Origin: Ruficoccus sp. ZRK36
GTDB taxonomy: Bacteria > Verrucomicrobiota > Verrucomicrobiia > Opitutales > Cerasicoccaceae
DNA: 64,000 nt
NCBI RefSeq assembly: GCF_019603315.1
Contig: NZ_CP080649.1
Coordinates: 2,862,176 to 2,926,175 of the forward strand
Reading direction: 5' to 3'
Shown: in pieces, positions 1-64,000 of the stretch
How the letters are laid out: each line of letters begins with the position of its first letter
How positions within the stretch are numbered: position 1 is the stretch's first letter
Notes under the pieces: generated by a model
Database searches by the model: none
What the model was told of the DNA's origin: nothing
The model's input: the letters and a program-made list of their open reading frames with translations, nothing else
Made by a program: the position numbers and the translations under genes

Positions 1-112
1 CATCCGCTACCGACTGGGGATGTGGTCGGGCGAGCGTATGCACGATGACTGGTTGGAGATTTTCTTTGATGCCAAGGGCGGCTTCGACCATGCTGTGCTG
101 ATCCACCCGTAA
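1..112 (+). CDS. C-terminal fragment of an unknown protein
   Basis: An open frame enters from the left edge and ends at the TAA at 110-112, giving 36 visible residues ending DHAVLIHP. The fragment is rich in aromatic and acidic residues and reads like the end of a globular cytoplasmic protein. No family can be named from so little, and the start lies outside the window. Confidence 0.5.
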   Translation, partial: IRYRLGMWSGERMHDDWLEIFFDAKGGFDHAVLIHP

Positions 113-164
113 GTGTTTGATTGTATTTTAGCTAGCCCCCAAGAGGATTGAGTCGGATAAGCAC

Positions 165-620
165 ATGAATATTCAATACGACTCAAACTTTCCAGTGACC
201 GCAGAAGCGGTTAAGGAAATAGAAGGAAATGAGATCGTGTTCAATTTCCTTGGACATTGGCCGTCTTTTACGGACATGGAAGTGTTGTCTCTACGCCTTG
301 ATCGTATGGACAGGAATCCCTCTATATATTCCGATCTGACGGCAGAGTTTTATATTTACGACTTATCGAAGTCCCCCAGTGACAAAGATAGAAAGCAAGC
401 GTTCCTGGAGATACTGTTTTCTGGTTTGCGTGATCTCAAAGTCGAAGGATGGACCCATCAAAATCCTTTGCAAGGCCTCAGTATCACGATTAAAGATGGG
501 AATTATTTCTCCGTCTACTGGGGTGGTGGATTAGGACATGATGCATCATTTTGCTGCGATTCGATAAGAGTTATTCGACTCCGTGACCGGAATCCATTTC
601 TAGAGGTTCAAGACTGGTAG
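165..620 (+). CDS. Imm50-like small protein
   Basis: A 151-residue cytoplasmic protein with no signal peptide or membrane span. The stretch WPSFTDMEVLSLRLDR at about residues 32-47 resembles the opening of the Imm50 immunity-protein family, which has a WPSFHDAEV-type motif. Imm50 proteins are predicted to neutralise polymorphic toxins. No toxin gene is visible next to it, so if the assignment is right it is an orphan. By eye it is more AT-rich than the oxidoreductase downstream, which fits acquisition by transfer. The family call is from memory of the motif and is moderate. Confidence 0.6.
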   Translation: MNIQYDSNFPVTAEAVKEIEGNEIVFNFLGHWPSFTDMEVLSLRLDRMDRNPSIYSDLTAEFYIYDLSKSPSDKDRKQAFLEILFSGLRDLKVEGWTHQNPLQGLSITIKDGNYFSVYWGGGLGHDASFCCDSIRVIRLRDRNPFLEVQDW

Positions 621-732
621 GGGAACCGTTATACTTATTTAACAACATGAAATTAGCCACAGAGGCGCAGAGGATGTCGAGAGGCTCTCCGCTTTTCTGT
701 GGCTGATGATATATAATATCTAAATAAAAGCC

Positions 733-1776
733 ATGACCCAACCTCTGCGTATCGGTTTCATCGGTGCTGGCGGTAATACCCGCCTCATGCACCTGCCGCG
801 TTTTAAAGCCATCGAGGGCGTCGAACTCGCCGTCGTCTGCAACCGCTCCGAAGCCTCCTCGCAAAAGGTGGCCGAGGAGTTCGGGATTGCACGCACCGCC
901 CCGGACTGGCGGGCGGTCGTGGCCGACCCTGAGGTGGACGCTGTCTGCATCGGTACCTGGCCCTATACTCATGCGGAGATGACTGTCGCCGCACTGGAGG
1001 CGGGCAAGCATGTGCTCTGTGAGGCCCGCATGGCGCGTAGCCTGGAGGAAGCGACATCCATGCTCAAGGCGGCCCAGAAGTACCCCGAGTTGGTGGCGCA
1101 GATCGTGCCCGCACCGTTTTCTTTCAAGTACGATGCCACCATCATGCAGATGCTCGCCGAGGGCACGCTGGGTGCTCTGCGCGAAATCCGTGTGGCCCAT
1201 CTGACAGGTGCGGGCGCTGATGCTTCTACACCGATTACCTGGCGTCAGGATGCCGGGCTGAGCGGCAAGAACATCATGACCATGGGCATCCACTACGAGA
1301 CGGTTCAGCGCTGGCTCGGAGAGAAGGACCCGGCATGGGTACAGGCCACGGGGGCGATCTACACCCCTGAGCGTCCCGATGCACAGACGGGCCAGATGAA
1401 GCCTGTGGGCATCCCGGACACGCTCAATGTCGTCGCGGGCTATGAGGACGGATTCCAGCTGGTGATGACTTTTAGCTCGGTGGCCACGGGCGCTGCCTAC
1501 TGGGGGATGCGCGTGGACGGCTCGCAGGCCAGTCTGCGCTACGATCTGTCCAGCCAGAGCCTGTTTCGCACAACAGTGGAGCAGGGGAGCGAGGAACCCC
1601 TCTCGGCTATTCCCGGCACGGAGGGAGACTGGCAGGTCGAGGAAGACTTCGTGGCCTCCATTCGCGACGGAAAGGCCGTGACCCTGACGAGCTTCGAGGA
1701 CGGGGCGCGCTACATGCGCTTCACCGAGCGCGTCTGGGAATCCTGGACCAGCGAAGGCCGCCGCGTAGCGTTTTAA
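733..1776 (+). CDS. Gfo/Idh/MocA family oxidoreductase
   Basis: A 347-residue cytoplasmic NAD(P)-dependent dehydrogenase-like protein, probably acting on a sugar or inositol derivative. The N-terminal Rossmann fold starts with GFIGAGGNTR at residues 8-17 and the C-terminal half is the usual substrate and dimer domain. The position normally holding the EKP motif reads CEARMA, so the conserved lysine is absent. Such variants form a recognised subgroup of the family, and their substrate cannot be predicted. The gene is monocistronic, with a small hypothetical gene 70 bp downstream. Confidence 0.85.
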   Translation: MTQPLRIGFIGAGGNTRLMHLPRFKAIEGVELAVVCNRSEASSQKVAEEFGIARTAPDWRAVVADPEVDAVCIGTWPYTHAEMTVAALEAGKHVLCEARMARSLEEATSMLKAAQKYPELVAQIVPAPFSFKYDATIMQMLAEGTLGALREIRVAHLTGAGADASTPITWRQDAGLSGKNIMTMGIHYETVQRWLGEKDPAWVQATGAIYTPERPDAQTGQMKPVGIPDTLNVVAGYEDGFQLVMTFSSVATGAAYWGMRVDGSQASLRYDLSSQSLFRTTVEQGSEEPLSAIPGTEGDWQVEEDFVASIRDGKAVTLTSFEDGARYMRFTERVWESWTSEGRRVAF

Positions 1777-1846
1777 AAGCATTCTCGGAGCCTTTGATAA
1801 AAAACCTTTGCCAGCGGGGCAGGTTCGGCTTTTGCATGTACGGCTT

Positions 1847-2299
1847 ATGGCCAAAGTTGATCTTGAACTCGTCAAACTCGTCCTGCAGCGCAACGAACTG
1901 GATGTGCGCCAGGTCTCTCAGATTATCGAAGACATCAACGTGGAAATGTCCGCGATGGTCGAGGACGAGCAGAAGCCGCCGCCCGTCAAAAAGCAGTTTG
2001 TCATGATGGTCTCTGACCCCGAGGGCAAGCTGGCCGGGCAGAACATGACCGGCTGGGTCCTGCAAATCCCCGAAGAGGACAGCCCCTACGTCGCCAACGA
2101 GCGCCTGATCAAGTCCGGCTACGCCTATAATGCCTCTCCGAAGGGCCGCCGTATCCCCGTGCAGTCCATCGGGGAAATCTGCGAAGTCGTTACCACGAAG
2201 TTTACCAAGGAAAACAACGTGTGGATCAAGACCAAGGAGCCGATCCTGCTCGTGACGACCGATAACAAGCTGCCCATGGACAACAGCGGTAAGTTCTAG
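1847..2299 (+). CDS. Conserved hypothetical protein, 150 aa
   Basis: A soluble protein beginning MAKVDLELV; this ATG is preferred over an upstream in-frame start at 1808 because the extension has no protein-like character. It has an amphipathic N-terminal helix region (residues 1-35), a KPPPVKK turn, then a beta-rich segment with the phrase KSGYAYNASPKGRR. No catalytic motif or known domain was recognised. A strong terminator follows at 2340. Confidence 0.65.
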   Translation: MAKVDLELVKLVLQRNELDVRQVSQIIEDINVEMSAMVEDEQKPPPVKKQFVMMVSDPEGKLAGQNMTGWVLQIPEEDSPYVANERLIKSGYAYNASPKGRRIPVQSIGEICEVVTTKFTKENNVWIKTKEPILLVTTDNKLPMDNSGKF

Positions 2300-2339
2300 C
2301 GCCACCGCCGCAGGGCTCTATCCAGCCCAAACAATTTGT

Positions 2340-2376
2340 CACCCCGGTACGCAGTTCATGCGCCGGGGTGCTTTAT
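2340..2376 (+). terminator. Rho-independent terminator
   Basis: CACCCCGG and CCGGGGTG pair around an inner CGCA/TGCG stem and are followed by CTTTATT. It ends the hypothetical gene at 1847-2299. Confidence 0.75.
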
Positions 2377-2408
2377 TAGTCGAGGGCGGTTGTTGCCCGA
2401 GAGCTGCA

Positions 2409-2428
2409 GCGTCCGGGGTCCCGGACGC
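2409..2428. repeat. Perfect 9-bp-arm hairpin
   Basis: GCGTCCGGG and CCCGGACGC flank a two-base GT loop, just 3' of the minus-strand lipoprotein gene. It may terminate that gene, although there is no T-run on the minus strand. Confidence 0.5.
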
Positions 2429-2436
2429 CGGGGGCA

Positions 2437-2619
2437 TTAATCAACATTCACACCATAATCGTTGCTCTGCGAGTCGTTGTTCTCGGTAAAGCTCATGCCA
2501 AAGCCGTCGTTGACGGTCGTGGTCTGCTCACTCTGGCAGCCGCCGAGCAGGCCCCCGGCAACGAGCAGGATGAGGGCGTTAAGACGAAAAACACACTTTG
2601 TTGTTGATGAAGGGATCAT
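2437..2619 (-). CDS. Small secreted lipoprotein, 60 aa
   Basis: The protein starts MIPSSTTK, with a hydrophobic stretch [13 protein letters not shown] ending in Cys at about residue 30, a typical lipobox (LLGGC). The mature part is only about 30 residues, rich in Asn, Asp, Ser and Thr. It is therefore predicted to be a tiny envelope lipoprotein of unknown role. The longer in-frame start at 2697 would run back through the SRP RNA gene and is rejected. Confidence 0.6.
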
Positions 2620-2640
2620 GGTGGGTGAATATTGATGCTT

Positions 2641-2742
2641 GGCCGGGTCCCATGCAACGACGAACCGGCGAATCCCGCCAGGTCCGGAAGGAAGCAACGG
2701 TAGTCAGGATTCGCGTGTGCCGTGGGGTGCCTGGCCTTTTTT
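2641..2742 (+). ncRNA. ffs: 4.5S / small signal recognition particle RNA
   Basis: The hallmark apical loop CCAGGTCCGGAAGGAAGCAA is at about 2678-2697. The outer ends GGCC...GGCC pair, and inner GCGAATCC pairs with GGATTCGC, giving the long SRP Alu-less hairpin. It ends in a run of six T. The RNA binds Ffh and targets nascent membrane proteins to the inner membrane. Its place immediately before dnaX is a common bacterial arrangement. Confidence 0.93.
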
Positions 2743-2834
2743 ATGCCCGGATTTCATGCGGTGCGGGGGGCAAAATACGTCCCGACGACTTTTATTCGTT
2801 GAAGCCCCGGCCCGGTTCCACAAGCTGTTTGACC

Positions 2835-4586
2835 ATGGCTGAAGCCTATCAGGTTATTGCCCGCCGCTGGCGCCCGAAGCAGTTCGACGAGCTCGTCGGG
2901 CAGGAGCATATCGTGCGTACGCTCAAGAACGCGATCGACACCAACCGCATCGCTCACGCCTACCTCTTTGTCGGTCCGCGCGGCACCGGTAAGACCACGA
3001 CCGCCCGGCTCTTCGCCAAGGCCCTCAATGCCGAGGGTGGCCCCAGTGCCACGCCGGATAACTCTACCGAGATCAGTAAGGCCATCATGTCCGGCTCCTG
3101 CATGGACGTGATCGAGATCGACGGTGCCTCTAACAACGGCGTGGACCAGATCCGCGACCTGCGCCAGGAGTGCCAGTACGCACCGGCCCAGGGCACCTAT
3201 AAGATCTACATCATCGACGAGGTGCACATGCTTTCCAATCAGGCCTGGAACGCACTGCTGAAGACTTTGGAGGAGCCGCCCTCACACGTGAAGTTCATCT
3301 TTGCCACCACGGAGGCCCACAAGGTCCTGCCGACGGTGGTCTCGCGCTGCCAGCGTTTTGAGTTCCGCCCGATCACAGACGAGAAGATCGCCGCCAAGCT
3401 GGGCGAAATCGCCGAGGCCGAGTCCATCGATATCGCCCCGTCCGCACTGGCGACGATCGCCCGCATGGCCGACGGCGGCATGCGCGATGCCCAGTCGATC
3501 CTGGACCAGCTCATTTCCTTCTGCGGAAACAAAATCTCTGACGAAAACGTGCTCGATGTCTACGGGCTCGCCTCTGAGGACGACCTCAAGGCACTGGCTG
3601 AGGCCATGGCTGCCGCCGAGCACCAGAAGCTATTTTCCATCATCGAGCGTCTGGCCTCCGAGGGGCGCGACCTTTACCGGCTCCTGTTGGACATTCAGCG
3701 AATCGTCCGCGGGGCATTGCTGGCGGCCATCGCTAACGGCGGGCAGACGGATATGCTGACTACGCCGCTCACCGCCGAGTCGCTCACCCGTATGCTCGAT
3801 GCGCTTCAGGCTGCCGAGGGCTCTGTACGGCAGGGGCTTTCCCAGCGTGTAAACTTCGAGGTGGCGCTCCTAAGGGCCATCGACCAGAGTCGATCGCGCG
3901 CCATCGACTCCCTTATCAAAGAGCTTTCCCAGCTTGCAGCCGGCCTCCCCGAGGATGCCGGCCAAAAAAAAATAAGCCCACCGCCTGCGCCTGAGAAGAA
4001 GCCTGCACCGACCAAGCGGGAGGCTGCACCCAAGACTCTGGAAAGAGCCCCCAAGGCACCGCAAGCCGCTGAGCCTGCACCGGCAAAGATGGCTCCTGCT
4101 GCCAAGGCTGAAGCCGCTGAGCCTGCACCGCCGCCCATTCAGTTGCCCCCGGCCAAGGAGAGCTTTCGCGTAAAGCCCGAAGCGCCCGAACCCGTCAGCC
4201 CTAAGCCTCAGGAAACGCAGCAGGCAAAAAGCACTCCGCCCATCGTAGTGTCTGACGACGACGTGCCGCTGGAGGTCCTGGAAGCGGCAGCTGCTTCAGC
4301 CGGGGACGGGGGCGACGAGTATGACTACTCGGCCAATGACGACGTGGTGGTCAGCTACGGCGGTGATGCCGAAGAGGCCTCTTATCCTGGCAGCAAAGCC
4401 TTCGAGGCAGCCCGTGAGAAAATCTCGCCGGCGGTTTTGGAGCTGCTGGATGAGCGCCTGCGGGCAACACCCAAGCTGTTGAAAAAGGTGCCGCCCGAGC
4501 CCAAAGACCCAACCGAGGCTACCGCAGCACCGGAGGCGATTGCCGAGGAGCTGGCGGATATTTCCGAGGACGAAAACGAAGAGTAG
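2835..4586 (+). CDS. dnaX: DNA polymerase III subunits tau/gamma
   Basis: A 583-residue clamp-loader ATPase. The Walker A GPRGTGKT is at residues 47-54, IIDEVHMLS is the Walker B region, and [18 protein letters not shown] is the sensor and SRC segment. Residues from about 375 onward are a Pro/Ala/Lys-rich linker and an acidic tail. The ATG at 2835 ([14 protein letters not shown]) is chosen because it begins the conserved core; the open frame upstream runs through ffs. The Cys4 zinc module normally following Walker A is missing: residues 64-90 contain a single Cys. An A9 run at codons 377-379 could produce a short gamma form. Confidence 0.95.
3964..3972 (+). promoter_or_regulatory. A9 slippage / frameshift run in dnaX
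   Basis: Nine consecutive A's fall in frame as CAA AAA AAA ATA, directly after the ATPase and collar region and before the Pro/Ala-rich linker. A -1 shift (or one inserted A in the mRNA) leads to stop after seven codons (NKPTACA). A +1 shift meets TAA at once. Either would give a gamma-like protein of about 380 residues. Slippage at A-runs in dnaX is established for Thermus; its use here is inferred. Confidence 0.55.
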
Positions 4587-4617
4587 CGCCAAGCTCTCAC
4601 GGCTTTCACCCGGGCAT

Positions 4618-4655
4618 AAAAAAGCGCCTCCGGCCTGAGCCGAAAGCGCTTTTGT
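4618..4655 (+). terminator. Bidirectional terminator between dnaX and the PEP-CTERM gene
   Basis: AAAAAGCGC and GCGCTTTT flank an inner CCGGC/GCCG stem. A-run and T-run ends allow it to serve both converging genes. Confidence 0.75.
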
Positions 4656-4681
4656 GAAAATACCTGTATGTGCGTTGGGCT

Positions 4682-5800
4682 CTATGCCGTACGCGTCTTT
4701 GAGCGGAGCCGGAGGACCAGCCCCAGCGTCAGCAGGCCTGCCAGTGCGGCGTAGTGACCCGGCTCAGGCACATTACTATCAGCCGTGATGCCGTAGGTGC
4801 CCCCATCCGCGACCATAAAGCTGTAGTAGCCCTCCTCGTAGGTGGCGAGTGTGTCGTCCACATCAATCATGGCCCAATTACCGGCCATGTACTCCCAAAT
4901 CATGATAGAATCCTCATCGAAGCCCTCCCCAAGGTAGAAGGACATAATCATCTGGGTGTTCGTCAGACCGGTGAGGTCGATGGTGCCGCCGTCAAAATAA
5001 TCAGCCACGACCGGGGCCGGCAGTTCACTGCCTGTGAGCGTCAGATCCCCCGAGCCAGCGTTGTCAGCAAAAGAGATGATGACATCGCCGCTGTCGATGG
5101 ATACCCGCTGAGCGCTAAAACTCTGGCTCAGAGTGCTGCCTGCGTAATCAGTCAGCCCGCTGACCTCGAACTGGTTCGAGCCGTTGATGATACCGCCCCA
5201 GGAGTTGACACTACCGCTACCGCTGAAGGAGCCCGCAGTGACTATCGTGTAAGTGTCCGAGGCTAGATTCCCCAGGGAAAATATATTGATTGTGCCGTAA
5301 TTGGTTAAGCTTCCGCCTGCTTCAAGCAGGGTCGCATTCTTGGATACGCCGAGGTTGAGTGAGCTGTTCACACTGATCTCGACATCATTAGTACTGTTGA
5401 GCTTACCGCCATCCGTGATGTTGAGCGTGCCTGCACCAACGATTCCAATGCCGACACTCCCGTACAAATTCCAGGCTGAGCCATTTCCTGAAATGGTCAT
5501 ACCGCCGTCTGAGATATAGCCGACGTACGAACTGCCGCTGCTCAAGGTACTGCCATCATCAATGTCTACCCAGCCTTCGCTACCTATCCCGATACTGATG
5601 GTCTGAGAGCTATTTCCACCCGTACTCCAGAATGAGTTGCCGGGGGCGGGATCTGTACCACCCGAGGGGGTGATCGCCCCGTGCGCCCAACTGCCTGCGA
5701 GTAAGAGAGCCCCAGCGCTAAGCATCAGCTGTCCGATCGTTTTCGGACAAGTAGACGCGAGATGATAACCGATACGTTTAGTAGCGAGATAATTCCCCAT
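4682..5800 (-). CDS. PEP-CTERM-anchored surface protein with autotransporter-type repeats
   Basis: A 372-residue exported protein. A long N-terminal signal region (residues about 18-42) is followed by Gly/Ser/Asn-rich beta-helix-like repeats such as GAGTLNITDGGKL. The C-terminus carries the PEP-CTERM tripartite signal: VPEPGHY, a hydrophobic span (AALAGLLTLGLVL) and the basic tail RLRSKTRTA. Such proteins are processed by exosortase and placed on the outer surface or in extracellular matrix. The ligand or role is unknown. Intergenic sequence 5801-5957 upstream shows no gene. Confidence 0.8.
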   Translation of the reverse strand: MGNYLATKRIGYHLASTCPKTIGQLMLSAGALLLAGSWAHGAITPSGGTDPAPGNSFWSTGGNSSQTISIGIGSEGWVDIDDGSTLSSGSSYVGYISDGGMTISGNGSAWNLYGSVGIGIVGAGTLNITDGGKLNSTNDVEISVNSSLNLGVSKNATLLEAGGSLTNYGTINIFSLGNLASDTYTIVTAGSFSGSGSVNSWGGIINGSNQFEVSGLTDYAGSTLSQSFSAQRVSIDSGDVIISFADNAGSGDLTLTGSELPAPVVADYFDGGTIDLTGLTNTQMIMSFYLGEGFDEDSIMIWEYMAGNWAMIDVDDTLATYEEGYYSFMVADGGTYGITADSNVPEPGHYAALAGLLTLGLVLRLRSKTRTA

Positions 5801-5957
5801 AACCGATCATTTGCATACCGCGCGGCCCCTACGGGGGCAATGAGACGTTCCCTAATGCAGCCTATTAATTGAATAACTAATGGGGCGAATGGCTTATATT
5901 AGGATGTTGCGGCGGCGAGCCACAACAATGCGGCACTTAGACAGCCATTTAGGCTGA

Positions 5958-6716
5958 TTAGCGCATATCCCAGATCGGCGCAAAAACGTCGCTGCTCATC
6001 CAGCCTTGCTCACCGGTGGCGGTGACGACGTAGGCATAGTCACCATGCGTTTTCTTGATGTCGGCCGGTTGGCCTGCGTGCAGGAAGCTCTTGGCCGGGC
6101 TGGTAGAGGTCGGGGCTAGCTTGAGCGGAGCGTCGTCGGTGAGGACAATGCCCTCCTGACTCATGAAATGGTAACCGGCCAGTCCGGTCCCACTGACTCC
6201 GAGCCCGATCACACAGAGCGTGAGCAGGAGCGGACGCCAGGGGCTGCGCCAGCGAAAGAGAGGTGGCAGCACGATGAGAAAGGCTGCGCCCCAGAAGCTC
6301 ACGACAGCAAGCCAGGTCCAGGTGTTGACGCCTGCGGCCTGCGCGTAGTTTTCATACCAGGTGCGCGCTGGCGGGTCTACCTGAGCGGCGTCCTGAGCAA
6401 GTTTCAGGTTGGCGCGGGCATCGGCATTATCAGGGTTCAGGACGAGGCAGCGCTCGTACTGAAGGATGGCCCGGCCATACTGCCCGTCGCGGTAGTAGGC
6501 GTTACCGAGATTATAGTAAACCGTCGCGGACGGGCTCTCGGCGAGCAGGGCAGTATAGCCGTCGATAGCCGGCTGGAACTGACCGTCGCTCAGGGCCTGA
6601 TTAGCAGCGACGAAACGCTCGTCGAGACTGCCCGCCGAGGCGGAGCTCTCCTGTGCCTGGAGCAGAGCGATACCCGAGCACAGGACGATAAAAAAGGTCA
6701 ACAAAGAGCGTTTCAT
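5958..6716 (-). CDS. batE: BatE-like TPR/SH3 membrane protein
   Basis: The 252-residue last gene of the Bat operon. A signal peptide (residues 1-22) is followed by TPR repeats at about 30-110 (YYNLGNAYYRDGQYGRAI), two membrane spans at about 133-180 and a C-terminal bacterial SH3-like domain ending WMSSDVFAPIWDMR. The TPR part is expected in the periplasm, scaffolding the VWA proteins. Its start overlaps the end of batD by 4 bp. Bat operons are linked to aerotolerance and envelope stress, but the biochemical task is unknown. Confidence 0.8.
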   Translation of the reverse strand: MKRSLLTFFIVLCSGIALLQAQESSASAGSLDERFVAANQALSDGQFQPAIDGYTALLAESPSATVYYNLGNAYYRDGQYGRAILQYERCLVLNPDNADARANLKLAQDAAQVDPPARTWYENYAQAAGVNTWTWLAVVSFWGAAFLIVLPPLFRWRSPWRPLLLTLCVIGLGVSGTGLAGYHFMSQEGIVLTDDAPLKLAPTSTSPAKSFLHAGQPADIKKTHGDYAYVVTATGEQGWMSSDVFAPIWDMR

Positions 6717-8536
6717 GAGAGTTTCATCAGTTGGCTGCTGAGAGCTTCCAGGCGGGCCATCTCTTGTTTCAGGTTAATGTCTGCGCCGTGTCGTCCACCA
6801 AACTTGAGCGCGTCCCCGGCATGGAGGAAGCTTTGGGCCTGCTCGCGCGTGGCCGTATCGACCTGCCGTGTGGCCAGTAGACTGTCGATTTCATCCGCAG
6901 AGAGAGCTTCGGCGGTTTGGTCCACCAGCCGGCCCGTGGTAAGCTGGATGATGCGTTGGGCCTCAGAGTAAAAAGCGTCTGCCTGGTCTGCGGCGGCGGC
7001 TTTCTGGGCAGCAGCCAGCCGAGGCTTGAGGGCCTTTCGGGCACTGACCTCGCGGGCATAGCGGGGGTCGCTGAGCAGGCGATTGCGGCGGCGGCGCGTA
7101 AGCGCGAGGATGACCAGCGCGGCCAGCGGGACGACCTGCACCCCCAGAAACCACGGAGAGCGCAACAGGGGTGTCATCGACTGCCCCCAGGTTACGACCG
7201 TGTCCCTGGCAGGGAGCAGCTCAGGCTGACGGGCCTGCGCGGCCGTCGTTCTGGTCGCGTTTGTCGCAGGCACATTCGGGCGCTGGCCGGGTGGGGCGGG
7301 CGTGATCGTTACCGGCTGCGAAGCCAGAGGAAGCTCGACGTACTGCTCCGTGTCCGGATTGAAATAGTTAAACGTGGCTGCTGGTGTCTCGGTGACGGAT
7401 TCATCGCGCGGGATGATGACATATTTAAAGGTCTTCGTGCCCTGAAGACGGTAACGATCGCTCGGCGTAAAGGTTTCCTCAGGATTGTAGACGCGCCAGC
7501 CGTCGTCCTCGACCAGGGCGGGTGCCTCGAAGCGATCAAAGTTCCCGGCGCCGTCGATATTCATACTGAGCGTCATGGGCTCACCGACCTGTGCTTGGGT
7601 CGGGTCGACGCTCGGCGTGGCGGCGGTGAACTGCCCGATCGCACCGCTGAAGTTATCCGGGCGGCCCTCCTGGGGGAGCTCGAGCACGGTAAAGTCATCC
7701 TGACCGGTGTAGAGAGATAGTCGCTGTGTCTCCCGCGTGTTACGGTTGAAGAAGTTGTCAATGAGCGGGTTCCCGGTTCTGCGCTGCTGCTGACTTGGGC
7801 TCTGCACGAAGACCAGTAAGTCCTTTTGAAAAACCAGAGGATAGGTCCCTGCCTTATAGGGGGTGACGACCGCCTGCCACATGATGTCGAGATAGATAGC
7901 CCCATCGCGGGTGGCTTCGCGCTGCACCGGGGCTGAGAAATCACTGACGGCAAATGCATCACCGATCTTGAGCGGAGGCTCACCGTTGATGCCTGCGATG
8001 GGCGTGTCCTTGCGGATCAGCAGATGTACCTGGACCGGCAGGGATTCACCGACGTAGATTTTATCCCTCGGGAGCACCAGCTCCATGAGCAGGGCTTTAC
8101 CGGTATCAGCCGGATCATTCGACTGGGACGCTGCGAGAATCTTTAACGTGGCCGCCGGGACAGTCTGCTGCTTCCCATCGACAGTAATCTCAAAGGAGGG
8201 CAGGGTGTAGGTACCCTCCTTCGAGGCGCGCACGCGGTACTGATGAGTCACGCCCACCTGGCTCTTCCCATTGACCACATTGACATTATGGCTTGGCCCC
8301 AGATAGGCGAACTCCAGTCCGGGCACTGGGGGTAGTGTCACGGGAGAAATGTCCAGCCCATTGAAGGCACTGAAGAAACCTCCGCCCTGACGCTCCTCGC
8401 TTACGGTATAGCGATAGACCCCGGTCTCACCGGCATACATGATGCCGGGCTCGAATGAGCTCTCGACGCGGACGTCCTGCGCGGCCAGAGAGGTGGCGAA
8501 GGTGATTCCCAAAAATATGGCGGTCAGTATACGCAT
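6713..8536 (-). CDS. batD: BatD family protein (oxygen tolerance)
   Basis: A 607-residue exported protein: signal peptide at 1-19, a large periplasmic region of beta-sandwich character (VRVESSFEPGIMYAGETGVYRYTV), one membrane span at about 458-475, then a cytoplasmic tail rich in Ala and charged residues. Length and architecture match BatD. It is the only gene of the operon with a visible gap (9 bp) from the previous gene. It likely forms an envelope complex with the VWA proteins encoded upstream. Confidence 0.85.
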   Translation of the reverse strand: MRILTAIFLGITFATSLAAQDVRVESSFEPGIMYAGETGVYRYTVSEERQGGGFFSAFNGLDISPVTLPPVPGLEFAYLGPSHNVNVVNGKSQVGVTHQYRVRASKEGTYTLPSFEITVDGKQQTVPAATLKILAASQSNDPADTGKALLMELVLPRDKIYVGESLPVQVHLLIRKDTPIAGINGEPPLKIGDAFAVSDFSAPVQREATRDGAIYLDIMWQAVVTPYKAGTYPLVFQKDLLVFVQSPSQQQRRTGNPLIDNFFNRNTRETQRLSLYTGQDDFTVLELPQEGRPDNFSGAIGQFTAATPSVDPTQAQVGEPMTLSMNIDGAGNFDRFEAPALVEDDGWRVYNPEETFTPSDRYRLQGTKTFKYVIIPRDESVTETPAATFNYFNPDTEQYVELPLASQPVTITPAPPGQRPNVPATNATRTTAAQARQPELLPARDTVVTWGQSMTPLLRSPWFLGVQVVPLAALVILALTRRRRNRLLSDPRYAREVSARKALKPRLAAAQKAAAADQADAFYSEAQRIIQLTTGRLVDQTAEALSADEIDSLLATRQVDTATREQAQSFLHAGDALKFGGRHGADINLKQEMARLEALSSQLMKLS

Positions 8537-8545
8537 GGTCTTTTC

Positions 8546-11281
8546 TTACCAGTCCTTACGTTTGCCTTCTTCATCCACATTGTACTGCTGGGGTACGTAG
8601 AGTGAAGGCAGTTTCTTGTCGTCCTTTTTCAAGGCGTCCAGCAGGCGGCGGGCTTCCTCACGGGTCATGACACCGGGCACAAGGCGAACGTCCTGTGCCT
8701 GCTCGCCGTCCTTTCCGGCAGCGGCGGCGGCTGCCTTATCGTCACCTTCCTGTCCGGGCTGGGCTGCCTGCTCCTGTGTCATCTGCTTGGAAAGTTCCTT
8801 TAGCTGGTCCTCGCTCAAGCCCTGCTCGCCGGGGCCACCCGACTGCTCCTGCTGAGAGGAGCCAGACTGATCCTGAGTGCCCTGTGAGGGCTGCGGCTGC
8901 TGCCCTGGCTGCTCACCCTTATCCTGTTGGTTCTGCTCTTCCTGGCCGGGCTGCTGTTGATCTTCACCAGAAGTCTTATCGTCCTGTTTGTCCGAATCCT
9001 GCTGGTCGGGCTGCTCCTGATCACCGGACTGGTTCTGGTCTTTGCCATCAGAGCTGTTTTGGTCTTGCTGCTCGTTCTGTTGACCAGACTTTTGGCTGTC
9101 TTTGCCCTGCCGGTTTTGGGAGCTATCTTCACCCTGTTTGCCCTGATCTTGTTGATCCTGATTTTGCTGGCTGGAGTCAGAAGACGATGAGGAGTCGCTT
9201 TGGTTCTGCTGTTGATCCTGCTGGTCCTGGTTTTCCTGATCCTGTGAGTCCTGCTGATCGTTTTGCTGCTGGTTCTGATCCTGATTTTGTTGATCCTGAT
9301 TCTGGTCCTGTTGGTTTTGCTGTTCTTCGAGCAGCTCCTTGAGCTCCTCGATCAGCATGGTCAGTACCTCTACGTTTTCGGCCTGCTGCTTGGCAGCATT
9401 CATTAAAGATTCAACGTCCGAGCGCTGTTGCTCGAGCTTACGCGTAACCACCTGCGCATTGTGGGCGGCGTCCTTACTGCCGGGGACCAGCTCAAGTGAG
9501 CTTTGGTAGGCGTCGGCAGCTTCTTGCCAGAAGCCCGTGCTGCTCTCACCAGCGGTGGCGGCAGTTTCGCTTTGTTCCTTAACGTCGGTGGCGGCCTGCT
9601 TTGCCTGCTCGGCCATCTGGATCGCTTGCTGGATCTCCTGCTGTGGGACCAGGTTCTGCTGGGCCTGAGGGTTGCGAAGGGCAGCAGGTGTGCGGTTCGG
9701 CTCGGCACGCTTGAGGATGTCATTGCCCGTTTGCAGGGCCTGGCTGACTTGCCCCTGGGCAGCATCATTGGCCTGCGAAATCTCCTGCGCGGGCGGTGTT
9801 TCGGCCAGAGCTGCTTTACCCAGCTGGTAATTCACGTTACCGAGGTTGTAAAAGGCATCAGCCTGCAATTCAAAATCCAGGGCGGAAAGCGCCTGGTTGT
9901 AGGCCTGACGGGCGGCTTCGTATTGCTGCTGGGCGTACAGACTGTTGCCGAGATTGTAGCTCGCTTCGGCATCAGCCGGATTTGTACTCAGTTGCTGGGC
10001 GTAGCCTTGAGCAGCCGCTGCGTAGTCGCCGGATCGATACAGCTTAGAGGGATCGATACGCTTGGCCGGAGCGGCAGGCTCGGGGTTCTGTGGGGCAGGG
10101 GTCTCCTGCGCATCGTCGGACTGCGGTGTAAGCGGTTCTTCGCTCGCAGGGAGGGGCAGTTCTTGGTTTGACGGTGCGCTTTGCGCATTTGCGGGCTGGG
10201 GCAAAGTAACCGCAGGCAGAGCCACAAAAAGTCCAGTCAACACTGCTGCAGTAGCGGAAGACTTTCCGAGGCGCTTGCGCAGGAAAAGGCGACGTGTGCC
10301 CACCAGCGGCTCCCACGCGAGCAGGAATATCGCCAGGCCCAGCGGCCACTGGAAGCGCTCAAGCGAAACCTTTGTACGGCGAACGCCGAGATCTTGCTCG
10401 GGGACGGACTTGAGGCCGGATTCGTAAACCTGCTCCAGCCCGTAGCCGGATACGCCCAGCGGCACATAAAAACCGCCCGTGGCCTCGGCAATGTCTTTGA
10501 GGGTCTCCGCGTCGAGGCGGGTGGTGATGGGCTGGCCATCGCTGTCCCGCAGGTACTCGATGCGGCCGCTCGACGTCGCTACCGGGATTAGCTCACCCTC
10601 AGAGGTGCCAACGCCGACGGTGTAAATCGTCATCCCGCGATCAGCCAGCATCCGCGCCTGATCGATGCCGCTCTGCTCCAGGTCTTCGCCATCGGTGATG
10701 AGGATGACGATCTTGTGGTTGTTGTCTTTATCAAATGCGTTTTCGGCCTCTATCAAGGCGCGTGCGATGTCAGTCCCACCGTGGGAAATTACGCTCGTAT
10801 CAACGGCCTCCAGTGACATTTCAAAGGCATCATAATCCAGCGTCAGCGGACACTGAAGGAAGGCGTTACCGGCAAAGGCGACCAGGCCAACACGGTCGCC
10901 GGGGACCTTGTCAACGAAGTCGAGGATGGCGAGCTTGGCACGCTCCAGACGGTTGGGGCGGATGTCCTCGGCGAGCATACTGCGCGAGGAGTCCAGGACG
11001 AAGAGCACGTCGATCCCACGCGCAGGCATCTCCCGCCAGGAGTAGCCGTACTGCGGGCGGGCCAGAGCCACGAGCAGCAGCGCGATCCCGGCGGCGATCA
11101 AGAGTTGCTTGAAGCGGCGGCGTGCGGGGCTGTATGAGCGCAGCAGGTCGGCCACGAGCCGGTCTGCCGCAAATTTGCCCAGTTGCCGTTTGCGAGCACG
11201 GGCGGCCAGATGAAACACGCCCCAGAGCACGAGCAGCGCGACGGGGATGACATAGAGCCAGACTGGAGAGTGAAAGGTCAC
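8546..11281 (-). CDS. BatB-BatC fusion: VWA domain plus TPR and Gln/Asp-rich tail
   Basis: A 911-residue protein. Membrane spans at about 7-27 and 59-75 are followed by a von Willebrand A domain with the MIDAS motif DSSRSM at 97-102, then another span near 310. After a Pro/Ala linker come TPR repeats at about 408-485 (AEASYNLGNSLYAQQQYEAA). A long low-complexity segment of Gln, Asp, Asn and Ser covers about 650-840. The end, EARRLLDALKKDDKKLP, resembles a BatC C-terminus. In many bacteria BatB and BatC are separate genes; here they are one. The start overlaps batA by 4 bp. Confidence 0.85.
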   Translation of the reverse strand: MTFHSPVWLYVIPVALLVLWGVFHLAARARKRQLGKFAADRLVADLLRSYSPARRRFKQLLIAAGIALLLVALARPQYGYSWREMPARGIDVLFVLDSSRSMLAEDIRPNRLERAKLAILDFVDKVPGDRVGLVAFAGNAFLQCPLTLDYDAFEMSLEAVDTSVISHGGTDIARALIEAENAFDKDNNHKIVILITDGEDLEQSGIDQARMLADRGMTIYTVGVGTSEGELIPVATSSGRIEYLRDSDGQPITTRLDAETLKDIAEATGGFYVPLGVSGYGLEQVYESGLKSVPEQDLGVRRTKVSLERFQWPLGLAIFLLAWEPLVGTRRLFLRKRLGKSSATAAVLTGLFVALPAVTLPQPANAQSAPSNQELPLPASEEPLTPQSDDAQETPAPQNPEPAAPAKRIDPSKLYRSGDYAAAAQGYAQQLSTNPADAEASYNLGNSLYAQQQYEAARQAYNQALSALDFELQADAFYNLGNVNYQLGKAALAETPPAQEISQANDAAQGQVSQALQTGNDILKRAEPNRTPAALRNPQAQQNLVPQQEIQQAIQMAEQAKQAATDVKEQSETAATAGESSTGFWQEAADAYQSSLELVPGSKDAAHNAQVVTRKLEQQRSDVESLMNAAKQQAENVEVLTMLIEELKELLEEQQNQQDQNQDQQNQDQNQQQNDQQDSQDQENQDQQDQQQNQSDSSSSSDSSQQNQDQQDQGKQGEDSSQNRQGKDSQKSGQQNEQQDQNSSDGKDQNQSGDQEQPDQQDSDKQDDKTSGEDQQQPGQEEQNQQDKGEQPGQQPQPSQGTQDQSGSSQQEQSGGPGEQGLSEDQLKELSKQMTQEQAAQPGQEGDDKAAAAAAGKDGEQAQDVRLVPGVMTREEARRLLDALKKDDKKLPSLYVPQQYNVDEEGKRKDW

Positions 11282-12312
11282 GGGATGCGTTTAAAGCGGG
11301 TGTTGGCCAGGAGCTGCTCAAGCCCGATGAGCCCCAGTGCGAGAAGCGTTGGCCAGATGAACAACTCGTCGTAGGTCGAGTAGTGCTTGAGCTTGATCTT
11401 GGTCGTTTCGAGCTGGTCGATTTCGTCGTAAATACTTGCCAGTTCCTCGCGGTTGGTGGCGTGGTAGAACTTCCCGCCGGTCACATCAGCGACCTCCTGC
11501 AGGGTCTTGTCATCGACACGACTGGGGACCATGTCGTAAACGATCCGTCCGGCGCGGTCGCGCAGGTAATCACCACGGGCGTTAACGCGCGGCATCGGCA
11601 CGTTACCGCCAGAACCGGCGGCAATGGTGTAAAACTTGATCCCGAATGCCTTGGCAGCCTCGGCGGCAGCCACCGGCGGGATTTTGTTCACGGTGTCTTC
11701 ACCATCGGTGAGCAGGATCACGATCCGGCTTTTCGCGGGCAGGTCGCGCAGGCGGTTGCTCGCCATGCCAATGGCCGGGCCGATCGCTGTAGCGGTTTCG
11801 TCGATACGTCCGATTTTCAGATTGTCGACGAGCTTGAGCAGCCAGTCGTGGTTGAGGGTCAGCGGGCTGACGAGAAAGGGTTCCTTCGCGAAGGCGATCA
11901 TGCCGATGCGGTCGTTAGGGCGCTGCTCAATGAAGTGCGAGACGGTGCGCTTCACGATGTCGAGGCGGTTCGCCAGATCGTCGCGGGTGGCAAAGTCCAG
12001 AGCGCGCATCGAGCCGGATACGTCCACCGCCAGCAGGATGTCGATGCCACTGGTTTCTACCTCGGAGTGGCCTCTTCCCAATTGGGGGCGGGCGAGGGCA
12101 ACGATCAGCGCGGCCAGCGCCATCAACCGCAGGAAAAACAGAAATGCTCCGGCTCGTGTGCGGGTTTTTCCGCTGACGCGCTTCGCCAGCGCCACACTCG
12201 AAAAGACCATGGCTGCGTTTCTCCCGGCCCGCCCACGCAGCACAATCAGCACGGGCAGCAGTGCCAGTAGCCACAGCAGCGCAGGGTTATGGAATTCGAG
12301 GGAAGTGGTCAT
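11278..12312 (-). CDS. batA: BatA-like VWA membrane protein
   Basis: A 344-residue protein with two N-terminal spans (about 11-27 and 57-74) and a VWA domain whose MIDAS motif is DVSGSM at 97-102, with LLTDGEDT later. A C-terminal span (FIWPTLLALGLIGLEQLLA) closes it. It is the typical aerotolerance VWA protein, expected to bind a divalent cation and partner proteins at the inner membrane. Its start overlaps the DUF4381 gene by 4 bp, so the operon is translationally coupled. Confidence 0.85.
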   Translation of the reverse strand: MTTSLEFHNPALLWLLALLPVLIVLRGRAGRNAAMVFSSVALAKRVSGKTRTRAGAFLFFLRLMALAALIVALARPQLGRGHSEVETSGIDILLAVDVSGSMRALDFATRDDLANRLDIVKRTVSHFIEQRPNDRIGMIAFAKEPFLVSPLTLNHDWLLKLVDNLKIGRIDETATAIGPAIGMASNRLRDLPAKSRIVILLTDGEDTVNKIPPVAAAEAAKAFGIKFYTIAAGSGGNVPMPRVNARGDYLRDRAGRIVYDMVPSRVDDKTLQEVADVTGGKFYHATNREELASIYDEIDQLETTKIKLKHYSTYDELFIWPTLLALGLIGLEQLLANTRFKRIP

Positions 12313-13019
12313 CGCTTGCGGGGAATCACCGGAGGTGTCGCGGCGGTCTTTTCGACCGAGGAGGGGCGGGGTGCGTTAAGCTTACGCATTTCGCCCTCGA
12401 CCTCATCGCGTTCGTCTATGGGAGCACTTTGTTGCCGCTGTGCAGTAGCCTTCTGATTGTCGGCCTCTTCGATAAAATGAGTCGCAGTGCCGAGCAGGCG
12501 TTCGCGCTCGTCGGGACCAAAGGCGTGGCGCGCGAACTTGGCCAGGTCGCAAAGCTGGAGAAACTCGCCCAGCGAGCTCAAGGCCTCCGCTGAAAGCCGG
12601 GGGTTGCTCCGGGCTGACTCAAGGAACTCCTCCGTCGTCTGCTCGGGGGCACGCATCCCGAGGGCCTGCTCCAGATAGCCGCGCAGGGCGTCCGAGACGG
12701 CGAAGGAGAAGCGCTTGTCGGCGTCGGGTTGAGTGTCTTCGAGGATAGCACGGGCCTCGGTCAGCCGCCGGAGGGCAACCTCACGCGGGCTAAGCGCGTG
12801 TGGGCGGTTCAGGCGCTTGACCAGCAGGCGTATTATAAAAGCCAATACGACAATACCGACAACGATGGCCGGAACGAGCCAGGGCCAGTTCGCCTCCCAG
12901 AAGGTGTCTCCGGCCAGCCCGCGGATGCCCATGATCTCATCGTCCTGCGCATGCAGTACGTCAGGCGCGGCGGCAAGCAGCGTGGCTGTGGTGAAAAAGT
13001 GGATACGCGTAAACTTCAT
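12309..13019 (-). CDS. DUF4381-type membrane protein of the Bat operon
   Basis: A 236-residue protein with a signal-like N-terminus, a single membrane span at about 49-70 (WLVPAIVVGIVVLAFIIRLLV) and a cytoplasmic helical domain with the phrase SDALRGYLEQALGMRAPEQTTEEFL. This matches the DUF4381-like protein commonly found between the DUF58 and VWA genes. It overlaps both neighbours by 4 bp. The role is unknown beyond membership in the complex. Confidence 0.75.
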   Translation of the reverse strand: MKFTRIHFFTTATLLAAAPDVLHAQDDEIMGIRGLAGDTFWEANWPWLVPAIVVGIVVLAFIIRLLVKRLNRPHALSPREVALRRLTEARAILEDTQPDADKRFSFAVSDALRGYLEQALGMRAPEQTTEEFLESARSNPRLSAEALSSLGEFLQLCDLAKFARHAFGPDERERLLGTATHFIEEADNQKATAQRQQSAPIDERDEVEGEMRKLNAPRPSSVEKTAATPPVIPRKR

Positions 13020-13945
13020 CGACGCTTACTCCGGGAGGAAAAATACTGGCGCAGCCGGGTGATGTAGGGCTCGGTCGTGCTGACGGGGATGACGCCGACG
13101 CCGGACTGGCGCAGGCCGCGCTCCAGTTGGTCAACACGGCGCTGGTTCTCACGCTTGTAGAGGGTACGCAGCTGGGCGCTGGAGGTGTCCACCTCGATGA
13201 CTTGCCCGGTCTCAGCATCCTCCAGGGTGGCGATGCCAATATCCGGCAGCTCGGCCTCACGCGGATCGGCCATGACAATGGCTGTGAGGTCGTGGCGCTT
13301 ATTGCTCAGGGTGAGAGTGCGAAAGACCGCGTCACCGTGGCGGTCATTGGGATCGGGGAGGCGGCCATCCGGCCCCTGCAGGAAGTCCGTCACCAGAAAC
13401 GCCACCGCCTTACGCTTGAGCAACCGGTTCATGGTATCGAGCGCGTTGACGATGTCCGTGCCGGTGCGCTGCGGCTCAAAGTAAAGAATCTCGCGGATGA
13501 CGCGTAGCACGTGTTGGCGTCCCTTTTTCGGGAGGATCACCTTTTCGACCTGATCGGTGAACAGGATGAGGCCGACCTTGTCGTTATTACGCACCGCGGA
13601 AAAAGCCAGCACGCTGGCGATCTCGGCGGCTCGCTCGCGCTTGGACTCCTCGGCTGACCCGAAGGAGCCGGAGGCAGAGAGGTCCACCAGGAGCATCAGG
13701 GTCAGCTCGCGCTCTTCACGGAATTTCTTGATGAACGGCCGGTCCATCTTCGCGGTGACGTTCCAGTCGATGGCGCGTACGTCGTCACCGGGCGCGTACT
13801 CGCGGACCTCCTCGAAGTCCATGCCCTGGCCCTTGAAAATGCTGTGGTAGGCCCCGGCAAGCGCATCCGTCACGAGCCGGTTGGTGCGGATCTCCACCTG
13901 CCGGACTTTTTTGAGGATTTCGCGGGTTTTATCTGTGGGCTGCAT
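13016..13945 (-). CDS. DUF58 domain protein
   Basis: A 309-residue soluble protein with the DUF58 signature YAPGDDVRAIDWNVTAK at about 50-66 and a VWA-like core beginning LMLLVDLSASGSF. DUF58 proteins are routinely encoded directly after moxR and are thought to be MoxR substrates or adaptors. It ends 4 bp into the DUF4381 gene. Confidence 0.9.
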   Translation of the reverse strand: MQPTDKTREILKKVRQVEIRTNRLVTDALAGAYHSIFKGQGMDFEEVREYAPGDDVRAIDWNVTAKMDRPFIKKFREERELTLMLLVDLSASGSFGSAEESKRERAAEIASVLAFSAVRNNDKVGLILFTDQVEKVILPKKGRQHVLRVIREILYFEPQRTGTDIVNALDTMNRLLKRKAVAFLVTDFLQGPDGRLPDPNDRHGDAVFRTLTLSNKRHDLTAIVMADPREAELPDIGIATLEDAETGQVIEVDTSSAQLRTLYKRENQRRVDQLERGLRQSGVGVIPVSTTEPYITRLRQYFSSRSKRR

Positions 13946-14021
13946 GGGTGCTCAATAACGGATAAAGGAGCCGTGCCGCGGGTCTGCGATTCAGCGCCTC
14001 ATGATCAAGCAAATGACGGGA

Positions 14022-15011
14022 TCAGGGAACGGGGACGGTCTCGAAGATCTTCGCGACGATGTCCTCGCTGGTCATGTCCTCGGCCTCGGCTTCGTAGGTC
14101 GGGATGACGCGGTGGCGCAGCACATCCATGCCGACGCTTTTCACATCCTGCGGTGTGATGTAGCCACGCCCTTGCAGGAAGGCCCAGGCCTTGGCCGCGA
14201 GGGTGAGAGCGATGGTGGCGCGGGGACTGCCCCCGAACTGCACAAAGTGGTCCATCTGGAGCCCGTAGCTGCTGGGCTTACGCGTGGCGAAGACAATATC
14301 GACGATGTAGTCCTTGACCTTGTCGTCCACGTAGATGCCGTCCACGACCTCACGGGCGGCCAGGATGTTTGCCGGGTTGATGACGGCGTTTACCTCCATC
14401 TTGGGGGCGGTTGAGGCCATACGCTCAAGGATGCCGCGCTCTTCATCGCGGGTCGGGTAGCCGATCTTCAGCTTGAGCATGAAGCGGTCCACCTGTGCCT
14501 CGGGCAGCGGGTAGGTGCCCTCCTGGTCGATCGGGTTTTCCGTAGCCAGCACGAGGAAGGGCTTGGGGAGGTCAAAGGTTTCGTCGCCGAGCGTGACTTG
14601 ACGCTCCTGCATCGCCTCCAGCAGTGCGGACTGCACCTTGGCGGGCGCGCGGTTGATTTCGTCCGCCAGCACGAGGTTGGCGAAGACCGGGCCCTTGCGG
14701 GTGTAGAACTGCGCGGTCTGCGGATTATAAATGAGCGTACCGATGATGTCGGCCGGGAGCAGGTCCGGCGTAAACTGCAGCCTGGAGAACTCCGCATCGA
14801 TGGCGCTGGCCAGTGTACGCACCGAGAGGGTCTTGGCGAGGCCGGGGACGCCCTCCAGCAGGACGTGACCGTTCGCTAATAGACCGACCAGCAGGCGCTC
14901 GACCAGGTAGTCCTGACCGATGATGACTTTACTGATTTCCTGGCGAAGGACGGGCACCCAGGCCGCCGCTTCCTTCACCTTTTCGTTCATTTCCGGGAGT
15001 GTCGCAGTCAT
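14022..15011 (-). CDS. moxR: MoxR family AAA+ ATPase
   Basis: A 329-residue cytoplasmic AAA+ chaperone-like ATPase. Walker A is GVPGLAKT at about residues 58-65, Walker B is LVLADEINRA, and ATENPIDQEGTYPLPEAQVDRF is the conserved MoxR sensor segment. It is the first gene of the seven-gene bat operon and probably remodels the VWA proteins encoded downstream. A 76-bp gap separates it from the DUF58 gene. Confidence 0.93.
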   Translation of the reverse strand: MTATLPEMNEKVKEAAAWVPVLRQEISKVIIGQDYLVERLLVGLLANGHVLLEGVPGLAKTLSVRTLASAIDAEFSRLQFTPDLLPADIIGTLIYNPQTAQFYTRKGPVFANLVLADEINRAPAKVQSALLEAMQERQVTLGDETFDLPKPFLVLATENPIDQEGTYPLPEAQVDRFMLKLKIGYPTRDEERGILERMASTAPKMEVNAVINPANILAAREVVDGIYVDDKVKDYIVDIVFATRKPSSYGLQMDHFVQFGGSPRATIALTLAAKAWAFLQGRGYITPQDVKSVGMDVLRHRVIPTYEAEAEDMTSEDIVAKIFETVPVP

Positions 15012-15148
15012 GATTGAATAGCGGTATGTCCGATAGGGCTAAAAGACCGATAAATACTGGTAAAGTTTCCTTTTTTCAGAGGAAAATTACCCGTGCGGCC
15101 AGGCCGAATCTAGTGAGAGAGGGGGTGTATGCGAATTATTCCCACCAA

Positions 15149-16558
15149 TCACACATCGAAGTACATCGAGTACTCGTGCGGATGGGGGCGCAGGCGGATC
15201 TCGTCGTACTCGGCGCTCTTGAGCTTGATGTAGTTCTTGATGAAGTCCTCGGTGAAGACTTCGCCCTTGAGCAGAAACTCCTGGTCAGCCTTCAGGGCCT
15301 CCAGCGAGCCACGCAGGCTGTCCGGCACATAGCTGAGCTTGGCGGCTTCCTCAGGGGGCAGGTCGTAGAGGTTCTTGTCCACCGGCGAGCCGGGGTCGAT
15401 TTTGTTCTCGATCCCATCAAGGCCGGCCATGAGCAGCGCGGCAAAGGCCAGGTAAGGGTTGGCCGAGGGGTCGGGGCAGCGGAACTCCACGCGAATGGCC
15501 TTCGGGCTGGTGCTGTACATCGGGATGCGGCAGATGGCCGAGCGATTACGGGCCGAGTAGGCGAGGGTGACCGGAGCTTCATAGCCGGGCACGAGGCGCT
15601 TGTAGGAGTTGTTCGTCGGATTACAGAAGGCGCACAGGGCAGGAGCGTGCTTGAGCAGGCCGCCGATGTACCATAGGCCCATCTGCGAGAGATTGGCGTA
15701 GCCGTCGCCCGCCATGAGGGGCTTGCCCTTTTTCCAGAGCGACTGGTGGGTGTGCATGCCTGAGCCGTTGTCTCCGAAGAGCGGCTTGGGCATAAAGGTG
15801 GCGGTCTTGCCGGCGCGGTGGGCGACGTTCTTGACCACGTACTTATAGATGCCCATCTGGTCGGCCATCTTCAGCAGCGTGTCAAAGCGCAGGTCGATCT
15901 CGCATTGGCCGCCGGTGGCGACCTCGTGGTGCTGGGCCTCGACGTTCAGGCCGAGCTCCTGCATAGTGAGGACCATCTCGTTGCGCAGGTCCATATGGCG
16001 ATCCGCAGGCGGGACGGGCAGGTAGCCCTCCTTGTGGCGGATCTTATAAGCCTGGTTGGGGAACTCCTCACGCCCGGTATTCCAGATGCCCTCGACAGAA
16101 TCGACCGCGTAGAAGGATTCGTTAGAGGCGCTGCTGTAGCGGACATCCTCGAAGATGAAGAACTCCGCCTCGGGGCCAAAATAGGCGGCATCGGCGAGGC
16201 CGGAGGCCTTGAGGTACTCTTCGGCTTTTTTTGCGATCCCACGGGGGGAGCGGCTGTACGGCTCGCGAGTGATCGGGTCCTCGATGTCGCAGATGAGGCT
16301 GAGCGTGGGCACCTCGATAAAGGGATCGATAAAGGCGGTGTCGGCGTCGGGCATGACAAGCATGTCGGAGGCCTCGATGCCCTGCCAGCCGCGAATGGAG
16401 GAGCCGTCGAAGCCGAGGCCGTCCTCGAAGAGCTCTTCGTTCAGCTCGGTAACGGGCACAGAGAAATGCTGCCAGCTGCCGTGTATGTCGCAAAATTTAA
16501 GATCGATGATCTTGACGTCCTTGGCTTTGGCCAGGGCGAGAACTTCCTTCGGAGTCAT
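15149..16558 (-). CDS. glnA: Glutamine synthetase type I
   Basis: A 469-residue enzyme that makes glutamine from glutamate, ammonia and ATP. Visible motifs include [11 protein letters not shown], the metal and ATP loop segment [17 protein letters not shown], and the C-terminal NLYDLPPEE, which carries the tyrosine that is adenylylated in the beta subtype. This suggests GlnE-type control. It is divergent from the O-antigen-ligase-like gene, with about 100 bp between the starts. Confidence 0.95.
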
Positions 16559-16660
16559 GGTCGCGATGGGTTAAGGTTCAGCGGCAATTTATGTTTGCCG
16601 GGTACTGATAATTCCCGTTACTGGAAGCACTTTACAAGCCTTTTCACTCTCTCTCGTCCT

Positions 16661-18646
16661 ATGCCGCGCGCCAAGAAAAAGAAAAGCTCCCTGCAATTCC
16701 GTGTCTTCATCGTGGGAGAGTTGACCATTTCCAACCTGCTGGATTGGTTTATCACACTCTTATTGGGGGGCATCCTGTGCTTTAACATTGTACAGTTAGG
16801 TGGTGTGCGTGCGGAGCCCCAGCTGATGACGGCCTGGATGATCGGTGTTCTGCTGGTTCTGCACGGGCTATGGTTCGCACTTAGCCCACCGGCAGAGGGC
16901 TACGGTATCCAGAAAAACGGCCTGTTACTGGTCCCGTTTTTTGCCTACGCATTTCTGCACTGGCTCGTTCTTTCCCCTGTTGGCTGGGAAGCGCGTGGCG
17001 ACTTCATCATCTTCCTGGAGGCATTCATCCTGTTCTGGATTGCCGTGCATAACATGCGTAAACGTCAGCACGTCTGGCTCTTGTTCGCTATCGTGTGTTT
17101 CTGCGCGACGTTTACGATCCTGCCCGCCTTTAACCAGACGATGCGGCGGCCAGAGTGGGGGCCTCCGGTTCTCAATCCGATGGATGGCGCACGCTATACG
17201 GTTGGCATGGACCCCGTGTTTTATGGGCGTGCCGCAGGAACGATGGGGGCTCCAACCGCCTTTGCTGGCCTCATGCTGTTGATCCTCGGGCCGCTCCTGG
17301 TGGGGGCGTTCTGCCGTCGCCTGTCGCCCCCCGTCCGCGTGCTGTGCTTTTTCTTCAGCCTGATGGCTATGTTTGCGATCACGCTGACGCAGAGCCTGAC
17401 CTCCATGCTCGCGATGACGGGGTGTTTGTTAATGGCTCCGTTTTTACTGGCGACCCGCCCCAAGTGGAAAATGTACGCATTTTTGGGTGCGATTCTCGCC
17501 CCTCTTGCCGGCTTCACTTATCTGTATTTTGCCAAGCCGGAGTTTAATGCGTATCTGATGGGGATCCTGCAGGGTGATTTCTTCGACGCTCGACCGGCTC
17601 TGTGGGGAGCAGCGCTGCATAATTTCCTGGCCCATCCGATTTTCGGGCAAGGCATGAGCAGCTTTGGGTGGCTCTTTGAGGCCCAGCGCCCTGAAGGCTA
17701 CAACTTCAACCCAGCCTATGCTCACAGTGCCTACCTGAACTTCCTGGCAGACTTTGGGGTCATCGGTGCGCTGCTGCTGATACCGATCGTTTGGATGATC
17801 CTGCAAGCTTCACGTACGCTGGCAGCGCAGCCGAGATACGTGCTACTGGAGCATCCCGGCAAGCGTAAGGTCGTCCCGAACAAGCGGATGTTTCTGACCG
17901 CTGTTTTGATGGCTTTCCTGCCCTTTGCCATCCAGCTGCTTTTCGAGTTTAATCTGCGCATCCCGGCCTTGCTGTTTATTGCATCGGTGTACTTGGCGAT
18001 CATGGTCAAATGCCTGCCCACGTATATCTATACGCTTAAGGCGAACAAGCTGTCGGGGCTGGTCTATATTTCGATCTCGATTGGGCTGACGGTCTTTCTG
18101 CTGGGTATATCCAGCCGTTATCTGCTGGCGCAGTCGTACGCCTTCGAAAGCGAGCGTCAACTGGACCTGGCCGCCCAAGCGCTTCAGGAGCGCAAGGGGC
18201 TGGACCCCATCGCGATGGAGGACACCCTCTTTTTCTGCCGCGAAGCCGCAGAGCTGGAGCCGAACAACCCAAGAATCCTGACAAATCTCGCGCGCATCAT
18301 CAATACGCAGCAATTCCTTTATCCATCTCAACATGAAGCTCTGGGTGAGGAAGCGACCGAATTGGCGAAGCAGGCACTCGAGATCAGCCCCGAATACCTG
18401 CAGGCATGGCTGGCTCTGGGGACGGCCCGGTGGATGGCGGGCGACTTTGATGGGGCTGGTGAGGCCTACAGGCAGGCGACTGTGGTGGCTCCCAACAATC
18501 CAATCGCATGGTACTACCTGGCCGCCTGGCTCAATCTCGATAACGACCGCCGCAAGGAGGCGCTTCAAGCGGTAGAGCGCTCTCTCGAACTCAATCCGGA
18601 TAACTCTGCGGTGCAAAGCCTCCGGCTGAAAATCCTCATTCCCTAA
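16661..18646 (+). CDS. O-antigen ligase/polymerase-like membrane protein with TPR tail
   Basis: A 661-residue protein with about 12 hydrophobic spans in residues 20-500, in the Wzy/WaaL pattern with a large loop (WGPPVLNPMDGARYTVG to FGQGMSSFGWLF). A TPR region follows from about residue 520 (SPEYLQAWLALGTARWMAGDFDGAGEAYRQA). It probably polymerises or ligates surface polysaccharide, or glycosylates protein. The ATG at 16661 begins the basic N-terminus MPRAKKKK; the much longer open frame upstream is antisense to glnA and rejected. Confidence 0.8.
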   Translation: MPRAKKKKSSLQFRVFIVGELTISNLLDWFITLLLGGILCFNIVQLGGVRAEPQLMTAWMIGVLLVLHGLWFALSPPAEGYGIQKNGLLLVPFFAYAFLHWLVLSPVGWEARGDFIIFLEAFILFWIAVHNMRKRQHVWLLFAIVCFCATFTILPAFNQTMRRPEWGPPVLNPMDGARYTVGMDPVFYGRAAGTMGAPTAFAGLMLLILGPLLVGAFCRRLSPPVRVLCFFFSLMAMFAITLTQSLTSMLAMTGCLLMAPFLLATRPKWKMYAFLGAILAPLAGFTYLYFAKPEFNAYLMGILQGDFFDARPALWGAALHNFLAHPIFGQGMSSFGWLFEAQRPEGYNFNPAYAHSAYLNFLADFGVIGALLLIPIVWMILQASRTLAAQPRYVLLEHPGKRKVVPNKRMFLTAVLMAFLPFAIQLLFEFNLRIPALLFIASVYLAIMVKCLPTYIYTLKANKLSGLVYISISIGLTVFLLGISSRYLLAQSYAFESERQLDLAAQALQERKGLDPIAMEDTLFFCREAAELEPNNPRILTNLARIINTQQFLYPSQHEALGEEATELAKQALEISPEYLQAWLALGTARWMAGDFDGAGEAYRQATVVAPNNPIAWYYLAAWLNLDNDRRKEALQAVERSLELNPDNSAVQSLRLKILIP

Positions 18647-18650
18647 TCTC

Positions 18651-18953
18651 ATGAGAATACCTACGATTTGCCTACTGCTGATGGGTATGCCTATCTGCCA
18701 TGCGGTGGAGCAGGCGGATGCCCCACGGGAGGAAACAGCTCCCGCGACCAGCTCGCATCCTGAGGCCACGCGGACAAAATCCATGGGGCCGGATGTTAAA
18801 CTGGCCAACCCTCTGCGCTACCGCCCGCCGCCAGTCCCGCTAAGCAGCCTTCCCCGGGTCACCCCCAATAAGGGAGTCGGCCCAAACGTACGCGTCCTGC
18901 ACTACCGGGAATCCGAGGACGAGACCTTGACGCCGCCAACATCGGCCAAGTAA
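18651..18953 (+). CDS. Small secreted Pro-rich protein
   Basis: A 100-residue product with a signal peptide (MRIPTICLLLMGMPICHA) and a Pro-rich, structure-poor mature part containing two MGPDVKLAN/GVGPNVRVL-like phrases. It starts 4 bp after the O-antigen-ligase-like gene, so it is probably co-transcribed. No known domain was recognised. Confidence 0.55.
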   Translation: MRIPTICLLLMGMPICHAVEQADAPREETAPATSSHPEATRTKSMGPDVKLANPLRYRPPPVPLSSLPRVTPNKGVGPNVRVLHYRESEDETLTPPTSAK

Positions 18954-18999
18954 GTTTCAGGGAGCAAACCCGCCCCCGCATCCGAGCCTATAACGCTAC

Positions 19000-21471
19000 A
19001 TGGCATCCTCTCACGCCAGTCACCTAAAGCTCTTTCTCGTCATGGCCCCGGTCGTGTGCCTGTGGCTGGCCCTCAGCGAATGGGAGCCGCTGGAGCCGAT
19101 CTTTCGCCCGCTGGAAAACCTGGCCATGGACTGGCGTTTTCAGGTGCGCGGAGAGGAACCGGTTCCGGAGGCCAACGTCGTGTATGCCAATGTGGACTCC
19201 GCTACGGCTGCGACATGGGGAGAGCGTCCGTATCCCCGCCGTAAATACGCTCAGTTGGCGCGCGTACTGTTCGAGCACGGCAAGGCCAGCGCGGTCGGCT
19301 TCGACTTTGTATTTTCTCCGCAGGCGCACTCGGCGATGGTGTCACAGGAGGCCATCGTGGAGAACGACCTCATCCTCGCCCAGCTTGCCGAGCTTTACCC
19401 GAATACCGTGTTTGCGGGCTTTTACAGCGGCAGCCTGCTCCCGTTGACAGTCCCTGATCGCAAGAAAGACCGCAGTGTCGTCCTCATTGAGGAGAAGACA
19501 CGCAGCTTTCCCTATCTGCGGAATGCCTCAGGGCAGGGCAGTGGCGACACCTTCCCGGAGATGCCCAGCTACCCGATCATCGGCGGCCTGGGCATGGGGA
19601 ATGTGGGCCTGATCGACATGGACCTGCAGCGCAATGCCGGCCCGGTCCAGCGCTGGGTGCCGCTGTTTTCACAGGCACAGGGACCCTATGAAACGCTTAA
19701 TCTGCTCGACGGATTCTACTCGCATTCGGGTCTGAGCAAGGAGGAATCCAACGATCTGGTTGATGAGCTGGACGGCAAGGTTTTCCTCTTCGACCAAGAC
19801 TTTAACCAGATCAACACCCTCCCGGCCAAAACGGACCGGACCTTTTACACCATGTCGCTGAAGCTGGCCCTGCTGGAAATGGGCCTCGAAGAGGATGCGG
19901 TCATCGTGGAGGGCGAAACGCTCCGGGTGCTCAATGATGAGGGCGAGCCCGTCATCGAAGCTCCGCTAACTGACGAGCAGGTCGTCGAGGTCAACTGGTT
20001 CTCACGCTGGGAAAACCGTGAACTCAATCCTGCTGCCAGCGCCAAGGTCATCCTGGAGCAGGCCTACAACCTGGAGAGCGCGACCGGTCCCGATGCCGAG
20101 GAGCTGAAGGAGCGGGCCCGCGAGTTCTTTAAGATGTTCAACGGTGCGGTGGTGCTCGTCGGCCCGACTGACGAGGCCATGCAGGACCTCGCCCCGACGC
20201 CGTTTGACTCTACGCCGGTCCCTAAGGTCAGCGTCCACGGTAATCTCTACAAAACACTCGTCAGCGGCCTGTACATCGAGCGCCTGCCACGCTGGGCGGA
20301 TATTGCGCTGCTGTTAGGGCTGACGGCCCTCGTCGCGCTTCCGGGCACCTACACCGGTAAGCATGGCCTGTGGGCAAAGATAGCCGGTCTCGTCGTGCTG
20401 GGGCTGTACGTCGTGGCCGTTTTCTGGGCGTTCAGCAGCCTGCAGTTAGTGTTGCCGCTGATTGCCCCCGTGGCCTGTGCGGTCACGACAACAACGGCTG
20501 GCGCGGTCTATCGGCTGTTTATCGAGGAACGCCAAAAGGGCCGCATCAAGGGGATGTTTGGCACCTACCTTTCGCCCCAGTTGGTGGACCGCATGGTGGA
20601 GTCCGGCGAGGAGCCACAACTGGGGGGCGTCGATGAGACGATCACGGCCTTTTTCAGCGATATTCAGAGCTTCTCCAGTTTCTCCGAGCTGCTTGAGCCA
20701 CGTAAGCTCGTCGAGCTCATGAACGAGTACCTGACGGCGATGACCGACATCGTCCAGGAGGAGGGCGGCACGCTGGACAAATATATCGGCGATGCCATGG
20801 TCGCGATGTTTAACGCGCCCATCCACATCGAGCACCACGCCTGGCAGGCCTGCCGGGCCGCCGCGCGCATCCAGCAGCGCCAGGCAATCCTGCGTGAGCA
20901 GTGGGCCGCCGAGGGCGACAAGTGGCCGCCCATCGTCTCGCAGATGCGCACGCGTATCGGCCTGAATACCGGGCATGCCACCGTCGGTAACATGGGCTCG
21001 ATCACGCGGTTTAACTACACCATGATGGGCGACACGGTGAACCTCGCCGCTCGCTGTGAAAGTGGTGCAAAGTCCGCAGGCGCCTTTACGCTGGTCAGCG
21101 AGCAGACCCGTAATGAGGCCCTCGCGGTCAGCGACGCAATATTGTTCCGCTTCATCGATAAGTGGCAGGTCAAGGGGCGCACGCAGCCGGTCTCGATGTA
21201 CGAGGTGGTTGGCTTCCGCTCCGACCTGAAGCAAGCGGCACTGGACGCCGTCGGCCTGTACGAAGAAGCCCTCCAGCGGTACTTCAGCCGCGACTGGGAC
21301 GCCGCTGCCGCCGGCTTTGAAAAGGCCTCGCACCTGGAGCTATTCCAGCCGGGGAAGGACCCGGGCGTGTTCCTGAACCCGAGCTTGGCTATGGTGGCAC
21401 GCTGTGCCCAGATGAAAGACAATCCGCCCCCTGAGGATTGGGACGGTGTCTACATCATGAAAACCAAGTAG
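19000..21471 (+). CDS. CHASE2-sensor adenylate/guanylate cyclase
   Basis: An 823-residue membrane receptor. After one N-terminal span, a CHASE2 extracytoplasmic domain occupies about 40-400. Three spans lie at about 426-500, followed by a class III cyclase domain at about 545-690. Catalytic features are visible: FFSDIQSFSS with the first metal Asp near 552, KYIGDAMVAMF with the second, and MGDTVNLAARCE carrying the Asn/Arg transition-state pair. The Lys in DKYIGD favours ATP over GTP. It probably makes cAMP in response to an unknown periplasmic signal. Confidence 0.9.
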   Translation: MASSHASHLKLFLVMAPVVCLWLALSEWEPLEPIFRPLENLAMDWRFQVRGEEPVPEANVVYANVDSATAATWGERPYPRRKYAQLARVLFEHGKASAVGFDFVFSPQAHSAMVSQEAIVENDLILAQLAELYPNTVFAGFYSGSLLPLTVPDRKKDRSVVLIEEKTRSFPYLRNASGQGSGDTFPEMPSYPIIGGLGMGNVGLIDMDLQRNAGPVQRWVPLFSQAQGPYETLNLLDGFYSHSGLSKEESNDLVDELDGKVFLFDQDFNQINTLPAKTDRTFYTMSLKLALLEMGLEEDAVIVEGETLRVLNDEGEPVIEAPLTDEQVVEVNWFSRWENRELNPAASAKVILEQAYNLESATGPDAEELKERAREFFKMFNGAVVLVGPTDEAMQDLAPTPFDSTPVPKVSVHGNLYKTLVSGLYIERLPRWADIALLLGLTALVALPGTYTGKHGLWAKIAGLVVLGLYVVAVFWAFSSLQLVLPLIAPVACAVTTTTAGAVYRLFIEERQKGRIKGMFGTYLSPQLVDRMVESGEEPQLGGVDETITAFFSDIQSFSSFSELLEPRKLVELMNEYLTAMTDIVQEEGGTLDKYIGDAMVAMFNAPIHIEHHAWQACRAAARIQQRQAILREQWAAEGDKWPPIVSQMRTRIGLNTGHATVGNMGSITRFNYTMMGDTVNLAARCESGAKSAGAFTLVSEQTRNEALAVSDAILFRFIDKWQVKGRTQPVSMYEVVGFRSDLKQAALDAVGLYEEALQRYFSRDWDAAAAGFEKASHLELFQPGKDPGVFLNPSLAMVARCAQMKDNPPPEDWDGVYIMKTK

Positions 21472-21477
21472 GTGGAG

Positions 21478-21585
21478 TACCTCCGCTGGCATTGATGGGG
21501 GGCAGAGCCCCATCAATCGGATCAAACGCCGAGTGTTTGCGGCGGGGCGTGGGGGCGCGTAGCCCCCGCAAAAACAAAATCTCGG
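21478..21585. repeat. Cluster of intergenic hairpins between the cyclase gene and ftsH
   Basis: Two strong hairpins are visible: TTGATGGGG/CCCCATCAA with a seven-base loop (about 21493-21517) and GGGGGC/GCCCCC around GCGTA (about 21551-21567). Read on the minus strand, the second part resembles the outer ends of the repeat element at 25205-25560. The cluster lies between converging genes and may act as a terminator. Confidence 0.6.
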
Positions 21586-21587
21586 GC

Positions 21588-23744
21588 CTAAGCGGGCATG
21601 CCGGCAGGGGCAGTGCTGGGGCCCATTTCCTCGCCTTCGTCCTTGTCGGAGGCAGGCTTCTTTTTGTCCTGCTCGGGGGAAGAAGGTTCGGAGGAGGGGG
21701 GCGTGTTCGTGATGACCGGCGAGCGCAGCTCCCCGAACTCGAGAATCTCGTTCACGTGCTTGCCCTCGATCGTCTCGTACTCCAGCAGGGCGTCGGCGAC
21801 CTTCTGGTGCGCCTCCTTATGCTCCTGGATCATCTGATAGGCGCGGTCGTACTGCTCCTGGATGATACGGCGGATCTCGCGGTCGATCATGCGGGCGGTG
21901 TCGTCGCTGTAGTTCTGGCTGCGGGTAATTTCCTTGGCCAAAAAGATATGCTCCTGGTTGTCGCCGAGGGCGACAGGGCCGAGCTCGCTCATGCCCCAGT
22001 CACAGACCATGCTGCGGGCGATGTTGGTGGCCTGCTTGATGTCGCTGGCGGCACCGTTGGAATAGTCGCCGGTCTCGATCTCCTCACCGATACGCCCGGC
22101 CATAGCCATGCAGATAAGGTTGAGCAGGTCGTGCTTGGAGTAGCCTAAAACTTCCTTCGTCGGGGTGGTCATGGCCATGCCCAGCGCGCGACCACGGGGC
22201 AGGATGGTGACCTTGTGCAGTTCGCGCTTTTTGTCCTTCAGGACGGCCTGTACGAGGGCGTGACCGGCCTCATGGTAGGCGGTGGCACGCTTGTCTTCCT
22301 CGTCCATGACCTTGCGGCGCTCGCGTCCGAAGGCGATCTTGTCGCGGGCCTCCTCAACGTCGGCCATCTGGACTTCGGATTTGTCATAGCGAGCGGCCAC
22401 GAGGGCGGCTTCATTTAAAAGGTTGGCCAAGTCGGCACCGGAGAAACCAGCGGTCACGCGGGCCACGCGCACCAGGTCCACATCGACCGACATTTTGATC
22501 TTCTTGGCGTGGACCTTGAGGATCTCTTCGCGGCCCTTGAGGTCGGGCAGGTCGATCATGACCTGACGGTCGAAGCGGCCGGGACGCAGCAGGGCGCTGT
22601 CGAGCACGTCCGGGCGGTTGGTGGCAGCGATGATGATGACCCCTTCGTGGCCGTCAAAACCGTCCATCTCGACCAGCAGGGAGTTCAGCGTCTGCTCGCG
22701 CTCGTCGTTACCGCCGCCCAGACCGGCGCCACGCTGGCGGCCGACGGCGTCGATTTCGTCGATAAAGATCAGGCAGGGGGCATTTTTGCGGCCCTGTTCA
22801 AACATGTCACGGACGCGGGCGGCACCCACACCGACAAACATCTCCACAAAGTCCGAGCCACTGATGCTGAAGAAGGGCACATCGGCCTCACCGGCGACGG
22901 CCTTGGCCAGCAGGGTCTTACCGGTCCCGGGAGGGCCGACCATCAGGACGCCCTTGGGGACGCGACCACCAATGCGCTGAAACTTCTTCGGATCCTTCAG
23001 GAAGTCAACGACTTCGGATACCTCTTCCTTGGCCTCGTCACAACCGGCCACATCGCGGAAGACGACGCGTTCCTTGTCGCGGGTGAGGAGCTTGGCGCGA
23101 CTTTTTCCAAAGCTCATGGCGCCCTTACCGGCAGCGCGGAGCTGGCGGGTAAACAGAAAGTAAAGCACCCCGATGATAATCAGGAAGGGGAGCAGCCCGA
23201 CGAGGATGTCCTGCAGCATGGTGCTGGCGGGTTCTTCACGGACCTCGTAGGGATTGTTGGGGGAAATGAGCTGGTTGTAGCGTTCGTCCGTCAGGCGGCC
23301 CTGCGCGCTAAAGGGGATCACCGCGGGGATCTTCTCGCTGGTGCTCTTTCCCTCCAGGGCATTCTCAACCTCGTCGAGGAGGGTGGGCTTGGACGACTCA
23401 ACGGGCTTCGCGGGTGTGCCGGCGGCCTTCTCGTCAGTCTTGGCAGCGTCTGCGCTCTTGGCCAGGGCGGGGTTTTTCATCTCGCCCCAGATCTTGTACC
23501 ACTGCTCGCCGCCGCTGGGCTCGGCCTTGACGGTCATCGAGTTGATCTCGCCGGACTCGGCCAGCTTAAGCACCTGATTGATCTCAAGAGGCTTCGCGCC
23601 GGTCTGATCGCCCGGATACATGTACATGAGCACCAGGATCATACCGATCAGGGCGAGCCAGATCACATAGACTTTGGGCTGAAAGCCCTGTGGCGAAGGC
23701 GGCTTCTGCGGAGAGCCGGAGTCGTTATGGGAATTATCACTCAT
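21588..23744 (-). CDS. ftsH: ATP-dependent zinc metalloprotease FtsH
   Basis: A 718-residue inner-membrane AAA+ protease that degrades membrane and regulatory proteins. Two spans lie at about 26-44 and 182-203, with a periplasmic region between that is longer than usual and Lys/Ala-rich. Walker A GPPGTGKT, the pore loop [10 protein letters not shown] and the zinc site HEAGH are all present. The tail is acidic and Pro/Ser-rich. It lies directly downstream of tilS on the same strand, a common pairing. Confidence 0.95.
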
Positions 23745-23767
23745 TCAAACAAGCATCCTATAGTTTG

Positions 23768-25162
23768 CTAATGCGGGGCGTAAGTCAACCGAAGAGCCCA
23801 TTGTGTAACGGTGTTGATTTTAGCCGCTTCGGCGGGTGCCAGGCCGGGAATCCAGAGAATGTCACCGGTTGGCGAACAGACAACAGGTAGCCGTTTTCGT
23901 TCCAAAGCGGGGATTTTCGCATCCGTAAAGACATCCTGAAGCTTGCGGGAGCCCGGTGCCCCCAGCGGGCGGTAGCGGTCGCCATCTCGCCACTGGCGGA
24001 CGAGAACCGGCAACGCCGCAGCCTCCATACTTAAATAGACGCAGCGCGCAGGGCTAATATTCCCGGCTAAAATTTCCTGCCGAGCGGCGGTATCCAGCTC
24101 CACCCGCTCCGCGCGCAACGCCTGACCCGTCGGCAGCCAAAGCGTAGCACCCGGATGCAAAAGGACAGAGGGCCATGCGGTGGCCGGAGTCGCGGAGGGG
24201 GCCTTGTCGAGCTTCAAGTCGTTGTTGTTAAATACAATGCAAATACCGTCGCCTGCGCTCATCGAGCCCGACTCGCCGCGCAACAGGCGCAACAACAGCT
24301 CATCCACTGCGGAGGCGGTGAGGGACTCCAGTAGATTGTTTGCGCCCAGCCATCGCTGGACAGCCCTGCGCCAAAGGGCAGGTGGCTTTCCTTGCAAGGC
24401 TTTGACTGATAGTGATTTACCGGGAAGTATCTCCAGGCTGAGGCTCTCCAGCCATGCGCTGAGGGCCTCGGCATCCTCGGCCAGTAAGCGATGGGAGCGC
24501 CGTAGGCCCGCGCGGGCGTTACCAGGTGCGGCTTTCAGCAGCCGGGGAAGGACCTTTTCGCGGACGCGGTTGCGGAAATAATCGGGGGTGGCGTTGCTGG
24601 CATCCTCGCGCCAAGGGATATCGTTTTGGGTCAGGGCGTCGAGGATGTCGGCTTTGGGAGTCTCCAGCAGTGGGCGAATCAGCCTCAGCCCATCCGCAAA
24701 ATGGTAAACCGGCAGCGGTGCGGCTAGCCCCTCGGTGCCGCTGCCCCTTGTCAGACGCATGAGCATCGTCTCGGCGACATCGTCGGCGTGGTGGCCCAGC
24801 AGGATCGTTGCGCAGCCGCTTTTACGATAAAACGCGAGCCGCTGCTCACGCAGCCAGGCCTCGGAGGCGTTGACAGGCGGGCTCTCAAGTTTCTGCCCGA
24901 TAAAGGTCAACCCGAGCTCTGTGGCCAGTTTTTCAACAAATGCAGCATCGGCATCCGACTCGGCCCCGCGCAAGGCGTGGTTGAGGTGCAGCACGCATAG
25001 GTCGGAGCCGTATTTCAACCATGCCGCCAACAGCAGAAAAACCGAGTCCGCACCACCTGAGCAACCAACTCCGAGCGGGGTCTTGACAGTTTCCGGCCAA
25101 AGCAAACCCGTCCCCGAAGTTCCTTCGGTTAACCGCTCAGCCTTTTGCCGCCAGCTCAACAT
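23768..25162 (-). CDS. tilS: tRNA(Ile)-lysidine synthase
   Basis: A 464-residue PP-loop enzyme that converts C34 of the AUA-reading tRNA-Ile to lysidine. The ATP-binding SGGADS is at residues 35-40, with LNHALRGAESDADAAF and LLGHHADDVAETMLMRL following, and the TilS C-terminal domain at the end. The ATG at 25162 (MLSWRQKAERL) is chosen; an in-frame extension to 25258 would be translated out of the adjoining repeat element. It lies 23 bp upstream of ftsH. Confidence 0.9.
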   Translation of the reverse strand: MLSWRQKAERLTEGTSGTGLLWPETVKTPLGVGCSGGADSVFLLLAAWLKYGSDLCVLHLNHALRGAESDADAAFVEKLATELGLTFIGQKLESPPVNASEAWLREQRLAFYRKSGCATILLGHHADDVAETMLMRLTRGSGTEGLAAPLPVYHFADGLRLIRPLLETPKADILDALTQNDIPWREDASNATPDYFRNRVREKVLPRLLKAAPGNARAGLRRSHRLLAEDAEALSAWLESLSLEILPGKSLSVKALQGKPPALWRRAVQRWLGANNLLESLTASAVDELLLRLLRGESGSMSAGDGICIVFNNNDLKLDKAPSATPATAWPSVLLHPGATLWLPTGQALRAERVELDTAARQEILAGNISPARCVYLSMEAAALPVLVRQWRDGDRYRPLGAPGSRKLQDVFTDAKIPALERKRLPVVCSPTGDILWIPGLAPAEAAKINTVTQWALRLTYAPH

Positions 25163-25204
25163 GCGCCCAGTCTGTGACAGCGTTGACCGCTGGCAACGTT
25201 GCTT

Positions 25205-25560
25205 TCTTTTTTCTTGGGGCTGCGCGCCCCCAGGCCCCGCGGCAGGCACAGCCTGCATTTTCGATCAAGGGCTGTGCTACGCACAAAGCCCTTGATCGTC
25301 ATTGAGGTCTCTCTGACACAATCCCGGCACTCAGGTGTGCTTTTAGCCGCGATACCTTCGTCCTTAGCAAAGGCATCAGTGATGCGACAGCCCACAGGTC
25401 CAGAACTCGTCTTTGTGGCGACCCCGTTTTTAATGCTTTGCTCAGCGATTACTGAAAATGAGCATAGCTCATTTTCAGTAATCGCTGACACGATGCGCAG
25501 CATCGAAAGTGCAGGCTGTGCCTGCTGCGGGGTCTGGGCTGCATAAGCCCAGAAAAAACG
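25205..25560. mobile_element. MITE-like non-coding element with inverted ends
   Basis: The left end (25206-25265) and right end (25501-25558) are imperfect inverted copies. Each contains GGCAGGCACAGCCTGC or its near copy (GGCACAGCCTGC exact), flanked by CCCCGC on one side and TTTTTTCT further out. Between them lie a stem-loop at 25262-25298 (CGATCAAGGGCT/AGCCCTTGATCG) and a long perfect palindrome at 25442-25488. No gene is convincing inside. It fills the space between tilS and serS. Confidence 0.65.
25442..25488. repeat. Perfect palindrome, 22-bp arms with a 3-base loop
   Basis: The arms begin TCAGCGATTACTG and are exact reverse complements around ATA. This is by far the longest perfect hairpin in the chromosomal part of the window, and it lies inside the MITE-like element. 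Confidence 0.9.
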
Positions 25561-25570
25561 AACTCTCCCT

Positions 25571-26851
25571 CTACTTGTCCTTGGGGGCGAGGGTCTCGAA
25601 ACCGGTCCAGCGTTGGAGGCATTCGGGCACCTTGACCGAGCCGTCTTCCTGCAGGTTGTTTTCCAGCAGGGCGGCGAGGACGCGCGGGACGGCGAGCCCG
25701 GAGCCGTTGAGGGTATGGACGATCTCGGCCTTGCCGCCGCCCTTGGGGCGGAAGCGGATACCGGCGCGGCGGGCCTGGAAGTCTGTAAAGTTCGAGCAGC
25801 TGGACACTTCGAGCCACCGTTCCTGGCCACCGGCCCACACTTCGAGGTCGTACTGCTTTGCGTGCGGGAAGCCGATGTCCCCGGCGCACATGAGCAGCAC
25901 GCGGTAGGGCAGGCCGAGCTTTTGCAGGATGACCTCGGCGTTACCGCGCAGGTGCTCCAGCTCTTCAAAGCTCTTGTCCGGGTGGACCCACTTGACGAGC
26001 TCGACCTTGTCAAACTGGTGCAGGCGGTTGAGGCCGCGCACGTGCTTGCCCCAGCTACCGGCCTCGCGGCGGAAGCACGGGGTGTAGCCGCAGCGGTAGA
26101 CGGGCAGCTCGGCCTCGTCAAAGGTCTCGTCGCGGAAGAAATTCGTGACCGGCACCTCGGCGGTGGGGATCATGTAAAAATCCTCGACCGGCATGTGGTA
26201 CATCTGTCCTTCCTTGTCCGGGAGCTGGCCCGTGGCGGTGGCGCTGGCGGCATTGACCATGAGGGGAGGGAGGACCTCCTCGTAGCCGTTGAGGCGGGCC
26301 TCTTCCAGGAAGAAGCTGATCAGCGCGCGCACGAGGCGGGCCATGTCACCGACATAGAAGGGGAAACCGGCACCGGTGGCCTTGACGCCGCGCTCGAAGT
26401 CGATCGCCTTCGAGAACCACGGGATGTCCCAGTGCGGCACGGCGCTGGCAGAGACGTCCTTGGGGTCGCCCCAGGTGGCCGCGACGACATTGTCGTCCTC
26501 GGTCTTGCCCTCGGGCACGCTGGCGTCGGGCAGGTTCGGGATGGAGAGGAAAAGCGATTTCCACTGAGCCTCGACTTCGTTCGCGGTGGCTTCGAGGGCC
26601 TTGACCTCATCGGCCAGCTCTTTCATGGCGGCGAGCTTGGCCTGAAACTCCGGGGACTTCTTGTCCTTGAACTGGCCCACTTCCTTGCTGGCGGCCTTTT
26701 GCTCGGCGCGTTTGGTTTCGGCCTTGAGGATGGCGGCGCGGCGCTCCTCATCGAGCTTGAGAATGGCGTCCCACTCGACCGAAAATTTCTTACGGGCGAT
26801 GGCTTGCTTGAGTCCCTCGGGGTCGTCGCGAAGTAGCTTGATGTCGATCAT
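25571..26851 (-). CDS. serS: Seryl-tRNA synthetase
   Basis: A 426-residue class II synthetase that charges tRNA-Ser. It starts MIDIKLLRDDPEGLKQAI, the conserved beginning. The N-terminal coiled-coil tRNA-binding arm covers about 30-105; motif 2 is seen as FRREAGSWGKHVRGLNRLHQF-like sequence and motif 3 as GSGLAVPRVLAALLEN. The much longer upstream open frame is an artefact antisense to the redoxin gene. Confidence 0.95.
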   Translation of the reverse strand: MIDIKLLRDDPEGLKQAIARKKFSVEWDAILKLDEERRAAILKAETKRAEQKAASKEVGQFKDKKSPEFQAKLAAMKELADEVKALEATANEVEAQWKSLFLSIPNLPDASVPEGKTEDDNVVAATWGDPKDVSASAVPHWDIPWFSKAIDFERGVKATGAGFPFYVGDMARLVRALISFFLEEARLNGYEEVLPPLMVNAASATATGQLPDKEGQMYHMPVEDFYMIPTAEVPVTNFFRDETFDEAELPVYRCGYTPCFRREAGSWGKHVRGLNRLHQFDKVELVKWVHPDKSFEELEHLRGNAEVILQKLGLPYRVLLMCAGDIGFPHAKQYDLEVWAGGQERWLEVSSCSNFTDFQARRAGIRFRPKGGGKAEIVHTLNGSGLAVPRVLAALLENNLQEDGSVKVPECLQRWTGFETLAPKDK

Positions 26852-26995
26852 GGCAAAAATAAAAGCGAGCACACTAGAACAGCCTGCGAGGCGCTGGCAA
26901 ACCTTTCGGTGGGCATTTGTGGCAGGATGTGCGCGCCGCCTCACGCGCAAGCACGGCTTGACGCCTGCTGCCTGGGCCTTATTACTCTGGGGCAT

Positions 26996-27580
26996 ATGGT
27001 CGCCGTCAACTCTACCATGCTGCCCCTCGGCACACCCGCTCCGGCCTTTCACCTGCCCGACACGCAGGGTAATGTGGTTTCCCTGGAAGCCTTCGATGGG
27101 GCGCGCGCCTACGTGGTTATGTTCATCTGCAACCACTGCCCGTATGTGCGCATGCTGCGTCGCGAGATCGCCCAGCTGGCCTCCGAGTATCAGGACAAGG
27201 GCGTGGCACTGGTCGCGATCAACAGCAATGACGTGGAGAACTACCCGGACGACAGCATGGACAACATGCGTGATGAAGTCGCTCAGCAGGGCTACAGCTT
27301 CCCGTATTGCCAGGACGAGACGCAGGACGTCGCCAAGGCCTACCGGGCCTCGTGCACACCGGACTTTTACGTCTTCAATCACGAGCGTCTGCTGGTGTAC
27401 CGCGGCCAGTTTGACGACGCTCGTCCCGGCAACGGCATCAACGTGACCGGCTCGGATCTGCGCGCTGCGCTCGATGCTGTGCTCGACGACGAGGAAATCC
27501 CCGACGATGTCCAAAAGCCCTCCATCGGCTGCAATATCAAGTGGAAGCCCGGCCAGGAACCGGACTATTTCCGGAAGTAG
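26996..27580 (+). CDS. Thioredoxin-fold peroxiredoxin-like protein
   Basis: A 194-residue redoxin. Residues about 44-51 read CNHCPYVR, the CxxC-type site of a thioredoxin-fold subfamily with an AhpC/TSA-like core (APAFHLPDTQGNVVSLEAFDG). There is no signal peptide, so it acts in the cytoplasm. The C-terminus has the family phrase PSIGCNIKWKPG. The start at 26996 (MVAVNSTMLPLGTPAPAF) is preferred to one at 26909. It is divergent from serS, and the substrate is unknown. Confidence 0.85.
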   Translation: MVAVNSTMLPLGTPAPAFHLPDTQGNVVSLEAFDGARAYVVMFICNHCPYVRMLRREIAQLASEYQDKGVALVAINSNDVENYPDDSMDNMRDEVAQQGYSFPYCQDETQDVAKAYRASCTPDFYVFNHERLLVYRGQFDDARPGNGINVTGSDLRAALDAVLDDEEIPDDVQKPSIGCNIKWKPGQEPDYFRK

Positions 27581-27738
27581 AAGCAGACGGGCCAAGCCCG
27601 CCAAGGCGCTATCGGTGTGTTTTTAGCCCGGAAGAAAATACGCCTGCGGGTTGTCAGGAGGAGGGGAAGGAATAGAGTTTTGGGGTAAGGCAGCGCGCCC
27701 TGCCTTCAATCTCTCCTCACTCAATTCCCCTGGTAACC

Positions 27739-30550
27739 ATGTCCACTCTCTATACCGTCGATACGCGCGAGTTCGCGCGCCCGTTCTCGCCCCGTCTCGA
27801 CGGGAGCGACCCCGAAGCCAAACGCGAGGAGATCCTCAACTACTTTCACGCCACCTATGATGCCTACGAGGCGCTTTTTGAGACCCTCGCCAGCCCCGAG
27901 GCCTACACCACGCGCGCCGATCCGCTGCGCCACCCGTTGATCTTCTACTACGGGCACACGGCGGTCTTTTTTATCAATAAGCTCGTGCTCGGGAAAATCC
28001 TCGACCACCGGCTGGACCCGAAGCTGGAGTCGCTCTGCGCGGTCGGGGTGGACGAAATGAGCTGGGACGACCTCAACGAGGCCCACTACGAGTGGCCCGC
28101 GCCCGAGGCGGTCAAGGCCTATCGAGATAAAGCCCGCGCCGCCATTGACGGGCTGATCCGCTCGCTGCCGCTCACCTTGCCCATCGGCTGGGACAGTCCC
28201 TTCTGGATCATCCTGATGGGCATCGAGCATGAGCGCATCCACCTGGAGACATCCTCGGTGCTCATCCGGCAACTGCCGCTGGACCTCGTCCAAAAACACC
28301 CGGCCTGGGAGCCCGCACGACTCGACACCTCGCCGCCCGCTAACGAGTTGCTACCCGTGCCCGGCGGCACGGTGCATATGGGGAAGTCCCGCCAACAAGG
28401 CAAGTTCTACGGCTGGGACAACGAGTACGGCTCACGCGAGGTCGAGGTGGCAGACTTCAAGGTCAGCAAGTATCTCGTCAGCAATGCCGAGTTTCTGGAA
28501 TTCGTCGAGGACGGTGGCTACTCTAAGCAGGAATACTGGACCGAGGAAGGCTGGAACTGGGTGACCTACGACGGCCATGGGATGCCGCGTTTCTGGCGAC
28601 ACGCCGAGGACGGCGAGTGGCGACTGCGCTGCATGCTGGAGGAGATCGAGATGCCCTGGTCCTGGCCGGTGGAGACGAACTATCTGGAGGCAAAGGCGTT
28701 CTGTAACTGGAAGAGCGTCCAGACGGGCCAGCCCATTCGCCTGCCCACCGAGGAGGAGTGGTACGGCCTGCTCGACTACACCGGCACCCCGGATATGGAC
28801 GGGTGGGGCGACACAGCCCCCGGCAACCTCAACCTGAACGAAGCCGCCTCGTCCGTCCCCGTGGATCGGCATGCCTTCGCACAGGGCTTTTACGATGTCC
28901 TGGGGAATGTCTGGCAGCACACCGAAACGCCCATCGCGGGCTTCCCCGGCTTCGAGGTGCACCCGCTCTACGACGACTTTTCGACGCCGACCTTCGACAC
29001 GCGCCACAACATGATCAAGGGCGGCTCGTGGATATCCACCGGTAATGAGGCTACCCGCGAATCCCGCTACGCCTTTCGGCGGCACTTTTACCAGCACGCC
29101 GGTTTCCGCTACGTGGAGTCGGACGCCGAGGTTGTCATCCCTGACGATCGCTACGAGACCGACCCGGATGTGGTCCCGTATTGCGAGCAGCACTACGGCC
29201 CCGATGCACTCGGGCTGGAAAACTACCCGGAGAAAATTGCCCAGCTCTGCCTCGACGCGGTGATCGGGCGTTCGCGTGGACGCGCCATGGAGCTCGGCTG
29301 CCGAGATGCCCTGGTCCTGGCCGGTGGAGACGAACTATCTGGAGGCAAAGGCGTTCTGTAACTGGAAGAGCGTCCAGACGGGCCAGCCCATTCGCCTGCC
29401 CACCGAGGAGGAGTGGTACGGCCTGCTCGACTACACCGGCACCCCGGATATGGACGGGTGGGGCGACACAGCCCCCGGCAACCTCAACCTGAACGAAGCC
29501 GCCTCGTCCGTCCCCGTGGATCGGCATGCCTTCGCACAGGGCTTTTACGATGTCCTGGGGAATGTCTGGCAGCACACCGAAACGCCCATCGCGGGCTTCC
29601 CCGGCTTCGAGGTGCACCCGCTCTACGACGACTTTTCGACGCCGACCTTCGACACGCGCCACAACATGATCAAGGGCGGCTCGTGGATATCCACCGGTAA
29701 TGAGGCTACCCGCGAATCCCGCTACGCCTTTCGGCGGCACTTTTACCAGCACGCCGGTTTCCGCTACGTGGAGTCGGACGCCGAGGTTGTCATCCCTGAC
29801 GATCGCTACGAGACCGACCCGGATGTGGTCCCGTATTGCGAGCAGCACTACGGCCCCGATGCACTCGGGCTGGAAAACTACCCGGAGAAAATTGCCCAGC
29901 TCTGCCTCGACGCGGTGATCGGGCGTTCGCGTGGACGCGCCATGGAGCTCGGCTGCAAGGTCGGGCGCACCGCCTTTGAGCTGGCAGCGGAGTTTGATCG
30001 CGTGCTCGCGCTCGACCCGACCGCCCGCACGATACGTATCGGTGTGGAGATGACCGACAAGGGCTACACCCAGTGGGAGATCCCCCGCGAGGGCGAGCTG
30101 CTGGACTTCCGGCAGGCGAACCTGCAGGACCTCGGGCTGGACGGCTCGCGCGGCAAGGTCGAGTTCATGCAGGCCGACCTCTCAAATATGAAGGACCTGT
30201 ACCGTGGCTTTGACCTGATCCTCGTCAGCAACCTGTTGGAGCGCTCCTACAACCCGGCCAAGTTCCTCGAAACTGTCCATGAGCGGCTCAACGAAGGCGG
30301 ACTGCTGGTCATCGCCTGTACAAATGCGTGGAGCGAGCAGTTCACGAAAAAGGAGAACTGGATCGGCGGCTACAAGGACGCCACCGGCGAGAACGTCTCC
30401 ACCCGTGACGGGTTAGGAGCGCTGCTGAAGAACTTCCGTGAGTTTCGCGAGCCGGTCAACGTGCCGCAGGCGATCCGCCGCAGTGGCCGCACCTGGGACT
30501 ACGCGATCTCCGAGGTAACCTTCTGGGTGCGTGATCGCACTGGACATTAA
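27739..30550 (+). pseudogene. ovoA: OvoA-type 5-histidylcysteine sulfoxide synthase / methyltransferase, disrupted by a tandem duplication
   Basis: OvoA makes the first steps of ovothiol from histidine and cysteine. An N-terminal DinB-like domain carries the iron-site motif EHERIHLE near residue 164. A formylglycine-generating-type domain follows, with LPTEEEWYGLL, NVWQHTETP and IKGGSW. A SAM methyltransferase domain ends the gene (MELGCKVGRTAFELA). An exact 655-bp duplication (28647-29301 and 29302-29956) shifts the frame, so the first reading frame ends at 29361 after 540 codons and the rest is out of frame. Removing one copy restores a single 718-residue frame. Either the gene is broken or the assembly is wrong here. 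Confidence 0.85.
28647..29956 (+). repeat. Perfect 655-bp tandem duplication inside ovoA
   Basis: Units 28647-29301 and 29302-29956 appear identical base for base. The junction sits at a CGAG shared by both ends. 655 is not a multiple of three, so the duplication breaks the frame. Confidence 0.95.
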
Positions 30551-30578
30551 TTTAGGCTTCGCTCTGGAAGAACCATCG

Positions 30579-30613
30579 GCGATCCGCAGGATCGCAGGTC
30601 AAGGACTTTGTCC
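30579..30613 (+). repeat. Double-hairpin intergenic repeat, copy A
   Basis: Stem one is GCGATCC/GGATCGC, linker AGGTC, stem two AGGAC..GTCC. A matching copy on the other strand lies at 32778-32816, with base changes that keep the first stem paired. It sits between ovoA and ridA. Confidence 0.6.
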
Positions 30614-30629
30614 ATGGACTCAGTTCTGC

Positions 30630-31004
30630 CTATGACCGGGTGGCGATGACTTCGATTTCGACGAGAGCGTCCTTGGGGAGGCGGGCGACCTGCACGCAGG
30701 AGCGGGCGGGCTTGTGCTCACCGAATGCCTCGGCGTAGATAGCGTTGAGCTTACCGAAATCCTCCAGATCCTTCAAATAGACGGTGACCTTGACCACCTG
30801 GACAAATGACAAGCCAGCGGCTCCCAGCACGGCACCGAGGTTTGCGAAGACCTGGCGGGCCTGCGTCTCGATGTCTTCACCGACCATCTGGCCATCCTGC
30901 CCGAGCGCAATCTGGCCGGAGCTGTAAAACCAGCCATCGCAGGAGATGCCCTGGCTGTAGGGGCCGAGGGCCTTGGGAGCGAGATCGGTGTGAATGCTTT
31001 TCAT
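30630..31004 (-). CDS. ridA: RidA family enamine/imine deaminase
   Basis: A 124-residue small trimeric enzyme type that hydrolyses reactive 2-aminoacrylate and related imines. Typical features are GPYSQGI near the N-terminus, [20 protein letters not shown] and the C-terminal [23 protein letters not shown], containing the conserved Arg and Glu. Length and motifs are as usual. It appears monocistronic. Confidence 0.92.
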
Positions 31005-31068
31005 AAGAGAGGATCGTATTTGGATTTAAGGGTGTGAGAAAGTGTCGGCGTAGGTTTTACGCCATAAG

Positions 31069-31650
31069 CTATGAGCATTGCTCAGTCGTAAAGCGCAACA
31101 CCTGCTGATCGGTCACGATAGCGTCCATGTGGACGTCGTGGCCCTGATGGGGGATGTGGTCAAAGACCTGCCAGTCGTAGGCGAGGGCGACCTTGGCACC
31201 GCCTGTATGGGCGAGAAACCGGTCGTAGTAGCCGCCACCGTGCCCGAGGCGTCGCCCTTCGCGGTCAAAGGCCAGACCGGGCACGAGAATCAGGTCCGGG
31301 CAGGGTGGGTCCACCTCCGGGCTCTGGGGCGGGGGCTCCAGGATGCCATACATGCCGGGCTCCAGAGCTTCCCACTCGTAGAGCTGATGCCAGGTCATGG
31401 TTCCGCCCTCATGGGAGCGGGGGATGAGAATCCTTTTTGCTCCCAGCGCATCATGCACAAGCTCGTGTGTGATGACCTCATTGCCGAGAGAGAGGTATAC
31501 GCAGACCGTGCCAGCATCCCGCCACAGTTGCAGCTCATTCAGCCGCTCACAAATCGCCGCACTGCCGTCCCGGACCTGCTGCCAGGACATGGCCCGGCGG
31601 CGAGCCCGGACTTCGGCTCGCAAACGTTTTTTATCCGGGTGCTCATTCAT
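31069..31650 (-). CDS. 5-formyltetrahydrofolate cyclo-ligase family protein
   Basis: A 193-residue ATP-dependent enzyme that converts 5-formyl-THF to 5,10-methenyl-THF. The N-terminal basic stretch KKRLRAEVRARRRAM and the C-terminal DLILVPGLAFDREGRRLGHGGGYYDRFL are diagnostic. The ATG at 31650 (MNEHPDKKRL) is chosen; longer frames run into the apt gene on the opposite strand. The apt start is 56 bp away, transcribed divergently. Confidence 0.9.
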   Translation of the reverse strand: MNEHPDKKRLRAEVRARRRAMSWQQVRDGSAAICERLNELQLWRDAGTVCVYLSLGNEVITHELVHDALGAKRILIPRSHEGGTMTWHQLYEWEALEPGMYGILEPPPQSPEVDPPCPDLILVPGLAFDREGRRLGHGGGYYDRFLAHTGGAKVALAYDWQVFDHIPHQGHDVHMDAIVTDQQVLRFTTEQCS

Positions 31651-31705
31651 AGCGGGTGAATAGGGTTGCTCAGTGGGGGGGAGATCGGCTTTGCTGGCGG
31701 CATTC

Positions 31706-32245
31706 ATGACCGAAGACGCGATTAAGTCAAACATCCGCACCATCCGAAATTGGCCCAAGCCCGGCATTAATTTTCGGGACGTTACCACGCTGTTCGAGAA
31801 CTCGGCCTGCTTCCGTGCGGTCATCGACCGCCTGACAGAGTGGGCACGCACCCGCCAGCTGAATAGCGTGGCCGGGATTGACGCGCGCGGCTTCGTCCTG
31901 GCGGGCGCTCTGGCCTATAACCTGGACCTGCCGCTCATCCTCGTGCGCAAGAAGGGCAAGCTCCCCGCTGAGACTCTGAGCGAAAACTATACCCTTGAGT
32001 ATGGCCAGGCCACGATCGAGGTCCACGACACGGACACCATCCGCGGTCAGCGCGTGCTGGTGGTGGACGACCTTCTCGCCACCGGCGGGACAGCTCTGGC
32101 CGCCGTACGTCTGATGCGTCGCCTTGGTGCTGAGCAGGTGGACTTTGCCACCATCATCAACCTCTGCGAATTGCCGGGCCGCCAGCTCCTCGAGAACGCG
32201 GGTATCCACACCTTTGCCCTGTGCAGCTTTAACGAAACCGAGTAG
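31706..32245 (+). CDS. apt: Adenine phosphoribosyltransferase
   Basis: A 179-residue purine-salvage enzyme joining adenine to PRPP. It starts MTEDAIKSNIRTIRNWPKPGINFRD. The adenine loop LVRKKGKLPAET and the PRPP-binding VLVVDDLLATGGTA at about 116-129 are present. It is followed 3 bp later by orn, so the two are probably co-transcribed. Confidence 0.93.
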   Translation: MTEDAIKSNIRTIRNWPKPGINFRDVTTLFENSACFRAVIDRLTEWARTRQLNSVAGIDARGFVLAGALAYNLDLPLILVRKKGKLPAETLSENYTLEYGQATIEVHDTDTIRGQRVLVVDDLLATGGTALAAVRLMRRLGAEQVDFATIINLCELPGRQLLENAGIHTFALCSFNETE

Positions 32246-32248
32246 GTC

Positions 32249-32776
32249 ATGGACGATAAGAACGGCACTTTTTTCTGGCTCGATCTGGAGATGACCGGGC
32301 TCGACCCGCAGTCCGACCGCATCCTCGAAGCGGCCTGGATTCTCACCGACAAGGACTTCAACGAGCTGGCGACCGGTGACACCGCTGTCTATCAGCCGGC
32401 CGAGGTCCTCGCCAACATGAACGAGTGGTGCAAGAAAACCCACGGCGAGAGCGGCCTGGTGGATCGCGTCGCCAGTGGAATCGGTGAGGATGAGCTCGAC
32501 GACAAACTCGCCGAATGCGCCGCGAAATACTTTGGCCCCGACCCGATCCTGCTGGCCGGGAACTCCATCGGCCAGGATCGCAAGTTCGTAGATCGCTACC
32601 TGCCGAAGTTCTCCTCAAAGCTGCACTACCGCATGCTTGACGTGAGCAGCTTCAAGGTCGTCTTCCAGACCTGCTACGGAAAAAACTTCGACAAGAAAGG
32701 CACCCACCGGGCCCTCGACGACATTCGCGAGTCCATGGGCGAACTGCGCTACTATCTCGGCTTCATGCAGCCCTAA
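32249..32776 (+). CDS. orn: Oligoribonuclease
   Basis: A 175-residue 3'-5' exonuclease of the DEDDh family that clears 2-5-mer RNA and pGpG. Motifs are FFWLDLEMTGLDP (Asp, Glu), GNSIGQDRKF and HRALDDIRES (His and Asp). Length is normal. It probably shares a transcript with apt. As pGpG is the breakdown product of c-di-GMP, it also closes that signalling cycle. Confidence 0.95.
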   Translation: MDDKNGTFFWLDLEMTGLDPQSDRILEAAWILTDKDFNELATGDTAVYQPAEVLANMNEWCKKTHGESGLVDRVASGIGEDELDDKLAECAAKYFGPDPILLAGNSIGQDRKFVDRYLPKFSSKLHYRMLDVSSFKVVFQTCYGKNFDKKGTHRALDDIRESMGELRYYLGFMQP

Positions 32777-32777
32777 G

Positions 32778-32816
32778 CCAGGACATAGTCCTGGACCTGT
32801 GATCCTCGCGGATCAC
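32778..32816 (-). repeat. Double-hairpin intergenic repeat, copy B
   Basis: On the minus strand it reads GTGATCC/GGATCAC, then AGGTC, then CAGGAC/GTCCTG. It matches copy A at 30579-30613 with a paired C-G to T-A change in stem one. Confidence 0.6.
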
Positions 32817-32895
32817 TTTGGCAGTTTCACCTCTCAACGAAGGGCACCCCTGAAAGGGTGGCGATTACGCTTGGATGAGTTGCTGAGCAATTGTC

Positions 32896-32928
32896 CTCTG
32901 AGCAGACAGAAAGTCCTCCTGCTCAGAG
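32896..32928 (-). terminator. Hairpin overlapping the HAD gene stop
   Basis: CTCTGAGCAG pairs with CTGCTCAGAG (10-bp arms, 13-base loop). It covers the stop codon of the minus-strand HAD gene and lacks a T-run, so termination is only a guess. Confidence 0.4.
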
Positions 32929-33564
32929 CGCGACATCCAGCAGCTCCGACGGGCGGGAGAGGATGTACTTGGGCTCGTGGAGTTTCAGGGCCTTTTTCGT
33001 ATTAGCTCCCCAGAGGACACCTGCGCCCGTGACATCGACCTTGCGGGCAGCTTTCATGTCGCGCGACTCGTCCCCGACGAAACACACCTCGGAGGGAGTG
33101 AGTGTAAATGTGCGCATAATCGCCTTCAGGCTTTTGGCCTTACCGGAGAGCTTCGGCACGGTGCTGACGAAGTCGAAAAAGTCGAGGTCGTGCTGACGGA
33201 GAAAGGTCCGCACGTTGACCTTGTCGTTGGAGGTCAAAATCCCCAGCACGTCCCAGTGCTTGCGCAGCACGGGTAGCACGACATCCATGCCCTCGATCGG
33301 GCGGATATCCTCCATCCGCTCGGCCAGCATGCGCTTACCCTCGGAGAGGATGGCCGGGAGCTTCAGGCGGGGGACTTGCTGGTGCTTGACGAACTGCGAG
33401 GTCGTCAGGTCGCGAAGTTTCTCCAACTCCTCCGGTGCGACCGGGCGGTAGCCGTACTTGTCGGCCATGGCATTAAAAATCTCCCTCCCCAAATCGAGGG
33501 TATTGGCCACGGTTCCGTCGAAGTCGAAAATCAGGCAGGTCTCGGCTGCAGAATGGCTGCTCAC
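32923..33564 (-). CDS. HAD-superfamily phosphatase, phosphoglycolate-phosphatase-like
   Basis: A 213-residue cytoplasmic hydrolase. Motif I is FDFDGT at residues 13-18 with nucleophile Asp14, motif II is GILTSNDK, and motif III/IV is FVGDESRDMKAA. A helical cap domain lies at about 20-85. The exact substrate (phosphoglycolate, nucleotide or other) cannot be told from sequence. It is divergent from the Xer gene. Confidence 0.85.
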   Translation of the reverse strand: MSSHSAAETCLIFDFDGTVANTLDLGREIFNAMADKYGYRPVAPEELEKLRDLTTSQFVKHQQVPRLKLPAILSEGKRMLAERMEDIRPIEGMDVVLPVLRKHWDVLGILTSNDKVNVRTFLRQHDLDFFDFVSTVPKLSGKAKSLKAIMRTFTLTPSEVCFVGDESRDMKAARKVDVTGAGVLWGANTKKALKLHEPKYILSRPSELLDVAL

Positions 33565-33663
33565 GGTACCGTCAAGCTAACGCCTCGCCATAACTCGGCG
33601 ACACAAAAAGCACGCTGTTACAGACTTGCGACATAGGCATGCTCCACTAACGTAAAAGGTATC

Positions 33664-34590
33664 TTGAGCGACCAACCGGAAGCCCCCGTTTTACCTGCCG
33701 AGGCGCAGGAGTTCCTCCGCCACCTGGCTGAGCACAAGCGTTATTCGGAGCGCACGGTGCGCAACTATCGTCAGGCACTGGAACGCTTTACGGGCTGGCT
33801 GCAGACACAGCCCGGCACGCAAGGCCCGCTGTCCCTGGAGTCTCGTCACCTGCGACGCTACCTGATGGACCTCACGGCCGAGTTTGGACGCCGTACCGTG
33901 AACCTCCACCTCTCGGCCCTGCGCGCCTATTACCGCTACCAACTGCGCGAAGGCAGGATCACGGCCAGCCCGCTCGCGGGCATTACAGGCCCCCGGCAGG
34001 AAAAGACCCTCCCGAAGTTTTTAACCGAAAAACAGATCGCGCTGCTTTTGGCCGGGCCGACACGACTGCTCGAAAACGAGGCCATCGAGCCCTTTACGGC
34101 TCTGCGGGACCGCCTCGTGATGGAGCTGCTCTACGGCGGCGGCTTTCGTGTCAGCGAGCTTTCGGACCTAAACTACGGCCAAATCGATGAGCAAAGCGGG
34201 GTCGCCCGCATCCGTGGTAAGGGCAGCAAGGAGCGGCTGTGCCCGATCGGCGAAGTCGCCCTCGCATGCGTGAAGGCCTTCCGGTCGCAGTTTGCCCGGC
34301 ACAGCGGCCCCAAGGACCCGGTTTTAGTCACCGAGCAGGGCAGGCGCCTCTCTGTGCGACGCATCCAGCTCATGCTCAAGAAGTACCTCGATCTGGCCGG
34401 GCTTCCGCACGACCTGACCCCCCATAAAATCCGGCACAGTTATGCCACCCACCTCCTTGACAATGGCGCTGATCTGCGTCTGGTTCAGGAGTTGTTGGGG
34501 CACACCAGCCTCTCCACCACTCAAATCTATACCCACGTCAGCGTGGCCCGGCTCAAGGACATGCACCGCAAGGCACATCCGCGCGCCTGA
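33664..34590 (+). CDS. xerC: Tyrosine recombinase of the XerC/XerD type
   Basis: A 308-residue site-specific recombinase expected to act at dif to resolve chromosome dimers. The N-terminal SAM-like domain covers about 10-95. The catalytic set is visible: Arg in GGGFRVSEL, Lys in GKGSKERL, HKIRHSYATHLLDNGADL, LGHTSLSTTQIYTH with the Tyr nucleophile. It starts at TTG with AAAGG about 7 bases upstream. XerC versus XerD cannot be decided surely; it resembles XerC more. The dif-like site and Xer-using prophages lie 5-22 kb away. Confidence 0.88.
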   Translation: MSDQPEAPVLPAEAQEFLRHLAEHKRYSERTVRNYRQALERFTGWLQTQPGTQGPLSLESRHLRRYLMDLTAEFGRRTVNLHLSALRAYYRYQLREGRITASPLAGITGPRQEKTLPKFLTEKQIALLLAGPTRLLENEAIEPFTALRDRLVMELLYGGGFRVSELSDLNYGQIDEQSGVARIRGKGSKERLCPIGEVALACVKAFRSQFARHSGPKDPVLVTEQGRRLSVRRIQLMLKKYLDLAGLPHDLTPHKIRHSYATHLLDNGADLRLVQELLGHTSLSTTQIYTHVSVARLKDMHRKAHPRA

Positions 34591-34645
34591 GGAACAACCA
34601 GCCGCCTGCTACTGTCAGTCTCTCTTACGCCTTCGATCTCTTTTT

Positions 34646-35557
34646 ATGCAGCGAGAAACGCCTATCGCCAAAGCCCTTGCCCGTGTCTTTATCGCCGCGG
34701 CCTGGACGCAAGGCTCCCTGCAGGAGAGCGAAACCGATGCCCTGAAGGACCTGCTCTTTCAGCTGCCCTCGCTTTCGGAGAGCGACTGGGATGAGCTGGA
34801 GGAACTGCTGGAGAAGCCGGTTTCTGCCAAGCGGGCGGAATCATTTCAACGCAAGCTCATCAAGCTGCTCGACTCCGAGGATGCGATGACGTTTGCCGCC
34901 TATGCGCTGGAGCGCGTCACCGGTGAGGGGGCCGCTGGAGAGCCGCCGCTGGCATCGACACTGGCCAGCCTGCAGGAGTGTATCGATCGCGTTGGCGATG
35001 AGGCACTGCTGTGCATGTACGGCCTCATCCAAAAGCCCCTGCAGGAGCGCCTGAAGGCTGGCGATGACGAGCAACTTCGTCGCTTGGGCGAGGCTCAGGT
35101 CTTTCTGGAGTCCCGAATGGGCAACCTGAGGGCAGGGGAGCACGGGCGTGCCATCGACCCCGAGGAGCTTCGCCGCCTCAGTCTGGCAGGGATTCTGTTG
35201 TTTTTTGTCATCCAGGCGGACGGCAAGGTGGACGAAAACGAAATCCTCACCGCCGAGAAGTACCTTTGCACCGCATGGGGGCTGAGCGAGCCCAAGGCGC
35301 AATTCGTCGTGCAGGTCTCGCTGTCGGACAAGATTGAGGACCTCGACCTGATCCGTGTCTGTCGCTGGTTCTATGAGGTCACAACCGAGGAGGAGCGGAT
35401 CGGATTCCTGGATGTGCTCTTTGACGTGGGTACCGCGGATGGCGAGCTGGACGCGGAGGAAATCGACATAATCATGCGCATTGCCGCCGATCTGCGCTTC
35501 GACCAGCAGCATTTCCAGGCTGCTCTTGAGCGCGGACTGGAGCGGCAGGAGGCATAA
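34646..35557 (+). CDS. TerB-like helical acidic protein
   Basis: A 303-residue soluble, all-helical, acidic protein. Two regions (about 190-225 and 255-290) carry the phrases QADGKVDENEILTAE and TADGELDAEEIDIIM, the metal-binding-like pattern of TerB/DjlA-N domains; the N-terminus (1-45) looks like a third, degenerate copy. The function is unknown; TerB domains are linked to envelope and stress systems. The ATG at 34646 (MQRETPIAKALA) is preferred because the upstream frame overlaps the Xer gene. Confidence 0.65.
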   Translation: MQRETPIAKALARVFIAAAWTQGSLQESETDALKDLLFQLPSLSESDWDELEELLEKPVSAKRAESFQRKLIKLLDSEDAMTFAAYALERVTGEGAAGEPPLASTLASLQECIDRVGDEALLCMYGLIQKPLQERLKAGDDEQLRRLGEAQVFLESRMGNLRAGEHGRAIDPEELRRLSLAGILLFFVIQADGKVDENEILTAEKYLCTAWGLSEPKAQFVVQVSLSDKIEDLDLIRVCRWFYEVTTEEERIGFLDVLFDVGTADGELDAEEIDIIMRIAADLRFDQQHFQAALERGLERQEA

Positions 35558-35621
35558 TCCCGAGGTATTCGGCGTTTTTTCCTTCCCATCGGCTCAGGTT
35601 TCGATGCAATGCCTCATCTTT

Positions 35622-36533
35622 ATGGCATTCGGTTTCATATTTTCCGGACAAGGCGCCCAGCAGGTTGGCATGGGCAAATCGCTGTACGAAAACTCAGCCG
35701 CGGCCCGCGCGTGCTTTGACCAGGCTAAGGACGTCTTGCCCTTCGACCTGAAGCAGCTCTGCTTCGAAGGCCCCGAAAACGAACTGACCGAAACCAAGGT
35801 CTGCCAGCCCGCGCTCTATGTGCACGGCTACAGCATCGTGGCTGCCCTGCGTGAAGCCGGTAAGCTCCCCGAGGTCGGTGCTGCCGCCGGCCTTAGTCTG
35901 GGTGAGCTCACCGCCTACGCCGTGGCCGGTGTCTACGACTTTGAAACCGGGCTGCGTATCGTGGCCGAGCGCGGCCGCCTCATGCAGGAGTGCTGCGAAG
36001 CCACCGAGGGCACCATGGCCAGCCTAATTGGCGGGGACGTGGAAAAGGCCGAGGCGCTCGCCGCTGAGTTCGACGTGGACCTGGGTAACCTCAACTGCCC
36101 CGGCCAGAGCGTGCTCTCCGGCGAAACCGAAAAGGTCAAGGCCGCCGTCGGTAAGGCCAAGGAAGCCGGTTTTAAAATGGCCGTCCCGCTCAAGGTCGCC
36201 GGTGCCTACCACAGCCGCCTGATGAAGCCCGCTGCCGAAAAGTTTGAAGCTTTCCTGAAGTCGCTCCCGTCCTTCAGCTCGCCCGCCGTCCCGGTCTTCT
36301 CTAATGCACTGGGTACACGCATCGAAGACCCCGAGCAGATCAAGCAGGCCCTCGTGGATCAGGTCACCTCGACCGTCCGCTGGACCGACTGCCAGCTCGC
36401 TATGAAAGAGCTCGGCATCAGCGAATACTACGAGTGTGGCCCCGGCGGCACGCTCGCCGGTCTCGCCAAGCGTATTGACCGCGACATCAAGGTCACCTCG
36501 CTGAGCACCTACGAAGAACTTCCGCTGGCCTAA
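35622..36533 (+). CDS. fabD: Malonyl-CoA:ACP transacylase
   Basis: A 303-residue enzyme loading malonate onto acyl carrier protein for fatty acid synthesis. It begins [18 protein letters not shown]. The nucleophile Ser92 sits in GLSLGE (the common form is GHSLGE; the Leu variant is also known in chlamydiae and plants). The active-site His is in AYHSRLM near residue 198. It is followed by lepA 16 bp later on the same strand. Confidence 0.93.
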
Positions 36534-36549
36534 TTCCATCGCTTCTATC

Positions 36550-38346
36550 TTGAATACCGACCACATCCGCAATTTCTGCATCATCGCGCACGTCGACCAC
36601 GGCAAGACCACCTTGTCGGACCGACTGCTTGAGAGCACCCAGACCGTGCAAAAGCGCGAGATGCAGGAGCAGCTCCTGGACTCGATGGACCTGGAGCGCG
36701 AGCGTGGTATCACCATCAAGTCGCACCCTGTCTCCATGCTCTACAAGCACGGAGGCAATGAGTATCTGCTGAACCTCATCGACACGCCCGGACACGTGGA
36801 CTTCTCCTACGAGGTCTCGCGCAGCCTGGCTGCCTGTGAGGGGGCGCTGCTGCTCATTGACGCGGCTCAGGGCGTAGAGGCCCAGACCGTGGCCAACGCC
36901 AACCTCGCCATCGAGCAGGGGCTGGAGATCATTCCCGTCATTAATAAAATCGACCTGCCCGGCGCACATCCTGAGCTGGTCGAGCAGCAGATCGAGGACA
37001 TCCTGGCCATCCCCCGCGAGGAGGCGATCCAGGCCAGCGGTAAGTCCGGCATCGGTATCGATGACATCCTGGAGGCCGTCGTCACGCGTCTGCCTTCGCC
37101 CCGCTGGACGGACAATGACCACACCCGCGTGCTGGTCTTTGACAACGTCTACGACAGCTACAAGGGCGTCATCTGCTACGTGCGGGTCTTTTCCGGCTCG
37201 GTCAAGCCCGGCGACGAAATCATCATGATGGGTACCGGCCAAAAGGCCGTGGTCAAGGAGGTGGGCCGCTTCTCCCCGAAGATGCTCCCCGAGAAGACCC
37301 TCAGCGCAGGCCGTACCGGCTACATCGTCACCAGCATCAAGGATCTGGCCGACATCAAGATCGGTGACACCATCACGCAGGCCACTGATCCGGCTGACAA
37401 GATGCTGCCTGGCTACAAAGAGGTGCGCCCCATGGTCTTCAGCGGCCTGTACCCGATCGACACCAGCGACTACGACAAGCTCAAGGCCAGCATGGCCAAG
37501 CTCCAGATCAACGACGCCGCGCTCGTCTACCAGTCCGAGAGCTCCGTGGCGCTCGGCTTCGGCTTCCGCTGCGGCTTCCTCGGCCTGCTCCACATGGAGA
37601 TCGTACAGGAGCGCCTGCGTCGTGAGTACGACCTGGACATCATTTCCACCTATCCGAGCGTCGTCTACAAGGTCGTCAAGACTGACGGCGAAATGATCGA
37701 GGTCGACAACCCGCAGTTTCTGCCGGACCCCTCCGAGATCGACTCCATCGAGGAGCCCATGATCCGGGCCACCATTCATACGCCCACCGAGTCCATCGGC
37801 GACATGCTCGCGCTCATCTCTGAAAAGCGCGGTGTCTGCGACCACACGGAGACGGTGGACGACACCCGCGTCATGCTCAGTGCAGACTTGCCGCTGAACG
37901 AGATCCTCGTCGACTTCAACGACCGCCTCAAGAGCATCACCCGCGGCTATGGCTCCATGGACTACGAGCTCAACGGCTACACGCCTTCCGACCTGGTGAA
38001 GCTCGACATCCTCGTTAACGCCGAGTCCGTGGACGCCTTTTCAAGCATCGTCCACCGGGACAAGGCCGTGGGTAAGGGCAGGGCACTTTGCGAGCGCTTG
38101 AAGGAGATCCTGCCGCGCCAGATGTTCAAGATCGCCATCCAGGCCGCCGTCTACGGCCGCATCCTGGCCCGCGCGGACGTCAGCGCCATGCGCAAGGACG
38201 TCACCGCCAAGTGCTACGGCGGGGACATCACCCGTAAGCGTAAACTGCTCGAAAAGCAGAAGGAAGGTAAGAAGCGTATGAAGCAGATCGGTAAGGTCGC
38301 CATCCCGCAGGATGCCTTCGTGAAAATTCTGAAAACCACCAATTGA
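36550..38346 (+). CDS. lepA: Elongation factor 4 (back-translocase)
   Basis: A 598-residue ribosomal GTPase. G1 is AHVDHGKTT near residue 12, G3 DTPGHVDF and G4 NKIDLP; the C-terminal LepA-specific domain contains [24 protein letters not shown]. It starts at TTG 36550, as no ATG lies before the conserved [13 protein letters not shown]. It forms a row with fabD and lepB, and lepA-lepB adjacency is a classical arrangement. Confidence 0.95.
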
Positions 38347-38355
38347 TCCGCCGCC

Positions 38356-39705
38356 ATGGGACTGTTTAGCAAACCGGGAAAAAAGCTGCAAAAAGAGGGG
38401 CGCCATCTGGTGCAGCTCGCCGAGAAGGTCATCAACTACCGCTCGGACGTCATCGGTGAGAAAGCAGTCGAGGCCATCCGCAGGGATCAAGAGGCCCTCA
38501 TCGCCGCACTCACCGCCAAGCCCGCCGACCCGGAGCAGATCAAACGGTGTATGAAAAATCTGGATACGTGCCTCAAGCCTCACGGCGGCACGATCTATCC
38601 GGTCACGTTTCTCTCTGAGAATATCGAGATGATCCTCGTCGCGGCCATCCTGGCCATCGGCGTGCGCAGCTTTTTCCTGCAGCCTTTCAAGATCCCGACC
38701 AACTCCATGTACCCGACCTATGCGGGCATGATCGGTGAGGTGTACCCGCTGGGGGAGGGCGCTCCCTCGAAGCCCGAGGAGCTCTTCCGACTCGCCGCCT
38801 ATGGTGCCAGCCACTACGTCTCCAATGCCCCTGCGACTGGCCGCGTCGAGATCCCGCTGTTTACCGACCGCACTCCGAACAACTATGGCCTCAGCGGTCA
38901 AATTGCCTTTGAAGTGGTCAAGGGACGCAAATTCGTACTGCTGCCCACACAGCTGCGGCGCTACACCTTTGCCGTGGATGGTCGGCCGTTCCATGTCGAT
39001 GTGCCGCTGGACTTCAATCTCGATGATGTGGTAGCCGAGGCCTTTTTCCCGGGTGAAAAGACGCTCTCGGACCTTTATCACGACCTCAGCCAGGAGAACG
39101 TCCAGCGCCTGAAATCCGGTCTGCAGACGATTCTTTCCGATCATTCCGTGCAGCTGGGTGAGCCTGCTCTGGACTTCGATATCCTGACCGGCGACATGCT
39201 CTTCGTCGACCGCTTCAGCTATAATTTCTTCGAGCCCGAGGTGGGTGATCCCTTCGTCTTTCGCACCAACCATATCGAGGGTCTGCAGGCCGCCGATGGT
39301 ACGCCGGACGACAAATACTACATCAAGCGCCTCGTCGGGCTGCCTGGCGACACCCTGGAGGTGCGCCCGCCCATGTTGTATCGCAACAATGAGCCGATCA
39401 CCGGTGCGGACGCCTTTGAGAAGAATTTTAAGCAAGAGGACGAATATCCGGGCTACACCTACATGGGCTGGCTCGACGAGGGAACCGTCGAGAAAATCCC
39501 GCCGGGCTATTTCTTCGCCATGGGTGACAACTCGCCCTACAGCTACGACAGCCGCGGCTGGGGTAGCAACCAGAGAGCGACCCCGTACGCCTACGAGCAT
39601 AAGAAGCAGGGCCAGCCGATTAACTTCGTCCCCGAGGACGACGTCGTCGGCAAGGCAGTCTTCATCTTCTATCCGTTCACCCACCGCTGGGGCATCGCCG
39701 AGTAG
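38356..39705 (+). CDS. lepB: Signal peptidase I, unusually long
   Basis: A 449-residue membrane protease removing signal peptides. A single clear span lies at about 91-109, then the catalytic Ser117 in PTNSMYPT. The partner Lys is in YYIKRLVGLPGD near residue 324, and the C-terminal box is AMGDNSPYSYDSRGWG. The Ser-Lys spacing is about 207 residues against 55 in E. coli, so a large insertion of about 150 residues sits in the periplasmic domain. The N-terminal 80 residues are an extra helical cytoplasmic part. Confidence 0.9.
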   Translation: MGLFSKPGKKLQKEGRHLVQLAEKVINYRSDVIGEKAVEAIRRDQEALIAALTAKPADPEQIKRCMKNLDTCLKPHGGTIYPVTFLSENIEMILVAAILAIGVRSFFLQPFKIPTNSMYPTYAGMIGEVYPLGEGAPSKPEELFRLAAYGASHYVSNAPATGRVEIPLFTDRTPNNYGLSGQIAFEVVKGRKFVLLPTQLRRYTFAVDGRPFHVDVPLDFNLDDVVAEAFFPGEKTLSDLYHDLSQENVQRLKSGLQTILSDHSVQLGEPALDFDILTGDMLFVDRFSYNFFEPEVGDPFVFRTNHIEGLQAADGTPDDKYYIKRLVGLPGDTLEVRPPMLYRNNEPITGADAFEKNFKQEDEYPGYTYMGWLDEGTVEKIPPGYFFAMGDNSPYSYDSRGWGSNQRATPYAYEHKKQGQPINFVPEDDVVGKAVFIFYPFTHRWGIAE

Positions 39706-39711
39706 ATTGCT

Positions 39712-39870
39712 GTGGGGCGCGGCAAGGACTCAGCCGTCATTCAGGCAGTTGTACCTAAGGAAATGAAAGAACGCTTAAAAGAGGTGGCCCGATCGGAAGG
39801 TCGGACGGAATCGAACTGGGTTCGTTTCCACATTTCCCAGCTGCTTGAACAGCACGGTGCTAAAGGTTGA
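39712..39870 (+). CDS. Ribbon-helix-helix DNA-binding protein, probable phage relic
   Basis: A 52-residue protein from a GTG start: MGRGKDSAVIQAVVPKEM, then RTESNWVRFHISQLLEQ. This resembles the RHH proteins at 47998-48150 and 48273-48440 (shared G-KDS start and R..S.W.. helix). It ends in a terminator 20 bp before an att site, exactly as the phage 1 copy does, yet it lies outside prophage 1. It may be the remaining end of an earlier integrated phage. It is too short for common gene-finding cut-offs. Confidence 0.7.
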   Translation: MGRGKDSAVIQAVVPKEMKERLKEVARSEGRTESNWVRFHISQLLEQHGAKG

Positions 39871-39897
39871 CCCGCAACGGCTTGCGAGCCTTGCGGG
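39871..39897 (+). terminator. Terminator after the relic RHH gene
   Basis: CCCGCAA/TTGCGGG with inner GGCT/AGCC forms a nearly continuous stem, followed by ATTT. Confidence 0.7.
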
Positions 39898-39915
39898 ATT
39901 TCCCGAACTGTACAT

Positions 39916-39943
39916 TATTCGCACAATAAATAGGTGCTCTAGG
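39916..39943 (+). other. att1: left prophage/chromosome Xer junction
   Basis: The XerC-type arm TATTCGCACAA and centre TAAATA match the complete site at 48198 (10/11 and 6/6). The right arm GGTGCTCTAGG does not match a XerD arm. This is the expected hybrid of a host left arm and a phage 1 right arm. Confidence 0.75.
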
Positions 39944-40057
39944 ATTCAGAAATCCCCATGCAGCACGAGCGAAGCCCTATATTCTACCCGCCAGCCCCGC
40001 GAATGTCCACGCCTCACGGCATTAGATTTCTTAATCCTGTGTGGCGGGAATGTTGGG

Positions 40058-40603
40058 CTAGGAATTGTTTAAATCCTTGTGTTTTAACTCCCAAGAAAGA
40101 GCAAGCAAAGCCGTGCATGCCTTGTATGCAGTTTCATAATCGAGCAAATAATCGTAGTCATGTACAGCAGCGTTTCTCAATCTCCTGAGTGTCTGTAGAA
40201 ATATATAATCATTGGGATCAAGCAGGTGAGCCTCCCTCAGTTGCGCAAATAGCTTATGTGGAGCTAATGGGGTTTCAGCACCTATTGCCTCTACTGCAGC
40301 ATTTTCAAATTCTATCCATGCCGAGATCACTGCTGCTCCTGGGCTAATTTCCAAAATGGCAAAAACTTTTTCAGATACAGGATCCTGCAAGAATGCTTTT
40401 TCATTAGTGTGCCCTCCGCTTGCTTTATCTGCAGCGTGCTCTAGCTCTTCACGAAATCGAAGCTCAGTGTCTCTATGTTTAAAAGCATTAACCCTTTTGA
40501 TGAGTGCCGAAAAATCCCGTCTAAAAAGATATGTAATTATTACTACAGCCAATGGCCATGCCAGTGAATTAACGATGCGCGATATAAAAGTTAGGGTATC
40601 CAT
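40058..40603 (-). CDS. Membrane-anchored HEPN-like (DUF4145-type) protein, phage cargo
   Basis: A 181-residue protein with an N-terminal span (residues 11-27, SLAWPLAVVIITYLF), a charged helix, then an all-helical domain. The segment RLRNAAVH at 141-148 contains Arg143-Asn-x3-His148, the RX4H pattern of HEPN RNases and of DUF4145-like proteins. Such proteins often occur in defence or toxin contexts. It is the last gene of a three-gene cassette at the phage end and is not conserved in phage 2, so a host-benefit or superinfection-exclusion role is possible. Function is inferred only. Confidence 0.65.
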   Translation of the reverse strand: MDTLTFISRIVNSLAWPLAVVIITYLFRRDFSALIKRVNAFKHRDTELRFREELEHAADKASGGHTNEKAFLQDPVSEKVFAILEISPGAAVISAWIEFENAAVEAIGAETPLAPHKLFAQLREAHLLDPNDYIFLQTLRRLRNAAVHDYDYLLDYETAYKACTALLALSWELKHKDLNNS

Positions 40604-40635
40604 TGGCGGTTGTTGCTTGGATTAGTACGTCACAA

Positions 40636-40836
40636 CTATAGTTCTTTTTTATAGTCTTTGACATCTGGCAGCTCATCTATGTAAGGGCGGTGCCCGTCAT
40701 TTATATATTGAGATGCGGGAATCGGCAATTCATGGCCACCTTCAGTATCTCTGACTTGAACGGTATAAATATCTGGATTGTCACTATCCTGCGTATACAG
40801 TCCAATATAAGCTTCTGGTCGTCTCGGCATATTCAT
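40636..40836 (-). CDS. Small hypothetical cargo protein, 66 aa
   Basis: A soluble, acidic protein (PRRPEAYIGLYTQDSDNPDIY) with no recognised domain. It lies between the HEPN-like gene and the 112-aa gene with short gaps (32 and 11 bp), so the three are probably one transcript. By eye it is AT-rich compared with the phage core. Confidence 0.55.
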   Translation of the reverse strand: MNMPRRPEAYIGLYTQDSDNPDIYTVQVRDTEGGHELPIPASQYINDGHRPYIDELPDVKDYKKEL

Positions 40837-40847
40837 GGTAAAAGATA

Positions 40848-41186
40848 TTATTCGTGGATATCGGCATTAATGGTAGAATATCCTATCTTGCCATGGCCAA
40901 CATCAGTTGAGCGAAGTTTTTCTCTCAACACTCTTGACGTGAACTCTAGCGCCTCAAGAAATGTTTCCGCCTCACAATCACCTCCTAGAACAATTTCTAT
41001 TTCAGACGGATGATTTGTTGAAACACCATCAACCTTAATGGACCAATATGTGCAGGCTAAGTCTTTTAGCCGAAAAAGAGTTCTTCCTCCATGGCTGTAG
41101 TTGCCTCCTTGATATGAGTTAGTCCCTGCTGTAACCTCCAATATGTTGGCTGATACAATTTCTTTCGTTTGTGCTTCAATAAACAT
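40848..41186 (-). CDS. Hypothetical cargo protein, 112 aa
   Basis: A soluble protein of mixed alpha/beta character. The phrases NSYQGGNYSHGGRTLFRLKDLA and IVLGGDCEAETFLEALEF look conserved-type, but I cannot name the family. It is the first gene of the end cassette and is preceded by an AT-rich gap (41187-41271) after the phage 87-aa gene, a likely promoter position. Confidence 0.6.
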   Translation of the reverse strand: MFIEAQTKEIVSANILEVTAGTNSYQGGNYSHGGRTLFRLKDLACTYWSIKVDGVSTNHPSEIEIVLGGDCEAETFLEALEFTSRVLREKLRSTDVGHGKIGYSTINADIHE

Positions 41187-41271
41187 AATGGTTTAATAGA
41201 TCTTATATCGACTGAATATATGATAACTAGTCAAGTGTTGTTGTAAACAATCAATTGTCCCATATACATCG

Positions 41272-41535
41272 TTAAACCTTCATCCGCTCGACGTATTCCG
41301 GCCCCTTGAACACCAGCACAAAGCCCTTACCCGGCATGGCTGAGCAGCGGAGGGCGAGCATGCGGGCTTCTCGGCGGTTGGGGGCATAGAGGGCAGGGGA
41401 GTCGGACAGGTGGTCCGGGATGACCTTATAGACTTCATCGACCTTTAGGCGCTTTCTGTTGCCCCATACGATCCTGCGCCGCTCGTCGAACTCGTAGGCG
41501 TACTCCTGGATAAACTCAAACTCACGCTGTGACAT
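41272..41535 (-). CDS. Small inovirus protein shared by both prophages, 87 aa
   Basis: It starts MSQREFEFIQEY at an ATG inside the end of rep (14-bp overlap). It aligns with the phage 2 protein at 56103-56354: both have (R/M)EFEF(I/V)Q, a central basic helix (NRREARMLALRC versus RYRKEAMRCARY) and a final beta segment KGFVLVFKG versus TGIVFVWIG. The role is unknown; size and conservation would suit a DNA-binding or regulatory protein. Confidence 0.65.
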   Translation of the reverse strand: MSQREFEFIQEYAYEFDERRRIVWGNRKRLKVDEVYKVIPDHLSDSPALYAPNRREARMLALRCSAMPGKGFVLVFKGPEYVERMKV

Positions 41536-42436
41536 TTTCAGCCTTGGCTCGATATTCGGCCTTAATTTCCTCGGCAATGCTGAAGATGGTCCCGCGCAGG
41601 CCCCAAGCCCAGTTTGAGCCGAACTCGCGCCGGAAATCCCCCTCAGAGGTAAAGCCCATGTCCTTAGCGATGCGCGCGACCGCCAGCCGCCAAGCACGGC
41701 CCGAGTCCACGAAGCCAAAGCCCCGCCGTGTGGACGGCTTCCAGTTGATAGCGCTGTAGAGACGAGCGCCCTTGAACTCTACCGGTCGGTCCTCCTTGGA
41801 AACGTACTTGCTCGCGTACTCTGCCGCCGCTTCTCCGGCCTTGTAGATCGGTATGGCCTCCGTGCGACCGAAGCCGTACCGCTCGAATCTCCGGAAGAAC
41901 ATCCACCAGCCACGCAGGTTCTCATTGGCGGAGCGTCCATACTCGCGGGTAGCCTTGCGGCCCTCAGCGCTGGCCCAGTGGTGAGCCTTGGCGCGATGGT
42001 ACGCCTCGAAGTCAAAGCCACTCCTGACATCCTCACCGGTCGAAAGCACGACATGGTAATGAGGGCGCAGGGACTTGTGGGGCTCCAGGACCTTTAGCCC
42101 CTTCGAGATAGCAGGGCGCAGGGTATTGGAGGACGCACTATTCCAGGCCTTTTGCGCTTCCTTCAGCGTGACAGGTCGGGGAAAGGTCAGGGTCCCGAAC
42201 AGAAGTGTCTCTATACCCTCGGTTTTTGCTAGCTCTAGCACGGCCTCAGCGATGATCAATTTAGAGGCTTTTTGTGCGGTCGGCCTGTAGGTTTGGATTG
42301 AGTTGTTTGTTTCTAGACAAGGAAGGGCCGCGCCCGAATCGCCGCCGCGCGGCGGGGCCGCTGCGGCTGGCGTTTCGGGGCGTCCCTCTTTCGTTCGAGA
42401 CTTGACATTGCATGGCAAATGTACAGGGTCTGGCAT
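41522..42436 (-). CDS. HUH-type replication initiator, phage 1
   Basis: A 304-residue rolling-circle Rep. The metal motif RPHYHVV gives His126 and His128, and the helix EYASKYVSK at 207-214 offers catalytic Tyr207/Tyr211 and Lys214. It should nick the phage replicative form at an origin, probably in the hairpin region just upstream. AGGAAG lies 8 bases before the ATG. The N-terminal 45 residues are Pro/Ala/Gly-rich over a GC-rich inverted sequence, so the true fold may begin later. Confidence 0.85.
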   Translation of the reverse strand: MPDPVHLPCNVKSRTKEGRPETPAAAAPPRGGDSGAALPCLETNNSIQTYRPTAQKASKLIIAEAVLELAKTEGIETLLFGTLTFPRPVTLKEAQKAWNSASSNTLRPAISKGLKVLEPHKSLRPHYHVVLSTGEDVRSGFDFEAYHRAKAHHWASAEGRKATREYGRSANENLRGWWMFFRRFERYGFGRTEAIPIYKAGEAAAEYASKYVSKEDRPVEFKGARLYSAINWKPSTRRGFGFVDSGRAWRLAVARIAKDMGFTSEGDFRREFGSNWAWGLRGTIFSIAEEIKAEYRAKAENVTA

Positions 42437-42569
42437 CGAAAATTCTTCCTAAGTTTTCTTTTGAGGTCCGACTTGTTAGCGCAGGTCGGGCTTTTCTTTT
42501 GCCATCAGTCACAGCAGTGGCCAAATGGCGCGCTTTACGGCCCTTCTGAGCCGTTTTCAGGGGTTTGAC

Positions 42570-42710
42570 GTGGCGTGACCGCCACGGGTGAGCAAAAGCC
42601 GAGTACAGCTTTTTCAGTAGGGGATAAAACAGTAGATGGTCAGGGGACCTGGCTAGAGCCAGGTCAGCCGGTGATGACGGGAGACCCGCCTTCGGCTGGT
42701 GGCCTCTATT
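42570..42710 (-). promoter_or_regulatory. Phage 1 origin/packaging candidate: 40-bp element plus hairpins
   Basis: Read on the minus strand: a 40-bp block (42671-42710) matching phage 2 at 39/40 positions, 5 bases, then hairpin GACCTGGCTAGAGCCAGGTC (42646-42665), then CATCTACTGTTTT shared with phage 2. Further hairpins follow at 42594-42613 (loop GAGT on the plus strand, TACT on the minus) and 42570-42585 (GTGGCG/CGCCAC). The whole 42437-42790 gap has no gene. Filamentous phages hold origin and packaging hairpins in such a gap. Confidence 0.75.
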
Positions 42711-42790
42711 GGTGGTGGCGAGGCCCAAAGACAGAGAGGCCGAACCCATAGGCCCGACCTCCCCGAATGAACTGCCCAAGTCCCGAACCA

Positions 42791-43123
42791 TCACGCAGCT
42801 GCGAGCGGGTTCTCGACGTAGGGCTTTGCGTCGAACTTCTGCAGGGAGTCCGCACGGATCTTCGAGAAGTTTTTCTGACCGAAGCCCGGAGCAATCACCC
42901 AAATGGCCTCCTTGACCTTGTGGCGGGCACGGGAGCCGGGCTCCTCGATCCCCAGCAGCTTAAGCGCCTCAGGCGTGGCCGGAGCCATAAACGACAGCTG
43001 CGAATCAAAGCCGCTGGCGGCGATGGTGGTCATGATCGAAGCCGGGAACTTACGCCCGTCCTTTTCGGAAGCGGGGGAGTGCTGGACCTCGATGTTTTCG
43101 TCACGGATTACTAACTGTTTCAT
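42791..43123 (-). CDS. Hypothetical phage protein, 110 aa; ssDNA-binding protein candidate
   Basis: A soluble protein (MKQLVIRDENIEVQHSP) overlapping the end of zot by 23 bp and ending just before the origin region. No known motif is recognised. Inoviruses need an abundant small ssDNA-binding protein (pV-like), and no other gene of suitable size and position stands out in phage 1, so this is a candidate by elimination only. Confidence 0.55.
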   Translation of the reverse strand: MKQLVIRDENIEVQHSPASEKDGRKFPASIMTTIAASGFDSQLSFMAPATPEALKLLGIEEPGSRARHKVKEAIWVIAPGFGQKNFSKIRADSLQKFDAKPYVENPLAAA

Positions 43124-44291
43124 TTTCTTTGAGTAGTTGGATTGATTTTGGTTGGCCCAGCTGGTCTGCAGCCGGGAAAGTTTCCTGTGGCGGGATATAG
43201 GTGTAGACCTCGCCAGCGATCAGCGCGGTATTGTCGGCACGTCGGAAGCCCCCAAAGTCCGGGTGGCTCTGGCTGATCTGGCGACCGTCCCCAAGACGGA
43301 TAGACACAAAGTCAAAGGTGCAGTAACCGAGCTGGTCCGCTCGCTGCACCGGTAAGGCCTTGGCTCGGCCCATGAACGAAACCGAGACAATCGAGCGGTC
43401 CGGTTTTTCCGATTTGGGAATTTGCGCTTCAGCAATATGTTTAACGTCAGCCACTTGAGGTTTCGTCGAATCCTCAGCTGAGATTCCAACCGGTGCAGGC
43501 GTCGCTAGAGGCTCGGAGTGTGATTGACCGGCAAAGAGCATCCCGGCCCCGGCCATGGCTCCCCCGTAGACCAGACGACGCACCCAGCGTTTGGAGGTCC
43601 GCTTAATGATGTCGGCCCGCGTCAATGGCCGCTCGACCTTCTTGAGCTCGATCTGTGGCTTGGAGGCGATGACCTCTAAAGATTTCGACTGGATGTCATG
43701 CGAGACATAGAGCCGATAAATGAACTTCTGTTTCCAGCGCCACGCGGAGTCATATTTGAGCTTCGGGTTGCGGGCGTCCACCTCGGCCCAAATATACATG
43801 GGCAAGGGTAATCCGATCCCCAGCCATTTGATTTTCTGCAGGTCCCGAAACCACATGACGCTTTGCGCCTTTTTGCGGATTTGCGCTAAAATATCGTGGA
43901 AGTCATGCGAGATGAAAACCGTGTCGATAAAGAGCTTTCGAGCGTGAGCGATCATCTCCAAGACGGCCCGGTCCATCTTCTGTTTGTCCATCGTGTTATG
44001 CGACAAACCGGCCTCGTCGATAATCAGTTTATTGGGCTTATCTCGCTCACCCTTGACCAGCAGATCGACAAAGGACGATGCCCGCTCGGGGTCAATGTGA
44101 ACATATTGCTTATCGTCCAGGATCAGGTCTTTTTCGTCTTCGAAGTAGTATTTGATCCGATCCCAACGCAGTTCAATGTTGGTCATGACGATAGCGCCAC
44201 GCTCCAACGTCTCCAGGATTTCAACAACCCCGTGGTAGGATTTATAACTGCCGAGCGTACCGGCAAAGACTCTGAAGATTGCGTCTTTCAT
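43101..44291 (-). CDS. Zot/pI-like phage assembly ATPase, phage 1
   Basis: A 396-residue inner-membrane assembly motor. It begins MKDAIFRVFAGTLGSYKSYHG; the Walker A position reads GTLGSYKS, with Tyr where Gly is usual. Walker B is KLIIDEAG. A span lies near residues 240-256 (LVYGGAMAGAGMLFAG), followed by a periplasmic part, the standard pI layout. The ATG at 44291 overlaps the previous stop as ATGA and is chosen over a start 7 codons upstream. Confidence 0.88.
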   Translation of the reverse strand: MKDAIFRVFAGTLGSYKSYHGVVEILETLERGAIVMTNIELRWDRIKYYFEDEKDLILDDKQYVHIDPERASSFVDLLVKGERDKPNKLIIDEAGLSHNTMDKQKMDRAVLEMIAHARKLFIDTVFISHDFHDILAQIRKKAQSVMWFRDLQKIKWLGIGLPLPMYIWAEVDARNPKLKYDSAWRWKQKFIYRLYVSHDIQSKSLEVIASKPQIELKKVERPLTRADIIKRTSKRWVRRLVYGGAMAGAGMLFAGQSHSEPLATPAPVGISAEDSTKPQVADVKHIAEAQIPKSEKPDRSIVSVSFMGRAKALPVQRADQLGYCTFDFVSIRLGDGRQISQSHPDFGGFRRADNTALIAGEVYTYIPPQETFPAADQLGQPKSIQLLKENETVSNP

Positions 44292-44644
44292 CCTGAAACA
44301 GTCGGTATCCAAGATTTAACTACACGAACAATGGTCATCACGAACTTGAGGGCGAAAATGACCATCGATAGAGCAAAGATCGTATCCACAGGAATGAACG
44401 TGTTTACGGTGGTCCAGAAGTCGCTTGCCACGGTGTTTAGGTGGTGAGAACCCACTGTTAAATCGAGCCCGGCAATTTCCTCATCCACCCAGAACAGGAG
44501 CTTTTGCAGCATCGACATGCCGAACGAAACCAAGGCATAGACGACGGTCAGAAAGCCGATGACTGGCGCGAATATCAGCTTAATGGGCAGATACAGCTTA
44601 TTCAGCCAACTGATCAGATCCTCGAATCCACCTAGAATGCTCAT
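44288..44644 (-). CDS. pVI-like minor coat protein
   Basis: A 118-residue protein with two or three hydrophobic segments (KLIFAPVIGFLTVVYALVSFG; DTIFALSMVIFALKFVMTIV). Its place between the adsorption protein and zot, overlapping both by 4 bp, is that of gene VI in Ff phages. It would sit at the adsorption end of the virion and in the inner membrane before assembly. Confidence 0.75.
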   Translation of the reverse strand: MSILGGFEDLISWLNKLYLPIKLIFAPVIGFLTVVYALVSFGMSMLQKLLFWVDEEIAGLDLTVGSHHLNTVASDFWTTVNTFIPVDTIFALSMVIFALKFVMTIVRVVKSWIPTVSG

Positions 44645-45939
44645 CCGGCGAACCCTCCGCGAACGTTCTTAATGATCGCCACGGCGAACATGATAATGAC
44701 AAGCGCCTCCTCAAGCAGTCGTATCAACTCAATCGGTTGCGTGTACCCGGACAGATCCAAATCAAAGGCCAACTGAAGCCCCATGAGCTCACCGGCATCG
44801 ATGTTGTAAACGTAGTTGCGACCGGATACAGAGGGCAAAGCCTCCAGCGAAGGAAGCTTACCAATCACGCTATCGACCATCCCGTCAACATTGTCGATGC
44901 CCCCGGTATCGAGGTTATCCCAATCGGGACCGGTTTCGAACTGATCACCAATGATAGATGATCCGTCCCCGGCCTCGCCGATCTTCTCGCCCAGCTCATC
45001 GAGGCCGCCGATGAGGTCTTGCTGATTGGCAATCTGCTCTTCTTGGTTCTCGATCTGTTCATCCTGATTGGCAATCTGCTCTTCTTGGTTGTCTATCTGT
45101 TCATCGAGCTTGTCGTTAGCTGTCTCCTCGATGTTTTTGATTTGCTCCAATTGCGTCACTATGTGGCCGGTGTCATCGGTCGTCACGTTGCCGTCTTCAT
45201 CGGTTACACTAGGTGTATTGCCAGAGGTGCTGCCGCCTGATTCGACCTCAGACGATTCCCACTGATCCACAATCCGTAAGGGGCCTTCGTCAATTTGCTG
45301 GTAAATGCTCATCGTGTACGGCTGATCAGACAAGCCACCTGAAATTGTTGCGCTTTTACCGGGTCCAAGAACAACGGTGCCGGTCTGCGTAGTACCGTCC
45401 TCATAGGTAATTTGCCAAAAGTAAGTCTGGGTCTCGTCGGTGTTATTCGTGATGGTGCCGTGTGCCTCACTCTGTCCTGCGTCGTTATCCGGGTCCGGAT
45501 CAGGGTCGGGGTCCGGGTCGGGGTCCGGGTCGGGATCAGGGTCTGGGGCGTTGGAAAAATGCGCGGTAATTTCCATGGAAACATCACCCGGATTGGTGCC
45601 GTTTCCGCTTAAATAAATATCAAAGGACCATGTGCCATCATCGTTAATGATCGATGTGGACTGGTGGCTCTGCGTGATCGCTGAGTCTACCTGCGTATCG
45701 CCATAGGTAAGAACAACGTTGTCGACGCGTAGCGCGTAATAGCTAGAGGTCGTGTGCCACGTCTTTGTTTCTCCGTCGGAAAAGGTGAATGTTCCACGCT
45801 GCCAATCATCACCCTGAAAATGCTCAACGGCATTCGGGCGTCCGCCGTAATAGCCGTAAGCGTCGACCCTAACGGCTATTGTCTGAGCAGACAATGAGGT
45901 CACCAGACAGCAGAGCAGCAATGGGATCAGATGCTTCAT
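44641..45939 (-). CDS. pIII-like adsorption protein, phage 1
   Basis: A 432-residue exported protein: signal peptide at 1-19; an N1-like domain at about 20-130 (VDAYGYYGGRP, DGETKTWHTTSSYY) shared with phage 2; nine Asp-Pro repeats at 133-151; a second beta domain with TNNTDETQTYFWQITYEDG-type sequence; a heptad coiled coil at about 250-305 (IDNQEEQ IANQDEQ IENQEEQ); and a C-terminal membrane span. This matches receptor-binding, linker and anchor parts of pIII, with an acidic DP linker instead of Gly repeats. Confidence 0.85.
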   Translation of the reverse strand: MKHLIPLLLCCLVTSLSAQTIAVRVDAYGYYGGRPNAVEHFQGDDWQRGTFTFSDGETKTWHTTSSYYALRVDNVVLTYGDTQVDSAITQSHQSTSIINDDGTWSFDIYLSGNGTNPGDVSMEITAHFSNAPDPDPDPDPDPDPDPDPDPDNDAGQSEAHGTITNNTDETQTYFWQITYEDGTTQTGTVVLGPGKSATISGGLSDQPYTMSIYQQIDEGPLRIVDQWESSEVESGGSTSGNTPSVTDEDGNVTTDDTGHIVTQLEQIKNIEETANDKLDEQIDNQEEQIANQDEQIENQEEQIANQQDLIGGLDELGEKIGEAGDGSSIIGDQFETGPDWDNLDTGGIDNVDGMVDSVIGKLPSLEALPSVSGRNYVYNIDAGELMGLQLAFDLDLSGYTQPIELIRLLEEALVIIMFAVAIIKNVRGGFAG

Positions 45940-46070
45940 AGACGTGACCAGAAGATTGCCCAGATAAGGATGATCGTTGCCGCTACCTCAGAGGTCCACA
46001 TGCCCCGCGTTTGCGCATTGAGCGTGTGCATCTGGGGCAGGATTTCCTGCAGGGTTTGGAGTTCGTCCAT
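45936..46070 (-). CDS. Small single-span coat protein candidate, 44 aa
   Basis: MDELQTLQEILPQ leads to one span, VAATIILIWAIFW, and ends SRL. It overlaps the start of the pIII-like gene as ATGA and follows the terminator after the major coat gene. Size and position suit a pVII/pIX-type end protein. It is too short for common gene-finding cut-offs. Confidence 0.65.
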   Translation of the reverse strand: MDELQTLQEILPQMHTLNAQTRGMWTSEVAATIILIWAIFWSRL

Positions 46071-46076
46071 GGCAAC

Positions 46077-46120
46077 AAAAAGCAGGGGAGGGGGCCGGGC
46101 GTGCTTCCGACCCCTCCCCG
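46077..46120 (-). terminator. Terminator after the phage 1 major coat gene
   Basis: On the minus strand GGGGAGGGG pairs with CCCCTCCCC, followed by TGCTTTTTG. Ff phages have a terminator at the same place, which limits expression of the adsorption genes. Confidence 0.75.
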
Positions 46121-46125
46121 GTTGA

Positions 46126-46371
46126 TTAACCAGCGATTGCGCCCCACATCTTCTTGACGAAGCGCACACCCTTGGGCGCAGCCATCAGGACGACCGCAGC
46201 ACCGCCGATAGCCAGACCGGCAGTCAGGATGCCGGAGACTTCACCGCTCAGGCCGTCCGTGATAGCGGAGAGGTCGAGGCCGCCGGCCTCCTGAGCGTTG
46301 GCGATGGTAACACCGCTTGCCAGACCGATACCGGCTGCGATGAGCTTCTTTTTCCAGTTACTGTTTTTCAT
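46126..46371 (-). CDS. Major coat protein (pVIII-like), phage 1
   Basis: An 81-residue precursor. The signal peptide (residues 1-26, ending ANA) is followed by a 55-residue mature helix with an acidic start (QEAGGLDLSAITDG), a span (GLAIGGAAVVLMAA) and a basic end (KGVRFVKKMWGAIAG). This is the standard filamentous coat profile, with basic residues facing the DNA. Confidence 0.9.
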   Translation of the reverse strand: MKNSNWKKKLIAAGIGLASGVTIANAQEAGGLDLSAITDGLSGEVSGILTAGLAIGGAAVVLMAAPKGVRFVKKMWGAIAG

Positions 46372-46392
46372 GATTCCTCTTTCTGTTTGGGT

Positions 46393-46527
46393 TTAACCGA
46401 CAAGGTCCGACGAGGCATCGAACATGCGTTTGAGAAAGCGAATGATAACCTGAGAGGTCCAAACGGCCCCGTAGAATGCCGCCCACTTGGAGACATCCGC
46501 GAAAAAGTCGGCAGCTTCATAAGGCAT
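46393..46527 (-). CDS. Small phage protein with one hydrophobic helix, 44 aa
   Basis: MPYEAADFFADVSKWAAFYG, then AVWTSQVIIRFL and KRMFDASSDLVG. It overlaps the previous gene by 11 bp and lies 21 bp before the major coat gene, where Ff phages encode pVII and pIX. It is a candidate end-cap or membrane protein and too short for common gene-finding cut-offs. Confidence 0.6.
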   Translation of the reverse strand: MPYEAADFFADVSKWAAFYGAVWTSQVIIRFLKRMFDASSDLVG

Positions 46528-46717
46528 GGCCACTCATCCTTTCTATTATCCATTCAGAGCAGAGGGCCGAGACCGTTTGCCCTTGAGACTTAGCCAAAGC
46601 TTTAAGCTGCTTACGCTCGCGATCCGTCAGGACGAAACAGACCGTTTTGTCGCGGGGTTCCGAACGCATAAACATGCGCGGAAGACGGGCAGTGGAGACG
46701 GGCTTGATACCACTCAT
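46517..46717 (-). CDS. RHH/MobC-like small DNA-binding protein
   Basis: A 66-residue basic protein. The core TVCFVLTDRERKQLKALAKSQ, then TVSALCSEWIIERM, fits a beta strand followed by two helices as in ribbon-helix-helix or MobC-like proteins. It overlaps both neighbours, so it belongs to the early operon. It may regulate the phage or assist Rep. Confidence 0.55.
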   Translation of the reverse strand: MSGIKPVSTARLPRMFMRSEPRDKTVCFVLTDRERKQLKALAKSQGQTVSALCSEWIIERMSGHAL

Positions 46718-46923
46718 TGCCCGCCCCCCGTCGAAGGTCCCGACGTTTGCACATCCACAGGGAGGAGCAAAATTTCAGCATCTATGGCCGAAAGGAGTTC
46801 ATCTCGCATAGCCTCTAGAGCACATTCGCCCATGCAGCCGAAAGAATGAGATAGGCCGCAGTGACCCCTGTTCACCTGCTCACGGACGGACTCTAAAGCC
46901 AATAGGGTATTGCGAATGCTCAT
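46714..46923 (-). CDS. Cys-rich small phage protein, 69 aa
   Basis: The first 45 residues are closely similar to the phage 2 protein at 49658-49888: both hold VREQVNR.HCGLSHSFGCMG, then ECALEAMRDELL. The His/Cys set (HCGLSH, GCMGEC) could bind metal. The C-termini diverge. Its start overlaps the 115-aa gene stop. Confidence 0.65.
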   Translation of the reverse strand: MSIRNTLLALESVREQVNRGHCGLSHSFGCMGECALEAMRDELLSAIDAEILLLPVDVQTSGPSTGGGQ

Positions 46924-47267
46924 GACTGAGACTCCTCCTCAATTTCCCTATAGTCCGAATCATCGAACGGCGGGACGACAAACCCACGAGAAACCTCAAG
47001 CCCTGTATTCAAGAGGCATTCAATCACTACTGCGTCTGACGGATCATGCAACCGGGCAAGAACAATTCCGTCGCCCGCCGCGCTTGTATCTAAATTGATC
47101 TCACAGAAGTGCCTCCTATCAGGATCACCCGCATCTGGCTTCATGGGGCCGTAGACGCCGAAGCGATAAATCTTTGATAATGGAATGCCGCTGACGGCAG
47201 CTTCTGGCTTGTGAGAAAAAACAGAGCAGCGCCCCGTGCGGGCAAAGAATTTATGCAGAATGCTCAT
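46920..47267 (-). CDS. Early phage protein shared by both prophages, 115 aa
   Basis: It is nearly the same as the phage 2 protein at 49111-49458: about 105 of 115 residues match by direct comparison, and the DNA is also very close. It starts MSILHKFFARTGRCSVFSH and ends in an acidic tail. No known fold is recognised. It begins right after a 28-bp leader that phage 2 also carries. It is the most conserved protein between the two phages. Confidence 0.75.
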   Translation of the reverse strand: MSILHKFFARTGRCSVFSHKPEAAVSGIPLSKIYRFGVYGPMKPDAGDPDRRHFCEINLDTSAAGDGIVLARLHDPSDAVVIECLLNTGLEVSRGFVVPPFDDSDYREIEEESQS

Positions 47268-47295
47268 TTTCGGTTCCTTCGGTTGAGTGGTTTGT
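47268..47295 (-). promoter_or_regulatory. Conserved 28-bp early leader, phage 1
   Basis: On the minus strand ACAAACCACTCAACCGAAGG followed by AACCGAAA, directly before the ATG. It is identical at 48839-48866 in phage 2. It includes the ribosome site GAAGGAA and may be a promoter-leader or a binding site for a translational repressor. Confidence 0.65.
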
Positions 47296-47330
47296 TGACG
47301 TTTGAAAAGCTCTTCTCTAATCCGTTATAG

Positions 47331-47831
47331 ATGCTCTACATCATCATCGGATTGGCCGTAATAATGGGCGTGGTCGCCGTTCTCGGGGAGTTGCTCAAAA
47401 AGGAGAAAGGCCCACCTAAAGCTGACCTTGCAGAATCCCGCCACTGGCTGCTGACAAAGCATGAATGCGTGCTGTTTGATCTGCTAACGCAGTGCTTACC
47501 CGAGGGCATGCACATCCATAGTAAGGTTCGCTTGGCCGACTTAATCCGCTTAAAGAAAACGCAGGACCGTAAAGCATACGGCTCGATGCGGGCCCGTACG
47601 GACCGGAAACACGTCGATTTCGTAATCACGCGAGGATCTAGCGAAATAGCCTTTGCGGTCGAACTGGACGACTCGTCGCACCAGAGAGAAGATCGAAAGC
47701 AGAGAGACCAATTCGTTGATAGCGTTTTCAGCGCGGCAGGAATACCGCTGATCCATGTTATCGGAGACGCTAGCAAGATGACCCCAGAGGAAATCCGGGC
47801 TAAACTGCCATTAATGCCGCCGAAGCTGTAA
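47331..47831 (+). CDS. DUF2726 nuclease-like protein with N-terminal membrane anchor
   Basis: A 166-residue protein: one span (LYIIIGLAVIMGVVAVLGEL), then a DUF2726 domain with KVRLADLIRLKK, HVDFVITR and AVELDDSSHQREDRKQRDQFVD, followed by GIPLIHV. The Asp...Glu-x-Asp pattern fits a restriction-endonuclease-like core, though activity is unproven. It is transcribed toward att2, opposite to the main phage operon, and has no counterpart in phage 2. Confidence 0.75.
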   Translation: MLYIIIGLAVIMGVVAVLGELLKKEKGPPKADLAESRHWLLTKHECVLFDLLTQCLPEGMHIHSKVRLADLIRLKKTQDRKAYGSMRARTDRKHVDFVITRGSSEIAFAVELDDSSHQREDRKQRDQFVDSVFSAAGIPLIHVIGDASKMTPEEIRAKLPLMPPKL

Positions 47832-47887
47832 GGCGTCTCTGCTTGTCTAGGTGTCATCAGTAGGGTGGCGAGGTTAACTTAGATGTT

Positions 47888-47933
47888 AGGCGTACATCAG
47901 CCTTATGTATCGAGACTGGGCTTACATACGCCT
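47888..47933 (+). promoter_or_regulatory. Imperfect inverted repeat before the phage 1 RHH gene
   Basis: AGGCGTACATCAGCC and GGCTTACATACGCCT are 12/15 inverted copies. TTGACA at about 47947 follows downstream. It is a candidate operator for autoregulation of the RHH gene at 47998. Confidence 0.45.
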
Positions 47934-47997
47934 GACGTAAAGCAGATTGACAATTACTCCCTATAGTATAAGCCTCACTGAACTGATGCCGGGAACC

Positions 47998-48150
47998 ATG
48001 GGTAAAGACTCGGCCAAGATTCAAGTAGTCGTGGACAAGAAATTCAAAAAACGCATCGAAGAAGCCGCCCGCAGGGACGGACGTTCTGCCTCCAACTGGA
48101 TGCGTTTTCTTGCCGAACGAGCACTCGAATCGATGGCCCCCAAGAGCTGA
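47998..48150 (+). CDS. Ribbon-helix-helix regulator, phage 1
   Basis: A 50-residue protein starting MGKDSAKIQVVVDKKFKKRI, with RSASNWMRFLAERALESM as the second helix. It resembles Arc/CopG-type repressors and the RHH proteins at 39712 and 48273. It ends in a terminator just before att2. A longer in-frame start at 47947 lies in the promoter region and is not used here. Confidence 0.75.
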   Translation: MGKDSAKIQVVVDKKFKKRIEEAARRDGRSASNWMRFLAERALESMAPKS

Positions 48151-48186
48151 CCGTTAAAGGGATTGAGCCGTTTAACGGGATTTTTT
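48151..48186 (+). terminator. Terminator after the phage 1 RHH gene
   Basis: CCGTTAAA pairs with TTTAACGG over a 12-base loop, followed by GGATTTTTT. Confidence 0.8.
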
Positions 48187-48197
48187 AAATACCGTAT

Positions 48198-48225
48198 AAT
48201 TCGCACAATAAATATTATGTCTAAA
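48198..48225 (+). other. att2: complete dif-like Xer site between the prophages
   Basis: Arms AATTCGCACAA and TTATGTCTAAA surround TAAATA. The layout is like E. coli dif (XerC arm ending CATAA, six-base centre, XerD arm TTATGTTAAAT). The left arm is shared with att1 and the right arm plus TTATTGC with att3. It is therefore the only site in the window with both arms intact. Confidence 0.8.
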
Positions 48226-48272
48226 TTATTGCGCTGGTTTTTCAGGGTTTAAGGAATCCCCTAACCCGTTGG

Positions 48273-48440
48273 TTACGAAGCCTTTTTAAGGCGCTTCTCC
48301 ACTTCTTCGCGAACAAGCAAGGCAATCCACTGCGACATTGTGCGGTCTTCCTTGGCCGCAACTTCACGCACTTTGGCCTTCAATTCCTTGCTGATAATCA
48401 CGCCGATATGGTCTGAGTCTTTGCCTCTGCTACCTGACAT
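48273..48440 (-). CDS. Ribbon-helix-helix regulator, phage 2
   Basis: A 55-residue protein: MSGSRGKDSDHIGVIISKEL, then RTMSQWIALLVREEVEKRL. It shares the G-KDS start and the R..S.W helix with the other two RHH proteins, but faces the opposite way, converging on att2 with the phage 1 copy. It is a likely repressor of its own divergent promoter region, which holds a perfect inverted repeat. Too short for common gene-finding cut-offs. Confidence 0.75.
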   Translation of the reverse strand: MSGSRGKDSDHIGVIISKELKAKVREVAAKEDRTMSQWIALLVREEVEKRLKKAS

Positions 48441-48490
48441 AATGTTAGGTACCCTTATACGTTTTTAAATAGGAGTCAAACAGATTGACC

Positions 48491-48530
48491 GGCGTCTTAT
48501 GCCATCTCATAGTCAATGGCATAAGACGCC
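48491..48530. promoter_or_regulatory. Perfect 15-bp inverted repeat, candidate phage 2 operator
   Basis: GGCGTCTTATGCCAT and ATGGCATAAGACGCC flank ten bases. It lies 51 bp upstream of the RHH start with TTGACC beside it. A two-dimer binding site for the RHH protein is the natural reading. Confidence 0.65.
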
Positions 48531-48567
48531 ATCAGATGAAGCTCAATCACCAGAAACGACTCTCCCC

Positions 48568-48756
48568 CTACTCGGGCCGCTTCGTCTCGTCATCAGCTTT
48601 AAATCGTCCCTGTAGGATTTTCTGTCCCTTCCGTGCGTTGGGTAGAATCAAGAACTTCGCGACAAGGAACATGACTGTTCCGGCGAATAAGAAGACTCCG
48701 ACGACAAGTCCGATCATCAATTTCCAAGGGAATTCTGGGCTTACAATTTCATGCAT
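48568..48756 (-). CDS. Small single-span membrane protein, 62 aa
   Basis: MHEIVSPEFPWK leads to one long span, LMIGLVVGVFLFAGTVMFLV, then a basic/acidic tail. It lies between the RHH operator and the early genes, on the same strand as the RHH gene. It has no counterpart by sequence in phage 1. It could act in immunity or superinfection exclusion, but nothing shows this directly. Confidence 0.5.
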   Translation of the reverse strand: MHEIVSPEFPWKLMIGLVVGVFLFAGTVMFLVAKFLILPNARKGQKILQGRFKADDETKRPE

Positions 48757-48838
48757 GGCTAATGGCGTGATTAATGGGTTCCGTAGGCTGCTACCTGCGG
48801 GGCCTTACTTTTACCACTCTGTAATACGTTAGGACAAG

Positions 48839-48866
48839 ACAAACCACTCAACCGAAGGAACCGAAA
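48839..48866 (+). promoter_or_regulatory. Conserved 28-bp early leader, phage 2
   Basis: Identical to 47268-47295 of phage 1 on the opposite strand. Here it precedes the 82-aa gene rather than the 115-aa gene. Confidence 0.65.
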
Positions 48867-49114
48867 TGACCACCGAGACAAGAAACCTAATTCTGAGATT
48901 ACGCCGTAATGCGGCTTCAGCTCTCCGCGAGTTTCGCGCATGTGAACGAACAAACGATAGGGATTTAGACTATAGGGAAGGCATCCACTTCGGATCGTAC
49001 TCCGGCTTTAGGACTGCGGCAGCCATGCTCGGGGACTCCAAGATTCAATCGATACCTCTATGGCGGTCGCTTCGCTGCCGCAAGTTCAAGTCCAAGGGAA
49101 AGGCCGTGGCATGA
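48866..49114 (+). CDS. Hypothetical early phage protein, 82 aa
   Basis: A basic soluble protein (NLILRLRRNAASALREFRACER) ending in a Lys/Arg-rich tail. It is the first gene of the rightward operon and overlaps the 115-aa gene by 4 bp. No phage 1 counterpart was seen; it appears inserted between the shared leader and the shared 115-aa gene. Confidence 0.6.
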   Translation: MTTETRNLILRLRRNAASALREFRACERTNDRDLDYREGIHFGSYSGFRTAAAMLGDSKIQSIPLWRSLRCRKFKSKGKAVA

Positions 49115-49458
49115 GCATTCTACATAAATTCTTTACCCGCACGGGGCGCTGCTCTGTGTTCTCTCATAAGCCAGAAGCTGCCGTTAGTGGCGTTCCACTG
49201 TCAAAGATTTATCGCTTCAGCGTCTACGGCCCCATGAAGCCAGATGCGGGTGATCCTGATGGGAGACACTTCTGTGAAGTCAATTTAGATACAAGCGCGG
49301 CGGGGGACGGAATTGTTCTTGCCCGGTTGCATGATCCGTCAGACGCAGAAGTGATTGAATGCCTCTTGAATACAGGGCTTGAGGTTTCTCGCGGGTTTGT
49401 CGTCCCACAGTTCGACGATTCGGATTACAGGGAAATTAAGGAGGAGCCCGAGTCATGA
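49111..49458 (+). CDS. Early phage protein shared by both prophages, 115 aa
   Basis: Counterpart of 46920-47267, with about ten substitutions, several conservative. It starts MSILHKFFTRTGRCSVFSH. The ATG at 49111 is used because it matches the phage 1 protein exactly; the frame opens earlier. It overlaps the genes on both sides. The function is unknown. Confidence 0.75.
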   Translation: MSILHKFFTRTGRCSVFSHKPEAAVSGVPLSKIYRFSVYGPMKPDAGDPDGRHFCEVNLDTSAAGDGIVLARLHDPSDAEVIECLLNTGLEVSRGFVVPQFDDSDYREIKEEPES

Positions 49459-49661
49459 ATATTGAACCCAAATATTCCTGCGAGGCTGAATACCAGAAAC
49501 GTCTGGACGACGCGGTAGCAGAGTTGAGTTTTGCTGTCGAGCACGAGGAAATTTGCGTACGAGAGTTCATGGGCGTCTGTGCATTTTGGGGCGTACTCCC
49601 CAGCGCGGTATTTCGTGAAATTGAGGCCAAAGAAGCGAAAGCAGATGGGGGTGAGTCATGA
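49455..49661 (+). CDS. Hypothetical early phage protein, 68 aa
   Basis: A helical acidic protein (YSCEAEYQKRLDDAVAELSFAVEHEE) with no recognised motif, overlapping both neighbours by 4 bp. It is absent from phage 1, where the 115-aa and Cys-rich genes are directly joined. Confidence 0.6.
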   Translation: MNIEPKYSCEAEYQKRLDDAVAELSFAVEHEEICVREFMGVCAFWGVLPSAVFREIEAKEAKADGGES

Positions 49662-49888
49662 GCACGTGCAATGCCCTATCGGCTTTGGAAGCTGTCCGTG
49701 AGCAGGTTAACAGGGTTCACTGTGGCCTATCGCATTCCTTCGGTTGCATGGGTGAATGTGCTCTAGAGGCTATGCGGGATGAACTCCTTGTGTTCATTGA
49801 AACTCAAATTTTGCTGTATCCGGCAGACCCTTCTAGCGGGCTGGCATCGGTTCGTCGGTCCGCAAGTGGTAACGGGGGTGAGGCATGA
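49658..49888 (+). CDS. Cys-rich small phage protein, 76 aa
   Basis: The N-terminal 45 residues match phage 1 46714-46923 closely (VREQVNRVHCGLSHSFGCMG). The C-terminal part differs and is Ser/Gly-rich. It is the last early gene before the origin region. Confidence 0.65.
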   Translation: MSTCNALSALEAVREQVNRVHCGLSHSFGCMGECALEAMRDELLVFIETQILLYPADPSSGLASVRRSASGNGGEA

Positions 49889-50025
49889 ACTCTGCTCATA
49901 CGTGTCTCACCCCTCAATCGCTGCTCGCGGTGTTGCCTCGCCGCAAGTCGCCGGTCCGCTTCCGTCGTGATACCTTGGCCTATCGCCTCCGTCTTGCTCG
50001 TTGGCGTCTTGTGACACTCACACTC

Positions 50026-50187
50026 AATAGAGGCCACCAGCCGAAGGCGGGTCTCCCGCCATCACTGACTGAACAAGCTTTAGCTTGTTCCCCTGCTCTA
50101 TCTACTGTTTTTCCTTTTGAGCCTGATTTATCAGGCTCCCCACTCCTCCCGCCATCCACCCACTTGCAAGGCTGTACTCAGCCTTGC
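50026..50187 (+). promoter_or_regulatory. Phage 2 origin/packaging candidate: 40-bp element plus hairpins
   Basis: The 40-bp block at 50026-50065 matches phage 1 at 39/40 positions. Five bases later comes GAACAAGCTTTAGCTTGTTC (50071-50090), then TATCTACTGTTTTT shared with phage 1, hairpin GAGCCTGATTTATCAGGCTC (50119-50138), and GCAAGGCTG/CAGCCTTGC with TACT loop (50166-50187). Apart from a doubtful open frame over 49885-50238, 49889-50234 is non-coding. Confidence 0.8.
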
Positions 50188-50234
50188 CCGCTAGAACACT
50201 TTGGGACGGCGAAGCGGACCAAAGGGGGGCGAGC

Positions 50235-51272
50235 GTGAGCAAGCCCCATCAAAGTCCCCTACTCCATCCTTCGCAACGGTCTAATCCGGTCGCATGTGTC
50301 GAAGCTAAGCAGGAGAAGGAAGCGCGTCGGGCACGGCTCACGGCATGGCGCTATCCTCCCGAATGTGAGCCCCAATATGATGATCCTTTCTGCACAAATG
50401 AGATTCGACAATCCGCTATCCGTCAGCAATTGGAAGACTTCGAATCTGACTCTGATACTCGTGAGGTTATCCTTACACGCTATGAGCCTGCGAACTGGTG
50501 GACCTCTTACGGTGCGAAAAAGAAGCTCAAAGAAATCGAGAAGAAGGGCATCCCTAATCTAACCGATTCTCGTTTTATTACCCTCACCTTTGACCGGGAG
50601 CGCTATCCCGATCCTGATCGCGCTTTTGAAATCGGCAGGGAGCATATTCGCAAATTCATGATGCTCCTTCGCAAGTATCTTGGTGTTACTGAAGACGAAT
50701 GCCCCCACGCGACAAAGCTGGAAGTGCATGAAGACGGTTGGCCGCATTTTCATATCCCATTCCTTTACCGCAAAAAGTTCTCCTACGAGACTATGCGCTT
50801 CATTCATGAGGCATGGGGCAAAGGCCGTACTAACGTCCGTCGCATCAAAGGTGCCACTCTCGAATATGCGCTTAAGTATGTTACTAAATTTGTGGACCTC
50901 CCCGAATGGATTCTAAACCGCGTGAGAATCCGCGTATGGCAGCCCTCGCCGCATTTTTATACCAATTGCGCCCCCATTTCTAGGCGTCCTCCCGCCGGAA
51001 AACATAAAACGCGTAAGGAAGAAAAATCCCCTACGATTGGAGAGAGAATAGTGAACTGGGGGCGCTCAATTTCTGTTCGCTACACTGACGGTAAGCACTC
51101 CCGGCGATACCGGGTTTATAGCAACACTGGCTTCACTGATCTTCTGGTACGCGAATCCGTTGAAATGCTTTCGGGCAATGAGCATGTCAAAATCCGCTCT
51201 GCCCATGAACTAGTAACTACACAAGAAAGACTAAACCAATGCCTAACGAATCAAAGCCTACAAATGAACTGA
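50235..51272 (+). CDS. HUH-type replication initiator, phage 2
   Basis: A 345-residue rolling-circle Rep. The metal site is GWPHFHIPF (His-x-His near residue 170), and the helix LEYALKYVTKF near 209-219 carries the Tyr and Lys, in the same form as phage 1 (EYASKYVSK). Elsewhere the two Reps are hardly alike. The GTG at 50235, preceded by AAAGGGGGGC, is chosen over an upstream TTG at 50184, which lies in a hairpin. Confidence 0.85.
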   Translation: MSKPHQSPLLHPSQRSNPVACVEAKQEKEARRARLTAWRYPPECEPQYDDPFCTNEIRQSAIRQQLEDFESDSDTREVILTRYEPANWWTSYGAKKKLKEIEKKGIPNLTDSRFITLTFDRERYPDPDRAFEIGREHIRKFMMLLRKYLGVTEDECPHATKLEVHEDGWPHFHIPFLYRKKFSYETMRFIHEAWGKGRTNVRRIKGATLEYALKYVTKFVDLPEWILNRVRIRVWQPSPHFYTNCAPISRRPPAGKHKTRKEEKSPTIGERIVNWGRSISVRYTDGKHSRRYRVYSNTGFTDLLVRESVEMLSGNEHVKIRSAHELVTTQERLNQCLTNQSLQMN

Positions 51273-51559
51273 CTGCACCTCTGGCCGTAGGGTCAGCCTT
51301 TATTGAAGGGATTGTTCTCCAAACAGAGACAATCAAGGGTATCACTCGCAAGGAAAAGGGCGAACGCCCTTATCATTTGCAAAAGACAACGCTCCTGTGT
51401 CACGGCAAGCCTGTTGTCATGACAGAGTCTCGTCGGGGTGACGATGGCCCTTTGCCTCCGATTCCGGTCCAAGGCTCTGTACGTCGTTTTTCGATTACTC
51501 CTAGCATGCAGGACAATGGAATTCTCTGCCTCAACGGTGCTCTCGAATCGAAAATCTGA
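51239..51559 (+). CDS. Probable ssDNA-binding protein, 106 aa
   Basis: A soluble, mostly beta protein (GSAFIEGIVLQTETIKGITRK; QKTTLLCHGKPVVM) directly after rep and overlapping it by 34 bp. Size, beta content and position suit a pV-like ssDNA-binding protein that coats the phage genome. No sequence identity to known pV is evident by eye. Confidence 0.6.
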   Translation: MPNESKPTNELTAPLAVGSAFIEGIVLQTETIKGITRKEKGERPYHLQKTTLLCHGKPVVMTESRRGDDGPLPPIPVQGSVRRFSITPSMQDNGILCLNGALESKI

Positions 51560-51631
51560 CGCGCCCGAGTGCTGTACAGGCCGCTTGCGGCCTGTGCGGC
51601 ACGGGCGCGGCCCCTTTCCTTGTTAAAGGGG
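51560..51631 (+). repeat. Large cruciform before the phage 2 coat gene
   Basis: CGCGCCCG/CGGGCGCG encloses GTGC/GGCAC and ACAGGCCGC/GCGGCCTGT (51560-51609); a second hairpin, CCCCTTT/AAAGGGG, follows (51611-51631). It may terminate the replication operon or serve complementary-strand synthesis. Confidence 0.7.
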
Positions 51632-51729
51632 CATGTTAACTGTGGATAACTGCCCCTGTATTTAGAAATCAATACACTTTCGGCCATGTGGCCGGGAAAC
51701 GAAAACAAAACCATCAAACTACTGAAACA

Positions 51730-51960
51730 ATGCATAAAATCAAAAATATCCTGAGTGTTAACGGCATGAAGCGCGCCTACCTTATCGGTGGGGGTACTGT
51801 TTGCATGACTGCTGCTGCACATGCTGAATCTGCCGATCCCCTTGGCGATCTTCAGAACGGTATCGACGGCGCCACCGGCATCGGTATCACCGTCGCCGGT
51901 GTGGCGGTCACGGTGTTCCTGATCAAGATGGCTATGAAGTTCGCTCGCAAGGGCTCTTAA
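51730..51960 (+). CDS. Major coat protein (pVIII-like), phage 2
   Basis: A 76-residue precursor. The signal region ends AHA at residue 32, leaving a 44-residue mature helix: acidic ESADPLGDLQNGIDG, a span GIGITVAGVAVTVFLI and a basic end KMAMKFARKGS. The start MHKIKNILSV is preferred over one 14 codons upstream. The profile is that of phage 1, without clear sequence identity. Confidence 0.88.
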   Translation: MHKIKNILSVNGMKRAYLIGGGTVCMTAAAHAESADPLGDLQNGIDGATGIGITVAGVAVTVFLIKMAMKFARKGS

Positions 51961-51974
51961 TCGTCAATCGTCTG

Positions 51975-52010
51975 GCCGGAGGGGTATTCCCTCTCCGGCT
52001 TTTATTTCTT
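51975..52010 (+). terminator. Terminator after the phage 2 major coat gene
   Basis: GCCGGA/TCCGGC stem followed by TTTTATTTCTT, at the same relative place as in phage 1 and in Ff phages. Confidence 0.8.
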
Positions 52011-52015
52011 CTACT

Positions 52016-52204
52016 GTGAAACCTTATATCCTCCGCTTGTTTTTCTGCTTCTGCGCTTTCTTCTTTTTGAGTCTCAGCGTAGAGGCCAGCACTGGGCTAA
52101 TGGTTGCTCCGGCACTGGCGGTCAACTTCGTAACAGAGGCAATTCTATGTTATCTTTCAGGAGCTATTTTACCGGTTGTTTGGTATTTCTTCTGGGTGCT
52201 CTGA
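52016..52204 (+). CDS. Small membrane/coat protein candidate, 62 aa
   Basis: From a GTG start: MKPYILRLFFCFCAFFFLSL as signal or first span, a short polar part, and a second span AILCYLSGAILPVVWYFFWVL. It overlaps the adsorption gene by 58 bp. The place matches the 44-aa gene of phage 1 (45936-46070), suggesting a pVII/pIX-type role. Confidence 0.55.
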   Translation: MKPYILRLFFCFCAFFFLSLSVEASTGLMVAPALAVNFVTEAILCYLSGAILPVVWYFFWVL

Positions 52205-53934
52205 GCCTGTCCGCTCAGACTATCACCGTTAATGTTGACGCATACGGTTACTATGGTGGCCGCCCTAGTACCGTCGAACACTTCCAAGGTGATGACTGGC
52301 AAAGAGGGGCATTTACCTTTACTGACGGGGAAACCAAAACATGGCACACGACCTCTAGCTATTATATGCTTCGGGTTGACAATGTTGTACTTACCCATAC
52401 CGACGCAGCGGTCGATGTGACTGTCACACAGTACGAGCACGACACGTCCTTAGCGACTACTGCAGGTACTTGGTCGTTCAATATTTTCTTTAGCGGTAAC
52501 GGAACAAATCCCGGTGATGTTTACATGTACATTACCGCTAATTATTCTGGCGAAACTACTGACCCCGATCCTGATCCTGATCCCGATCCAGACCCGTCTT
52601 ATCCTGATGGCTTTGCTGAAGTCCATACCGGGCAGTCACAGCAAATTCATAATGGCACAGACGAGACTCAAACTTATGTTTATACTATCGTCTATGAGGA
52701 CGGGACCAGCGAAACGAGACAGGTAGAGCTTGGTCCGGGTGAGTCTTTTACTGTAGGTGCGCAGGATAAGGATCGTGCGTTTAAGATTTACATTTACCAA
52801 TTAGATGAGGGTGATCCTGATCTTGTTTATGATGGAAACTCTACACTTGTGCAGGTCGTAGATAGTGAAGAAAATGACGTGCCATGGCTTGACGATGATA
52901 TATCGCTCAAGAAAACGGATTCTAACGGTGATGTGACAATTGTGCATGACAACGATATTGAGTCTGAAGATAGAACAACGGTCGTTGATACCCTCACGCT
53001 GGACGAAAATCAGGAAGCAAGACACAAAGAAGCCCTTAAACAGCAAGACAGTCTCTGGAACTCCCAGAAACAGGAGCACGATCAAACACAGGCTAAGCTC
53101 GACATATCCAATTCAGAGCTATCAAACATTGACGGTACTTTAGGTGAAATTAGCCAGTCTCAGCAGGAAACGCGTGATGCTCTTTATGGTACTGAGGAAG
53201 ACGGTTCTGAAAGTAGTCTGTGGGATAAGGTCAAGAAGTTGGTTAGTTTCTTCTTCCCTGACGACGGGGATACCAATGACTATGATTCAATGTCAGACGA
53301 TCTTGTCTCTGACGGCGAAAGCTATGGTGATGGCTTGGCCGAAGGTTGGGACAATTTGAGCCCGGGCTCTGTTGGTGGGTCTGGTAGTGCTGATGGAGAC
53401 TTTCAAGTCGATATTGCTGGGTTTGGCATTATCGACTTCAACCCTATGACGGCCTTGCCTCCGTCGCTTGTGACGGCCGCGACTATTGTCCGTGAGGTCA
53501 TTCTCTGGCTTATCGTTGTTTGGTTCATCGTTGACGGTATCAAGATTGTGAGAGGTGAAGTCCCAAACTGGTTCAAGGTAATTCCTGCACCTCCTGTCAC
53601 TGGTCCTGAGAATGTTGTCCCTCTAGCTCCACAAATCAAAACTTGGACTGTTGGCGCTGCTGTTATGGCCATCTTCGTTGTCTTGGCTGGCGCGTTGATC
53701 GGGTATTTAGACAGTCGTGTAGGCACTTTGTCTGACGGCAGTATGGATATTATGTCAGCCGTTACGGCTAATGTTCAATTCACCGGCCCATTAGGGCTGG
53801 CTTATGATTTCATGGATATGTTTTTGCCTCTGGCCGCTATCTTTAAGACTGCAACGGTTCAAGTCGGCATGCTGGCTATCGCCTTCGTTTCTGGTCTTAC
53901 CGGTAATGCCATCGGTCGCACTGTAAACTTTTAA
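52147..53934 (+). CDS. pIII-like adsorption protein, phage 2
   Basis: A 595-residue exported protein. Signal peptide at 1-24; N1-like domain at 25-135 strongly alike phage 1 (DAYGYYGGRP, EHFQGDDWQRG, DGETKTWHTTSSYY); six Asp-Pro repeats at 139-150; a beta domain (NGTDETQTYVYTIVYEDGTS) also shared; a helical region at 290-350. The C-terminal 160 residues hold three or four spans, more than the single pIII anchor, and may include a fused pVI-like part. Confidence 0.85.
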   Translation: MLSFRSYFTGCLVFLLGALSLSAQTITVNVDAYGYYGGRPSTVEHFQGDDWQRGAFTFTDGETKTWHTTSSYYMLRVDNVVLTHTDAAVDVTVTQYEHDTSLATTAGTWSFNIFFSGNGTNPGDVYMYITANYSGETTDPDPDPDPDPDPSYPDGFAEVHTGQSQQIHNGTDETQTYVYTIVYEDGTSETRQVELGPGESFTVGAQDKDRAFKIYIYQLDEGDPDLVYDGNSTLVQVVDSEENDVPWLDDDISLKKTDSNGDVTIVHDNDIESEDRTTVVDTLTLDENQEARHKEALKQQDSLWNSQKQEHDQTQAKLDISNSELSNIDGTLGEISQSQQETRDALYGTEEDGSESSLWDKVKKLVSFFFPDDGDTNDYDSMSDDLVSDGESYGDGLAEGWDNLSPGSVGGSGSADGDFQVDIAGFGIIDFNPMTALPPSLVTAATIVREVILWLIVVWFIVDGIKIVRGEVPNWFKVIPAPPVTGPENVVPLAPQIKTWTVGAAVMAIFVVLAGALIGYLDSRVGTLSDGSMDIMSAVTANVQFTGPLGLAYDFMDMFLPLAAIFKTATVQVGMLAIAFVSGLTGNAIGRTVNF

Positions 53935-53945
53935 TGTATTGAAAT

Positions 53946-54086
53946 ATGGATACAGAAACCTCATTGACGGCGGCGCAGTCTCTACAGTGGTTTTTCTACG
54001 GTATGGCCACCGTAATCCCCTTTCTCGTGATCAAGATTGCTAAGCGGTTATCCTCTCAAACGGTAAGCGAGATTTCCAATGATTAG
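53946..54086 (+). CDS. Small single-span protein before zot, 46 aa
   Basis: MDTETSLTAAQSLQ leads to a span (WFFYGMATVIPFLVIKIA) and a basic end. It overlaps zot by 8 bp. It takes the position of the pVI-like gene in phage 1 but is much shorter. Too short for common gene-finding cut-offs. Confidence 0.6.
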   Translation: MDTETSLTAAQSLQWFFYGMATVIPFLVIKIAKRLSSQTVSEISND

Positions 54087-55512
54087 TTTCATACTAGGGA
54101 AGCCGGGCGGGGGAAAAACGCTTTTCAGCGTGCAGAAGGCCGTTGAAATGCTGGTGCAAACAAGTTGCGTTATCATTACGAATGTAGAGTTTAAGCTGGG
54201 TGAGCTTAATGCCTACATTCAGCGCAAATATCCTGACGCAAACGTGGATATACATGAGCGGATAAAGATTCTTGATCGTGAGGAGGTTCCTGAGTTCTTC
54301 CGACACCGATCAGGCGGTCTAGTCTTGCCTGAGCCACCAGACAAGGACGCATCAGGAAAAAAGCTACCGATTAAGGAGTTCAATCGGCAAATGGACGTTT
54401 ATTTTACGCCGATGAATGAAAAGCCGGAATACCGGCAACCGGTCTTTTACATTATCGACGAAACGCACGACTTTTTCAACGCTCGGGATTGGGCATCTAC
54501 GGGGCGATACGTCCTGTTTTACATGAGTAAACATCGTCACTTGGGAGACGAGATTTTCCTTATTACTCAACATCTGGACCAGTGTGAAAAACAGCTTCGT
54601 AATCTGGGGGAACAGTTTCACAATATCCGCAATTTTTATCATCGTTCTTGGGGTCTGGTTAAAAGCCGTGGCCGATTCAAGCGGGATAGCTTTTATCAGC
54701 CTCCACTTGGTAACGCTAAGGCTTATGAATCGAGCAGTTTCCAATTGGATGCTGCTGGGGTAGCTAAGTGTTACCGTACTCGTGGCGCTCTTGGTGTTGT
54801 TGGCACTACAGAGCAGCGGAAACCGGTCAGCAATAAGGGTAAACTGCCTTGGTGGTCTACGTGGGTAGGCCTCGGGGCTGCAGGGATCGCTATTGCTATT
54901 GGCTTCTGGCAAGCTCCAAAGCTTCTCGGGAATTACTTCGCGGATATGAGCGGCTCTGTGGCTGATAAGATTGTTCCCGGCGCATCAGGTAAACAATTGG
55001 GTCAAATGCCTGCTACGGGCAGTGTTGATGCGTCTGATGGCAATGCCGTGGCAACTGTAGAGCCTACAGACGAAACCGACCGTTTACCGCCCTACTCGCG
55101 TGAAGCAACTCCGCGCTTTTACCGCAAGTTCAATGTGATTGAATTTCGCGATAAGAAGACAGTTACCGTTGTCCTGGACAATGGCACGATTGTCACCAGC
55201 AACGATCCTTTCTTTGAAGGGTATACTTCCCAGCGAACCGTCAGGATTGGTGGCATCATCTTTTATCCTCCCGAAAATAAAAGACGTGTTCGCACAATAG
55301 AAGATACGAGTGACGGCGTTTCCTCTGAGCCAGATATGGGCGGTTTGCAGTTGGTTAATCAACCTTCTGATACTTCGAAAAAGACGGCCTCCGTCAACGT
55401 GCGTAGGCCGTCTGAGTCGCTTTCAACGTCTGAAAAATTGAAGGCCGCTCGGGAATCTCTGTCAGATAAATTTAAGAAGACTCGGAATGATCATCAGTCT
55501 AATTGGGACTAA
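54079..55512 (+). CDS. Zot/pI-like phage assembly ATPase, phage 2
   Basis: A 477-residue assembly motor. Walker A is canonical, GKPGGGKT at about 7-14; Walker B is FYIIDETHDFF. A span at about 259-277 (WVGLGAAGIAIAIGFW) separates the cytoplasmic ATPase from a periplasmic part rich in charged residues. Little is shared with the phage 1 Zot beyond the layout. Confidence 0.9.
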   Translation: MISFILGKPGGGKTLFSVQKAVEMLVQTSCVIITNVEFKLGELNAYIQRKYPDANVDIHERIKILDREEVPEFFRHRSGGLVLPEPPDKDASGKKLPIKEFNRQMDVYFTPMNEKPEYRQPVFYIIDETHDFFNARDWASTGRYVLFYMSKHRHLGDEIFLITQHLDQCEKQLRNLGEQFHNIRNFYHRSWGLVKSRGRFKRDSFYQPPLGNAKAYESSSFQLDAAGVAKCYRTRGALGVVGTTEQRKPVSNKGKLPWWSTWVGLGAAGIAIAIGFWQAPKLLGNYFADMSGSVADKIVPGASGKQLGQMPATGSVDASDGNAVATVEPTDETDRLPPYSREATPRFYRKFNVIEFRDKKTVTVVLDNGTIVTSNDPFFEGYTSQRTVRIGGIIFYPPENKRRVRTIEDTSDGVSSEPDMGGLQLVNQPSDTSKKTASVNVRRPSESLSTSEKLKAARESLSDKFKKTRNDHQSNWD

Positions 55513-55514
55513 AT

Positions 55515-56093
55515 ATGAATGATATCGGCAAACTGGTGGCGTGTTTGTCGATGGTTGTGGATCATTGGACCCGGCAGCATATTCGTTATGGCTGGGGTGT
55601 CGTTTTGGGCCGCTTGGCATTCCCTCTCTTTGCTTACTTCGTCGCCTGCGGGGTCTCTAGAACGCGAAACGCGCGGTTGTATGTCGTGAGACTCTTAGTC
55701 CTCGGTCTAGTCACAGAGCCAATCTCACGCTTCGTATACGGGATGCATAGCCTGAATGTCTGCTTTACACTGGCGGCGGGTGCTGCGCTTTTGGCTGTGG
55801 AATCTCGGAAGCTCAATCTCCCTTGGCTTCTGTTGTCTCCTTGTGCGCTGTTCTCGGACTATGGCGCTTCAGGCGTTCTTGTCGTCTGGCTATTGGGGCA
55901 CTCGCGTATATCACTTGCGATACTTGTTCTTATTGTCTCAACCGGCATGCATCCTTACTTGGTTATCGGTTATGCCTTCGCTGCTTCTTTTATTGCAACC
56001 ATTCGTACCTTCCCCTCCGGTCCACGTCTTTTGCCGTGGTGGGTCTTTTACTCTGTGTACCCGGTACAGTTTTTGTTTGTCACACTGATATAG
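55515..56093 (+). CDS. TraX-family membrane protein, phage 2
   Basis: A 192-residue protein with about six spans. It starts MNDIGKLVACLSMVVDHW, the N-terminal pattern of TraX (a helix with a conserved Asp-His), and continues LGRLAFPLFAYFVACG as in that family. F-plasmid TraX N-acetylates pilin. The gene begins 2 bp after zot, so it is part of the phage late operon. A role in modifying coat protein or the host pilus is possible. It has no counterpart in phage 1. Confidence 0.75.
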   Translation: MNDIGKLVACLSMVVDHWTRQHIRYGWGVVLGRLAFPLFAYFVACGVSRTRNARLYVVRLLVLGLVTEPISRFVYGMHSLNVCFTLAAGAALLAVESRKLNLPWLLLSPCALFSDYGASGVLVVWLLGHSRISLAILVLIVSTGMHPYLVIGYAFAASFIATIRTFPSGPRLLPWWVFYSVYPVQFLFVTLI

Positions 56094-56102
56094 GCATTGG
56101 CC

Positions 56103-56354
56103 ATGCAAATGGAATTTGAGTTTGTTCAACGGCCTCCGGTCGTGTCCATCGTGCATCGTAGAATTAAGGCCGGTGAGGTCATTAAAGTGTCCTCCTGTGA
56201 TCCATCTGTGAGAGCTTTCTACTCCACTAGGTATCGTAAGGAAGCTATGCGTTGTGCTCGATATCTTGCCACTCAGATCAAAACGGGTATTGTATTCGTG
56301 TGGATCGGCAAGGATTGGGGCGTTAGGACTCCGCTACCAGCCTTCACAAGATAA
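56103..56354 (+). CDS. Small inovirus protein shared by both prophages, 83 aa
   Basis: It begins MQMEFEFVQRPPVV and corresponds to phage 1 41272-41535. It ends near the phage edge. A basic helix (RYRKEAMRCARYLATQ) is followed by GIVFVWIGKDWG. The 56103 ATG is chosen because it gives the same N-terminal length as the phage 1 protein. Confidence 0.65.
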   Translation: MQMEFEFVQRPPVVSIVHRRIKAGEVIKVSSCDPSVRAFYSTRYRKEAMRCARYLATQIKTGIVFVWIGKDWGVRTPLPAFTR

Positions 56355-56427
56355 GTATGTCTTATCGGAAGTCATTCAGGGATTCAAAAACGATTTGACC
56401 CTGAAGCTCATTCCCTGCTCACGCTGG

Positions 56428-56455
56428 GGGTAAAAGACTAAATATTATGTCTAAA
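56428..56455 (+). other. att3: right prophage/chromosome Xer junction
   Basis: The left arm GGGTAAAAGAC is non-canonical; centre TAAATA and right arm TTATGTCTAAA, plus TTATTGC beyond, equal those of att2. It is the hybrid of a phage 2 left arm and a host XerD arm. The rest of 56355-56554 has only a weak hairpin (TTCAGGG/CCCTGAA) and no gene. Confidence 0.75.
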
Positions 56456-56554
56456 TTATTGCTAGGCATTTGAGAGGTAGTAAAAACTGGCAGATCCCCT
56501 GCTTCTTAAGCTTTGACGGAGGTGCGTCGTCCTCCCTAGCTTAACGATCATACT

Positions 56555-58099
56555 ATGTCCGACCCACTTTTCCCTTGGTTGACCTCTCGACATGCGGGCG
56601 TGCTGCTGCACCCCACTTCACTGCCTGGAGATTTGGGCATCGGCAAGCTGGGGCGTGAAGCTCGCCGGCTGATTGATTTTCTCTCGGCGGCCGGGATGCG
56701 CTACTGGCAACTGTGCCCGATGGGCCCGACTGGCTTTGGCGACTCGCCCTATCAATGTTTTTCGGCGTTTGCCGGTAATCCCTACCTGATTGATCTGTAT
56801 CCGCTGGTCGGCTTCGGACTGCTCAAGGACGACGAGCTGAAGCCGCTACGACGCCTTCCGGCTAATCACGTCGACTACGGGGAGCTTTACCAGCGGTTTT
56901 GGCCGATCCTCGACCTCGCCTGCGAGCGTTTCGATGGTGCCGCCGATGGACTTCCCGGCTACGGCAGTTATGTCGAATTCTGCAAGCGCGAGGAGGAATG
57001 GCTGAGCCCCTATGCAGCGTTCACGGCCTGCAAGGCGCACTTTGGTGGCAAACCTTGGTCCGAATGGCCCAAGAAGGTTCGCAGCTACGCCGCCTTCCAA
57101 AAGAGCGACCTCCCCGGCAAGCTCAAGGCACAGATCGAGGCTGTTCGCTTCACGCAGTACCTGTTCTTCAGTCAGTGGGGCGAGCTCCGGAGCTATGCGG
57201 CGGACAAAGGCGTGGAAATCATCGGGGATATCCCGATTTTTGTCGCCTTTGACAGTGCGGATGTCTGGTCGCGCCCCGAGCTGTTTCAGCTCGATGCCAG
57301 TGGCCAGCCGACGGCTGTGGCGGGTGTGCCGCCCGACTATTTCTCCCCGCTGGGACAGCTGTGGGGAAATCCCCTCTTCAACTGGGATGCGCTCAAGGCC
57401 GAGGGTTACGCCTGGTGGCTCAAGCGCCTGGAGGCAAACTTCGCGCTCTACGACGTCGTGCGGCTGGACCATTTCCGTGGCTTCGAAACCTACTGGGCGA
57501 TCCCTGCCGGCGCCAAAGACGCGCGCGGCGGAGAATGGAAACCCGGCCCTGCACTGGACTTCTTCAAAGCGGTGCAAAAAGCCATGCCCGAGGCGAAGCT
57601 CATCGCCGAGGATTTGGGCGAAATCACACCCGCTGTGCGCGAGATGCATAAGGCGACCGGCCTACCCGGCATGGCGATCCTGCAGTTCGCGTTCGGGTCC
57701 GGCTCTGATAATCTTTACCTCCCGCATAACCTGGACCGCAACAGCGCGATTTATCCCGGTGTCCACGACAACGACACCACGCTGGGCTGGTACCGCTCGG
57801 TGGATGGGCGGACGCAGGACCACTTCCGCCGGTACTTCGGCGTGGACGGCTCCGTGCCGCAGTGGGACTGCATCCGTGCGGCCTATCGCTCGGTGTCACG
57901 GCTGGCGATCATCCCGCTCCAGGATTTATTTAACCTCGGCAGCGAGGCGCGCCTGAACCGCCCCGGCGAAGCCATCGGTAACTGGCAGTGGCGCTACGGC
58001 TCCACCCAGCTCGATGCACTCTGGCGCGAGAGCGCGGCCTACCTGCGCAGCCTGGGTGATCTCTTCGGACGCCTGCCGGAGGAATCAGAGGAGGAATAG
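56555..58099 (+). CDS. malQ: 4-alpha-glucanotransferase (amylomaltase)
   Basis: A 514-residue cytoplasmic GH77 enzyme that moves maltosyl units between glucans in glycogen and maltose use. It starts MSDPLFPWLTSRHAGVLLHPTS. Catalytic segments are RLDHFRGFETYW (Asp nucleophile), AEDLGEITPAV (Glu) and HDNDTTLGWY (Asp). Length is typical. It stands alone and converges with the OleB-like gene 17 bp downstream. Confidence 0.95.
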   Translation: MSDPLFPWLTSRHAGVLLHPTSLPGDLGIGKLGREARRLIDFLSAAGMRYWQLCPMGPTGFGDSPYQCFSAFAGNPYLIDLYPLVGFGLLKDDELKPLRRLPANHVDYGELYQRFWPILDLACERFDGAADGLPGYGSYVEFCKREEEWLSPYAAFTACKAHFGGKPWSEWPKKVRSYAAFQKSDLPGKLKAQIEAVRFTQYLFFSQWGELRSYAADKGVEIIGDIPIFVAFDSADVWSRPELFQLDASGQPTAVAGVPPDYFSPLGQLWGNPLFNWDALKAEGYAWWLKRLEANFALYDVVRLDHFRGFETYWAIPAGAKDARGGEWKPGPALDFFKAVQKAMPEAKLIAEDLGEITPAVREMHKATGLPGMAILQFAFGSGSDNLYLPHNLDRNSAIYPGVHDNDTTLGWYRSVDGRTQDHFRRYFGVDGSVPQWDCIRAAYRSVSRLAIIPLQDLFNLGSEARLNRPGEAIGNWQWRYGSTQLDALWRESAAYLRSLGDLFGRLPEESEEE

Positions 58100-58116
58100 C
58101 GTAAATCTGCTTCGCC

Positions 58117-58992
58117 CTACTCGCTCGCAGACAGAAAGCCCTGCGTGAGCTTAAGCGTCTGCTCGGGCTCGTCTTCCAATAAGTAGTGCCCGGCGCTGTC
58201 GAGACGGTGGACCTGCGCCTGCGGGAAGCGCTGCTCCCACTCGACGAGGAAGTCTTTATTGAAGCAGAAATCCTTCATGCCCCAGATGATCTGCATCGGG
58301 TGCTCCGCCAGTGCCGGCAGGTGCTCCTCGATGTCCACCAGCGTGGGATAGCTGGGATGGACGGGGCTCATCGGAATGTCCTGCACGAAGCGCGCCACGG
58401 CCACTCGGTCGTGCCAGTTGCGGTGCGGGTGCAGGTAGCCGTTTTTGACGGCCTCGGGCAGTTTTTTCTCCACGGCCATGCAGGTCGCGCTCCCGGCAAA
58501 ACCATTCAACGCGCGTACGAAAAACTCTCCGATCAGCGGAGCCCGGCAAAGCCCGATCTGCCAGGGCATACGAGCAGACCGGAATGCCGCCGTATTCATA
58601 ACCTGAATACGGCCAAGGCGGCCGAGGTGTTGCAGGGCGGCTCCTATGCCGATCGCACCACCCCAGTCGTGGACGACGAGGTGAAACTTTTTCAGATCGA
58701 GCGTGCGGATCATCGTATCCAGATGCTCGATACGATTCGCCAGACGATAGCTGAAATCCTGAGGCTTATCCGAGAGGCCCATGCCGAGGTGGTCGATGGC
58801 TACGCAGCGAAACTTGTCCCGCAGGCCGAGGATGAGATTACGGTAAAAGAAGGACCAGGAGGGATTGCCGTGAACAAATAAAACGGCCTGCTCCCCTGCC
58901 CCCTCATCCACGTAGTGGACGCGTCCGGCGGGCGTTTCGAGCCAGTGAGACTCAAAGGGGTACAGCGTGCGCCAGTCAGAGCTTGTCGTCAT
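58117..58992 (-). CDS. Haloalkane-dehalogenase-like alpha/beta hydrolase (OleB-like)
   Basis: A 291-residue hydrolase. The oxyanion segment HGNPSWSFFYRNL, nucleophile Asp in VVHDWGGAIG and His in SAGHYLLED match haloalkane dehalogenases and OleB. OleB decarboxylates beta-lactones to olefins in ole hydrocarbon pathways. Since an OleA-like condensing enzyme is encoded 16 bp upstream, the OleB reading is favoured. The ATG at 58992 (MTTSSDWRTLYPF) avoids overlap with that gene. Confidence 0.85.
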   Translation of the reverse strand: MTTSSDWRTLYPFESHWLETPAGRVHYVDEGAGEQAVLFVHGNPSWSFFYRNLILGLRDKFRCVAIDHLGMGLSDKPQDFSYRLANRIEHLDTMIRTLDLKKFHLVVHDWGGAIGIGAALQHLGRLGRIQVMNTAAFRSARMPWQIGLCRAPLIGEFFVRALNGFAGSATCMAVEKKLPEAVKNGYLHPHRNWHDRVAVARFVQDIPMSPVHPSYPTLVDIEEHLPALAEHPMQIIWGMKDFCFNKDFLVEWEQRFPQAQVHRLDSAGHYLLEDEPEQTLKLTQGFLSASE

Positions 58993-59008
58993 TGGGAGGC
59001 GGTTTGGT

Positions 59009-60046
59009 TTAGCACTCGAGGGCGAGCATGAGACAGCACAGACCGCTGCCGATACCGAGCAGCGCAACCTTGTCCCCGGCTGCGATCGCACCGGTTTCGA
59101 GGCCCTTGGAGAGTGTCAGCGGGCACGAGACGGACCCGGCGTTACCGAGCGTCTCAAAGGTGCTGTAGTCCTTCTGCGGAGCGATACCGAGCCCCTCCAG
59201 CAGTTTGACCTGATGCTGGCGGCCGACCTGGTGGCAGACGATGCGCGAGGGCGATTGCTCATCCCAGCCAGAGGTTGCCTTAAACTGTGTCCATGTGCGC
59301 TGCGCGAGCGCGACTCCGGCCTCCAGCAGTGCAACTGCGTCGGTCTGCATCTCCAGCCCACCTGCGCCAGCGGCATCGCCCTCACAGAGGCGGTTGGCCT
59401 CGGAGTCTGTCTGGGCCACGGCGGAGTGCAGGAGCGGCGAGCCCGCGGGTGCTAGGTCCTTACGGGTGAGCACGGCGGCCACACCACCAGCGCCGATGGT
59501 GAGATTGGCGAAAAAGGGTTTCACCTGCTTACGGGTCAGGGCCGGGTCGAGCAGCTGGGCCAGTGTGCGCTCGAGGAGGGGCTTGCCGTTTTCGCCGGAG
59601 ACGAGCAGCGCGCGCTCGATCTGGCCGGACTCGATCATCCCGGCGGCCATAACGAGGGCGTTCATGAAGCCGAGGCAGGCGTTGGAAAGATCGAATAGCT
59701 GGGTCGTCGCGGGCAGGCCGAGTGCACCGTGGACATAAGAGGCCGTGGATGGCTCGAGCCGGTCACGGCAGACGCCACAGTGTATCAAAAGGTCAATACG
59801 CCCACGCTCTTCGGCGGGAAGTTTGGCGAGCGCCTTTTCACCCGCCTGGGCGGAGATAAAGGAGGGCTTCGTATCCACGGGCCAGAAACGGCGCTCTCGG
59901 ATACCGGTCATCAGCTCAAGGCGTCCGGCGGGCAGTTTTACACGCTCGTAGAGGGGGCGCAGATGCTCCTCGATGTCCGCAGAGGTGACAACCTCGGGGG
60001 GCTCGACATGGGCGAGCGCTGCGATGGCGACGTTTGTAAAGCGCAT
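59009..60046 (-). CDS. OleA/KAS III-like condensing enzyme
   Basis: A 345-residue thiolase-fold enzyme. The catalytic Cys is in LSNACLGFMNA (about residue 123), His in IVCHQVGRQH and Asn in TLGNAGSVSCP. The phrase RDRLEPSTASYVHG contains the Glu-Pro that is typical of OleA (head-to-head Claisen condensation of two acyl-CoAs) rather than FabH. The product would be a long beta-keto acid. It begins 4 bp after the FabI-like stop in the operon. Confidence 0.8.
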   Translation of the reverse strand: MRFTNVAIAALAHVEPPEVVTSADIEEHLRPLYERVKLPAGRLELMTGIRERRFWPVDTKPSFISAQAGEKALAKLPAEERGRIDLLIHCGVCRDRLEPSTASYVHGALGLPATTQLFDLSNACLGFMNALVMAAGMIESGQIERALLVSGENGKPLLERTLAQLLDPALTRKQVKPFFANLTIGAGGVAAVLTRKDLAPAGSPLLHSAVAQTDSEANRLCEGDAAGAGGLEMQTDAVALLEAGVALAQRTWTQFKATSGWDEQSPSRIVCHQVGRQHQVKLLEGLGIAPQKDYSTFETLGNAGSVSCPLTLSKGLETGAIAAGDKVALLGIGSGLCCLMLALEC

Positions 60047-60049
60047 GGC

Positions 60050-60853
60050 TTAAACCTTGGGCCGCATGGCGGCGTCGATGACTTCACGGTCGAAGTAGTT
60101 CATGTCCATCCCGGCGTTGACGACGAGCGACTGGCCGTTGATGCCGCTGGAGCACGGGCTCAGCAGAAAGGCTGCGGTGTTGGCAACCTCCTGCGTGGTG
60201 ACGGCCTTTTTGCGCAGGGTCAGTTTTTCTGCGAAAAGGTAATTCTCCAGATAGCCGGGGATGCCGGCAGAGGCACTGGTCTTGAGCGGGCCGGGATTTA
60301 CGGTGTTAAAGCGCACCTCGGTGTCCGCGCTGAAGGACTTCGCCAGGAAGCGCGTGGCGGAGTCGAGGGCCGCCTTGATCGGCGAGAGGTAACCGTAGTT
60401 CTCGGCCGTGACCTGCGAGGAGATGCCGATGGCAACCACGGAGGCCGCCGGGTCGAGATAAGGCTTAAAGGCACGAGCCAGCTCGACGAGCGAGAAACAG
60501 CTGATGGTCGTGGCCTGCAGGAAGTCCTCGCGGCGGGTGCCGTGAAAGGGCTGCGGCCCGGCGCTGAAGTTGGCGAAAGCGATCGAGTGCACGAGCCCGT
60601 GGAAGGGGCCATGCTCGGGACCAGCGGCCTCGGCGAGGGCGTTGATCTGCGCCTCGTCCTCGACGTCGCAGACGTAGACCGGGCGACCGTCCAGCAGCTT
60701 GGCGGTAGACTCACGGCGCTCCTCGGAGCGCACGCTGTAGACGACCTTGGCACCCTCCCCTTCGAGGATTTTTGCGATATGCCAGGCGACGCTCTTACGG
60801 TTGGCGACGCCGGTGATCAGGAAGGTCTTACCTGTGAGATCGAGAAAGCTCAT
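60050..60853 (-). CDS. Enoyl-ACP reductase-like protein (FabI type)
   Basis: A 267-residue short-chain dehydrogenase relative. It starts [28 protein letters not shown], the FabI opening with the split Gly motif. The active-site region reads [15 protein letters not shown], with Tyr and Lys in FabI spacing. It should reduce a trans-2-enoyl thioester. Its start overlaps the FabZ-like gene by 4 bp. Whether it serves bulk fatty acid synthesis or only this operon is unknown. Confidence 0.88.
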
Positions 60854-61290
60854 GCCTCAGCCTTGATCATGGCCAGGACGAATTCAAGCGTAACGGCGGT
60901 CTTGCCGTCTTCGCGCTTGATCACGGCCTTGAGAAAGTGGAAGTCGGCCATCGTCTTCGTATAGCTGACGTCGATGATGAAGGCCTCGCCGGGGCGCACC
61001 ATGTTCTTGAACTTCGCCTCCATGATGCGCGAGAGGATCGGCGTACGATTAGCCATGTCCACGCCTGCGCCCTCCATGCGCTTGACCAGATAGATGGCAG
61101 CAGTCTGAAAGGCGGATTCGCACAGCAGCACGCCGGGCATGAGCGGGTTACCGGGGTAATGCCCCTCGAAGTAAAACTCGTCCGCGCGCAGGGTGCGGCG
61201 GGCTGTGATGCCGTCTTCACGCAGCTCGTCGACCTCGTCCACGAAGAGGAACGGGGGGCGGTGCGGAATGGTTTTTACGAGATCATTCAT
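60850..61290 (-). CDS. 3-hydroxyacyl-ACP dehydratase-like protein (FabZ type)
   Basis: A 146-residue hotdog-fold dehydratase. It starts [20 protein letters not shown]; the catalytic set is His in [12 protein letters not shown] and Glu in LLCESAFQ. The 61290 ATG matches the usual FabZ length; the open frame extends to 61389 without support. Coupled to the FabI-like gene by overlap. Confidence 0.88.
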
Positions 61291-61312
61291 AGGAAAGTAT
61301 AGGGTAAGAGTA

Positions 61313-62791
61313 TCAGCCTTGGGCAACGGTTTCGCCGCGCTTGGCGGCGCAGAGGAAGGAGTCGGCCTTGCTGGCGACGATAACGCCATAGTTGATCGTA
61401 CCGAGCCAGCCAGACATGATGATGCCGACAGAACCGGCGTGGTAAAGACCGGAAACCTGCTCGGGCAGCTCCATGGAAACTTTCAGGCCCTCAAACTTCG
61501 TCCCGAAGGAAGTGCCGCCGAAGTGGCGCGTGTAGCTGTGCACGGTGCGGGGGGTGGCCGCCTCCTGCCAGTCCACCTTTTGCCGGATGTCGGGGATAAA
61601 CTTCTCCAGTCCGTCCAGAGCCTGTGTGATGATACGCTCCTTGGCGGCCGAGTATTCGGTGTCAGAAAGCTTTTCCCAGTCCTTCCAGCGGGCATTCAGC
61701 GAGGCCACGATGGCGTAGCGGTCCACCGGGTTCTGCGGGCGGGTCTCCGGATAATAGACGGAAAAGGTACGGCTGGAGGTGTTGAAGTCCGTCAACTCGT
61801 CGCTGGAGAACTCCGGGGCCTCCGAGGTAAAGACGAGGTCGCCGATATTCGGGATCGACTCTCCCTCGCGGATGCCGAGGTAGACCTGGCACGAGCTGGT
61901 GTTGACGCGGACCTTTTCGGTCTCCTCTACAAACTCAGGCTTGAAGCTCTCCTTACCGGCGAGCTGGAGGACGGTGTTCTTGATATTGGAGTTCGAGACG
62001 ACAGCCTTACAGGCGATGTCACGCGGCTCCATGCCGCGGGCACAGGCGCGAACGCCAACCACCCGGCGCTGGCCCGTGGCGGGGTCGTCCTCGGTGTAAA
62101 CATGCTCGACGAGGGCGTTTTTATAGATCTCAACGCCGTTTTTCTCCAGCTCATCGGTCATCCGGGAGATGAGCTGATCGGTGCCCCCCTGGTAGATGTA
62201 GACGCCCTTGCTCATGAAGTTCGAGAAGACGATGCCGTAGGTGATGGCAGGGTCGTCCCAGGTGGAGCCGTTGGCGTAGGCGATGGGCTCCATGAGCAGG
62301 CGGTGCACGTCGTTACGGCCGGGGAAGAACTCTTCGAACATCTCCTTCGTCGTGCGGGTGTCCCGGTCGTAGTAGTTCATCTGCCGCAGGTGCTCGAAGA
62401 AGGCCTCGACCCGCTCGCGGGGCACCTTGAAGGTCTCCTGCAGGATGCGCGTGAAGTCCTCCCGCGTGAAGGTCGTGTCGATGTTGAACTGCGGGTTGAT
62501 GAAGCGGATGGACTTGATCTGCTTGATCGAGTCGGCGATTTCCTTTGTCCAGTAGCGGCGGCAGGACTTGATCATGCCGACCGGGAAGCCGTGCAGGGAA
62601 ATGTCGAAGATGTGGCGGCGCGGGCGCTTAAACCACGTGGCGAGACCGCCAAACTGATAGTGGTGCTCGAGGACAAGCACCTTGTGCCCCATCTTCGCAA
62701 GGATGTTCGCGCTGGTCAGGCCGCCCAATCCGCTGCCGATCACCACCGCATCGTAGGAGCCTTTGACACCTTCTAGCCAGTCTTTCGCCAT
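61313..62791 (-). CDS. FAD-dependent phytoene-desaturase-like oxidoreductase
   Basis: A 492-residue protein with the dinucleotide fold [19 protein letters not shown] at about 15-33 and [14 protein letters not shown] following. The C-terminal FAD segment is [22 protein letters not shown]. It belongs to the CrtI/NAD(P)-FAD amine-oxidase-like group; in polyene or carotenoid-type routes such enzymes desaturate or saturate chains. As first gene of this operon it probably acts on the acyl product. The start [14 protein letters not shown] is preferred over one 20 codons upstream. Confidence 0.8.
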
Positions 62792-62847
62792 AAGTAAAAA
62801 GGCAGAACGTAAGCCCCTTTGACTTATGGGCAAGGGCAAAGCGACAC

Positions 62848-63495
62848 TCAAAAACCGCGCACGCTGTCCGGGGCCTTCTCCTGAGCCTCCTGGTCGGACT
62901 CGGCGTTGGCGACCTGCCGGGTCTCCAGCATGACCGCATCCAGCTGCGGGCTGAACAAGATCAGCGTGCCGCCCTTCTTGTTCGCAAGGACTTGCTTGTC
63001 GGCGCGTTGGAAATTGTAGCCGATCACGCTGGGGGCGGCGTTCTTGGCGTCAACACGCTCCCAGTTGGAGTCGCCTTTGTTTAAAACGAGGATACTCTCC
63101 ATCTCGTAGCGGCTCATCGGGGCGCCCGCCCTCCGGTAGGCCTCAAAGACGGAACGCCCGTTATAGTAAATGACGTGCACGGTCCAGCCGTCGGGAAAGG
63201 GGTTTCGACCGGGCGTCTCCAGATCACTGGTGGCGGCAGCCTCGGCCTCTGCAGGCTTGAAGTATATCACCTGCTCGACCCCTTCGGGCAGCAGGGCGTA
63301 GATGTGCTTATACGGGATCGAGCGGTCCGCGAGCATCACCTCCTGGTTGCGGGCAGGGACTTTGACTGCGGTACGGTTTTTCAGCATGCGGCCCTCCAGC
63401 TCGCTCTGGGTCTCCCCAATACGAGCGGTGGCAGCAGATGCGGCTGCAAGCGTGAACAGGATAAAGACTTGGACGGGGCGCTTAAACTTCAGCAT
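62848..63495 (-). CDS. Secreted protein, paralogue of the next gene
   Basis: A 215-residue protein. A signal peptide ([24 protein letters not shown]) is followed by a domain with [20 protein letters not shown], then [22 protein letters not shown]. It shares this block with the gene at 63586, so they are tandem paralogues. No known family is recognised; it is probably periplasmic or surface-exposed. The start at 63495 gives the clean signal peptide. Confidence 0.65.
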
Positions 63496-63585
63496 TTGCG
63501 GTGGGGTTATGACACGGAGTTTATCCCCGTAGAGGGGCACCGCAAATCTAATCATTCAGCCAATAGGGCGGCTGCGGAACATGGT

Positions 63586-64000
63586 CTAGAAACCTTCGAG
63601 ACTGACCGAAGCCATGCCCTGTGCCTCCACATCCTGCGTCGCCGAGGCCTCCTCCTTGACATCAAAAACCGCCAAGTCGAAGTCCGTATCGAAAACCAGC
63701 ATGTAGCTGCCCTTGGTCAAGGCGCGTACCTCGCCATCCTCACGCACCATATTATAGCCAAAGGCGCTCGGTTCGGCGTCTTTCGAGCTGACGCGCTTCC
63801 ATTCCGATTCGTCCTGGTTGATTTTCAGGATACCCTTTTCCTCGTAGCGGCTCATCTTTTCACCGCAGCGGCGATAGGACTCAAAGACGGAGACATTGTC
63901 CACGTAGACCACATGCATGATCCATCCGGGAGGCAGCAGGGAGTCTGCACGGCGGCGAGTCTTGTCATTACCAGCGGCAGCTATCCCCTCCTCCAGGTCG
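63586..64000 (-). CDS. Partial secreted-protein paralogue, cut by the window edge
   Basis: The C-terminal 137 residues of a protein whose start lies beyond 64000. It contains GWIMHVVYVDNVSVFESYRR and MSRYEEKGILKINQDESEWKRV, aligned with the neighbour at 62848, and ends ASVSLEGF versus DSVRGF. The frame stays open to the edge. Function unknown. Confidence 0.65.
   Translation of the reverse strand, partial: DLEEGIAAAGNDKTRRRADSLLPPGWIMHVVYVDNVSVFESYRRCGEKMSRYEEKGILKINQDESEWKRVSSKDAEPSAFGYNMVREDGEVRALTKGSYMLVFDTDFDLAVFDVKEEASATQDVEAQGMASVSLEGF

Follow-up and report, generated by a model that had tools for sequence, protein, structure and literature searches.

The ovoA gene of Ruficoccus sp. ZRK36 lies in a stretch of 64,000 nucleotides analysed here (the window) and, in the assembled chromosome, carries a 655-bp segment twice in direct succession. 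This arrangement raises the question of whether the repeat is a mutation of the sequenced clone, a device that switches ovothiol synthesis, or an error of the assembly. The earlier note on this DNA left a choice between a very recent mutation and an assembly error, and that choice is supported by the present analysis: the finding is an ordinary mutation, or else an assembly error. On balance the best explanation, favoured over an artefact, is that the sequenced clone underwent one spontaneous tandem duplication very recently; a real mutation of any kind, counting variants in which the split gene functions or switches, is more probable still.

An exact tandem duplication with a blunt junction

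The two copies are the same base for base, as had been claimed, and the run of identity at an offset of 655 coincides exactly with the borders of the unit on either side (Table 1). A DNA search of the organism's own 3.76-Mb genome placed the unit at two sites only, C1:2890822-2891476 and C1:2891477-2892131, and an exact match of this length far exceeds a chance origin. Neither another exact tandem duplication nor a run of N was found in the 1.12 Mb of the genome that was sampled.

Because the length of the identity run equals the spacing of the copies (655 each), the junction is without microhomology. The bases flanking the copies differ on the left (T versus C) and on the right (C versus A), and therefore nothing is shared at the junction; the CGAG at which the copies had been described as joined is simply the tetranucleotide with which the unit opens. 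No imperfect homology was found around the breakpoints, where 7 of 30 positions match, a level that 70% of random pairs reach, and the longest word common to both breakpoints has six bases, a length present in 31% of random pairs. With neither exact nor imperfect homology at the breakpoints, a microhomology-mediated duplication was rejected as a simple mechanism. An origin by a mobile element was also rejected, as the unit has no bounding inverted repeats and the site has no tRNA.

Table 1. Features of the duplicated ovoA gene and of repeats elsewhere in the window (window positions)
Feature	Position	Strand	Content and basis
ORF1, 540 aa	27739..29361	+	complete OvoA N-terminal module, predicted 5-histidylcysteine sulfoxide synthase (DinB_2 + FGE-sulfatase fold)
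ORF2, 424 aa from GTG, or 414 aa from ATG 29306	29276..30550	+	half FGE fold + predicted methyltransferase
Duplication copy 1, exact 655-bp unit	28647..29301	+	spans second half of FGE fold through methyltransferase motif I
Duplication copy 2, read in other frame	29302..29956	+	100% identical to copy 1
Novel junction GGCTGC/CGAGATG, blunt	29301..29302	+	identity run 655 = spacing 655
Unique ovoA tail, remainder of methyltransferase	29957..30550	+	alignment to intact relatives; dN/dS 0.14-0.17
Inverted-repeat pairs	46915-47267 / 49111-49463; 46766-46927 / 49654-49815; nearby pairs within 42641-52448		

Effect on the ovoA reading frame

The gene measures 2,812 nt between its ATG (27739) and the end of its stop codon (30550), and removal of 655 leaves 2,157 nt, or 718 codons and a stop, in agreement with the 718-residue protein previously predicted on deletion of one copy. 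The unit length, correctly described as not divisible by three, is 3n+1. ORF1 scores 671 bits against the sulfoxide synthase model TIGR04344 (model positions 3-444 of 444; curated cut-off 400 bits), so that this module lies above the cut-off within ORF1 itself. It contains the Pfam domains PF12867 and PF03781 and the HX3HXE iron motif in the form IEHERIH, and its closest match among solved structures is the bifunctional OvoA 8khq (655 bits). ORF2 opens with the second half of the FGE fold, continues into a complete methyltransferase module and scores 281 bits against TIGR04345, a putative 4-mercaptohistidine N1-methyltransferase (positions 1-241 of 242; curated cut-off 170 bits). These matches bear out the OvoA-like identity proposed earlier, and to judge by its domains the gene is a true ovoA, in which the two modules no longer share one polypeptide because the duplication has broken the frame.

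ORF1 ends with about 51 residues that belong to the methyltransferase module and then runs out of frame for 19 residues (RDALVLAGGDELSGGKGVL) before it reaches a stop. Alignment with same-genus relatives places the break inside methyltransferase motif I, where the relatives' AMELGC/KVGRTAFEL is replaced by AMELGC/RDALV, and the main product is therefore predicted to lose methyltransferase function while the sulfoxide synthase stays whole. The description of the gene as broken thus holds for its frame and not for its modules: with a full-length sulfoxide synthase in ORF1 and a complete methyltransferase in ORF2, ovoA is, as far as the predicted products go, split and not destroyed. ORF1 may well be active as a sulfoxide synthase, given that natural OvoA homologues lacking the methyltransferase exist. 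The two ORFs overlap by 86 nt. No slippery heptamer was found in this overlap, and programmed frameshifting was rejected on that ground. The ribosome-binding site ahead of ATG 29306 is weak, a Shine-Dalgarno-like GGAG.

Relatives and the age of the duplication

All nine same-genus and same-family genomes compared carry a single intact ovoA frame of 724-764 codons without the duplication, and in three same-genus relatives the gene is uninterrupted and encodes 713-714 residues. In comparison with same-genus genomes, the part of the gene before the junction has a dN/dS of about 0.11 and the tail one of 0.14-0.17, and no second lesion besides the duplication was found in ovoA. Low dN/dS on both sides together with the lack of a second lesion indicates that the gene kept its function until very recently; if real, the duplication is, on these sequence comparisons, very young. 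Independent recurrence was seen in none of the nine genomes, all of them from other species.

Spontaneous duplication as the most likely explanation

In a spontaneous event, illegitimate (non-homologous) joining would have repeated a 655-bp segment within a normal, conserved ovoA in head-to-tail orientation. Because the unit is 3n+1, the second copy would be out of frame, and two overlapping ORFs would take the place of the bifunctional enzyme of 718 residues. The expected products are a sulfoxide synthase truncated at methyltransferase motif I and a methyltransferase bearing a useless half FGE fold. 5-Histidylcysteine sulfoxide would still be made and, with a PLP C-S lyase, 5-thiohistidine too, and N-methylation to ovothiol A would be lost or reduced unless ORF2 is translated. 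The genome contains recA, and RecA recombination between the copies should restore the gene passively. Reversibility by recombination, as put forward in the earlier note, is possible by this route, but any perfect tandem repeat of 655 bp would have it passively, and it is no sign of a switch. We infer the presence of the duplication in the cell, the residual activity and the reversion.

The blunt junction counts against a real mutation, as it is unusual for bacterial duplications. Documented spontaneous duplications and amplifications in bacteria have several bases of microhomology at most junctions (PMC3161906, PMC3411829); microhomology was present in 40 of 40 sequenced junctions of lac amplifications in starving E. 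coli (PMC3161906), and verified Salmonella duplications had at least 11 bp of homology, in a study that selected for microhomology (PMC3411829). Ku-dependent end joining was rejected, as the genome has no Ku.

Assembly quality and the possibility of an artefact

The assembly comprises the chromosome, contig C1 (3,753,088 bp), which is complete as one circular contig, and a second contig, C2 (6,050 bp). The two ends of C1 meet within rpoB with one base too few for an open frame, and rpoB would therefore look frameshifted on circularisation. C2 is a pET-28-type expression vector with a His/T7 tag, aph(3')-Ia (kanamycin resistance), lacI and an RNAI origin, and its insert, on a reading of the translation, resembles a phage tail protein; it is laboratory contamination and not a native plasmid. 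Vector sequences like C2 also stand in PLSDB as "plasmids" of Mucilaginibacter, Aeromonas, Micromonospora and Staphylococcus.

As a contaminant of known sequence, C2 provides an internal control of assembly accuracy. Its alignment to a deposited vector-like plasmid record has no gap and 100% identity over 5,233 bp, and exactly one base is missing at the circular joint of the contig. The idea that C2 lacks the start of lacI was rejected, the contig being merely one base short there. The joints suggest that circularisation cost each contig one base, a systematic off-by-one of the pipeline. When 69 conserved genes (26,800 codons) were checked against a same-genus genome, ovoA was the only one with a genuine frame break; three other split-frame cases, whose weaker piece has 53-56% identity, look like shadow ORFs or upstream extensions. 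A low-quality consensus was rejected on the strength of this frame check and the perfect vector match, and the assembly looks accurate and was probably built from long reads.

An assembly or finishing artefact is nevertheless a possible, if less likely, source of the repeat. The 655 bp would have been written twice, for example where two overlapping pieces were joined without merging their overlap, and polishing would have equalised the copies, the real gene being single and intact. A blunt junction with neither microhomology nor imperfect homology is what arbitrary overlapping ends would give, and the absence of Ku, the intact ovoA of all relatives examined and the occurrence of a single such duplication in 1.12 Mb point in the same direction. 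The same pipeline, moreover, dropped one base at both circular joints and kept a vector contig. Against an artefact stand the closure of the chromosome as a single circular contig and the accuracy of its consensus (gene check and vector match alike). The unit is otherwise unique, so that there is no repeat here to break the assembly graph, and reads long enough to close the chromosome, if such reads were used, should have spanned a 1.3-kb tandem singly. A search of the literature on false duplications in bacterial assemblies returned nothing useful.

A working split gene or an evolved switch

A real duplication that leaves the split gene working, with ORF1 making the sulfoxide and ORF2 supplying the methyltransferase in trans, is improbable. 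That both modules are complete in separate ORFs would permit this, as would the precedents of stand-alone 5-thiohistidine N-methyltransferases of solved structure (OvoM, PDB 9bxl) and of natural OvoA homologues without the methyltransferase (PMC12631010). ORF2 would have to start at GTG 29276 or ATG 29306 inside the overlap. Against this reading, ORF2 opens with half an FGE fold that is likely to misfold, its Shine-Dalgarno signal is weak, and the overlap has no slippery heptamer.

Least probable is an evolved on/off switch, as raised in the earlier note, in which duplication and precise excision recur at the site and phase-vary ovothiol synthesis: a frame-breaking exact repeat and RecA would allow reversion, and the titles of Waite 2001 and 2003 (cited in PMC4022640) indicate phase variation of pneumococcal capsule genes by intragenic duplications, but the duplication occurs in 0 of 9 relatives, its endpoints lack repeats that would cause recurrence, and one genome represents one event. 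As no relative shows the duplication, an evolved switch is unsupported. Just as remote is a reversible alternation of the cell between N-methylated ovothiol and unmethylated 5-thiohistidine, in which only the methyltransferase would be removed and the sulfoxide synthase left whole.

Neighbourhood and ovothiol pathway

The ovoA gene is flanked on one side by an AhpC/TSA-type redoxin gene (26996-27580, same strand) and on the other by a convergent RidA-family gene (30630-31004). RidA-like proteins deal with the products of PLP lyases, and a link of this neighbour to the OvoB step is for that reason conceivable. No dedicated OvoB model was found; a PatB-family C-S lyase at C1:1288561-1289604 (TIGR04350, 453 bits) is only a candidate for an OvoB-like beta-lyase. 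Literature on ovothiol in Verrucomicrobia yielded nothing useful. Elsewhere in the window, long inverted repeats are clustered (353 nt at 92%, 162 nt at 85% and 241 nt at 72%; Table 1), suggesting divergent duplicated genes or the remnant of an element, and short tandem repeats at 45022-45105 and 45488-45547 have 21/42-nt and 6/18-nt units, multiples of three.

Significance and comparison with known systems

If real, the locus is a natural case of an intragenic duplication parting the two OvoA activities, and it could serve to find out whether the cell can do with unmethylated 5-thiohistidine. If the repeat is an artefact, a reference genome has ovoA wrongly marked as a pseudogene. In either case, the assembly could be audited from its own sequence by means of its circular joints, a contaminant vector as accuracy control and the microhomology of a junction.

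In pneumococcal capsule genes, a duplication reportedly costs the gene its frame and precise recombination regains it. By their titles, Waite 2001 and 2003 (in PMC4022640) attribute high-frequency capsule phase variation to duplications in the type 3 locus ORF, cap8E and tts. The ovoA duplication is likewise exact, lies within an ORF and abolishes the frame, which precise loss of one copy could in principle restore; unlike the capsule genes, it is known from one sequence, involves another gene in another phylum with a unit of 655 bp, and its reversion is only predicted. Both modules are homologous to those of OvoA 8khq (5-histidylcysteine sulfoxide synthase / 4-mercaptohistidine N-methyltransferase), but here they lie on two overlapping ORFs owing to the duplication. 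Separated modules are also found in the natural truncated OvoA homologues without a methyltransferase module (PMC12631010) and in the stand-alone OvoM (9bxl), as in ORF1 and ORF2; those, however, are established genes, whereas the present separation is a fresh break in motif I with a nonsense tail.
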